Origin: Chloroflexota bacterium
Lineage (GTDB): Bacteria; Chloroflexota; Anaerolineae; Anaerolineales; Villigracilaceae
DNA: 37,045 nt
Assembly (NCBI GenBank): GCA_016866215.1
Contig: VGNE01000039.1
Span: forward strand, 1-37,045
Direction: 5' to 3'
Shown: one piece after another, positions 1 through 37,045 of the stretch
How the letters are laid out: each line of letters starts with the position of its first letter
How positions within the stretch are numbered: position 1 is the first letter of the stretch
Translations under genes and position numbers: made by a program
Notes under the pieces: model-generated
What the model was told of the DNA's origin: nothing
The model's input: only the letters and a program-made list of their open reading frames with translations
Databases searched by the model: none

Positions 1-97
1 ATATAAAACACAACATGAACTTCCGCAGATTCATGCTCAGGGGTTTGAAAAAGGTAGAGATTGAGTGGGGCTTGGTCTGCATGGCTCACAATTTACG

Positions 98-130
98 AAA
101 ACTGGCGATCCCATGACCGCCAGTTTTTTT
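98..130 (+). terminator. Rho-independent terminator
   Basis: A perfect 10-bp stem (AAAACTGGCG at 98-107, CGCCAGTTTT at 118-127) with a 10-nt loop runs into a seven-T tract (124-130). It reads as a plus-strand terminator for a gene lying left of the window. The first 97 bases hold no gene that I can support. The gene to its right is on the minus strand and ends at 197, so the two units converge here. Confidence 0.8.
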
Positions 131-196
131 ATCTCTCGCTCTCTCCTGACTCTTTTTCCATGTTTTCCATCCTCTTTTTAGACAACCCCACTTTTG

Positions 197-1075
197 TTAC
201 TCCCTCGCCGCGATCAAAATCCCAAATCCAATTAACAGTCCGCCAGCCAGGAATAACGGCGTGATTTTCTCCGTGAGGAAGAACCATCCGAGCAGTGTGC
301 CAACGACGGGCTGGGCGAAGAACGTCAGTGAAGCGACAGAGGCGGGCAATTCTGCAAAGGCATAATTCCAAAGGATCATGGCGAAGGCTGTCGAAATGAT
401 CCCCAAAAATAACAACCCGCCGATGATCCCAATAGTGATTTCGCCCACGCCTTTTGTATTGATTTCCCAAACCCCAAATGCGATGCTGGAGGGCAAGCCG
501 CCCAATAGCATGATCATGCCGGAAGTCAGCAAATCCGCTGAATTTGAAAATTTGCGAACCAGCACTGAGTACAAAGCCCAGGTCAGCGCGGCCGCCAGCA
601 GACTGATATTGCCCCAAAAAAGGGATGGCGAGTGTTCTGCGTTGCGCGGATCGATCACAGCCAGCACGCCCAGTGTGGAAATAAGCAATGCAATCATGCG
701 GCGCGGCGTCGCGCGTTCACCCAGCAGAAAGGGCGCGAAGAGTAGAACGAAAGCGGGCGTGGCAGAGGTGACCAGCGAGCCGTTGGACGCGGTGGAGAGG
801 TTTGTCCCTGACAATTGAAATCCGAGTGAGATACCATAGCCCACAAAGCCAACCAGCAGACTTTTCCAAAATAATTCTTTTGTGATCGCAGTTTTGTTTT
901 TATGAAAATAGATCACAATCCCCAATGTCAGCGCGCCCATCACAAGGCGAATGGTCAGCAATGCAAACGGCGGAATAACCTCAAGCACAATTTTGCTAAC
1001 GACATACATCCCGCCCCAAATGGAAGCGGCGGCGAGACCTGCAAATAAACCTGCGAGTGTGTGGTGTTTTTGCAT
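197..1075 (-). CDS. EamA/DMT-family membrane transporter
   Basis: This 292-residue protein is a drug/metabolite-superfamily permease in the inner membrane, probably an exporter of a small metabolite. The substrate cannot be read from sequence. About ten hydrophobic segments form two EamA repeats (roughly residues 10-140 and 155-290). The first opens with GLFAGLAAASIWGGMYVVSK, typical of the family, and the length is normal. The ATG at 1075 immediately precedes the first helix. A TATAAT hexamer on the minus strand (1084-1089) lies so close to the ATG that the transcript could be almost leaderless, but its -35 box is poor. The gene is monocistronic by spacing. Confidence 0.85.
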   Translation of the reverse strand: MQKHHTLAGLFAGLAAASIWGGMYVVSKIVLEVIPPFALLTIRLVMGALTLGIVIYFHKNKTAITKELFWKSLLVGFVGYGISLGFQLSGTNLSTASNGSLVTSATPAFVLLFAPFLLGERATPRRMIALLISTLGVLAVIDPRNAEHSPSLFWGNISLLAAALTWALYSVLVRKFSNSADLLTSGMIMLLGGLPSSIAFGVWEINTKGVGEITIGIIGGLLFLGIISTAFAMILWNYAFAELPASVASLTFFAQPVVGTLLGWFFLTEKITPLFLAGGLLIGFGILIAARE

Positions 1076-1313
1076 AGTCCCCGATTATATCGAAGTTGTT
1101 GTTATCCGATTATCGTGCAATACAAAAGGCTTTGGAAAGGTTCGCGCTAGCGGTTCGCGAAGCACCCTGTGGGTAGCGGCAGTAGGGCGGACTTGGTCTC
1201 TCCGTCAAAACTGGATACTGCTTTAATTGTAGTATAAACCCAATTTGGCGGGGCGAATTTCCACTGTCCACTGGTGTATCCTTAAATTCATCTGCTTTTG
1301 ACTTTAGAAGTAT

Positions 1314-1922
1314 TCATGCTGATATCGCAGGAATTAAATGTTTCGCTTTCCACATTTTATACGCCGCACGAGCATTTATTTCATGTGTAGCGTGCCAGTT
1401 TTTCATATTGTCAATTGCCCAATATTTCAGATCATGACCTTCATGCGATGTTTCCAATTGACCATCTACAATTTCACACAAATGAACAATAGATACTGTT
1501 GTATGTAGTCCCATTTGAGCGCTCGGTTTACGAGTGAATACACCGACTAATTGATTAACTTTTATTTCTAAGCCAGTTTCCTCACGCACTTCCCTGATAA
1601 TTCCTTCAACTGGCGTTTCGTTTGGTTCAACAAATCCACATGGTAAACACCAGCCACTACCATCGGCTCTTTCCAACAAAAGAATTTCGCCATTTTCATT
1701 GAATATTGCTGCGTCAGTTCCAACTTTTGGCGTAATGTGTCCGATTTCAACCAGAAACCGCTCTCTTATCGTTTTATCTGGAACTGCCAAAAGTTCGCCA
1801 TAAGTATGAGTTGCCATCTTTAAAAGACGCTCGTAACGCTCTTTGTCAAATTCATTTGTTGTGTAACGCAAACCATTCAGTGCAATCGTTTGTAGTGTGT
1901 CTAAAAGTGAGAAAATATCCAT
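1314..1922 (-). CDS. NUDIX hydrolase with Nudt_N-type N-terminal domain
   Basis: This 202-residue protein should hydrolyse a nucleoside diphosphate linked to another moiety, such as ADP-ribose or a similar compound. The complete NUDIX box is visible around residues 96-118: GFVEPNE, seven residues, then REVREETGL. This fits GX5EX7REUXEEXGU, so the metal-binding glutamates are intact. About 65 residues precede the NUDIX fold and are helical, resembling the N-terminal domain found in hydrolases of X-linked nucleoside diphosphates. The gene is visibly more AT-rich than its neighbours, which could reflect later acquisition. An AAGG lies about nine bases before the ATG. Exact substrate unknown. Confidence 0.88.
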   Translation of the reverse strand: MDIFSLLDTLQTIALNGLRYTTNEFDKERYERLLKMATHTYGELLAVPDKTIRERFLVEIGHITPKVGTDAAIFNENGEILLLERADGSGWCLPCGFVEPNETPVEGIIREVREETGLEIKVNQLVGVFTRKPSAQMGLHTTVSIVHLCEIVDGQLETSHEGHDLKYWAIDNMKNWHATHEINARAAYKMWKAKHLIPAISA

Positions 1923-2038
1923 TTAAATATACCTTGATGCCCAACTTGGAGAGGTTATTTTTTTTGCAGAAGAGCAGGCTAACTATGAATTACTATACGA
2001 CTCATTTTATTATTTTGCAATATCCTTTGGGAAAAGCA

Positions 2039-2440
2039 TTATTCAAAACCTTGCCTGTCTCTTCGTATCTTTTTGATCTCGCCCCGCTTCTTTTTCTCTT
2101 TCAATCTTTTCTCTTTTGAAGCCTTTGTTGGTTTGGTTTTGTGACGCAGCTTTGGCTTTTCACTGGCCTTTTGTATCAAATCATAAAACCTCTGAACTGC
2201 CTCTGCGCGGTTACCTTCCTGTGTGCGGTATTTTTTCGCTTCGATGATGAGCACTCCGTCAGCGGTGATGCGTTTTCCAGCCAGCCGAATCAGCCGTCCC
2301 TTTAGGTCTGAGGCGAGGGAGGGGGAGTTGACCACGTCAAAGCGCAGCTGCACCGCCGTCGCAACCTTGTTGACGTTCTGTCCGCCGGGGCCTGAGGCTC
2401 TGATATATTCAAGTATGAGTTCTTTGTCGAGATTTTTCAT
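2039..2440 (-). CDS. arfB: ArfB-type peptidyl-tRNA hydrolase (ribosome rescue)
   Basis: The product (133 residues from this start) is a class I release-factor-like protein that hydrolyses peptidyl-tRNA on ribosomes stalled without a stop codon. The catalytic GGQ is in RASGPGGQNVNKVATAVQLR (residues about 15-34), followed by a short globular domain and a basic Lys/Arg-rich tail that in this family enters the empty mRNA channel. There is no codon-recognition domain, which separates it from RF1/RF2. I chose the ATG at 2440 because GGGGAA lies just before it and translation then begins MKNLDKELILEYIRAS, the family's usual opening. An in-frame ATG at 2482 would add 14 residues without similarity. 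Confidence 0.9.
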   Translation of the reverse strand: MKNLDKELILEYIRASGPGGQNVNKVATAVQLRFDVVNSPSLASDLKGRLIRLAGKRITADGVLIIEAKKYRTQEGNRAEAVQRFYDLIQKASEKPKLRHKTKPTKASKEKRLKEKKKRGEIKKIRRDRQGFE

Positions 2441-2483
2441 TTCCCCAAGATTATAACGTAGCGTCTCTGCGCCCCTGCTCAAT

Positions 2484-3812
2484 CTATTTTTTCACAATCC
2501 TCGGCGCGACCATCCACAAGATCGCCAAAATCAACCCGCCCACAAAAAATGGGACGGGTCCGCCGAACCATTGGAAGAGTATGCCGTAGAACAACGGCGC
2601 GATGGCGTTTGCGGCGCTGTATGCGGCAGCGGAGACGCCCAGTGTGCCGCCGACTTCGTTTGGTTTTGCTGATTTCGAGATCAGGCTGTTGATGGCGGGA
2701 TGAAGTACCGCGCCGCCGACGGCTGCGGGGATGCTTGCCGCCAAAAGCCAGAGGATGCCGCTCCAGCCTTTCGCGCTTTCTTCAGGCAGTTGAATGTTGA
2801 TGCTTTGGATCGAAACGCGGAATTCGCCCTGCCCCGCCATGCTTTCGAGAACTTTTGCCTTCTCATACCAGGGGACGGGTGTGGGGGGAGTGAGCGCGGT
2901 CCCGAGCAAGCCGAGGGCGAGCAGGCCGAGACCCATCAGTACCAGCCAACGGTCTCCTTTTTTACGTGACCACTTGCCGATCAACCCTGCCTGAATGATG
3001 ATGATAGTAATGCCCGCCAGCACGAACAAACCTGAGGTGTCACGCGCATCCATGCCGAGGCGGGTGAGCGTGAACAGTGAAAATAGTTGTTCGTATCCGC
3101 CAAATGCTACGCGATAGAAGAACATGATAATTAGCAGAAATCCGATGGCAGGTTGGTTGAGTGCGTTTCGTAACGCCCCAAACGAAAACGGACGCCGCGT
3201 GCGTGACGCTTCGGGATTTACCACTTCCTTGAAGGTTTCCTTGAACCAGAACGATGTGAGCAAAATGGATGAAAACGAGAAGAACGCGGCGGTAAACGCC
3301 ACGGCTTGATAGTTTTGCCCCGTAGAGGCAAGGACGATGAAAGCCAGGATCGGTCCCAGCACAAAACCGACCCCGAATGCCGCGCCGATCAAGCCCAGTC
3401 CCTGCGTGCGGGTCCTTCCGGTGGTGCTGTCTGCGATGGCGGCTTGGGCGGTGGCAATGTTCGCGCCAGAGAGACCGTCAATGACACGCGAGAGGAACAA
3501 CAGCCAGAGCGTATCCGCGAAGCCGAGCAGGATGAAACCTGCAAATGTCCCGATCTGGCTGATGACCAAAACTGGTTTGCGCCCGAAGCGGTCAGACAGC
3601 CACCCCAGGATCGGCGCGCCGATGAATTGCATCATGGGATAGGTGGCTTGCAAGATTCCGATGATTAAAGGCGTCGTGCCGAAGCGTGCCGCGTACAACG
3701 GCAAAAGCGGAATGATTATGGACAATCCCATCAAGTCCACCAGCACGATGACAAGCACGGGCAGGATGCGTTTGAAATCCAGTTTTTCGTTTGTTGTAGT
3801 TTCAGGATTCAT
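2484..3812 (-). CDS. MFS efflux transporter, TetA-like
   Basis: This 442-residue inner-membrane protein belongs to the major facilitator superfamily and most resembles the TetA-type drug:H+ antiporters. Twelve hydrophobic segments are apparent. The loop 2-3 signature is GWLSDRFGRKPVL at about residues 70-82, and a motif-C-like glycine-rich helix, GLGLIGAAFGVGFVLGPILA, follows near residue 140. An unusually long soluble loop (about residues 308-350) sits in the second half and is not usual in TetA. Substrate unknown; homology alone does not prove tetracycline resistance. It ends 43 bases before the arfB start on the same strand, so the two may be co-transcribed. A palindromic repeat lies just upstream. 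Confidence 0.87.
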   Translation of the reverse strand: MNPETTTNEKLDFKRILPVLVIVLVDLMGLSIIIPLLPLYAARFGTTPLIIGILQATYPMMQFIGAPILGWLSDRFGRKPVLVISQIGTFAGFILLGFADTLWLLFLSRVIDGLSGANIATAQAAIADSTTGRTRTQGLGLIGAAFGVGFVLGPILAFIVLASTGQNYQAVAFTAAFFSFSSILLTSFWFKETFKEVVNPEASRTRRPFSFGALRNALNQPAIGFLLIIMFFYRVAFGGYEQLFSLFTLTRLGMDARDTSGLFVLAGITIIIIQAGLIGKWSRKKGDRWLVLMGLGLLALGLLGTALTPPTPVPWYEKAKVLESMAGQGEFRVSIQSINIQLPEESAKGWSGILWLLAASIPAAVGGAVLHPAINSLISKSAKPNEVGGTLGVSAAAYSAANAIAPLFYGILFQWFGGPVPFFVGGLILAILWMVAPRIVKK

Positions 3813-3824
3813 GGTTATAAAAAA

Positions 3825-3879
3825 CCCTCTCCCTTGCTGGTCGAGTAACGCGAAGCGCGTATCGAGACCTGGGAGAGGG
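3825..3879. repeat. Palindromic dispersed repeat, copy 1 (nested hairpins)
   Basis: The outer arms CCCTCTCCC (3825-3833) and GGGAGAGGG (3871-3879) enclose a second imperfect palindrome (3839-3869, GGTCGAGTA ... TATCGAGACC around CGCGAAGCGCG). It fills the gap between korB's end and the MFS start. The same CCCTCTCCC/GGGAGAGGG core occurs at 25078-25100 inside a gene and at 35352-35372 after the carbamate kinase gene. A truncated relative of the inner palindrome (TGGTCTCGATACGGCG) appears near 22112. It could serve as a terminator for korAB. Confidence 0.75.
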
Positions 3880-3897
3880 GCGTAGTGGGGCTTTCGG

Positions 3898-4953
3898 TTA
3901 GAACATCAACGCATTGATCTTGTCGATCATCGCGCGTTCAGGCCTGAGATCGGCTTCGGTGAGGCGGTTGAGAGGGGTATCCACCAATTCGTAGATCGAA
4001 GTTAAATTCGGTTTGGTGGTATTCACATACAACAAACCAGTTACCAGCCAGTTGTTGCGCTGGGATTCTTCCATCACGCGCAGAGCTTCGTAGCGGTTGG
4101 TAGGATCATAGCCTCTTTCAAGATTTTTCAATATGACCGTTGAACCATCGTGCATGGCAACTTCGCGTATCTCACCATCCTCCATTTCGCGCTCAAGGAT
4201 GATTTCATTGCGCGGCGCAATGTAGGAAATTTCATGCAAAGGTTCTTCGTGATCCTTGCCCCAGGCGTAGGAATGAAAGGCGTTTTCCTGATTGTTGAAG
4301 GTCACACACGGGCTGATGATGTCCAGCACGGCGATGCCATCATGCGCGAGCGCGGCTTTGAGCAATTCCTTGACCTGCCTGGAGTTGCCGGCGAATGAAC
4401 GCGCCACGAATGTTGCATTGGATACAAGCGCCTCCATGCATATGTCAACGGGCATGTACGGGTTCTCACCCTGGTGTTTTAATTGCAAACCTTTTTCAGC
4501 GGTGGCGGAGAACTGGCCTTTTGTGAGTCCATAGACGCCGTTGTTCTCAACAATGTAAACCATGTTTACGTTGCGGCGCATGATATGTTTGAATTGCCCC
4601 ATGCCGATGCTGGCTGTGTCGCCGTCGCCTGAAATGCCAATGCCTCTCATTTGAGTATTTGCAAATAATGCGCCCGTTGCAATGGAAGGCATCCGTCCGT
4701 GCAGGCTGTTGAAGCCAAAAGTACGGTTCAAAAAATATGCGGGCGATTTTGATGAACAACCAATGCCGCTGAACTTCATTACATCTTCAGGGACGGTGTT
4801 CATTTCGTATAAAGCCGTGATGATCTGATTCGAGATCGAGTTATGACCACAACCCTGGCATAAAGTGCTGGGTGCGCCGCGATAATCATTTTTGGTTAGG
4901 CCAGCGAGATTGACATTCATCGGTGCGCCAGCCATGGGGAGAGCTTCTGCCAT
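3898..4953 (-). CDS. korB: 2-oxoacid:ferredoxin oxidoreductase, beta subunit
   Basis: The 351-residue beta subunit binds thiamine pyrophosphate and a [4Fe-4S] cluster. With KorA it catalyses CoA-dependent oxidative decarboxylation of a 2-oxoacid with ferredoxin reduction. Visible signatures are LCQGCGH (Cys32, Cys35), a further cysteine in GIGCSS (Cys66), SPCVTFN (the usual fourth cluster cysteine), GDGD at 109-112 and NNGVYGLTKGQ at 137-147 for TPP/Mg2+ binding. No separate ferredoxin-type delta subunit is encoded, so this is the two-subunit type. AGGAG precedes the ATG. Substrate is probably 2-oxoglutarate or pyruvate; sequence inspection does not settle which. It follows korA after 88 bases that hold a double hairpin. 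Confidence 0.93.
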   Translation of the reverse strand: MAEALPMAGAPMNVNLAGLTKNDYRGAPSTLCQGCGHNSISNQIITALYEMNTVPEDVMKFSGIGCSSKSPAYFLNRTFGFNSLHGRMPSIATGALFANTQMRGIGISGDGDTASIGMGQFKHIMRRNVNMVYIVENNGVYGLTKGQFSATAEKGLQLKHQGENPYMPVDICMEALVSNATFVARSFAGNSRQVKELLKAALAHDGIAVLDIISPCVTFNNQENAFHSYAWGKDHEEPLHEISYIAPRNEIILEREMEDGEIREVAMHDGSTVILKNLERGYDPTNRYEALRVMEESQRNNWLVTGLLYVNTTKPNLTSIYELVDTPLNRLTEADLRPERAMIDKINALMF

Positions 4954-4980
4954 TTTATTTGCTCCTATTTGACTTTTCTT

Positions 4981-5031
4981 GTAGTGGCGACTTTAGTCGC
5001 CTTTTACCGGAACGACTGAAGTCGTTACTAC
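4981..5031. repeat. Tandem hairpin repeat between korA and korB
   Basis: There are two perfect small palindromes, GGCGACT-TT-AGTCGCC (4986-5001) and AACGACT-GA-AGTCGTT (5011-5026). They also pair with each other as longer arms, 4981-4998 with 5014-5031 (15 of 18 positions match). The element lies in the korA-korB intergenic gap on the transcript. It may tune korB expression or mRNA stability, or may simply be a mobile palindromic repeat. Confidence 0.7.
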
Positions 5032-5041
5032 GTTATTGATA

Positions 5042-6940
5042 TTATTTCCGCTTCGTCTTCTTGACCGTTTTGTCTGCTGCGGTTTTCTTTGTCATTTTCT
5101 TCGCTGATACCTTCTTCGCACTGACCACTGACTTCTGATCACTGATCACTTTTTCATACTTCGCCAGAATACCTTCGCGCACCCATTTCGCCGAAGCCGG
5201 CAACCCATCATGATATGCAACTAATTTGAGCTTCATTGCAAACTGCGGATACTCTATTAAGAGAATTTGTCGCATCTGCCCATCGCGATTCATTTCCACC
5301 ACAAAGACCTGGTCATATTTTTCGATAAATTGGGTGACTTCCTCTGTGAAGGGAATGGCGCGTACACGCAGGAAATCTGCTTTGATGCCGTCTTCTTTTT
5401 CAAGAAGATGCTGGGCTTCGAGTACGGCGTTTTCCGTGGAACCGTAAGCAAGGATGCCAACCGTTGCGCCTTTGAGTGGGTGAGAGACGGGTTTGGGCAT
5501 GAACTTCACTGCCTGGTAGTGTTTCTTTTTTAGGCGTTCCATGTTGCGAATGTATGCGTCGGAGTCTTCGGTATATTTTGCATGTTCATCGTGGCCTGTG
5601 CCGCGTGTGAAATATGCGCTCATCGGGTGCTTGTTGCCCGGAATCGTGCGGTAGGGAATTCCGTCGCCGTCTTTGTCGAGGTAACGGCCCCAATTGCCTT
5701 TGATCTCTTCCAAATCTTTTTCCGATAAGATCTTGCCTCGATCCATCGGTACTTCGGGATAATTGAAAGGCTTGCTCATCCACTGGTTCATGCCCATATC
5801 GAGGTCGCTTAAAACGAAGACGGGGGTTTGAACGCGTTCTGCAATATCAAAGGATTGCCAGCCGAAATCAAAACATTCGCTCACATCACCGGGCAGGAGG
5901 ATGATGGAATGCGAGTCTCCGTGGCCGATGAAATATGTAAAGGTCAGGTCGCCCTGGGAGGTGCGCGTCGGCAAGCCTGTGCTTGGACCAATGCGCTGTA
6001 CATCCCAGATCACGACGGGCACTTCGGCGTAATAAGCCAGTCCTGCAAACTCGGTCATTAAGGAAAGACCGGGGCCGGAAGTGGAGGTCATCGAGCGTAA
6101 ACCCGCCCAACCTGCGCCGATTGCCATGCCCAGCGCGGCAAGTTCGTCCTCCGCTTGTACGATTGCATAAGTGTGTTTGCCGTCTTCGCGTTTGCGAAGA
6201 ACAGGCAGGTAATCGTTCAGGGCTTCTGCCAAGGAGGAAGCCGGCGTGATCGGATACCAGCCTGCAAATTGTATGCCGCCAAAAATGGTGCCGAGAGCGG
6301 CGGCGGTGTTGCCGTCTGCCATGATGAGTCCGTCGGTCTTGTCCATTGGCTCAAGCTGGAATGGATCTTTCTTTTCGAGATTGGTTTTCGCCCATTCTGC
6401 GCCCGCTTTCAAGGCGTTGAAGTTCATGTCAATCGGTTTTTGCTTGCCCTTGAAATGGAAGGTCAGCGCGGCCAGGATCTTGTCCAAATCCATGTTGATC
6501 ATTTGGGCGAGCACGCCTACATAGACCATGTTGCCGACCAGGTCACGAAAATCTGTCGGCACATTCGGGTCGTTCTTGACAATGGTCTTGATCGGCATGG
6601 GGTAGATGGAAATGTCCACGCGCGTGACGGGCTGGCGAATATCGTCAGAGTAGAAAAATGCCCCGCCCGGCGTAACAGATGCCAGGTCGCGCGTGAACGA
6701 ATCAGGGTTGATCGCAATGACAATGTCGTTGGTATCCTGCCTGGCAATGAATCCATCTTTATTGACGCGGATGGTATACCAGGTTGGCAGGCCTTGAATG
6801 TTGGAAGGAAAAAGGTTCTTGCCGGAAACAGGGATGCCCATCTTGAAAATGGATCGCAGGATGGTATTGTTGGCGGTGGAACTTCCTGAGCCGTTCTTTG
6901 TGCCAACGGTGATCGAAAAATCATTCACAATTTTATTCAT
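5042..6940 (-). CDS. korA: 2-oxoacid:ferredoxin oxidoreductase, fused gamma-alpha subunit
   Basis: The 632-residue protein combines a gamma domain (about residues 5-195, TVGTKNGSGS at its start) with the alpha pyrimidine-binding domains (about 205-600). WYPITPASS at 228-236 is the conserved YPITP signature that shapes the substrate/TPP site. It pairs with KorB encoded downstream. I chose the ATG at 6940 because GAGGAG (6945-6950) lies five bases upstream. An ATG at 6962-6964 overlapping the gntR stop would add eight residues. The last ~30 residues are a Lys/Ser/Thr-rich low-complexity tail outside the fold. The DNA there contains short ACTGA(T/C)CACTGA repeats, suggesting the tail arose from repeat DNA. 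Confidence 0.92.
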   Translation of the reverse strand: MNKIVNDFSITVGTKNGSGSSTANNTILRSIFKMGIPVSGKNLFPSNIQGLPTWYTIRVNKDGFIARQDTNDIVIAINPDSFTRDLASVTPGGAFFYSDDIRQPVTRVDISIYPMPIKTIVKNDPNVPTDFRDLVGNMVYVGVLAQMINMDLDKILAALTFHFKGKQKPIDMNFNALKAGAEWAKTNLEKKDPFQLEPMDKTDGLIMADGNTAAALGTIFGGIQFAGWYPITPASSLAEALNDYLPVLRKREDGKHTYAIVQAEDELAALGMAIGAGWAGLRSMTSTSGPGLSLMTEFAGLAYYAEVPVVIWDVQRIGPSTGLPTRTSQGDLTFTYFIGHGDSHSIILLPGDVSECFDFGWQSFDIAERVQTPVFVLSDLDMGMNQWMSKPFNYPEVPMDRGKILSEKDLEEIKGNWGRYLDKDGDGIPYRTIPGNKHPMSAYFTRGTGHDEHAKYTEDSDAYIRNMERLKKKHYQAVKFMPKPVSHPLKGATVGILAYGSTENAVLEAQHLLEKEDGIKADFLRVRAIPFTEEVTQFIEKYDQVFVVEMNRDGQMRQILLIEYPQFAMKLKLVAYHDGLPASAKWVREGILAKYEKVISDQKSVVSAKKVSAKKMTKKTAADKTVKKTKRK

Positions 6941-6960
6941 GGAACTCCTCGTTGGATTCG

Positions 6961-7641
6961 TCATTTAGACGAAGAAATTAATTGGTGGATCAAATCTGTA
7001 TGCTCGGAGAGGGCGCGGTAGCCTGCCTCCGCATCGTTTGAGCAAATGGCGTCAACCATTTTTTGATGGTAATTCCAGACTTCGGTGAGATAGTTGTAAT
7101 CGGTGAAGAAGTTCAACCCGACGGTTTCATAGGCATCCCAATACGATTGAAGCAGGCCGGTAACAAAGGGATTGTTCAAGCGTCCATAAATGGCGAGATG
7201 CAATTCGCGATGTTCGGGGTGGGGGATTTCGATGGGCGTGCCGCGCAGTTTTTTCCAGGCGCGCGCCACAAGCTCCTGCAAAGCGGCGTGATCTTGAGGG
7301 GTCAGCAAGTTGACGGACTCGTGCCAGTATGCGGTTTCTATATGCTGACGAAGGTCTGCAAAGGCGATGAAATGATCCTTATTTAACGCAATGGCGTAAT
7401 CGAGACTTTTCAAAACCGCCGGAGCGAAAGTATAAGTCTTGCGCCTCATACCCGTACGCGGCTTGACCTCGACCAATCCGAGCGAACGCGCCACTTCAAG
7501 CTGTTCACGCAATGCTGCCACGCCAACGCCCAACTCGCGGCTAAGTTCTATTAATGGCGGCAGGCTGTTCTCTGCCTCCGGGTGAGCGGCAAGATAGCGT
7601 AAAAACTCAGAAATGTTGGGGGAAACACGTTCGCGCAGCAT
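6961..7641 (-). CDS. GntR-family (FCD-type) transcriptional regulator
   Basis: This 226-residue regulator has an N-terminal winged helix-turn-helix (about residues 5-70: LPPLIELSRELGVGVAALRE, then the wing) and an all-helical C-terminal domain of the FCD/FadR class. Metal- or ligand-binding histidines of that domain are visible in DLRQHIE, EHRELHLAIY, NYHQKMVDAI and LSEHTDL. It sits directly upstream of korA on the same strand and overlaps an alternative korA ATG by four bases, so it probably controls korAB in response to a carboxylic acid. No clear Shine-Dalgarno precedes its ATG. The promoter and palindrome just upstream indicate autoregulation. Confidence 0.87.
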   Translation of the reverse strand: MLRERVSPNISEFLRYLAAHPEAENSLPPLIELSRELGVGVAALREQLEVARSLGLVEVKPRTGMRRKTYTFAPAVLKSLDYAIALNKDHFIAFADLRQHIETAYWHESVNLLTPQDHAALQELVARAWKKLRGTPIEIPHPEHRELHLAIYGRLNNPFVTGLLQSYWDAYETVGLNFFTDYNYLTEVWNYHQKMVDAICSNDAEAGYRALSEHTDLIHQLISSSK

Positions 7642-7647
7642 ATAGTT

Positions 7648-7696
7648 TGATTAATCCTATTAATCATATTTTACGATGAGATTTTGGAAGAGTCAA
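7648..7696 (-). promoter_or_regulatory. Promoter and operator of the gntR-korA-korB unit
   Basis: On the minus strand, TTGACT (complement of 7691-7696), a 17-nt spacer and TAAAAT (complement of 7668-7673) form a near-consensus sigma70 promoter. Starting two bases after the -10 box is a perfect 8-bp-arm palindrome TGATTAAT-CCT-ATTAATCA (7648-7666) that covers the expected transcription start and ends seven bases before the regulator's ATG. This geometry is typical of repression. That the adjacent GntR protein binds it is an inference. Confidence 0.72.
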
Positions 7697-7733
7697 GGTT
7701 TATGCCTAGCGCCTATATGCAAATTAAATTTGT

Positions 7734-7854
7734 GTCACCCTGAGCCGAAGCCCTGAACGAAGTGAAGGGGCGAGCGAAGGGTCTCGTTTTGCCCTAAACC
7801 GGGTGAATTCGGGCAAAGGTAGAGATTCTTCGTCGCTCCGCTCCTCAGAATGAC
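7734..7854. repeat. Dispersed inverted repeat (GTCACCCTGAG...CTCAGAATGAC)
   Basis: The imperfect terminal arms GTCACCCTGAG (7734-7744) and CTCAGAATGAC (7844-7854) bound the element. It has an internal stem, TTTGCCC (7788-7794) with GGGCAAA (7811-7817), and the wording GAGCGAAGGGTCTC/AGATTCTTCGTCGCTCC. This matches a type of repeat scattered in many bacterial intergenic regions. It carries no gene. Any short open frames across it should not be annotated. Confidence 0.7.
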
Positions 7855-8149
7855 ATACCTGTGTTGATTTTGCATACAGGCCTTAGTAGATTACAGAAAG
7901 AATCTGATAACCGTGTCGCATATTTCTGAGACTTTTTATGAGTGATCTTTTTTCCAGAAAAAATTTTATGAAACTTGGTTTTTCGCAATGTTCCCTTTGG
8001 GAAAGAAGTTTTTTCAGTTATGAGATATCGTTTGAACAATTGGTTGGATTTAATTAACCGAAATAACGTTCAATATTTTCAAATGAAGTTGAAGATTCGA
8101 TCTGAGTAATTATCTTGTCCGGCAATTCGTGATTTTGTTCGCAAAATAA
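7855..8149. other. Gene-free AT-rich spacer
   Basis: This is the remainder of the 580-base gap between the divergent gntR and the unknown 523-residue gene. It is AT-rich, with a small TTCCC-TTT-GGGAA palindrome near 7990, and shows no coding or RNA gene that I recognise. A 64-codon minus-strand frame here has no ribosome-binding site and runs into the repeat, so I do not call it. Confidence 0.5.
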
Positions 8150-8178
8150 TGGATAGCCCGCGCAAGGTAAGGTATAAT
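8150..8178 (+). promoter_or_regulatory. Likely sigma70 promoter for the 8222-10233 gene pair
   Basis: A perfect TATAAT (8173-8178) is preceded by TGGATA (8150-8155, four of six consensus bases) at a 17-nt spacing. The start site would be near 8185, giving a leader of about 37 bases before the ATG at 8222. Confidence 0.5.
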
Positions 8179-8221
8179 CAAAAAGCCGAAAGTCAGGCGC
8201 AAATTCATCACAAGGCTGTAT

Positions 8222-9793
8222 ATGGCAGGCGTATTTAAACTTCCTAACGAGTATTGGTTATCCATTCAAGTCACCCCGCAAGATATTGAAAATCTTCACA
8301 CTTTTCTTTTTGAGCGAGAGACGCCGTTAACATCACGCGATCTAGCCGCTGAATATGTGGAATCGCGCATTCGCTTGGAGCGCACGTCCGCAGAGCGCGG
8401 GCAAAATGCTGGCAGTAAAAGTTATCTTCCGAAGGAAAAATATGAGGTTGGCGATCAGCTTGTTTTTCCCGCTCTAGAATGGAAGCGCGGAAAAGTAAGC
8501 GGTGTGCGTTCTGGGGCGAGTCCATCCGTCGGCGATTTTGACGTGCTCACAGTTGATATGGAAGATAACACCAAGCGGATGTTTGCCGCAAGGCTGGATT
8601 CACATCCATTAAATGATTCCCAACTTTCCACACCGGAGAGTGATGAAGTTAGCTCCGCTTTTATTTTGCGAGAGCATGGCGAGTTGGTTGAAAAGAAACT
8701 GGAAGCGGCATTCAACACCGAAGAAGGATTGGTGAAGATCGCAGGACGTTGGTTTCCGAGTGCGTTGTTAATTGATATTAATCAAGGCCAGTTGAATCTT
8801 GCAGAGGCAGTTCTGGATATGTCCGGCGGCGAGCCGCTTCCCACCCCTGCATTAATGAAGGATATCGAACTGCCGGCAGGTGTGAACCCCAAATTGGCTG
8901 AATTCTCCTTAAATTATGCTTTGCAGGATGATGACCGTTTTGACGAGGTGGGTCCGGCGGGTGAGGTGTTGTGGTGCCTGCGCCGACTCGAACCGGACTA
9001 TGTGCGGGAAGTCCCGCCGCCGCTGGGTTATGTTGAGATCGAACATGACCGCAATGCCCTGAGCCCGGCCATGAAGAATCTCGAATCACAACTGGATGAT
9101 GAACTGACTCCGTCTGAAGACCTTGATCCGCGCGAGGAAATTTCCTCAGTCACAATATCACTTATATATCCCCACCTGCGCGCGGGGACCTTACCGATGT
9201 CTGCGCGGGCGCGCAAGTTATTCCCGACAGCTTATGAAACTCAGCGTGTTCGTTTTACGCTCGTAGATGGCAAGACAAAACAACGCATCCCGGCCTGGGT
9301 CGTGCTTGAGCATGGCTATGTCTTTGGTTTGCGAGAATGGTATAAATCATACCAATTAATTCCAGGCTCACTTGTACAGATTCGGAAAGGTGAACAGCCC
9401 GGCGAAGTGATCGTGGAAGTAAAAAGCCAGCGCTCCTCAAAAGATTGGGTGCGCACGGTCATGGTAGGTGCTGACGGCGGATTTGTTTTCGCCATGCTGA
9501 AACAGTCCATTACAGCCGAGTTCAATGACCGCATGGTGATCCATGTCTCTGATTTCAAAACATTGGACCCGATTTGGGAAAAGAAACGCCCTTTTGAAGA
9601 ATTGGTTTTACAAGTGATGCGTGAATTGGCAAAATCAAACCCTCAAGGCCATGTGCACGCGCAGGAAATGTATGCAGCGGTCAACCTCGTCCGTCGGGTG
9701 CCGCCCGCGCCCCTATTCGCCCTGCTGGAAACCAGTCCTGTCTTCAAACATGTCGGCGATTTACACTTCCGTCTGGATCAGGAGATACTGTGA
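8222..9793 (+). CDS. Conserved-looking protein of unknown function (523 aa)
   Basis: I do not recognise a named family. The 523-residue protein is soluble, without signal peptide or membrane segment, and acidic in its middle. An N-terminal segment (residues about 15-50, PQDIENLHTFLFERETPLTSRDLAAEYV) looks like a helical or winged-helix unit. Next comes a beta-rich segment around residues 75-125 (YEVGDQLVFPALEWKRGKV) resembling a small barrel. The last ~100 residues contain a second helical module. AAGG lies about ten bases before the ATG. Its stop overlaps the next start (GTGA), so the two products are probably made in equal amounts and may form a complex. Function not assignable. Confidence 0.8.
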   Translation: MAGVFKLPNEYWLSIQVTPQDIENLHTFLFERETPLTSRDLAAEYVESRIRLERTSAERGQNAGSKSYLPKEKYEVGDQLVFPALEWKRGKVSGVRSGASPSVGDFDVLTVDMEDNTKRMFAARLDSHPLNDSQLSTPESDEVSSAFILREHGELVEKKLEAAFNTEEGLVKIAGRWFPSALLIDINQGQLNLAEAVLDMSGGEPLPTPALMKDIELPAGVNPKLAEFSLNYALQDDDRFDEVGPAGEVLWCLRRLEPDYVREVPPPLGYVEIEHDRNALSPAMKNLESQLDDELTPSEDLDPREEISSVTISLIYPHLRAGTLPMSARARKLFPTAYETQRVRFTLVDGKTKQRIPAWVVLEHGYVFGLREWYKSYQLIPGSLVQIRKGEQPGEVIVEVKSQRSSKDWVRTVMVGADGGFVFAMLKQSITAEFNDRMVIHVSDFKTLDPIWEKKRPFEELVLQVMRELAKSNPQGHVHAQEMYAAVNLVRRVPPAPLFALLETSPVFKHVGDLHFRLDQEIL

Positions 9794-10233
9794 GCCTGCT
9801 AAAACCAACTTCAAAAACACCGTTCCACATTGATTTTGAATGGTGGAAAAAAAACGAACGCGATTGGCACATTTTTCTGCGTTCGTTGTTATGCGCCGAA
9901 CATCAGGAAGTCTTTGCGAACATGGAAGAAGACGAAAGGATCGACTGGATTGACCCACAAACCGCTGAAGTAAGGCAGGTGGATGGCGTTCAGCATGCTT
10001 TGATAAGTCATTGTGCACTATTGCCTGAGTTCAGCAATGAACGAACTGCGATGGTCGAAGCAGTCTTCCGAATTTTTCTGGTAAATGGCAATATTCCCAT
10101 GTCTGCCGAAGAGCTTGGTCAGAGACTCAGCCGTTCCGCTGACATTATTTTGAAGACGATTGCCGGCCCGCGCGTGTATCGTGGTTTGAGACCGTATCAA
10201 AGTCAGGAAGCTGCCGCTCCGTCTGTCGTGTAA
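9790..10233 (+). CDS. Unknown protein coupled to the upstream gene (147 aa)
   Basis: Translation most likely begins at the GTG at 9790-9792, which overlaps the preceding TGA as GTGA with GGAG nine bases upstream; this is classic translational coupling. The 147-residue product is acidic and mainly helical. Its C-terminal half (about residues 85-125, NIPMSAEELGQRLSRSADII) looks like a helix-turn-helix with a following ILKTIAGPRVYRGLRPY wing-like strand, hinting at nucleic-acid binding. I recognise no family. Its fixed partner is the 523-residue protein, and a tRNA-Arg gene follows after 11 bases. Confidence 0.72.
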   Translation: MSLLKPTSKTPFHIDFEWWKKNERDWHIFLRSLLCAEHQEVFANMEEDERIDWIDPQTAEVRQVDGVQHALISHCALLPEFSNERTAMVEAVFRIFLVNGNIPMSAEELGQRLSRSADIILKTIAGPRVYRGLRPYQSQEAAAPSVV

Positions 10234-10244
10234 AATTATGTATT

Positions 10245-10317
10245 GCCCCCGTAGCTCAATGGAAAGAGCAACTGCCTTCTAAGCAGGAGGTTGTGGGTTC
10301 GAATCCCGCCGGGGGCG
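10245..10317 (+). tRNA. tRNA-Arg (anticodon UCU)
   Basis: The 73-base cloverleaf has acceptor arm GCCCCCG (10245-10251) paired with CGGGGGC (10310-10316) and discriminator G. The D stem is GCTC/GAGC, the anticodon loop CTTCTAA gives anticodon TCT, and the T arm is GTGGG-TTCGAAT-CCCGC. The first pair of the anticodon stem is an A-G mismatch; the other four pair. CCA is not encoded. It reads AGA codons. Confidence 0.95.
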
Positions 10318-10360
10318 CTGAAAAAATAATGATGCAGGCGAATTAGATGGAGAAAGCCCA

Positions 10361-10756
10361 ATGCCTACCGTTATTCGCAAATCGAGTGAAAATCTGATCG
10401 AAAACAGGCGTAATACTTTGTCCACGGTGAGTTGGCAGGTACGCTCAAACGTCTGGAGCCCTCCCACTGATGAATATGAAACTCAGGATACCTACATCGT
10501 ACGCGTGGAAATAGCGGGGATGCGCGAAGAGGATTTTGAAGTCTCCCTCGAAAATGACACATTGCTTATCATGGGCTACCGCCCTGATTCTTCCGAGCGG
10601 CGCGCTTATCATCAAATGGAAATAAATTTTGGTAAGTTTGCAATTGCCGTGGGAGTACCCGGGCCGGTCAATGTCGAGCAGGCGCAGGCCGAATATGTAA
10701 ATGGCTTCCTGACCATTATTCTTCCAAAAGCAAAACAAAATCATATAAAGGTTTAA
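10361..10756 (+). CDS. Small heat shock protein, Hsp20/alpha-crystallin family
   Basis: The 131-residue product is an ATP-independent holdase chaperone that forms oligomers and protects unfolding proteins. The alpha-crystallin domain spans about residues 28-128: it starts at [20 protein letters not shown] and ends with [11 protein letters not shown], the conserved GxL/GFL strand. The N-terminal arm is short and the C-terminal tail ends at IKV, similar to the IxI/V anchoring motif. GGAG precedes the ATG at about eight bases. The lon gene begins eight bases after its stop, so holdase and protease are likely co-expressed on stress. Confidence 0.93.
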
Positions 10757-10764
10757 TAAAAACC

Positions 10765-13392
10765 ATGCCTGCACAAAGATGGCAATCCGGTATACAACAA
10801 TTTTTTCAAGCGATGGGCGAATCTGACGATGAATTGATGAACTCTTTCATGTCGTCGGTTCTTTCGCGATTCCAAAATATGGAAAACGCCTCACCTGACC
10901 ATGAAACTGATGACAAAAATGAGGGACAGAAGTTTCCCGATGTGCTTCCCATCCTGCCGTTGCGCGGAGTGGTTGTCTATCCCAACTCGGCAGTCCCGCT
11001 GACTGTGGGTCAGGCGCGCTCGATCAAACTGGTGGATGATGTTGTCGGCGGTGATAAACTGGTCGGACTCGTCGCTGCGCTTAATCCGGATCAGGAAACG
11101 CCAGGACCGAATGAGTTATATAAGTTCGGCACGATTGCAACCGTGCATCGTTTGTTGCGCGCCCCGGATGGCACAGTCCGCTTGCTAGTGCAGGGTATGA
11201 AACGCTTCCGACTTGGAGAATTTGTGGCGGAAGAACCGTATCTGAAAGCGCATATCCATCTTGCCCCGGAAAATGATGAAACAAATATAGAGACAGATGC
11301 GCTCGCGCGAAATGCCAGGGATCAGTTCCAGCAGATCACGCAAATGATTCCCTCCTTCCCGGATGAGCTGGTCAACTCGATCACTTCACTTGAAGATCCC
11401 CTTCAAACCGCCTATACAATCGCCAACTTCCAGCGCATTGACCTAAAAGACGCGCAGGAAATTCTTGAATTGGATTCCGTTTACGATAAGCTGAAAAAAT
11501 TGATCGGCTTGCTCGTCCGCGAAGCGGAAGTATTGACAATCGGGCAGAAGATTCAAAACGAGGCGCGCGGAGAGATTGAAAAAGTCCAGCGTGAATACTT
11601 CCTGCGCGAGCAGATGAAAGCCATCCAGCGCGAGTTGGGTGAAAAGGATGAACAATCCGAAGAGACAGAGGAATTTCGTAAAAAGATCGAAGATGCAAAA
11701 ATGCCCGAAGAAGCCCTGAAGCAGGCCAAAAGGGAGTTGGACCGTCTCTCCCGTTTGCCGACTGCCGCCGCAGAGTATGGCGTGATCCGCACTTATTTGG
11801 ATTGGCTTGTGACCCTTCCATGGTCTAAATCCACCACGGATAATTTTGAAATCAAGCATGCCCGGGAAATTTTGAACAATGATCATTACGGACTGGAAGA
11901 CGTGAAAGACCGCATTCTTGAATTTCTTGCAATTCGCAAATTACGGATTGACCGCAAGGATGAAGTGAAACCGGCTTCTATTGATGCAATTCGTCGTGAG
12001 CGCGAAGGTGTGATCTTGTGTTTTGTCGGACCTCCGGGGGTTGGCAAGACTTCGCTTGGCCAATCCATTGCCCGAGCGATGGAACGGAAATTTATTCGCG
12101 CCTCGCTTGGCGGCCTGCGGGATGAAGCCGAGATCCGTGGACATCGCCGTACATACATCGGCGCCATGCCGGGACGCATTTTACAATCCCTGCGCCGCGT
12201 GGATTCGAAGAACCCCGTTTTCATGCTGGACGAAGTGGATAAACTCACCAACGATTTTCATGGTGACCCGGCTTCGGCATTGCTTGAAGTACTTGACCCG
12301 GAACAGAACAGCGAGTTTCGCGATAATTATCTCGAAGTCTCCTATGATCTTTCGCAGGTATTCTTCATCACCACAGCCAATACACTTGAGACAATTCCAC
12401 GCCCCTTGCTTGACAGAATGGAGATCATCTTCCTTTCGGGATATACCGAAAATGAGAAGATGGCAATCGCGCGCGGCTATTTGATTCCCCGCCAGATCCG
12501 CGAAAACAGTCTGCGTGAAGACGAGGTTAAGTTTACCGACGAAGCCTTGCAGATGATCGTGCGTCAATATACACGTGAAGCAGGTGTACGTAATCTGGAA
12601 CGCAAGATCGGCGCAGTCTGCCGCAAGGTTGGCACGAAAATTGCTGAGGGCAGCGCCGATAAATTTGAGATCACCCCTGATCTTGTTAAAGAATATCTTG
12701 ACCACCCGATCTTCCTCGGGCCCGAAGAGCTGAACAAGCGCACCTCCATTCCCGGTGTGGTACCCGGCTTGGCATGGACATCCTTTGGTGGTGATATTTT
12801 GTTCATAGAAACTACAGCCATGCCTGGCGGGCGCGGCTTTCAGGTGACAGGTTCCATCGGCAACGTCATGCAGGAATCGGCGCGAGCGGCCTTATCCTAT
12901 GTCCGGTCACGCGCCTCATCCTTAAATATCCCGCATGAGTTTTTTGAAAAATTTGACCTGCACATGCACATTCCTTCCGGTGCCCAGCCAAAAGATGGGC
13001 CATCGGCAGGGGTGACCATGACTACCTCTCTGGTCTCGTTGATCTCCGGGCGCAAGGTAAAGCCTCAGGTAGGTATGACGGGAGAGATCACCCTTCGAGG
13101 TCAGGTTCTTGCAATCGGTGGTGTCAAAGAAAAGGTACTGGCGGCTCATCGGAATGGTCTAACCACTGTGATCCTGCCAAAACCCAATGAGCCGGATATT
13201 GATGACGTCCCTGATGAAATCAGAAAAACCATGAAATTCATTTTTGCTGAATCTGTGGATGAAGTGATCAATGCCGCACTGGAAAAACCAAAAGTGCAGA
13301 AGAAACAAAAGAAGAGTTCCCCCAAGAAGAAAACAAAATTAACCAAGGCAAAAAAGAATGTCAAAGGCAAAAGTCCTGCTCGCCGAAGATGA
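10765..13392 (+). CDS. lon: ATP-dependent Lon protease
   Basis: This 875-residue cytosolic AAA+ serine protease degrades damaged and regulatory proteins. After a ~55-residue acidic extension come the Lon N-domain (from [18 protein letters not shown]), a coiled-coil, the ATPase with Walker A GPPGVGKT (422-429) and Walker [10 protein letters not shown], and the protease domain. The catalytic Ser747 is in PKDGPSAG and the catalytic Lys in GGVKEK (788-790). The C-terminus is a ~35-residue Lys-rich tail ([13 protein letters not shown]...) not usual for Lon. The start is uncertain: ATG 10765 has AAAGG 13 bases away, and later ATGs at 10813, 10840 or 10876 would shorten only the extension. Its last 35 bases overlap the next gene. 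Confidence 0.96.
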
Positions 13393-13723
13393 TAAGACCA
13401 TGGTGTCACTTTTAAAAACATTGTTAAAAATGGAAGGATTCGATGTAGTGGCATTGCAGGCAGATGCAGATGTGCTTGCGGTTGTGCGGAGGGAAAAACC
13501 GGATGTGATATTGCTGGATGTGCATCTTTCGCAACAGAATGGATTGGATATTTTGGACAGCCTGCGCAATTCACAAGATACAACTGATGTGCGCGTTGTG
13601 ATGTCCTCCGGCTCAAGTGTCGAAAATGAATGTATTCGTCGCGGCGCAAACGCCTTTTTACTCAAGCCTTACATGCCCAATGACCTGATCGCGATCTTGA
13701 AACAAAATATTCGATCCGCATGA
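13358..13723 (+). CDS. Single-domain (CheY-like) response regulator
   Basis: The 121-residue protein is one receiver domain with no output domain. The acidic pocket Asp11/Asp12 (LLAEDD), phosphoacceptor Asp54 (VILLDVHL), Ser83/84 (VMSSGS) and Lys103 (FLLKPY) are all present, so it should be phosphorylated normally. It begins inside the lon gene in another frame (35-base overlap) and ends with ATGA overlap to the acetyltransferase. It is therefore translated from the lon message. No histidine kinase lies nearby, so its input is unknown. Confidence 0.9.
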
Positions 13724-14172
13724 TTAATCCGTCAATAAATATTCGCGACTTTTCCTTCACAAATGATTACGACTCCATCCTAAAGCTATGGCAGGGCATT
13801 GAAACAGGCTTGAAGGTGGGGCGTTCAGATACACCTGAGGAAATCCAGAAAAAACTTGAACACGATCCAGACTTATTTTTAGTTGCTGAAACAAACAACG
13901 AGATCATCGGCTCAGTCATCGGCGCATTTGACGGCCGCCGCGGTATGATCTATCACCTTGCGGTTCATAACAAATTTCGCGGGCAGGGCATCGGCGCCAT
14001 GCTTCTCACAGAAGTGGAGATGCGCCTGCAAGCAAAAGGCTGCCTCAAATGTTTAATGCACGTACTCAACGATAATACAGAAGCCATCCAGTTCTATCAA
14101 AATCGCGGCTGGCGTATTGCAAAAGAAGACGTTGTTTTGGTAAAAGAATTTTACAGCGTGCCCCCAGGATAA
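13720..14172 (+). CDS. GNAT-family N-acetyltransferase
   Basis: The 150-residue product transfers an acetyl group from acetyl-CoA to an amine, possibly a protein N-terminus, amino acid or small molecule. The acetyl-CoA binding loop is clear in HNKFRGQGIGAMLLTEVE (R-x-x-G-x-G type, about residues 85-100), followed by the late CLMHVLNDNTEAIQFYQNRGW segment, typical of GNAT motif B. The ATG overlaps the response-regulator stop (ATGA), making it the last gene of the hsp20-lon operon. Substrate unknown. Confidence 0.88.
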   Translation: MINPSINIRDFSFTNDYDSILKLWQGIETGLKVGRSDTPEEIQKKLEHDPDLFLVAETNNEIIGSVIGAFDGRRGMIYHLAVHNKFRGQGIGAMLLTEVEMRLQAKGCLKCLMHVLNDNTEAIQFYQNRGWRIAKEDVVLVKEFYSVPPG

Positions 14173-14227
14173 CCGAACCCGAGTCGTGATTTTTGCCTAA
14201 AATATTTTCAAGAAAGTTTGGTAATTT

Positions 14228-14737
14228 ATGCAACGAGCGGTAATGACTATTCGATTTGGGATTCTAACCATTTCTGACCGCTCCTCTCGCGGTGAACGGG
14301 AAGATACCTCCGGACCAGAACTCGCGCGCCTCATCCGCGCCCAAAACTGGTCAATCGCCAGACAGCACATCCTGCCCGATGAAGAATCTGCCATCCGCGC
14401 GATATTGGCAGAGTGGGCAGACAGCGGTGAAATGGACGTGATTCTCACCACCGGAAGCACAGGCTTTTCTGGCCGGGATGTTGCTCCTGAAGCAACTCGC
14501 GCCGTCATCCAAAGAGATGCGCCCGGGCTGGCTGAAACCATGCGGGCAGAAAGTCTCAAGAAAACGCCGCACGCCATGCTCTCCCGCGCCGTCGCCGGCA
14601 TCCGTGGACGAACCCTTATCATCAATTTACCCGGCAGTCCCAAAGGCGCCGTCGAAAATTTGCAAACTATCCTGCCTGTATTGCTTCATGCGGTTCAATT
14701 GCTTAAAGATGATCCATCCTCCGAATCCTCCCACTGA
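14228..14737 (+). CDS. MogA/MoaB-family molybdopterin-binding protein
   Basis: The 169-residue product probably adenylylates molybdopterin in molybdenum cofactor synthesis. It starts with IRFGILTISDRSSRGEREDTSGP, the usual MogA/MoaB opening with the TISD and G-DxSGP elements. The phosphate-binding loop reads TTGSTGFSGRDVAPEAT, where families usually show TTGGTG and TPEAT. A LINLPGSPKGAVENL-like end (IINLPGSPKGAVENLQTI) is conserved. Either ATG 14228 or the in-frame ATG 14243 could start translation; neither has a strong ribosome-binding site. No other Moco gene is adjacent, but anaerobic purine oxidation by xanthine dehydrogenase would need the cofactor. Confidence 0.88.
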   Translation: MQRAVMTIRFGILTISDRSSRGEREDTSGPELARLIRAQNWSIARQHILPDEESAIRAILAEWADSGEMDVILTTGSTGFSGRDVAPEATRAVIQRDAPGLAETMRAESLKKTPHAMLSRAVAGIRGRTLIINLPGSPKGAVENLQTILPVLLHAVQLLKDDPSSESSH

Positions 14738-14762
14738 TAACTACTCACTGGTTACCATTTAC

Positions 14763-14792
14763 TGGACACTGCTCTAAACTCATTGGTATAAT
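14763..14792 (+). promoter_or_regulatory. Promoter upstream of efp
   Basis: TGGACA (14763-14768, five of six -35 bases) is followed by an 18-nt spacer and a perfect TATAAT (14787-14792). The start would be near 14799, leaving a leader of about 125 bases before efp. The -35 hexamer lies in a run of short CACTGG/TACTGG repeats (14733-14771) like those seen in korA's tail. Confidence 0.6.
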
Positions 14793-14923
14793 CCGCCCGC
14801 CCACCATGATGCCGCATAAATGTCTAAACTAAAATTTTGATGATTGCCCATATTTCCCTTTACAAAATTTGGTTACAGATGCAATAGCGGATAAAAAATT
14901 ATTTATTCAAGGAAAGTCTAAGT

Positions 14924-15481
14924 ATGATCGATGTAAATGAACTTCGCAAAGGGGTCACATTCGAATTGGACGGCAATCTCTTAAAAGTGTTGGATTACAG
15001 TCATAACAAAACCGGGCGAGGGAACGCCAATATCAAAGTAAAAGCCCGCAACTTGTTAACCGGCTCCACTATCGAACGTACATTCAGTTCCGGCCAGTCT
15101 GTGCAGGATGTCAACCTTGACTTCGCAAATGTTTCATACATGTACAACGATGGAGATATGTACTATTTTATGGATAACCAGACCTTTGAACAGCCGGCCA
15201 TCAAAAAGGAATCCCTTGGTGAAAGCGCCCTATACCTTAAGGAAGGCATGGAAGTCAAGCTGACTTTCTACAAAGGCGAAGCCATTGATGTGGAATTGCC
15301 CACCTCCGTGGATCTCAAAGTAGTTGAAGCTGAAATGGCGATTCGCGGCGATACGGCCACTGGTGTAACCAAGAAAGTCACCACGGAAAGCGGGGTTACC
15401 GTGCAATGTCCGAACTTCGTCAACATTGGGGACACCATTCGCGTAGACACTCGCACGGGCGAATACCTCACCCGTGTATAA
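14924..15481 (+). CDS. efp: Translation elongation factor P with an arginine tip
   Basis: The 185-residue protein has the normal three-barrel EF-P layout: KOW-like N domain, central OB (about residues 65-125) and C-terminal OB ending in GDTIRVDTRTGEYLTRV. It binds between P and E sites and relieves stalling at polyproline. The domain I loop reads HNKTGRGNANIKV, so the tip residue is Arg32, where the EpmA-modified type has Lys in PGKG. Arginine tips are known as rhamnosylation targets of EarP in some Proteobacteria, but that enzyme is not encoded in this window. AAGGA precedes the ATG. Two genes follow closely (9- and 29-base gaps). Confidence 0.95.
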   Translation: MIDVNELRKGVTFELDGNLLKVLDYSHNKTGRGNANIKVKARNLLTGSTIERTFSSGQSVQDVNLDFANVSYMYNDGDMYYFMDNQTFEQPAIKKESLGESALYLKEGMEVKLTFYKGEAIDVELPTSVDLKVVEAEMAIRGDTATGVTKKVTTESGVTVQCPNFVNIGDTIRVDTRTGEYLTRV

Positions 15482-15490
15482 ATTGGTCTC

Positions 15491-15820
15491 ATGAAAACTC
15501 CCGCCGGGCATGAATGCCCGCATTTCTATGGTGATTATTATCGTGGACGCAATGTTGAGGAATGCCGTTTGTTGCAGGTACAGGGACAAAACTGGTCCCG
15601 TGACCTATGCAAAACCTGCCCTGTGCCTAATATTGCGCGAGCCAATTCCTGCCAGCATATGGAATTGAAGGTTGTGGTGGCAAGACCGATCACAGCCATT
15701 TTTCAACGCCGAGTGCAGGTCAGCGCGTTTTGCGAAAAATCAAAACAGGATGTTTCAGAACCGCAGATCGGATGTGGAGAATGCCACGCCCTGCCATTCA
15801 CATTTGAAGTAAAAGAATAA
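15491..15820 (+). CDS. Cysteine-rich small protein of unknown function
   Basis: This 109-residue protein has eight cysteines: Cys9, 25, 40, 43, 54, 81, 95 and 98. Two CxxC-type pairs (LCKTC at 40-43, GCGEC at 95-98) suggest binding of zinc or an iron-sulfur cluster. It lacks a signal peptide, so it is probably cytosolic. The start lies nine bases after the efp stop, pointing to co-expression with efp. I recognise no named family. A redox or metal-binding accessory role is only an inference from the cysteine pattern. Confidence 0.75.
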   Translation: MKTPAGHECPHFYGDYYRGRNVEECRLLQVQGQNWSRDLCKTCPVPNIARANSCQHMELKVVVARPITAIFQRRVQVSAFCEKSKQDVSEPQIGCGECHALPFTFEVKE

Positions 15821-15825
15821 ATCCA

Positions 15826-15840
15826 GACTCCGGGGGAGTC
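15826..15840 (+). promoter_or_regulatory. Hairpin enclosing the ribosome-binding site of the HAD-DinB gene
   Basis: The perfect 6-bp hairpin GACTCC-GGG-GGAGTC contains the only Shine-Dalgarno (GGGGGAG, 15832-15838), located 11 bases before the ATG at 15850. Pairing would hide the site until the hairpin opens, so it may lower or time translation relative to efp. A run of seven A's follows. Function inferred from geometry only. Confidence 0.45.
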
Positions 15841-15849
15841 GAAAAAAAT

Positions 15850-17040
15850 ATGAAGCTAACACTCCTGCTTGATCTTGACGACACATTACTTAACACAAAT
15901 ATGCATGCTTTTATCCCTGCATATTTTCAGGCTTTATCCAGGGAACTTGCGCCATACATCGCTCCTGGCCAGATGACCCGCGCTTTGCTTTCCGGCACCC
16001 GCCAGATGAATGAAAGTGTTGATTTTTCCCACAGTCTGCAGGAAGTCTTCGACGCCGAATTTTATCCGCAGCCAAATATTTCCCGCAGTGATCTTGAACC
16101 TGCCATCGAGAATTTTTACGATAATATTTTTCCAAACCTTGCCGGGCTGACCTCGCAGATCCCCGAGGCAAAACGATTTGTAGATTGGGCGCTATCAAAA
16201 GGCTATCGGATTGCAATTGCCACGGACCCGCTTTTTCCTCGTAAAGCCACGCTTCATCGTTTGCGTTGGGCTGGTCTTGACCCGCAGCAGTTTGAACTGA
16301 TTTCAAGTTACGAGAATTTTCATTTTTCAAAAACACATCCTGCCTATTATGCTGAAATCCTAGCCTTCCTCGGCTGGCCGGTGGGGCCTGTTCTGATGGT
16401 GGGGAACGATTTGGCACGCGACATCCTCCCCGCGAAAAAACTTGGGCTGGCTACCTATCACGTAAATGCAGAACCCACTTCCAGTTCTGGACCTGAGGCG
16501 GGGCCGCGCGGTACATTAGATGATCTGCGTCGCTGGCTTGAGTCCATCGACCCCGTATCCTTGATGCCATCTTTCAAATCAACCGACTCCGTGATGGGAA
16601 TCATATCTGCGACTCCCGCCGCGTTGAACGGGTTGCTGAATGGATTAGATTCTTCATCATGGTCTCGCAAGCTGTCCCCGGACGAATGGTCTTTAACAGA
16701 ACTTGTCTGTCATTTGCGGGATAGCGAACGTGAGATACATCAGATACAGATCAAGTTGTTTAACGAACAGAGCGAGCCGTTTATTCCTCGTCCGGATACG
16801 AGCGTGTGGGCGAGTCAGCGTGATTATTTGCATGAATGCGGCAGTTCTGCTTTGAAAGAATTTAATATTGCGAGACGTGAAACGCTAGCACTGCTGAAAA
16901 ATATGACCCAGAAAGACTGGGAACGTAAAGCGCGTCATGCCATATTTGGTCCGACAATATTTCTTGAAGTGATCAGTTTTATAGCTGACCACGACCGAAT
17001 GCACATTCAGCAAGCATGGACTACTTTGAAAAAGATGTAG
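15850..17040 (+). CDS. HAD-like hydrolase fused to a DinB-family domain
   Basis: The 396-residue protein has two domains. Residues 1-220 are a HAD phosphatase: motif I LLDLDDTLLNT (Asp8/Asp10), motif II in AIATDPLFPRKA (threonine then the conserved Lys) and motif IV MVGNDLARDILPAKK. Residues about 245-396 resemble DinB_2 domains: four helices with WSLTELVCHLRDSE and IADHDRMHIQQAW, which supply the three metal-binding histidines. DinB-fold enzymes often act as metal-dependent thiol transferases. No linker stop or frameshift is seen, so the fusion is genuine in this sequence. The combination is unusual; substrate unknown. It is the third gene of the efp group. Confidence 0.85.
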   Translation: MKLTLLLDLDDTLLNTNMHAFIPAYFQALSRELAPYIAPGQMTRALLSGTRQMNESVDFSHSLQEVFDAEFYPQPNISRSDLEPAIENFYDNIFPNLAGLTSQIPEAKRFVDWALSKGYRIAIATDPLFPRKATLHRLRWAGLDPQQFELISSYENFHFSKTHPAYYAEILAFLGWPVGPVLMVGNDLARDILPAKKLGLATYHVNAEPTSSSGPEAGPRGTLDDLRRWLESIDPVSLMPSFKSTDSVMGIISATPAALNGLLNGLDSSSWSRKLSPDEWSLTELVCHLRDSEREIHQIQIKLFNEQSEPFIPRPDTSVWASQRDYLHECGSSALKEFNIARRETLALLKNMTQKDWERKARHAIFGPTIFLEVISFIADHDRMHIQQAWTTLKKM

Positions 17041-17197
17041 GATTTAGAACTTAAGTAGAATTTTATGTTTTGAGCGTAGCCGGCGTTCTCAAAGGTCGAT
17101 TTTGCCAGCGGCACTTTAGAGAACGTGCTTCCATACAGAGTTTTGCGGAAGTACCAGGTTTTTGCGTGTCTTCCTGCCTGTGCCAGTGTTACTATGG

Positions 17198-17229
17198 AAG
17201 TGAGGGACAAATAAGTTTGTCCTTCACTT
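17198..17229 (+). promoter_or_regulatory. Long hairpin upstream of fabF
   Basis: The 14-bp arms AAGTGAGGGACAAA (17198-17211) and TTTGTCCTTCACTT (17216-17229) pair with one G-U and a TAAG loop. It lies 38 bases before the fabF ATG. It lacks a T-run, so a terminator for the preceding gene is less likely than an operator or mRNA structure controlling fabF-fabH. A weaker inverted repeat (CGTTCTCAAAG at 17084, CTTTAGAGAACG at 17114) lies further upstream in the same gap. Confidence 0.55.
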
Positions 17230-17267
17230 GTTATTTGGAAACACCTTATTCAAGGAGTCTGAGGATA

Positions 17268-18506
17268 ATGAGGAAACGTGTCGTTGTAACAGGTCTGGGT
17301 TGTGTAAGCCCGGTCGGAAATAATGTTAAAGATACCTGGAGTGCGCTGTTGGCTGGGAAATCCGGGGCGGCTCCTATTACTACCTTTGATGCGAGCGCGC
17401 ACAAAACAAGATTTGCGGCAGAAGTGAAAGGGTTTGACGCTGCGGCTTTGTTTGGGACACGCGATGCCCGCAAGATGGACCGCTTTACTCAATTCGCCAC
17501 TGCGGCAACCCTGGAAGCCATGCAGCATGCAAATCTCAAGACAGATGAATCGAATCGTGACCGTGTGGGTATCTTGATCGGAACCGGCATTGGCGGAATC
17601 ATCACCCTGCTTGACCAGTATGATGTTTTGCGCGAGCGCGGTCCGGAGCGCGTCAGCCCATTCCTTATTCCGATGATGATCTCAGACAGCGCCGCGGGGA
17701 ATATTGCCATTCGGGTTGGCGCGCGCGGGCCTAACATGTCGCTTGCCACTGCCTGTGCATCTGGTACAAATTCGGTCGGTGAAGCCGCTGAAATGATTCG
17801 ACGTGGTTCGGCAGATGCCATGATCGCAGGAGCGTCGGAAGCCCCAATTACGTCAATCTCCATGGCGGGCATGAACGTTATGGGCGCTTTGTCCACCCGC
17901 AATGATGATCCGCAAAAGGCATCCCGCCCATTTGACAAAGATCGAGACGGTTTTTTAATGGGTGAAGGTTCAGCCATTTTGATTCTCGAGTCGCTTGAAT
18001 ATGCACAGGCGCGCGGGGCGAATATCCTTTGTGAGTTTACAGGTTATGGTACAACAGATGATGCGCATCACATTTCTGCGCCTGCTGAAAATGGGATGGG
18101 AGCGGCGATTTCCATGAGTCTTGCATTGGAAAATGCAGGATTTAAGCCAGCCGATATTAGTTACATTAATGCTCATGGCACTTCCACCTATCTGAACGAT
18201 AAGAGTGAAACTGCCGCAATCAAAAGTGTATTTGGAGAACAGGCCTATAAAACTCCTGTTTCCTCCACAAAATCCATGACCGGGCATTTGCTGGGGGCTT
18301 CCGGCGCATTGGAAGCGGTCATTAGTTCACTTTCAATCCTTGAGAATACCCTGCCTCCGACCATTAACTATGAAACCCCCGATCCTGTCTGTGACCTGGA
18401 TTATGTCCCCAACCAGCCGCGCAAAGCAACCGTAAATAATGTCATGTCCAACTCGTTTGGGTTCGGCGGTCATAATGCCACATTGATCTTAAGCCGCTAC
18501 AAATAA
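17268..18506 (+). CDS. fabF: 3-oxoacyl-ACP synthase II (KAS II)
   Basis: The 412-residue enzyme condenses malonyl-ACP with acyl-ACP in fatty acid elongation. The Cys-His-His triad is complete: Cys163 (TACASGTNS), His303 (NAHGTSTYLND) and His340 (SMTGHLLGASG), at the same numbers as in the E. coli enzyme. The ATG at 17268 is chosen because AAGGAG (17252-17257) precedes it and translation starts MRKRVVVTGLGCVSPVG, the standard KAS II opening. An open frame extends upstream to 17070 but is not similar to anything expected. It precedes fabH by ten bases. Confidence 0.97.
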   Translation: MRKRVVVTGLGCVSPVGNNVKDTWSALLAGKSGAAPITTFDASAHKTRFAAEVKGFDAAALFGTRDARKMDRFTQFATAATLEAMQHANLKTDESNRDRVGILIGTGIGGIITLLDQYDVLRERGPERVSPFLIPMMISDSAAGNIAIRVGARGPNMSLATACASGTNSVGEAAEMIRRGSADAMIAGASEAPITSISMAGMNVMGALSTRNDDPQKASRPFDKDRDGFLMGEGSAILILESLEYAQARGANILCEFTGYGTTDDAHHISAPAENGMGAAISMSLALENAGFKPADISYINAHGTSTYLNDKSETAAIKSVFGEQAYKTPVSSTKSMTGHLLGASGALEAVISSLSILENTLPPTINYETPDPVCDLDYVPNQPRKATVNNVMSNSFGFGGHNATLILSRYK

Positions 18507-18516
18507 AGGAGCATGA

Positions 18517-19620
18517 ATGCCATTCGCGCATATCACGGGCTGGGGCATGTATGTGCCTGAGCCAGTTCTTACCAACGACGATATTGCCAAACTTGTGGAT
18601 ACCAACGATGAGTGGATCCGTGACCGCACGGGCATTCGTGAACGCCACATTGCCAGGGAGCATGAATTCCCCTCCACGCTCGCCGTGGAGGCTTCCATCA
18701 AGGCTTTGCGGGTGGCCAACCTTGCGCCCACCGAGTTGGATTTGATTATTTGTGCCTCCTCCTCGCCTGAATATATTTTTCCTGCCACCGCCTGTCTTAT
18801 TCAGGATCAAATCGGCGCAACCAAAGCCGGCGCGTTCGACCTATCAGCGGCCTGCACGGGTTTTGTTTACGCCATCAACATGGCTGCGCAGGCCATACGC
18901 AGTGGTTCGATCAAGAATGCCCTGGTGATAGGCACCGAAACCCTCTCACGCTTTGTAGATTGGAAGGACCGCAATACTTGCATCCTTTTTGGAGACGGTG
19001 CGGGCGCATTTGTCTTGCAGGCAAGTGAAAAACCGGGCGGTGTCTTATCCGCTGTGATGCGCTCGGATGGTTCAGGGGCGGATTCTTTAACTTTGTTAGG
19101 TGGAGGTTCACGCCATCCGGCAAGCGAAGCGACCATTCACGAAGGCAAACATTTTGTTCAGATGGATGGCAAGGAAGTTTTCCGGTTCGCCACCCGCGTG
19201 ATGGGACGTGCCACACTGGAAGCATTGGAGCTGGCCGGCATGACCACGGATGACGTGAAATGTATCGTTCCCCACCAGGCAAATTACCGCATTATCGAAA
19301 CAGCGGCCAAATATCTCAAACTTTCAATGGATAAATTTGTGGTCAACGTGGACCGCTATGGCAATACTTCCACGGCATCCATTCCAATAGCCACGGTTGA
19401 AGCGGCTCAAGATGGGCGGGTCATGCCCGGAGATAAGGTTGTGTTCGTCGCTTTCGGGGCAGGCTTAACCTGGGGCGCCATGGTGGTCGAATGGACAGGT
19501 CCCATCCCGACCAAGAAGCATGTCCACCCCGAACAATATCGCATCATTGCCCGCCTGCGTTCGTTTGTGCGCCGGGCCATCCGCTTTATTGAAGGTTTCC
19601 TCTCGCGAAAAGAACTCTAA
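18517..19620 (+). CDS. fabH: 3-oxoacyl-ACP synthase III (KAS III)
   Basis: The enzyme starts fatty acid synthesis by joining acetyl- or branched acyl-CoA to malonyl-ACP. Catalytic Cys113 (SAACTGFVYA), His253 (VPHQANYRII) and Asn283 (RYGNTSTAS) are all present. AGGAG directly after the fabF stop gives the start. The protein is 367 residues; the fold ends near residue 328 (AMVVEWTGP). About 38 further residues form a basic, amphipathic C-terminal extension (YRIIARLRSFVRRAIRFI region) not usual in FabH, which could bind membrane or a partner. Confidence 0.95.
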   Translation: MPFAHITGWGMYVPEPVLTNDDIAKLVDTNDEWIRDRTGIRERHIAREHEFPSTLAVEASIKALRVANLAPTELDLIICASSSPEYIFPATACLIQDQIGATKAGAFDLSAACTGFVYAINMAAQAIRSGSIKNALVIGTETLSRFVDWKDRNTCILFGDGAGAFVLQASEKPGGVLSAVMRSDGSGADSLTLLGGGSRHPASEATIHEGKHFVQMDGKEVFRFATRVMGRATLEALELAGMTTDDVKCIVPHQANYRIIETAAKYLKLSMDKFVVNVDRYGNTSTASIPIATVEAAQDGRVMPGDKVVFVAFGAGLTWGAMVVEWTGPIPTKKHVHPEQYRIIARLRSFVRRAIRFIEGFLSRKEL

Positions 19621-19680
19621 TCACTTTTTTATTAAGTTGTGATAAGATTTCGAAAAAGGAATTCAATCAAGGAGTATTTC

Positions 19681-19863
19681 ATGTTAGGATTACCGCGTGG
19701 TTCAGAGTGGATTATCATTCTTATTATTGTCATCCTGCTGTTTGGCCCAGGCCGCATTGGCAAGATCGCAAGCGAACTCGGGCGCAGTATAAAATCCTTC
19801 CGCGATGGGTTGGGGAATAAGGAAGAAGATGTCAACAAGCCTGAAGGCGAAGAGAAGAAGTAA
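19681..19863 (+). CDS. tatA: Sec-independent translocase protein TatA/TatE
   Basis: The 60-residue protein has one N-terminal membrane helix (about residues 8-24, SEWIIILIIVILLFGPGRIG), the conserved FGP hinge, an amphipathic helix (IGKIASELGRSIKSFRDGL) and a charged tail. It forms the pore-like part of the twin-arginine translocation system. The start at 19681 is set by AAGGAG at 19669-19674; an upstream GTG at 19639 would add 14 charged residues before the helix. No tatC lies nearby. It is small but complete. Confidence 0.92.
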   Translation: MLGLPRGSEWIIILIIVILLFGPGRIGKIASELGRSIKSFRDGLGNKEEDVNKPEGEEKK

Positions 19864-19872
19864 AGCAAAACT

Positions 19873-19908
19873 AAACGAAGGCTCTCCAGAATGGAGAGCC
19901 TTCGTTTT
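19873..19908 (+). terminator. Strong terminator between tatA and the convergent YyaL-type gene
   Basis: There is a perfect 16-bp stem, with arms at 19873-19888 and 19892-19907 and a GAA loop, whose core is CGAAGGCTCTCC. The T-rich right arm serves tatA, and the A-rich left arm gives Ts on the minus strand, so it may stop both convergent transcripts. Confidence 0.88.
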
Positions 19909-19940
19909 GCCTTTAATTATTCAAGCCTTTGGTATCTCAT

Positions 19941-22025
19941 TCAAAATCTCAGTTGTTCGATCAAACCGCCAACTTCAGTGACTGGTAGTTTGCAAACAAA
20001 CCCTTCGCAAACGTATGCGGCGGCTTTGTTATCGATCATCGGCCGATTACTCAGCAGGGCGGGGGAGCCTGCTTTTATGGGATGGGAGGAAGCGGCAGTT
20101 ACCACACCTGGTCTGTATTCTGCGCGAAGGACATCGAGCATTCGTTGGAAGTGGTCATCCTGGGCTTCGCCCAACACTGCCACCTGCTTCATTTTCCCCC
20201 AGGCATTTTGCGCCGCTGACAGCCAGTTCGCAAAGCCCAGCGGATAGCGTAAAACAAAGCCTGTGATCAAGGTAAGTGATTTCTCTGCAAGGTCGCGGTA
20301 GATACCTTCATTTGTAAATGCCGCTAATTTTATCAAGGCTTCGCAAGCCATTGAATTCCCTGAAGGTGTGGCATTATCCTGAATATCCTTTGGTCGGATA
20401 AGGAGTTTTTCGCCGTCTTGTGGGGTATCGAAGAAGCCGCCTGCGAGGTCGCTGAAGCGTTCGATCATTTCATCAGCAAGTTCTTGTGCGGAGATGAACC
20501 ATTTATTATTGAAGTCAGTCTGATATAACTCCAGGAGTCCAAGTATTAAGGCGGCGTAATCTTCGAGGAAAACTACTTTTGTCGTCTGTCCATTTCGCCA
20601 GGCGCGGCACAATTTTCCACTGGGTCTTAATTTTGAGAGTAAAAACTCTGCGTTGCGCGTAGCCACATTATAGTAATGACTCTGGAGTCGAACAGCTTGC
20701 TGATCGGGATTCGGAAGCAAGCTTCCGGACTCCAGAGTCAGCGTTCGCGCCGCCTCTGCAAATGCCGCGAGCATGAGTCCATTCCATGCGGTAATGATTT
20801 TGTCATCTGTGGCAGGGCGGGTGCGTGAGGCGCGTGCCGATAAAAGCAAAGCGTGAGACTCTGCCAGTTTTTCAGTAACAGCCTCCGGATTAAGTCTGAA
20901 GCGGGCGGCGAGGGAGGCGTCGTCCAACGCGCGTTGAAGAACTGTCCTGCCTTCCCAATTTCCTTGTGCGCTGATTCCGTAAGCCGCTTCAAAATAATCT
21001 GAATCATCTTTTAGCACGGCGCGAATTTCAGCGAGTGACCAAACGTAGAACTTGCCCTCTTCACCTTCAGAATCTGCATCGAGCGAGGAATAAAAACCAC
21101 CCAGCTCGTGGGTCATTTCGCGTGCGACGAAATCCAGCGTTTCTTCAACGATACGTTTGAAAGCCGGTTCTTTGGTGACCTGCCAGGCATGCAAATACGC
21201 GCGGACGAGCAGGGCGTTGTCGTAAAGCATTTTTTCAAAATGCGGCACGCGCCAATGGTTGTCGGTGCTGTAGCGGGCGAAGCCGCCGCCGACCACATCA
21301 TACATGCCGCCGCGAGCCATGGCTTGCAAACAATGTTTGACGGGTTTGAGATATTCCTCGTTTTTGCCCACGAAGGAATGATGCAGGAGGAATTCAACCG
21401 CCATGGCCTGCGGAAATTTGGGGGCATCACCCCAGCCGCCATGGACCCAGTCGTAAGATTCCTGCATGGCCTTTGCAATCAGGGTCAGGTGTTCAGCTGT
21501 GAGCGAATCGTTGGTTTGATGATTTACCTGCGCCTGCAAATGATCACTGACTTGTTTGCCTGTATTCTCGATATCTCCTCTATCATTTTTCCAGGCGTTA
21601 GCGAGACTAGTTAATACATCTCTAAAAGCAGGCATATTGAAGCGGCGAGCGGGTGGAAAATATGTGCCTGCGTAAAATGGCTTGAGTTCGGGCGTGAGAA
21701 ACACAGACATCGGCCAGCCGCCTGAACCCGTCATGGCGATCACGGCTTGCATGTAAATGCTGTCAATGTCTTTTCGCTCTTCACGATCCACTTTGATGTT
21801 GACGAAATTCTCATTCATTAGAGCGGCAGTTTCATCGTCCTCAAATGACTCGTGTTCCATGACATGGCACCAGTGACAGGCGGCGTATCCGATGCTTAGA
21901 AATATGGGTTTGTTTTCTGATTTGGCTTTCGTTAGTGCCTCTTCACCCCACGGATACCAATCTACGGGGTTTTTGGCGTGTTGAAGCAGGTAAGGTGAGT
22001 TTTCGTTAATTAAGTGGTTGGGCAT
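19941..22025 (-). CDS. Thioredoxin-fold / glycosidase-like protein, YyaL (SPATA20) family
   Basis: The 694-residue protein has an N-terminal DUF255 thioredoxin-like domain (residues 1-165). It carries the CHWC redox motif at 50-53 and a [17 protein letters not shown] segment, followed by an (alpha/alpha)6-barrel-like region. It matches YyaL/SPATA20-type proteins, whose cellular role is not established; a redox or carbohydrate-related job is inferred from folds. Residues about 429-449 are encoded by an in-frame palindromic repeat (20677-20740). This adds a segment [20 protein letters not shown] between two parts of the barrel. The gene is single and converges on tatA. Confidence 0.9.
20677..20740. 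repeat. Palindromic element inside the YyaL-type coding sequence
   Basis: The outer arms TGACTCTGGAGTC (20677-20689) and GACTCCAGAGTCA (20728-20740) are perfect 13-bp complements. The inner arms AGCTTGCT (20694-20701) and AGCAAGCT (20716-20723) are also perfect. The 64-base element keeps the reading frame without a stop. Such nested symmetry is not expected from coding constraint, so I read it as an inserted repeat. Confidence 0.78.
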
Positions 22026-22215
22026 GGGGACCTGTCACGTCAATGCGATCTGAATTGGATTGCGTGATTATAGCCCAGGGGGAATGAGAACTTATTTATC
22101 AATTATCTTATGTGGTCTCGATACGGCGGCGAAGGGAAATAAGGCAAACTTGGTTTTGGAACCCGCCGCCTACTCGACCATCTGCGTCATGTCAGTTATC
22201 AATTACCGAATAAGG

Positions 22216-22251
22216 AAAGCCCCCCGTTCGATTTGGAACGAGGGGCGCTTT
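22216..22251 (-). terminator. Terminator of the RRM gene
   Basis: The hairpin arms AAAGCCCCCCGTTC (from 22216) and GAACGAGGGGCGCTTT (to 22251) pair with small bulges around GATTTG. On the minus strand it follows the RRM stop by 26 bases and exits into CTTTCCTTATT. The T-run is weak, so efficiency is uncertain. The 180 bases to its left, up to the YyaL-type start, hold no gene. Confidence 0.65.
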
Positions 22252-22277
22252 GCTGTGATATATTTTCTGTATTGTGC

Positions 22278-22532
22278 TTATCCGACCTTTGGTTTTGCGA
22301 CATTGACTTTGAGCGTGTTGCCCGCCAGGGAATAGGCATTGAACATGCTGATCGCTTTTTCTGCTTCAGCTTGGTTGGGCATGGCGACAAATGCAAAGCC
22401 CTTCGAGAGGCCGGAGCCCTTGTCCATGACGAGTTCCACTGAAGAGACCGCTCCGGCTTGTGCGAACAAGGTTTTGATTTCATCCTGTGTGGTTGACTTG
22501 TTCAGGTTTCCTACATAAATTCGAATATCCAT
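22278..22532 (-). CDS. RRM-type RNA-binding protein
   Basis: This 84-residue protein is a single RNA recognition motif. RNP2 is IYVGNL (residues 4-9) and RNP1 is KGFAFVAM (about 44-51), with the aromatic RNA-stacking positions present. It belongs to the small bacterial RRM proteins known from cyanobacteria and other phyla, often cold-induced and acting on mRNA. There is no glycine-rich tail. GGAG/GAAGGAAG precedes the ATG, with a small CCAGC-CGT-GCTGG hairpin just before it. It is transcribed alone, with its own terminator. Confidence 0.93.
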   Translation of the reverse strand: MDIRIYVGNLNKSTTQDEIKTLFAQAGAVSSVELVMDKGSGLSKGFAFVAMPNQAEAEKAISMFNAYSLAGNTLKVNVAKPKVG

Positions 22533-22851
22533 TTTATTACTTCCTTCTCCAGCACGGCTGGAAATAAAAATGACCGCAACCCCTATACCGCTTGTTGCAT
22601 CATTTACTAAACTTATTGGCAGAATTTATGAGTAAAAATCATAATTCCGGTTCAGTTACGCATGTCAGCATGCGTGCGGCACTATGTAAAAGGGTCGGCG
22701 GTCAAGGTACGACAGGGATCCAGTTATTACGATTTCAGTGTAACACAGTTTATATCCACGGACGGAGCAGTATGATTCGATGATCCGGCGGATAGAATCG
22801 TCTAACCGTAGACTCGTCTTGCAGGCCTGCATCACGGCTCAGTAAGAATAA
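22533..22851. other. Leader/spacer upstream of the RRM gene
   Basis: No gene is supported here. The stretch is upstream of the RRM gene on the minus strand and likely contains its promoter, but I could not identify a convincing -35/-10 pair. A perfect small hairpin ACGCATG-TCAG-CATGCGT (22658-22675) is present. Cold-induced RRM genes can have long structured leaders, so the sequence may be transcribed; this is speculation. Confidence 0.4.
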
Positions 22852-22882
22852 CCAAATCCCCACCGGGAGAGCGGGGATTTGG
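22852..22882 (-). terminator. Terminator of the zinc-ribbon membrane protein gene
   Basis: The 10-bp arms CCAAATCCCC (22852-22861) and GGGGATTTGG (22873-22882) are separated by an 11-base loop. They begin 18 bases beyond the minus-strand stop at 22900. On that strand the stem exits into TTATTCTTAC. Confidence 0.7.
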
Positions 22883-22899
22883 GATAATTTGAGATGTAA

Positions 22900-23817
22900 T
22901 TATTTGCACTCTGTTAACAGTTCCATTGACTTGATACCTTGCAGTGGTATTTTCGTTGGGTCGTCAAAGCTGTTTAGCTTTATTCGTAAATTGGTTTCTT
23001 GAATATCAACAAGTTCCCCGCAAATTTTATCTTTTTCATTGTAGGTGACTTGCAGGTATGAAATTGGTTTCTCAGGCACATACCATGTAAAGCCGATGGC
23101 AAGAATAAAAATTAAAATACTGATAAATGTCAGAATCTTGGTGATATTCAAATTCTTAAGAGTAAGAGTCGCCTCGTCAAAGATGTAGGTCCATTTTGAA
23201 TCGGGATGCTTTCCCATTCTAGGGCTTCCATGCGCGGCTTTTAGCGCAAAAAACGCACCTATTATTTGGGTAGCAACAGCCGATAATATTAGGACGCCTA
23301 TTGTTATTTGAGCCCAAGCCGGTAGTTTTGCAATGGATTCCCTGCCTTTAATTGCACTATAGCCTGTCACGAGAGTGACTAAAGAGGCCAAACCTACTTG
23401 CCATTTTTCCGAAACTGCTCGCAAATTTTCCAACAACTTTTCATTATAGGTATACCAAAAGTCTCCTTCATTGGAATCGGCTGGTTCTGTGCTGGCAGTT
23501 AAGATAATCTGACCATTTTCCTTGATTTCCAATCCCATTTTCCATGCGGCGCCACATCCTCTGGCAGTAGTGGATGTGTCATGTTTAACATTGCACGTGC
23601 AACTAATCGTTATGGTTCTCTCTTCTCTGGAAAGGATTTCCGTTTTTACTTTTAGCCCTAAAATGATTTTAGGCGCGTATGGAAATAGCATTTGATGCTG
23701 GCACTCAGGGCATTTGCCGCTGATTGCAATGATTTTCCCTTGCAGTTTGGCTGTGAAATCTTTTTCCGCCTTTTTAGACCATTCTTCCCATGATCGTAAC
23801 AAGCCTGTTTTATTCAT
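22900..23817 (-). CDS. Membrane protein with zinc-ribbon-like N-terminus, function unknown
   Basis: The 305-residue protein starts at the ATG at 23817, where AGGAG lies nine bases upstream; an in-frame TTG five codons earlier is rejected. Cytosolic residues 1-135 hold Cys36/Cys39 (KCPECQ), Cys73/Cys75 (SCTCN) and Cys88 (RGCGAAW), a likely metal site. Three hydrophobic helices follow (about 141-157, 168-194 and 228-247), then a ~55-residue C-terminal domain. No family recognised. The gene and its promoter are clearly more AT-rich than the surroundings, and it stands alone, so horizontal acquisition is plausible. Confidence 0.8.
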   Translation of the reverse strand: MNKTGLLRSWEEWSKKAEKDFTAKLQGKIIAISGKCPECQHQMLFPYAPKIILGLKVKTEILSREERTITISCTCNVKHDTSTTARGCGAAWKMGLEIKENGQIILTASTEPADSNEGDFWYTYNEKLLENLRAVSEKWQVGLASLVTLVTGYSAIKGRESIAKLPAWAQITIGVLILSAVATQIIGAFFALKAAHGSPRMGKHPDSKWTYIFDEATLTLKNLNITKILTFISILIFILAIGFTWYVPEKPISYLQVTYNEKDKICGELVDIQETNLRIKLNSFDDPTKIPLQGIKSMELLTECK

Positions 23818-23845
23818 GATTTCTCCTTTCAATCTGAGTGTTTAT

Positions 23846-23874
23846 ATAATACAAAAATATTCAAATAATTACAA
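23846..23874 (-). promoter_or_regulatory. Promoter of the zinc-ribbon membrane protein gene
   Basis: On the minus strand TTGTAA (complement of 23869-23874) and TATTAT (complement of 23846-23851) are 17 bases apart. Four of six -35 and five of six -10 bases match, in AT-rich DNA. The leader to the ATG would be about 22 bases. Confidence 0.55.
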
Positions 23875-23911
23875 GAGCCAATCGCGTTTGATGCAAATAT
23901 TGGAAAACTTG

Positions 23912-23958
23912 TTGACATCCTCTCCCTCTTCTGCTAAACTTGAAGTTGTCAGACAACT
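23912..23958 (+). promoter_or_regulatory. Promoter and putative GntR operator of the purine catabolic cluster
   Basis: A perfect TTGACA (23912-23917), a 17-nt spacer and TAAACT (23935-23940) form the promoter. Three bases later lies the perfect palindrome AGTTGTC-A-GACAACT (23944-23958), covering the expected start site. GntR-family operators often have this type of short TTGTC/GACAA symmetry, and a GntR/UTRA regulator is encoded at 29206. That this protein binds here is inferred. The leader is about 70 bases, with no good Shine-Dalgarno before the first ATG. Confidence 0.68.
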
Positions 23959-24016
23959 ACGCAGTGCTGGTTACTTTCAGCAGACCAATCTCTAATTACT
24001 AATTACCAACCACCTC

Positions 24017-25420
24017 ATGTCCACCCTCCTCATAAAAAACGTACACATCGTTACCATGGATGACCATCAGCGGGAGATTCCCGAAGGTGGTCTTTTTATT
24101 CGGCGCGGACTCGTCGAAGAGGTCGCTCCCATGAGCGAACTTCCTGCCACCGCCGATGAAGTCCTTGATCTCAAAGGTCACATCGTATTGCCTGGTCTCG
24201 TCAATACTCACCATCATTTTTATCAAACCCTCACGCGCGCCGTGCCTGCCGCGCAGGATGCCAACCTCTTCAACTGGCTCAAAACTTTATATCCCATTTG
24301 GGCGCGCCTCACCCCCGACGATATTTTTATTTCGACTCAGACCGCACTGGCAGAGCTGGCCCTTTCGGGATGTACCACCGCAGCGGATCATCTCTACCTT
24401 TTTCCAAACGGATCAAAACTTGACGATGAAATTGCCGCGGCTTCCGAGATCGGTTTACGCCTGCAGGCATCGCGCGGCTCGATGAGCCTCGGCGAATCCA
24501 AAGGCGGACTCCCGCCCGATTCAGTTGTGGACACCGAAGAGAACATCCTCAAGGATTCACAGCGCCTCATAGAAAAATATCACGATGCAAAACCAGGCGC
24601 GATGACCCAGATCGTGCTCGCGCCATGTTCACCATTCAGCGTCACATCGGACTTAATGAAACAGTCCGCAAAACTGGCGCGTGAATATGGTGTGCATCTG
24701 CATACGCACCTTGCTGAAACCGAAGATGAAGAAAAATTCTGCATGCAGATGTTCGGTCATCGTCCCGTTGGATATATGCAGGAAGTTAACTGGGTGGGTG
24801 ATGATGTGTGGTTCGCGCACGCGGTTTGGGTCAATGACGAAGAGATCAAAGTCTTTGCCAAACACAACTGCGGTGTGGCGCACTGTCCTACATCCAATAT
24901 GCGACTCGCCTCAGGTATCGCGCCCATCAAAGAATATCGCGCCGCTGGTATGAACGTCGGCCTCGGCGTGGATGGCTCCGCTTCCAATGACGGCTCGCAT
25001 CTGCTGGCTGAAGTCCGCAATGCCATGCTGCTTTCACGTCTCAAAGAAGGCATCACAGGCTTCTCCCTCACCTCTAACCCCTCTCCCTCAGGGAGAGGGG
25101 AAGGGGTGAGGGAACTGATGACCGCGCGCGAAGCATTGTATCTCGGCACGCGTGGTGGGGCGGCGGTGTTGGGTAGAAGGGATATTGGAAGTTTGGAAAG
25201 TGGAAAATGCGCCGACTTCTTCGCTGTCAACTTAAATAAGCTTGGTTATGCAGGCATGCACGATCCTGTCTCTGCAATTGTTTTTGGTCAACCCGTAAAT
25301 GTAGATTACACTGTTGTCGGCGGAAAGTTCGTTGTCAATGAAGGTCAACTTGTGACGGTGGACCAGGGCAAGTTGATCGAAAAACATAACAAAGCCGCAA
25401 AAAGGCTATTAGCAGGATAG
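24017..25420 (+). CDS. 8-oxoguanine deaminase-like amidohydrolase
   Basis: This 467-residue metal-dependent hydrolase of the TRZ/ATZ type probably deaminates 8-oxoguanine (to urate) or a related purine. Metal and catalytic residues are visible: His65/His67 (NTHHHFYQTL), His229/His231 with Glu234 (HLHTHLAET), His268 (WFAHAVW) and Asp319 (GVDGSASNDG). The NTHHHFYQTLTRA and LYPIWARLT segments match 8-oxoguanine deaminases better than guanine deaminases. Residues about 350-365 (SLTSNPSPSGRGEGVR) are encoded by an inserted palindrome, probably in a surface loop. It is the first gene after the cluster promoter. If urate is the product, the enzyme feeds the later hydrolase and transcarbamylase genes. 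Confidence 0.85.
   Translation: MSTLLIKNVHIVTMDDHQREIPEGGLFIRRGLVEEVAPMSELPATADEVLDLKGHIVLPGLVNTHHHFYQTLTRAVPAAQDANLFNWLKTLYPIWARLTPDDIFISTQTALAELALSGCTTAADHLYLFPNGSKLDDEIAAASEIGLRLQASRGSMSLGESKGGLPPDSVVDTEENILKDSQRLIEKYHDAKPGAMTQIVLAPCSPFSVTSDLMKQSAKLAREYGVHLHTHLAETEDEEKFCMQMFGHRPVGYMQEVNWVGDDVWFAHAVWVNDEEIKVFAKHNCGVAHCPTSNMRLASGIAPIKEYRAAGMNVGLGVDGSASNDGSHLLAEVRNAMLLSRLKEGITGFSLTSNPSPSGRGEGVRELMTAREALYLGTRGGAAVLGRRDIGSLESGKCADFFAVNLNKLGYAGMHDPVSAIVFGQPVNVDYTVVGGKFVVNEGQLVTVDQGKLIEKHNKAAKRLLAG
25065..25112. repeat. Palindromic dispersed repeat, copy 2, inside the amidohydrolase gene
   Basis: The outer arms CCCTCACC (25065-25072) and GGTGAGGG (25105-25112) and the inner arms CCCCTCTCCC (25078-25087) and GGGAGAGGGG (25091-25100) form a nested palindrome. 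Its 48 bases equal exactly 16 codons, and the frame stays open. The core is shared with the copies at 3825 and 35309. Confidence 0.85.
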
Positions 25421-25433
25421 TGTCTCTGTAACG

Positions 25434-25748
25434 ATGGCAGGCGACATCCTGATCCTCCTGCTTTTCTGGTCATCCATTCCGCTGTCACTGGCAGTTTCGG
25501 TGATCGGTGTGCAGAAAAATAAATTTTGGCTGGTCCTTATCGGTGCAGTGATGTTCTTTCCAATTTCATATTATTTTAATAGCTCTCCAACCCTGTATGG
25601 ATATGCCATCCTCCTACCGCTTTTTCAGATCGGTTCCGCCGCGGCGGTGCGAGAAGGAAATAAACTTTGGGCATGGCTTCTGCTCCTGCCCGCGTTCTTT
25701 ACAGTCATTTGGTTGCTTGTCGTGATCGTGCTTTATCAAATTTCTTGA
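25434..25748 (+). CDS. Small membrane protein of unknown function
   Basis: This 104-residue protein is almost entirely hydrophobic, with three or four membrane helices (about residues 4-24, 30-48, 55-72 and 78-101) joined by short loops with a few charges (QKNKF, REGNK). It begins 13 bases after the amidohydrolase stop. No family is recognised. A direct role in purine catabolism cannot be inferred. It overlaps an upstream extension of the next open frame but not its likely start. Confidence 0.65.
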   Translation: MAGDILILLLFWSSIPLSLAVSVIGVQKNKFWLVLIGAVMFFPISYYFNSSPTLYGYAILLPLFQIGSAAAVREGNKLWAWLLLLPAFFTVIWLLVVIVLYQIS

Positions 25749-25780
25749 GTCATTATCTATATTCGGAAATCAAACCCGTT

Positions 25781-27391
25781 ATGCAATCGGAATCGAACCC
25801 TACAGAACACTCGATGAAATATCCACAAAAGGAAACTGCGATCATCATTTACTCGCTGCTGGTCTTTTACCTGCTGCTGGTCATTCGCAACGCCTGGATC
25901 TCAGATGATGGCATTATCACCTTTCGCGTTGTGGAGAATTTTCTGGCAGGCTATGGTTTGGGCTATAACCCATATGTGCGTGTGCAGGCATTTACCCATC
26001 CCCTTTGGATGTTCTTGATCTCACTCATCTATTTTATAGAGAGATTGTTCATCCCCAGTGTGCCGAATGCCTTATTCTTTATAACGATATTCGTATCCGT
26101 TGTATTGTCCTTCCTGACCGTTTTTCTCTTGTTGACCCGCGTTTCCAAACCCGGTATCTTGCCGCTCGGGTTGGCTGTCTTGATCTTGAGTCTCTCCCCT
26201 GGCTTTATCGATTTCTCAACCTCGGGGTTGGAAAATCCACTGACGCATTTTCTATTGATGATCTTTGTCGTAGTGTATCTGAATGAACGCCCCAACCTTT
26301 TGTTGTTAGCCTTCATTTCATCCCTTGTCATGCTTAACCGCATGGATGTGTTTGTTCTGGTCGCGCCTGCGCTTTTGTATGCCTGGTGGATGTCCAGCCA
26401 GCGCAAAAATGATCTTGTGAAAATATTGATAGGCTTGATGCCGATGCTGTTATGGGAGTTGTTCTCCCTGTTCTATTTTGGTTTTCCCTTTCCCAATACG
26501 GCATATGCAAAATTGAACACGGGCATTTCCGATACCCTACTCATCCTACAGGGTGGAGATTACCTCCTGAACGCGATCAACTGGGACCCGCTTATGTTCC
26601 TAACCGTTGCTCTGGCAGGCATCACCTTGTACTTTGAACGGCACAGAAAGTTTATTTTCCTATTTGCCGGTGTTTTGCTTTATGTGATGTATGTCGTCAA
26701 GATCGGCGGGGATTTCATGAGCAGCCGCTTCCTGACCGCCCCTTTGCTTTTGTCTGTGGTGATCGTTTCAAACCAACTCACCGCTAGGCAGCACCAATTG
26801 ACCGGCTTGGGCTTGGTGATCCTGTTGGGCGTATTTTCCATGCGCTCTCCCCTTTGGGCATCGAACATGGTGTTGTATCTGCCTACCTATCCAATTAGTG
26901 ACCGTAGCGGCGTATCCGATCAACGCATGCATTATTTCGGAAATGAACGCAAGGGTCAATTCAATGGCTTTGTTGAAAACGGTTTCCGTGATGACGAGTT
27001 GGGCTCGGAGTTTGCCGGCCGCCAGTGGCGCTTTACAGGTTTTGAGAAGGTGTATATTGCCGAAGCACTTGGGAAACCCGGGTATAAAAAAGGTCCGAAT
27101 ATTTATATGATCGATTACTATGCTCTGACAGACCCCCTGTTGGCACGGCTGCCTGTTTCAGAATGGGAGATCGGTCATTTTCGCCATGACCTGCCTGATG
27201 GGTATCTCAAGACCTTGGAGACCGGCGAAAACCAAATTGTGGATTCGAATTTGTCTCAGTATTATGACAAATTACAGTTCGTTGTTTCAGGATCGTTATA
27301 CAATTGGGATCGTATTATAGAAATATGGAAGTTCAATACAGGTCAATACGATTACCTGCTTGAGGAATATACCTCGCAGCTTTCAAAGTAA
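25781..27391 (+). CDS. Polytopic membrane protein, GT-C glycosyltransferase-like
   Basis: The product is about 536 residues with roughly ten membrane helices followed by a soluble C-terminal domain (~ residues 370-536). The first periplasmic loop reads RNAWISDDGIITFRVVENFL and continues GYGLGYNPYVRVQAFTHPLW. This DD-containing loop and the following NP..RV.AFTHPLW segment are typical of GT-C enzymes that use lipid-linked sugars. Acceptor and donor are unknown. Starts at 25781 or 25814 are both possible; the longer open frame from 25667 runs through the preceding gene and is rejected. Its presence inside a purine cluster has no obvious metabolic explanation. Confidence 0.72.
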   Translation: MQSESNPTEHSMKYPQKETAIIIYSLLVFYLLLVIRNAWISDDGIITFRVVENFLAGYGLGYNPYVRVQAFTHPLWMFLISLIYFIERLFIPSVPNALFFITIFVSVVLSFLTVFLLLTRVSKPGILPLGLAVLILSLSPGFIDFSTSGLENPLTHFLLMIFVVVYLNERPNLLLLAFISSLVMLNRMDVFVLVAPALLYAWWMSSQRKNDLVKILIGLMPMLLWELFSLFYFGFPFPNTAYAKLNTGISDTLLILQGGDYLLNAINWDPLMFLTVALAGITLYFERHRKFIFLFAGVLLYVMYVVKIGGDFMSSRFLTAPLLLSVVIVSNQLTARQHQLTGLGLVILLGVFSMRSPLWASNMVLYLPTYPISDRSGVSDQRMHYFGNERKGQFNGFVENGFRDDELGSEFAGRQWRFTGFEKVYIAEALGKPGYKKGPNIYMIDYYALTDPLLARLPVSEWEIGHFRHDLPDGYLKTLETGENQIVDSNLSQYYDKLQFVVSGSLYNWDRIIEIWKFNTGQYDYLLEEYTSQLSK

Positions 27392-27408
27392 TTTATTTTG
27401 GAGAACTT

Positions 27409-29199
27409 ATGTCATCTTCCACAAAACTTACCCAAGTCCTTGTTGATGTAGCCATGGGACGCGCTCATGCAGACCTTGTGATTCGCGGCGGCAAATGGGT
27501 CTGCGTGCAATCGGGTGAGATCATTCCTGATACCGACATTGCCATTGTGGCAGGCCGGATTGCCTATGTGGGACGGGATGCCAGTCATACAATTGGTAAA
27601 AAGACAAAAGTTATTGAAGCCAAAGGACGTTATCTCGTGCCTGGCTTGCTCGATGCACACATGCACGTTGAATCAGGCATGGTCACGGTCACAGAGTTTG
27701 TGCGCACGGTGGCTGTCCGCGGTACAACAGGTATGTTTATAGACCCACACGAGATGGCGAATATCTTCGGTCTCAAGGGGGTCAAGTTGATGGTGGATGA
27801 GGCCCAGAAGCAACCCATTCATGTCTGGGTGCAAATGCCTTCGTGTGTACCCTCGTCCCCCGGGTTTGAAACTCCCGGCTCTTCGATTGGGCAAAAGGAA
27901 GTCGTCGAAGCCATGCAATGGAAGGGCATCATCGGCCTCGGTGAGATGATGAACTTCCAGGCTGTAGTCATGGGCGATAAAAAGATGCTCGATGAAATGT
28001 CCGCGACCCATGCGGCGGGGAAGGTGATCGGCGGACATTACGCCTCGCCAGACCTCGGGCTGCCCTTCCACGGCTATGTGGCAGGCGGCGCGGAAGATGA
28101 CCACGAAGGCACACGCCTTGACGATGCAGTTGCGCGAGTGCGTCAGGGTATGAAAACCATGCTTCGGTATGGCTCAGCCTGGCATGATGTGGCAAATCAG
28201 GTCAAGGCCATTACAGAAATGAAATTGGATTCACGCCGCTTTATTTTATGCACAGATGATTCTCACGCAGAAACTTTAACGCAGGATGGTCACATGGATC
28301 GTGTGCTGCGCCATGCGATCTCGGAAGGCCTAACCCCGATGACCGCCATTCAAATGATGACGATCAATTCAGCCGAGCATTTTGGTCTCAGCAAGGAATT
28401 GGGTATGATCGCGCCCGGCCGCTGGGCGGATGTGGTGCTGGTGGAAGACTTGATGAACTTTAAGGCTGATATGGTCATTGCCAAAGGACAGGTCATTGCT
28501 GAGAAAGGCGAGTTGCAGATCAAACTGCCTTCTGTGAAATATCCCAAATGGGTGACGAAGTCCGTCCATTTGAAGAGACCTCTCAAGGCTGAGGATTTTG
28601 TCCTTCGGACAAGAGCAAGTGACGGGGCGGAGGTCGAAGCGCATGTCATCGGCGTGATCGAGAATCAAGCGCCGACTCGTCATCTCAGGATGAAAGTAAA
28701 AGCGGAAGGGAGTGAAGTCAAAGCAGATATTAAACGTGACCTCGCAAAGATTGCGCTGGTGGAGCGTCACCGCGCGAATGGCAAGGTCACAGTGGGATTG
28801 GTGAATGGTTTTGAATTTACAAGGAAATGTGCGATCGGCTCAACGGTGGCGCATGACAGCCATCACATGATTGTGGTGGGTACGGATGACGAGTGCATGG
28901 CGATTGCGGCGAATGAATTGGCGAAGTGCGGCGGCGGTCAGATCGTGGTGATGAATGGTAAAGTGATCGGACAGGTGGATTTGCAGATCGCGGGGTTGAT
29001 GTCAAATGAGCGCGCAGACATTGTGGCGAAAAAAACCGGAACTGTGCTGGAGGGGTTCAAGGCTTGCGGATGTGAATTGAACAACCCGAACATGCAATTG
29101 AGTTTGCTCGGTTTGGTGGTGATTCCCGAATTGCGGATATCTGATAAAGGTCTGGTGGATGTGGCACAGTTTGATTTTATTTCAGTGCTGGATGATTGA
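27409..29199 (+). CDS. ade: Adenine deaminase (Ade type)
   Basis: The 596-residue enzyme converts adenine to hypoxanthine and ammonia. It has the Ade-family layout: a beta-sandwich edge, an amidohydrolase barrel with PGLLDAHMHVESGMV (His84/His86, Glu88), IDPHEMANIFG, the SCVPSSPGFET segment and CTDDSHAE, and the family-specific C-terminal domain with GGGQIVVMNGKVIG. Length is typical. GGAG lies nine bases before the ATG. It is unlike AddA/Add adenosine deaminases. It lies 17 bases after the GT-C-like gene and six bases before the GntR gene, so it belongs to one transcript with the regulator. Confidence 0.95.
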   Translation: MSSSTKLTQVLVDVAMGRAHADLVIRGGKWVCVQSGEIIPDTDIAIVAGRIAYVGRDASHTIGKKTKVIEAKGRYLVPGLLDAHMHVESGMVTVTEFVRTVAVRGTTGMFIDPHEMANIFGLKGVKLMVDEAQKQPIHVWVQMPSCVPSSPGFETPGSSIGQKEVVEAMQWKGIIGLGEMMNFQAVVMGDKKMLDEMSATHAAGKVIGGHYASPDLGLPFHGYVAGGAEDDHEGTRLDDAVARVRQGMKTMLRYGSAWHDVANQVKAITEMKLDSRRFILCTDDSHAETLTQDGHMDRVLRHAISEGLTPMTAIQMMTINSAEHFGLSKELGMIAPGRWADVVLVEDLMNFKADMVIAKGQVIAEKGELQIKLPSVKYPKWVTKSVHLKRPLKAEDFVLRTRASDGAEVEAHVIGVIENQAPTRHLRMKVKAEGSEVKADIKRDLAKIALVERHRANGKVTVGLVNGFEFTRKCAIGSTVAHDSHHMIVVGTDDECMAIAANELAKCGGGQIVVMNGKVIGQVDLQIAGLMSNERADIVAKKTGTVLEGFKACGCELNNPNMQLSLLGLVVIPELRISDKGLVDVAQFDFISVLDD

Positions 29200-29205
29200 G
29201 GACCC

Positions 29206-29922
29206 ATGTCTAATTTTCCTTTTCAACGATTGCAGGTTGACCTGGCCGCTTTGATCTCCCGTTCACCAGCCGGCCAGCGGCTTCCCTCGGAACCTGACCT
29301 TGCAAAACAACTTGGCGTCTCTCGCGCCACTTTGCGCGAAGCCATGCGGTCGTTTGAAACGCAGGGGCTCATTCGCCGAAGGCAGGGTTCTGGAACTTTT
29401 GTCGTCGGCAAGACCCAGGTAATGGAGAGCGGCTTGGAAGTGCTTGAAAGCCTTGAATCGATTGCAAAGCGCCTCGGGCTGAAAGTCTCGGTTAGTGATT
29501 TAAGCATCGAAGCGACGGTTGCCGATGAAGAACTTGCGAAGATGCTGAACGTTCCATTGGGTGAAAACTTGACTCGTGTGCGCCGCGTGGTCCACACAGA
29601 TGAAAGACCTGTGGCATATCTTGTGGATATTTTACCTGCGACGTTTCTGGGCTCGAAGGATCTGCCGGCCGATTTTCACGGTTCTGTTCTGGACTTTTTA
29701 CTGGGTCGCGGCGACGCCTTGAAGACTTCCCGCGCGAATGTCAGTGCTATTGGTGCAACCCCCGAGGTGGCCAAAGCGCTTCAGATCCAGCGCGGAGATG
29801 TGTTGTTGCACTTCTATTCTCAGCTTTTCGATGAACGCGGTAAGGTTGTGGATTATTCTTTAAGCTATTCTATTCCCGGGTATTTTCATTTCCATATCGT
29901 GCGTCGTGTAAAAATTGTCTAG
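29206..29922 (+). CDS. GntR-family regulator with UTRA ligand-binding domain
   Basis: The 238-residue protein has a GntR winged helix in residues 8-68 (LPSEPDLAKQLGVSRATLRE, then IRRRQGSGTFV) and a C-terminal UTRA/HutC-type domain. That domain shows TRVRRVVHTDERPVAYLVDI and ends DYSLSYSIPGYFHFHIVRRV. It is the HutC-like class, distinct from the FCD-type regulator at 6961. Encoded six bases after ade, it most likely senses a purine breakdown product and controls the cluster through the palindrome at 23944-23958, which includes its own gene. Ligand unknown. Confidence 0.9.
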   Translation: MSNFPFQRLQVDLAALISRSPAGQRLPSEPDLAKQLGVSRATLREAMRSFETQGLIRRRQGSGTFVVGKTQVMESGLEVLESLESIAKRLGLKVSVSDLSIEATVADEELAKMLNVPLGENLTRVRRVVHTDERPVAYLVDILPATFLGSKDLPADFHGSVLDFLLGRGDALKTSRANVSAIGATPEVAKALQIQRGDVLLHFYSQLFDERGKVVDYSLSYSIPGYFHFHIVRRVKIV

Positions 29923-29929
29923 TTTAAAC

Positions 29930-29949
29930 TGATTGCGGCACTGCAATCA
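29930..29949 (+). promoter_or_regulatory. Small hairpin between gntR and ygeY
   Basis: The perfect 7-bp arms TGATTGC and GCAATCA enclose a GGCACT loop, located in the 54-base gap before ygeY. There is no T-run. It could be an internal operator or an mRNA stability element; evidence is only the symmetry. Confidence 0.4.
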
Positions 29950-29976
29950 TCCATATTAAATTCTTGAGGTGTATTA

Positions 29977-31197
29977 ATGACAAAAGTGAACGATATTAAG
30001 AAAAAAGTACAGGAAAATCGTGAGAATATTATCCAATTTTTGCGTGATATTGTTGCCATTCCCAGTATGGACGGTCAACTTAAAGATGTCGGTGAGCGTA
30101 TCCAGACTGAGATGCGGAAGCTCGGTTTCGACGAGGCGCGCTTCGACAAGATGGGCAACACCATCGGTCGCATCGGCAACGGGCCTAAGGTGATTATCTT
30201 CGACTCGCACATTGACACCGTGGGCGTCGGCGATCCCAGCGAATGGGAATGGGATCCGTTCGCGGGCAAGGTGGAGAACGGCATCCTGTATGCGCGCGGC
30301 GCGTGTGATGAAAAAGGCAGCACGCCCGGCATGGTGTATGGCCTCGCAATCGCCCGTGACCTGGGACTGCTCGATGGTTACACCGCCTACTACTTCGGCA
30401 ACATGGAAGAATGGTGCGATGGCATCGCGCCCAACACCTTCGTCGAGGCCGACCCCAAAGTGAAGCCTGATTTTGTCATCATCGGCGAGCCGACCAAGAT
30501 GCAGGTCTATCGCGGGCACAAGGGCCGCATCGAGTTGAAGATTACCGCCACTGGCCGGTCAGCGCACGCGGCGTCGCACTACCTCGGCGACAATGCCGTA
30601 TACAAGATGATGGCGACCATCACGCAAATCCGCGAGCTGGATCGTCGGATGCGCTTTGGGATGGGCTATCATCCGGTGCAGGGATTTCCCTCCATAGCGG
30701 TTACCGACGTCGAGGCGCGCACGGCTTCGCTCAACGCGGTGCCAGATCAGTTCACGATTTATATTGACCGTCGGATCACTTCGAACGAGCCGCGCGACGA
30801 GGTGATCGCGCAGATCAAGGGGCTGATCCCCGACTATCTGCAGGACGAAATCCACGTCGAAGAATTGTTCTACGACGCACCTTCCTACACGGGCTTTGTC
30901 TTTCCGGTGGCGAAGTTCTACCCGCCCTGGCTGCTGGATGACGCGCATCCGTTGACGCAGGCGGGGCAACGCACTATCGAGGCGCTGTGGGGCGAGAAGC
31001 GGATGCTGGGCACGTGGGACTTCTCGACCAACGGCACCTATTGGGCTGGCAAGGCTGGCATCCCCTCCATCGGTTTCGGTCCTGGCGACGAGAAAACCGC
31101 ACACATGCGCAACGAAAACGTGGCGCTCGACGACGTGGTACACGCAACGGAGTTTTACGCGTTGCTGCCGAAAGTGCTGAGGGAAAAGGTGAAGTAA
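29977..31197 (+). CDS. ygeY: YgeY-family M20 metallohydrolase
   Basis: The 406-residue enzyme belongs to the M20 peptidase/deacylase fold and to the YgeY group found next to selenium-dependent and urate-degrading gene sets. Zinc ligands and catalytic residues are visible: His78 and Asp80 (DSHIDTVGVGD), Asp111 (RGACDEKG) and Glu144/Glu145 (GNMEEWCDG). A dimerisation lid domain lies about residues 185-300. It presumably hydrolyses an amide in a purine-derived intermediate. Within roughly 30120-31190, third codon positions are strikingly G/C-rich compared with the neighbours, which suggests a separate origin for this gene. The ATG follows GAGG by seven bases. Confidence 0.9.
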   Translation: MTKVNDIKKKVQENRENIIQFLRDIVAIPSMDGQLKDVGERIQTEMRKLGFDEARFDKMGNTIGRIGNGPKVIIFDSHIDTVGVGDPSEWEWDPFAGKVENGILYARGACDEKGSTPGMVYGLAIARDLGLLDGYTAYYFGNMEEWCDGIAPNTFVEADPKVKPDFVIIGEPTKMQVYRGHKGRIELKITATGRSAHAASHYLGDNAVYKMMATITQIRELDRRMRFGMGYHPVQGFPSIAVTDVEARTASLNAVPDQFTIYIDRRITSNEPRDEVIAQIKGLIPDYLQDEIHVEELFYDAPSYTGFVFPVAKFYPPWLLDDAHPLTQAGQRTIEALWGEKRMLGTWDFSTNGTYWAGKAGIPSIGFGPGDEKTAHMRNENVALDDVVHATEFYALLPKVLREKVK

Positions 31198-31329
31198 TTT
31201 CCAATTATTATTTGCCTCGTGTTATTACCCGGTCAAGATTGGTGCATCGTCAGGAAAGGATTCGTGGAAGAGAATTAGGAGAAGTCGGTATCGTCTAAAA
31301 TCATTTTTCACAATTGAATGGAGGTTTGA

Positions 31330-32283
31330 ATGCGTAGTTTTGCTGGTCGTGATATCCTTTCGCTCAAGGAATTCGAGCGGAACGAATTCTTCCATGTGTT
31401 TGATGTGGCTCAGAAAATGGAACCCATCGCACGTTCCAGGAAGAACGTGGATATGCTCAGGGAAAAGACTCTTGTGACGGCCTTTTACCAGCCTTCCACG
31501 CGCACGCGCTTGGCCCATGAAGCCGCCATGCACCGCCTCGGCGGCCATGTTACGGGTTTCTCCGATGCAAAGATGACCCGCGCCGGAGACTTCTATCAGG
31601 AGTCCATCAAGGACACGGTCAAGATGCTGGAGTTTTATGGCGATGTGATCGTGATGCGCCACTTTCAGCAGGGGGCGCCGCATGAAGCCGCGAAGTGGGC
31701 AAGTATTCCCATTATCAATGGCGGCGATGGCTGGGGCGAGCACCCGACGCAAATTCTCACTGACTTGTACACGGTCTTGCGTGAGAAGGGGCGGATTGAC
31801 GGTCTCAAGTGGCTGGCGGTCGGCGATATGCGCATGCGAACCATGCACTCCCTCGGTTATGCTTTGAGTCAATTCGACTGCCCGATCACTTTCGTCGCCC
31901 CGCCCGATATGGGACTGACCGATGAATTCAAAAAGGAACTCAAGCAATACAGCGTCAACTTCAAGGAAGCCGATCACGTTGAAAAAGCCATCGGTGAAGC
32001 GGATGTGATTTTGGTCGAGCCAGTCGTCCAGCCGGATTACACCAAGTCCCGCGATGAGCGCACAGGCGAACTCGACCTGACGCCCGCGAATTACAAGATC
32101 ACGCGCGAGTTGCTGGAGAAGAAAGCCAAATCAGACGCAATCCTGCTCCATTCCCTGCCCCGCATGGATGAAATTCCTCTTGATGTGGATATCACCAAAT
32201 GGTCGCGCTACTGGCAGGAAGCCTTCAACGGCGTGGTGATGAGGATGACACTGCTGGCGCTGGTGCTGGGCGCGATGGAATAG
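31330..32283 (+). CDS. Aspartate-carbamoyltransferase-like enzyme, probably other substrate
   Basis: This 317-residue transcarbamylase resembles PyrB. The carbamoyl phosphate site is intact: STRTR (56-60), Arg110 (VMRH), HPTQ (138-141), Arg170 (RMRTMHS) and HSLPRMDE (274-281). Judged by eye against the E. coli catalytic chain, the 80s-loop Lys84 corresponds to Tyr89 in GDFYQESIKDT. The Arg229/Gln231 aspartate-binding segment is replaced by EPVVQPDYTKSRDE. Aspartate is thus an unlikely substrate. No PyrI or other pyrimidine gene is nearby; ygeY, a second transcarbamylase and carbamate kinase are. I infer a catabolic transcarbamylase that yields carbamoyl phosphate. GGAGG precedes the ATG. Confidence 0.82.
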   Translation: MRSFAGRDILSLKEFERNEFFHVFDVAQKMEPIARSRKNVDMLREKTLVTAFYQPSTRTRLAHEAAMHRLGGHVTGFSDAKMTRAGDFYQESIKDTVKMLEFYGDVIVMRHFQQGAPHEAAKWASIPIINGGDGWGEHPTQILTDLYTVLREKGRIDGLKWLAVGDMRMRTMHSLGYALSQFDCPITFVAPPDMGLTDEFKKELKQYSVNFKEADHVEKAIGEADVILVEPVVQPDYTKSRDERTGELDLTPANYKITRELLEKKAKSDAILLHSLPRMDEIPLDVDITKWSRYWQEAFNGVVMRMTLLALVLGAME

Positions 32284-32305
32284 TTTGGTAATTTGTAATT
32301 GGTAA

Positions 32306-32355
32306 TTGGATGGTTGGGCAATTTGCCTTGTGGTGTTGATTGCCCGACCATCCAA
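32306..32355. repeat. Inverted repeat after the PyrB-like gene
   Basis: The 17-bp arms at 32306-32322 and 32339-32355 (TTGGATGGTTGGGCAAT type) pair with one G-U around a 16-base loop. The arms are preceded by AATTTGTAATTGGTAATTGG, a short-period repeat whose complement-like form also occurs at 23994-24012 before the first cluster gene. It may act as an attenuator or be a dispersed palindrome. Confidence 0.65.
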
Positions 32356-32373
32356 TAAAGAGAAGAGGCGCGA

Positions 32374-32637
32374 ATGGCATTGGATAAGAAGGCCGTGAAG
32401 GAATGGGCGGCTGAGTACAAACTGATTAATGAGATGGAGGATGCGGAACTGCGCGCGCGCTTGGATACGGAAACCATCGAGGAGAGCGTTCGAAGGTACT
32501 TCGTCTGGAACAGACTCGCGCTTGCTTTTGCTCGCAGGCCTGATATGCCGGAAGAGTTACAGGAATCTCAAGCCGATTATTATTTGTCCTTGATTGCGAA
32601 ATGGGAGACGTTGTCTCGGAGAATAAAGAATGTTTGA
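32374..32637 (+). CDS. Small helical protein paired with a nucleotidyltransferase
   Basis: This 87-residue charged protein is predicted to be all helical and starts MALDKKAVKEWAAEYKLIN. It has no signal peptide, membrane segment or cysteine. Its stop overlaps the next ATG by eight bases, so the two are translated together. The arrangement (small helical protein first, nucleotidyltransferase-fold protein second) resembles toxin-antitoxin pairs, but residues that would define an antitoxin family are not recognised. It interrupts the catabolic gene order between two transcarbamylase genes. Confidence 0.7.
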   Translation: MALDKKAVKEWAAEYKLINEMEDAELRARLDTETIEESVRRYFVWNRLALAFARRPDMPEELQESQADYYLSLIAKWETLSRRIKNV

Positions 32638-33187
32638 CAACCCTCAAGTATTCCAGGCGGTTCTCCACTTTCTGGATGAGCATAAAATTCCGTACATGGT
32701 CATTGGCGGTCTTGCCGTTTCGATTTGGGGCGAGGGGCGCGCCACGCATGACGCTGATTTCAAGGTTGTGATTGATACGCCTTTGGAAGAATTCAGACAC
32801 TTGGTATTAAGTCGGTTTCCTGAACGACCGACAAAGATTCCCGCGCATAAAAAAAGTCAGTATGTCCTTCAAGTTTGGGCGGCTCCTGATGTGGCAGCGG
32901 ATCTTTTAGTGTGTATCTTTGATTACGAAAAGGAAGCCGTTCGTCGGGCAGTTGCAATCGAGATCATGGGAGTTTCCACGCGAGTCTGTACGCCGGAAGA
33001 TTTTATTATTCATAAGGCCATTGCCAATCGCGGCAAGGATTGGCTCGATATTCCCCAAGTCTTGTATCGCCAACGCGGCAAACTCGACCTCAAGTACATC
33101 CGTCACTGGCTGACTCAATTCGCCGAGGCGCTCGAAATGCCCGAACTGCTCACGCGGTTCGAGGAACTTTACGAATCTAATAAGTAG
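32630..33187 (+). CDS. Nucleotidyltransferase-fold protein (AbiEii/MNT-like)
   Basis: The 185-residue protein has the minimal nucleotidyltransferase signature: MVIGGLAVSIWGEGRATHDADF (residues 23-44). The GG of the nucleotide loop is Gly26-Gly27 and the metal-binding pair is Asp41/Asp43. The rest (CTPEDFIIHKAIANRGKDWLD) fits AbiEii- or DUF6036-like proteins. It could nucleotidylate RNA or a partner protein, as in type IV-like toxin systems or MNT antitoxins. GGAG lies before the ATG and the gene overlaps its small partner by eight bases. No metabolic link to purines is visible. Confidence 0.82.
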   Translation: MFDNPQVFQAVLHFLDEHKIPYMVIGGLAVSIWGEGRATHDADFKVVIDTPLEEFRHLVLSRFPERPTKIPAHKKSQYVLQVWAAPDVAADLLVCIFDYEKEAVRRAVAIEIMGVSTRVCTPEDFIIHKAIANRGKDWLDIPQVLYRQRGKLDLKYIRHWLTQFAEALEMPELLTRFEELYESNK

Positions 33188-33189
33188 AT

Positions 33190-33259
33190 ACATAGACAGG
33201 TACACACGTAAACACGTGGACATCACCTGTGTACTTGTTTACCTGTGTACATGTATACC
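33190..33259. repeat. Short-period imperfect palindrome (GTA-CAC motifs)
   Basis: The gap between the nucleotidyltransferase and the knotted transcarbamylase gene consists of repeated ACAGGTACAC / GTAAACACGTGGACA motifs and their complements (CACCTGTGTAC, TTTACCTGTGTACATGTATACC). The two halves pair as an imperfect long stem. No gene. AAGGAG of the next gene follows at 33268-33273. Confidence 0.6.
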
Positions 33260-33281
33260 AAACAAACAAGGAGACTAAATT

Positions 33282-34271
33282 ATGCAAACAAATTTTCGTG
33301 GACGTGATTTCATCGGCGATCTTGACTTTACCAAAGAGGAAGTCGAAACTGTTTTGGAAGTGGCCTGGGACTTAAAGCGCAAACGCGCTCTCGGCGAGCC
33401 GCATCCCTACCTGTGCGACAAGGTGCTGGCGATGCTGTTCTTCTTCTCATCCACGCGCACGCGCGGATCATTCGAAGCGGGCATGGCGCAGCTTGGCGGG
33501 CATGGCGCTTTCATTGACAGCAACACAACCCAAATCTCGCACGGTGATACACCTGTTGAAATTGGTGAGATCTTTGGGCGCTACTTCGACGGCATTGCCA
33601 TTCGCCATTGCGATTTTGGTGACGGCAATAAATACTTGAACGCGGTTGCGAAGAATTCACGTGCGCCGGTATTGAACATGCAATGCGATATTTATCACCC
33701 CTTCCAATGCCTGGCTGATCTAATGACCATCATGGAAAAGAAAGGCAAAGATTTGCGCAAGAAGAAGATCGTCGTTTCATGGGCATATGCCGCTTCTTAT
33801 CTCAAACCGATCTCTGTGCCTCAGTCTTTGATTTTGCAGATGCCGCGCTTTGGCATGGATGTGACGCTGGCGTACCCGCCTGAATTTTCCCTGATGCCTG
33901 ATATCGTCAAACAGGCTAAGGAACAAGCCAAGATCGCTGGAACTAGGTTTGAGATCATTGACACCAAGGACGGCATGACCGAAGCCTGCAAGGATGCTGA
34001 TGTGATCTACGCTAAATCCTGGGGTCCGCTTTTGACTACAAATGATAATGTCGAAGGTAAGAAACTACAGGATATGTACAAGAACTGGATCATGGACGAT
34101 GCCAAGTTAAAGGTCGCCCACAAGGATGCCATTTACATGCACCCCTTGCCTGCTGACCGAGACGTAGAAGTCACCAGCAGTGTGTTGGATGGCCCTCAAT
34201 CTGTAGTCTTTGATGAAGCCGAGAATCGTCTGCACGCGCAGAAAGCCGTGATGGCGTTGACGATGGCGTAG
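33282..34271 (+). CDS. ygeW: Knotted carbamoyltransferase, YgeW-like
   Basis: This 329-residue enzyme belongs to the knotted transcarbamylases (N-acetyl- and N-succinylornithine transcarbamylases, YgeW). The carbamoyl phosphate motif is STRTR (57-61), followed by HPFQCLADL (His139) and MHPLPADRD (286-293). The proline-rich knot loop SWAYAASYLKPISVPQS (166-182) closely resembles that of YgeW. By alignment from memory with Xanthomonas AOTCase, the specificity residue Glu92 corresponds to Pro91 (HGDTPVEI), the residue type described for succinylornithine transcarbamylase. It is shorter than E. coli YgeW, lacking the long C-terminal inserts. Carbamate kinase follows 11 bases later, favouring carbamoyl phosphate production. 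Confidence 0.85.
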   Translation: MQTNFRGRDFIGDLDFTKEEVETVLEVAWDLKRKRALGEPHPYLCDKVLAMLFFFSSTRTRGSFEAGMAQLGGHGAFIDSNTTQISHGDTPVEIGEIFGRYFDGIAIRHCDFGDGNKYLNAVAKNSRAPVLNMQCDIYHPFQCLADLMTIMEKKGKDLRKKKIVVSWAYAASYLKPISVPQSLILQMPRFGMDVTLAYPPEFSLMPDIVKQAKEQAKIAGTRFEIIDTKDGMTEACKDADVIYAKSWGPLLTTNDNVEGKKLQDMYKNWIMDDAKLKVAHKDAIYMHPLPADRDVEVTSSVLDGPQSVVFDEAENRLHAQKAVMALTMA

Positions 34272-34282
34272 TAGGAGACCCC

Positions 34283-35236
34283 ATGACAAATAAACTAGCA
34301 GTCATCGCAATTGGCGGCAATTCACTGATCAAAGATGAGAAACAAAAATCTGTCGAAGATCAATATCAGGCCGCCAAAGAGACCACTTTCCACATTGCAG
34401 ACATGATCGAGTCAGGCTGGGATGTGGCAATTGGTCACGGGAACGGGCCGCAGGTTGGCTTTATTCTGAGACGTTCGGAAATCGCGGCTAAAGTTGAGGG
34501 CATGCACGAAGTCCCGCTGGATGTCTGCGGCGCGGATAGTCAGGGCGCCATTGGTTATGCCTTGCAGCAGACTCTGCAGAACGAGCTTTATCGCCGCGGC
34601 ATCAAGAAGCCTGTTGCCACCGTTGTTACCCAGGTGCTGGTGGATAAAAATGACGCTGCTTTTAAAAGCCCATCCAAGCCGATCGGTTCGTTCATGGATG
34701 AGGCCGAAGCCAAACGCCGTGAAAAAGACATGGGTTGGAGCGTGGTCGAGGATGCGGGCCGCGGCTGGCGCCGCGTGGTCGCTTCCCCTCTCCCAAAGGA
34801 AGTTGTGGAGCTTGAGTCAGTAGAAGCCCTCATTAAAGCGGGAGTGGTTGTAATCACAGTTGGCGGCGGTGGCATCCCTGTCATTGATGTCAGCGATCAT
34901 GAATACAAAGGTGTGGCGGCCGTGATCGATAAGGACTTTGCCTCCAGTTTGCTGGCGCGCCTCATTAAAGCTGACTTGTTCCTGATCTCCACGGCTGTCG
35001 AAAAAGTCGCGATCCACTTCGGCAAACCCGAACAGAAATGGCTCGATAAAATGACCGTCGCCGAAGCCAAAGCTTATCTGGCTGAGGGCATTCATTTTGC
35101 CAAAGGTTCAATGGCTCCGAAGATCGAAGCCGCGATTTGGTATTTGGAGAATGGCGGTAAGGAAGCGCTCATAACTAATCCTGAAAACATCGGGCGCGCA
35201 CTCAAAGGCGAAACAGGTACGCGGATAGTTAAATAG
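34283..35236 (+). CDS. arcC: Carbamate kinase
   Basis: The 317-residue amino-acid-kinase-fold enzyme transfers phosphate from carbamoyl phosphate to ADP, giving ATP, CO2 and ammonia. Signatures include AIGGNSLI (8-15), GHGNGPQVG (about 51-59), VTVGGGGIPV and the late DLFLISTAVEKV and EAAIWYLENGGKEALIT segments. Length is typical. No arginine deiminase gene is adjacent, and the two transcarbamylases upstream would supply its substrate. In E. coli the purine-linked homologue is YqeA. A GTAGGAGACCCC ribosome-binding region precedes the ATG. It is the last recognisable gene of the cluster. Confidence 0.96.
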   Translation: MTNKLAVIAIGGNSLIKDEKQKSVEDQYQAAKETTFHIADMIESGWDVAIGHGNGPQVGFILRRSEIAAKVEGMHEVPLDVCGADSQGAIGYALQQTLQNELYRRGIKKPVATVVTQVLVDKNDAAFKSPSKPIGSFMDEAEAKRREKDMGWSVVEDAGRGWRRVVASPLPKEVVELESVEALIKAGVVVITVGGGGIPVIDVSDHEYKGVAAVIDKDFASSLLARLIKADLFLISTAVEKVAIHFGKPEQKWLDKMTVAEAKAYLAEGIHFAKGSMAPKIEAAIWYLENGGKEALITNPENIGRALKGETGTRIVK

Positions 35237-35308
35237 TTTTGTAGTTTCGCGGAGAGGTTGAATAGTTTTGTAGTTGAGGTGTTCATTGGCGCCGTGTTGA
35301 AAAAAATT

Positions 35309-35388
35309 CCCCTCACCCCGTTTGACGTGATTGTTCACAGGGACGACTTCCCCCTCTCCCCTTGGGAGAGGGCAGGGTGAGGGTTTTT
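35309..35388 (+). terminator. Palindromic repeat copy 3, acting as likely cluster terminator
   Basis: The outer arms CCCCTCACCC (from 35309) and GGGTGAGGG (35375-35383) and the inner arms CCCTCTCCC (35352-35360) and GGGAGAGGG (35364-35372) are present. A TTTTT run follows at 35384-35388. Between the arms lies an extra ~30-base insert (35320-35350). The T-run makes it a plausible terminator for the 11 kb cluster, while its sequence makes it a copy of the repeat at 3825 and 25065. Confidence 0.75.
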
Positions 35389-35443
35389 GTCTGCAACGAG
35401 GAACGTTATATACCAAATCGGTAACTTGATTTAAGTAGATCAG

Positions 35444-37045
35444 ATGAAAAAGTGGATTGATCAGTTCGACACCTTGAAGTTTACAACCCGCAGCGCTGGT
35501 TGGTTCATGTTGTTAATCGCGGCGCTGACTTATGGATTGTTCTTCTGGAAGCGCGGCTTTTACTGGGATGAATTTCCCTGGGCCTGGATCTATTTTCGTC
35601 TCGGCCCGGATGCATTAACCAAGACCTTCTCCACCAGCCGCCCATTCTGGGGCATGATCTATCAATTGACCTTGCCAATCATCGGTCCAAACCCCTGGGC
35701 CTGGCAGTTACTGGCAATGTTTTTGCGCTGGCTCACTGCGCTTTTGTTTTGGGTGATATTGCGGGTCTTGTGGCCCGCATATTCCAAACCCGCATTTTGG
35801 GCGAGTTTATTTTTCCTGGTTTACCCCGGTATGGGACAACACTTCATCGCCATGATGTACAGCCATTTTTACATTGTGCTGTCGTGTTATTTGCTTTCAA
35901 TATACCTTTCCCTGCTGGCGTTGAAGGATGAAAAGCGGCGTGTGGTTTTATTTGGGGCATCCTGGTTACTCGCCGCAATCAACCTGCTTACGATGGAATA
36001 TTTTTATTTCCTCGAGTTCGCGCGGATTTTCCTCTTCTGGCAGATGTTAACAGGCACAAATAAAAACCGTATACAAAAAGCCGCTGTTTATTTTTTACCG
36101 TACCTGCTGATATTTTTGTGCGTCACAATTTGGCGCATGTTCTTCTTTACTTTCCAGAACGCCAGTTACCCATATGTATTGCTCGATGTCTTTCGTAGGG
36201 ATTTTCTTGCTGGCATGTTGCTCTTACTAAATAACATCGCCTTGAGTTTCTGGCGGACTGTTTTTGAAGTTTGGTTGTATCCGCTTTTCACAATCGGCAT
36301 AACCGGACTTGGACCGCTCACCCTGACCGTTATGCTGGTTCTGTTATTCTCGGTCATTTTTCTGGTTGGAATATTTCTATTCAAGTTCGTTACAAATGCT
36401 GCCGATGATCGTAATTTTTCAAAGCAGGCCGGGTTTATCGGCTTGATTGTCTGGGGATTATCAGGCGGCTCGGTTTGGGTGATTGGGATCGTGCCGCAAC
36501 TTAATTTTTCGATGGATCGCTTTATGCTGCCCTTCATGCTGGGCGCGAGTCTATTGTTGGCCAGTCTGATCGCCCTGATCAAAAATCAACGGGCGCAAAT
36601 GATTCTGGTAGCTTTGTTGGTGGGCTTTGCCATCAGCAGACATTTCCGGCTTGAGGATATTTTCCGCCGCGATTGGGCCACCCAACAGAACTTATTCTGG
36701 CAAATGACATGGCGAATCCCGGCGCTTGAAAAAGGGACAATTTTGCTTTCCAATGACCTGCCGGGGGCCTATTATTCAGATAACTCGTTGACCGGCCCTC
36801 TCAATTGGATTTACAGCCCGCCCGGCGAAATGAATCTCATATTGTATTTCGCCTCCATTCGGGTTGGAAAAACACTGCCAGGTGTCGAACCCGGCCAGCC
36901 GCATCAGTTGTATTATATCGGCCCGACTTTCTATGGAAACACCTCCAACATTCTTGTTTTTGATTATGATCCCCCAAGTTGTTTCCGCGTGATAGACCCG
37001 GAAGTTGAAGCAACAAATCGCCTTTTGCCTCCCGCGCTTCGGGAT
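35444..37045 (+). CDS. Polytopic membrane protein, partial (runs off the window)
   Basis: The frame opens with ATG at 35444 and stays open for 534 codons to the window end, so the C-terminus is missing. The product has about ten or more membrane helices. The first external loop contains KRGFYWDEFPWAWIYFR, with the Asp-Glu often seen in the first loop of GT-C glycosyltransferases. A possible soluble domain starts near residue 430. No named family. No clear Shine-Dalgarno is visible. It may belong functionally with the other GT-C-like gene at 25781. Confidence 0.72.
   Translation, partial: MKKWIDQFDTLKFTTRSAGWFMLLIAALTYGLFFWKRGFYWDEFPWAWIYFRLGPDALTKTFSTSRPFWGMIYQLTLPIIGPNPWAWQLLAMFLRWLTALLFWVILRVLWPAYSKPAFWASLFFLVYPGMGQHFIAMMYSHFYIVLSCYLLSIYLSLLALKDEKRRVVLFGASWLLAAINLLTMEYFYFLEFARIFLFWQMLTGTNKNRIQKAAVYFLPYLLIFLCVTIWRMFFFTFQNASYPYVLLDVFRRDFLAGMLLLLNNIALSFWRTVFEVWLYPLFTIGITGLGPLTLTVMLVLLFSVIFLVGIFLFKFVTNAADDRNFSKQAGFIGLIVWGLSGGSVWVIGIVPQLNFSMDRFMLPFMLGASLLLASLIALIKNQRAQMILVALLVGFAISRHFRLEDIFRRDWATQQNLFWQMTWRIPALEKGTILLSNDLPGAYYSDNSLTGPLNWIYSPPGEMNLILYFASIRVGKTLPGVEPGQPHQLYYIGPTFYGNTSNILVFDYDPPSCFRVIDPEVEATNRLLPPALRD

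Follow-up and report, generated by a model that had tools for sequence, protein, structure and literature searches.

The window, a stretch of 37,045 nucleotides from contig VGNE01000039.1 of a Chloroflexota bacterium (GCA_016866215.1), carries a run of genes on the forward strand in the order 8-oxoguanine deaminase family amidohydrolase (24017–25420; NF006055, 670.5 bits against a cut-off of 532), adenine deaminase (27409–29199; TIGR01178, 501.9 against 472.5), GntR-family regulator (29206–29922; matches to the GntR family, none above an NCBIfam cut-off), YgeY family hydrolase of the M20 type (29977–31197; TIGR03526, 454.2 against 321.5), a PyrB-like protein of 317 aa with an ATG start (31330–32283), a second transcarbamylase of 329 aa (TC2, 33282–34271), and carbamate kinase (34283–35236; TIGR00746, 380.9 against 358.25). 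The PyrB-like protein is the subject of this study; it is of the pseudo-ATCase kind and most likely a catabolic transcarbamylase. A preliminary description of this DNA had named ygeY and a carbamate kinase gene and reported the absence of pyrimidine genes; the former are borne out by scores above the NCBIfam cut-offs, and no pyrimidine gene was found near the PyrB-like gene among the subset of window ORFs scanned. Only YgeY, TC2, carbamate kinase, and the purine deaminases adjoin it in the window, and the contig ends soon after; HyuA, SsnA, and XDH are encoded on other contigs of the genome.

Two other features of the window were recorded. Between the PyrB-like gene and TC2, positions 32374–33187 encode a DUF2204/DUF6036 nucleotidyltransferase and a small protein, which the window shares with just a few relatives (L045, L070, and L079 have both; L039 and L056 have the nucleotidyltransferase alone; in L159 it is beside ygeY), and the segment resembles a mobile insertion. 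The 8-oxoguanine deaminase gene contains, at about 25065–25112, an in-frame palindromic repeat (core 25079–25099) encoding NPSPSGRGEG, the RGEG signature of which is missing from 49 of 49 orthologues checked; a similar palindrome is found at 35352–35372.

Both transcarbamylase domains are present in the PyrB-like protein (Pfam). The NCBIfam model TIGR00670 ("aspartate carbamoyltransferase") gives 250.2 bits against a cut-off of 236.95, so a pipeline would apply that label, as had been anticipated, though PRK00856 is not passed (223.6 against 263); the two YgeW profiles score 32.7 against 500 and 35.3 against 453 bits, both below cut-off. Four transcarbamylases were found in the window genome, which is 97% complete: the PyrB-like protein, TC2, a normal PyrB on contig 64 (SVSKGES, TRVQKER, HPLP), and an apparent ornithine transcarbamylase on contig 82. 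When a tree of 61 rows was built with the genome's own PyrB included, as the preliminary description had proposed, the 19 rows of the PyrB-like family grouped as a single clade (100/100), separate from that of the genome's own PyrB and joined to the ATCase half of the tree, at no firmly supported position, by a long stem (1.5 changes per column). Solved ATCase structures match the AlphaFold2 model (pLDDT 85.1, pTM 0.89) best, with 1ml4 (Z 37.3, rmsd 2.5 over 301 residues) level with others, and Foldseek also places ATCases closest.

The PyrB-like gene is under strong purifying selection. Its dN/dS against relatives has a median of 0.038 and a maximum of 0.070 over 48 pairs; of the best 80 of 534 candidate loci, 18 were excluded because their lengths differed and 14 because dS was saturated. 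Compared across 16 genomes, the PyrB-like protein is more similar than PyrB in 115 of 120 pairs (means of 90.8% and 86.3%).

Active-site residues were compared in a MAFFT alignment of 106 distinct proteins of the family, including that of the window, with 27 distinct Chloroflexota PyrB proteins, including the genome's own, and E. coli PyrB (L135); 120 of the 317 positions are invariant across the family. In ATCase, R167 binds the α-carboxylate and R229/Q231 bind the rest of aspartate, while S80 and K84 come from the adjacent subunit. The carbamoyl phosphate residues are kept in all 106 members (S52–T55 as S56–T59, R105 as R110, H134 as H138, Q137 as Q141), which agrees with the intact motifs described before. 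The K84 column holds Y89, the residue named in the preliminary description, in 106/106, a pairing also given by the HMMER alignment to 1ml4, and the 80s loop reads TRAGDFYQES, without any lysine, so that the loss of K84 does not depend on a single alignment column. In the altered Arg229/Gln231 segment, which reads EPVVQPDYTKSRDE from residue 230, P231 occupies the R229 column in 106/106 and T238 the Q231 column in 104/106, or V233 in 105/106 when the segment is read without a gap; the HMMER alignment pairs R229-x-Q231 with P-V-V. A check for Lys and Arg at the aspartate site thus returned Y89 and P231 throughout. The P266 column holds S275 in 106/106. S80 falls on R84 by MAFFT, and a loop indel leaves the invariant T83 as a possible stand-in, making loss of Ser80 uncertain. 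R167, by contrast with K84, R229, and Q231, is retained as R170 in all 106 members, and the claim that the aspartate-binding residues had been lost therefore holds for those three and not for R167. Because R167 and the carbamoyl phosphate residues remain, the alignment suggests that an α-carboxylate is still bound. The second-substrate residues of transcarbamylases are tabulated in Table 1 of PMC4581275.

The proposal of a new substrate specificity rather than de novo pyrimidine synthesis is supported by the genuine PyrB on another contig, the separate clade, and the purine-catabolism neighbors. That the PyrB-like protein is not an ATCase we regard as close to certain, and its membership of purine catabolism as highly probable.

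TC2, which the preliminary description does not mention, is the key to the function of the PyrB-like protein. By its place in the tree it is a short YgeW-type transcarbamylase (329 aa against 396 aa in YgeW). TC2 clusters with E. coli YgeW, leaving ornithine and putrescine transcarbamylases outside (100/97); the YgeW branch is long (2.62) and carries a warning of long-branch meeting, so this grouping is held with caution. An assignment as YgeW proper was rejected, as TC2 reaches neither of the NCBIfam cut-offs for YgeW. In structure, the TC2 model most resembles the knotted acetylornithine transcarbamylases (Z 36.3 and rmsd 2.2 over 311 residues), with Z 34.0 to ornithine transcarbamylases and Z 32.7 and 32.1 to YgeW structures. 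Read by eye, TC2 has the proline-rich, knot-type loop, a feature tied to the transcarbamylase knot in PMC4581275.

A search for relatives in the GTDB collection (84,980 genomes) retrieved 534 candidate stretches, which may include ordinary PyrB, and the best 80 of 534 were analyzed. In these 80 the PyrB-like protein is 86–97% identical to that of the window, and all are Chloroflexota by title except one binned as Lentisphaerae. That contig (L047, MAG34) has the Chloroflexota gene order and a PyrB-like protein 89% identical, and is probably mis-binned. Among those of the best 80 of 534 loci in which the flank concerned is long enough to judge, TC2 lies downstream in 73/73 and carbamate kinase in 59/60; upstream lie GntR (71/78), adenine deaminase (43/56), oxoguanine deaminase (39/48), and, with its start within 1.6 kb, YgeY (30/74). 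A transporter cluster follows downstream in many loci, its substrate-binding protein family being present in 45 of the best 80 of 534; the transporter is BMP-type by Pfam in L182 and by eye elsewhere. An XDH-like gene and a threonine-synthase-like PLP enzyme stand within about 22 kb downstream in G015, G022, G025, and G031. By record titles, the Chloroflexota that bear the gene come from groundwater, sediment, fen, and hot spring. L062, from a Thermoflexus sp. MAG, encodes a PyrB-like protein 88% identical to that of the window; adenine and adenosine are consumed by T. hugenholtzii (PMC8129789).

Among 61 related genomes, TC2 occurs in 51 and the PyrB-like gene in 24 (cut by a contig end in G055); all 24 carriers have TC2, and none of the 10 genomes that lack TC2 has the PyrB-like gene. 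TC2 stands without it in 27 of the 51. Because the whole operon (oxoguanine deaminase, adenine deaminase, GntR, YgeY, TC2, and carbamate kinase) occurs in the same genus without the PyrB-like gene, this gene is an optional addition to the operon or has been lost from it. YgeY (E ≤ 1e-80) was detected in 17 of the 24 carriers, the other seven being G016 (in which the ygeY match is split over two segments), G040, G048, G053, G055, G056, and G060, and in 25 of the 27 TC2 genomes without the PyrB-like gene; in the remaining two, G019 and G023, neither protein was found and TC2 is near a contig end or incomplete. Over all 47 carriers, a number that excludes G113, a carrier with a partial match, YgeY co-occurs with the PyrB-like protein in 23, the window genome among them, or 24 with the split ygeY of G016. 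The contrast between 23/47 and 25/27 gives a Fisher p of 1.2e-4 with kinship ignored, and within the 61-genome set alone (17/24 against 25/27) the difference is not significant (p = 0.066). Strict exclusion of YgeY by the PyrB-like protein was considered and rejected, as it fails phylogenetic control: a pair test on 56 TC2 genomes, of which 55 were scored (G016 was unscored, and G019 and G023 were not in the set), yielded 3 independent pairs and a median sign-test p of 1. Nor can simple replacement explain the 23 carriers in which YgeY coexists.

YgeY itself comes in two grades, one of about 1185–1188 bp and 436–454 bits at 9 places, 8 of them in carriers, and one of about 1167–1179 bp and 459–492 bits in carriers and non-carriers. 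After ygeY in L181 (G059:C58, 2731–3036) lies a fragment with one stop codon and 52–54% identity to the C-terminal third of the PyrB-like protein, perhaps a decayed relative.

A search of 400 genomes sampled across the phylum found 31 matches to the PyrB-like protein at E ≤ 1e-64; G248 and G111 (40–42% identity) group with PyrB and not with the PyrB-like family. Eleven genomes of distant Chloroflexota (codes f44 and f32; 67–71% identity) were examined in context, the gene lying less than 1 kb from a contig end in 3 of the 11 stretches. XDH-like genes (by tblastn to E. coli XdhD) are present in 7/11 of these stretches, one of the PLP enzyme families in 6/11, SsnA-like genes in 4/11, YgfK-like genes in 2/11, and, in 1/11, a DHO_dh protein that carries a 4Fe-4S domain, the architecture given for UacX. 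YgeY was found in 0/11 of the stretches and 0/11 of the genomes, 9 of which score above cut-off for the Se-dependent XDH model. The XDH of L182 and L184 passes TIGR03311 (HMM). TIGR03315 matches the YgfK of L182 in part (280 bits), and the SsnA proteins of L182 (a cut ORF) and L190 (433 against 444) fall below their cut-offs. As a side observation, L182, L183, L184, and L190 combine XDH- and SsnA-like genes with YgfK-like (L182, L184) or UacX-like (L190) ones, unlike a statement in PMC12507026 that Chloroflexota lack "these enzymes" (YgfK/UacX and, by its methods text, perhaps XdhD) beside SsnA.

G048 links the PyrB-like protein, TC2, carbamate kinase, the transporter, PLP enzymes, and HyuA, the last 13 kb downstream in the same direction, with no YgeY. 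The D-hydantoinase/HyuA family is present in 45 of the 47 carriers (thresholds of 1e-100 and 1e-80) and over its cut-off in 43. XDH (E ≤ 1e-150), detected in 35/47 carriers and 13/28 non-carriers, is for that reason frequent but neither universal nor specific. SsnA is over cut-off in 44 of the 61 relatives, carriers and non-carriers alike, and in L142 and L143 sits among genes read by eye as F420-cofactor genes. E. coli-type YgeX exceeded its cut-off in only 1 of the 27 genomes searched, a non-carrier; its role may fall to the threonine-synthase-like PLP enzyme near the cluster.

A 2025 report described the enzymes of the reductive urate pathway (PMC12507026). In E. coli, urate is converted via yanthine and ureidomethyl-hydantoin to 2,3-diureidopropionate (DUPA), on which YgeW with phosphate, YgeY, and YgeX act in turn to give pyruvate; YgeW phosphorolyses DUPA, making carbamoyl phosphate, and YgeY then cleaves albizziin, the carbamoyl group being wasted (PMC12507026). 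Which ureido group of DUPA goes first is disputed (PMC12990295).

From the observed active site, selection, linkage, purine context, and lack of YgeY in about half of the carriers searched, we infer the direction, substrate, step order, and ATP yield of the PyrB-like enzyme as follows. HyuA would make DUPA in a reductive (anaerobic) urate/purine pathway, and the PyrB-like enzyme would run phosphorolytically, converting a ureido amino acid and phosphate to carbamoyl phosphate and an amine. Since, where YgeY is missing, it is the only other candidate ureido-cleaving enzyme found in the cluster, TC2 and the PyrB-like enzyme are proposed to divide the two ureido groups of DUPA between them, TC2 taking one and the PyrB-like enzyme the other, to leave 2,3-diaminopropionate and two carbamoyl phosphates. 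Carbamate kinase forms ATP from carbamoyl phosphate and ADP; it would pull both phosphorolyses, the two carbamoyl phosphates yielding two ATP. The PyrB-like enzyme would then carry out phosphorolytically the step that E. coli YgeY carries out hydrolytically. ATCase acts on the α-amino group, and because of this preference for the α nitrogen and the retention of R167, removal of the 2-ureido group of DUPA is predicted. That would match the sequence of cuts ascribed to Liu et al. by Percudani (PMC12990295).

The principal reading, a phosphorolytic transcarbamylase of the reductive urate pathway that works with TC2 and carbamate kinase at the YgeY step, is assigned a probability of roughly 0.58. 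We lean, by a similar degree, toward the narrower claim that the PyrB-like enzyme takes one DUPA ureido group in place of, or beside, YgeY. Where the two coexist, YgeY might take the other stereoisomer or serve when phosphate or ADP is short, which is speculation. The wider picture, in which Chloroflexota run a fully phosphorolytic reductive urate pathway with an ATCase-like and a YgeW-like transcarbamylase and one carbamate kinase, the 2-ureido group being removed by the ATCase-like one, is advanced tentatively, at somewhat below even odds. Among the matches listed in literature searches on a second transcarbamylase in this pathway, on YgeW in Chloroflexi, and on relatives of ureidoglycine transcarbamylase (UGTCase), the arrangement with TC2, a role in DUPA breakdown, and replacement of YgeY are unreported, and the matches listed hold no enzyme assay of the clade.

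Other functions were weighed against this proposal. The PyrB-like protein could be a catabolic transcarbamylase for another ureido acid, such as N-carbamoyl-β-alanine, formed when pyrimidines are degraded, or a carbamoyl amino acid derived from hydantoins, with carbamate kinase shared with TC2. The D-hydantoinase/dihydropyrimidinase family, present in 45/47 carriers, fits such a role, and a different substrate would account for the YgeY kept in 23/47; the cluster partners, however, are adenine and oxoguanine deaminases, joined by XDH, SsnA, and YgfK in the distant group, and the invariant R167, the α-carboxylate ligand, would not be needed for a β-ureido acid. We consider this unlikely, though it retains roughly one chance in five. 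A function as ureidoglycine transcarbamylase (allantoate + Pi → ureidoglycine + carbamoyl phosphate), like that of Rxyl_2847, would match in broad kind (pseudo-ATCase), purine context, and nearby carbamate kinase (PMC4016543). Allantoinase, however, is over the TIGR03178 cut-off in 0 of the 47 carriers searched, which makes allantoate an unlikely substrate, and the weaker allantoinase matches of 43/47 carriers are at least partly D-hydantoinase places. The group-1 motifs HPLA and AIA/AIS/SIA are absent, HSLP (274) and PVV standing instead, and Table 1 of PMC4581275, partly predicted, gives UGTCase a Ser and a Lys at the S80 and K84 places; the 80s loop of the present family has no Lys. Ureidoglycine, one of the substrates put forward in the preliminary description, is accordingly disfavored, and we judge the UGTCase role improbable.

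Two further readings were considered. Were the PyrB-like protein a non-catalytic partner or regulator of TC2, the strict linkage to TC2 would be explained, yet the carbamoyl phosphate residues would hardly be expected to be invariant, and TC2 does without it in 27/51 TC2 genomes of the relatives set; little credence is given to this. A normal ATCase whose active site happened to be unusual, with carbamoyl aspartate as its product, would pass TIGR00670 and have ATCases as its closest folds, as observed, but the same genome holds a genuine PyrB, K84, R229, and Q231 are gone in 106/106 members, no pyr gene was seen nearby, and TC2 adjoins in 73/73 assessable loci (best 80 of 534); we give this next to no weight.

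On the principal reading, the PyrB-like enzyme would probably allow the cell to gain energy from a fragment split off by hydrolysis in other bacteria, and an energy-saving purine fermentation in Chloroflexota is suggested. Removal of the 2-ureido group would bear on the dispute over which cut comes first, and an ATCase relative that makes one cut would allow this question (PMC12990295) to be tested directly. The case also illustrates that a PyrB annotation above a curated cut-off can be wrong across a whole clade.

The PyrB-like protein is of the pseudo-ATCase kind (Barba 2013) and lies outside the one characterized group; it fits each of the published groups 1–3 only in part. Like the UGTCase Rxyl_2847 of Rubrobacter xylanophilus (PMC4016543), it is ATCase-like, lacks the R229/Q231 pair, and belongs to a purine cluster with carbamate kinase; it differs in its occurrence in Chloroflexota, its pairing with TC2, and, in the distant group, its proximity to SsnA, YgfK, and XDH. 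From group 1 it departs by the absence of HPLA and AIA/AIS/SIA, the lost 80s-loop lysine, and the want of an allantoinase over cut-off. The HSLP variant it carries is reported for groups 2 and 3 (PMC4016543). With group 2 it shares H[ST]LP, met by HSLP, but not GX[SC]; a ygeW homologue adjoins group 2 just as TC2 adjoins the present protein in 73/73 assessable loci (best 80 of 534). Group 3 is defined by HSLP and VXP. HSLP is present in all but one member of our family (F for L), whereas its VQP is off the aligned VXP site and has A for P in 10/106, and the group-3 neighbors asparaginase and Na+ symporter were not among the neighbors and recurrent ORF clusters looked at, a subset of ORFs. One Nocardioides pseudo-ATCase is described as having a ygeW homologue next to it, along with xdh and hyuA genes, so the pairing of a pseudo-ATCase with a YgeW-type protein has precedent (PMC4016543). 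Plasmid records searched for other pseudo-ATCase groups gave 531 matches, all below 60% identity, with no recognizable pseudo-ATCase among the inspected minority: a Tsukamurella match proved to be a pyr-operon PyrB, and Variovorax and Acetoanaerobium matches carry HPLP.

ATCase (PyrB) and the PyrB-like protein have in common the fold, the carbamoyl phosphate site, and R167, and differ in the replacement of K84, R229, Q231, and P266, in genomic context, and in clade. The PyrB-like family is a Chloroflexota clade with the ATCase fold and is most likely catabolic. E. coli YgeW phosphorolyses a DUPA ureido group and feeds carbamate kinase (PMC12507026), as is proposed for the PyrB-like enzyme, but is knotted (PMC4581275) and sits on the other side of the tree; its counterpart is TC2. 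With E. coli YgeY (M20), the PyrB-like enzyme would share the step, removal of the second ureido group, although the families are unrelated and hydrolysis by YgeY wastes the carbamoyl group. A precedent for exchanging hydrolysis and phosphorolysis at a ureido group is provided by UacY of C. difficile (PMC12507026): there, hydrolysis replaces YgeW, whereas in these Chloroflexota phosphorolysis would replace YgeY.
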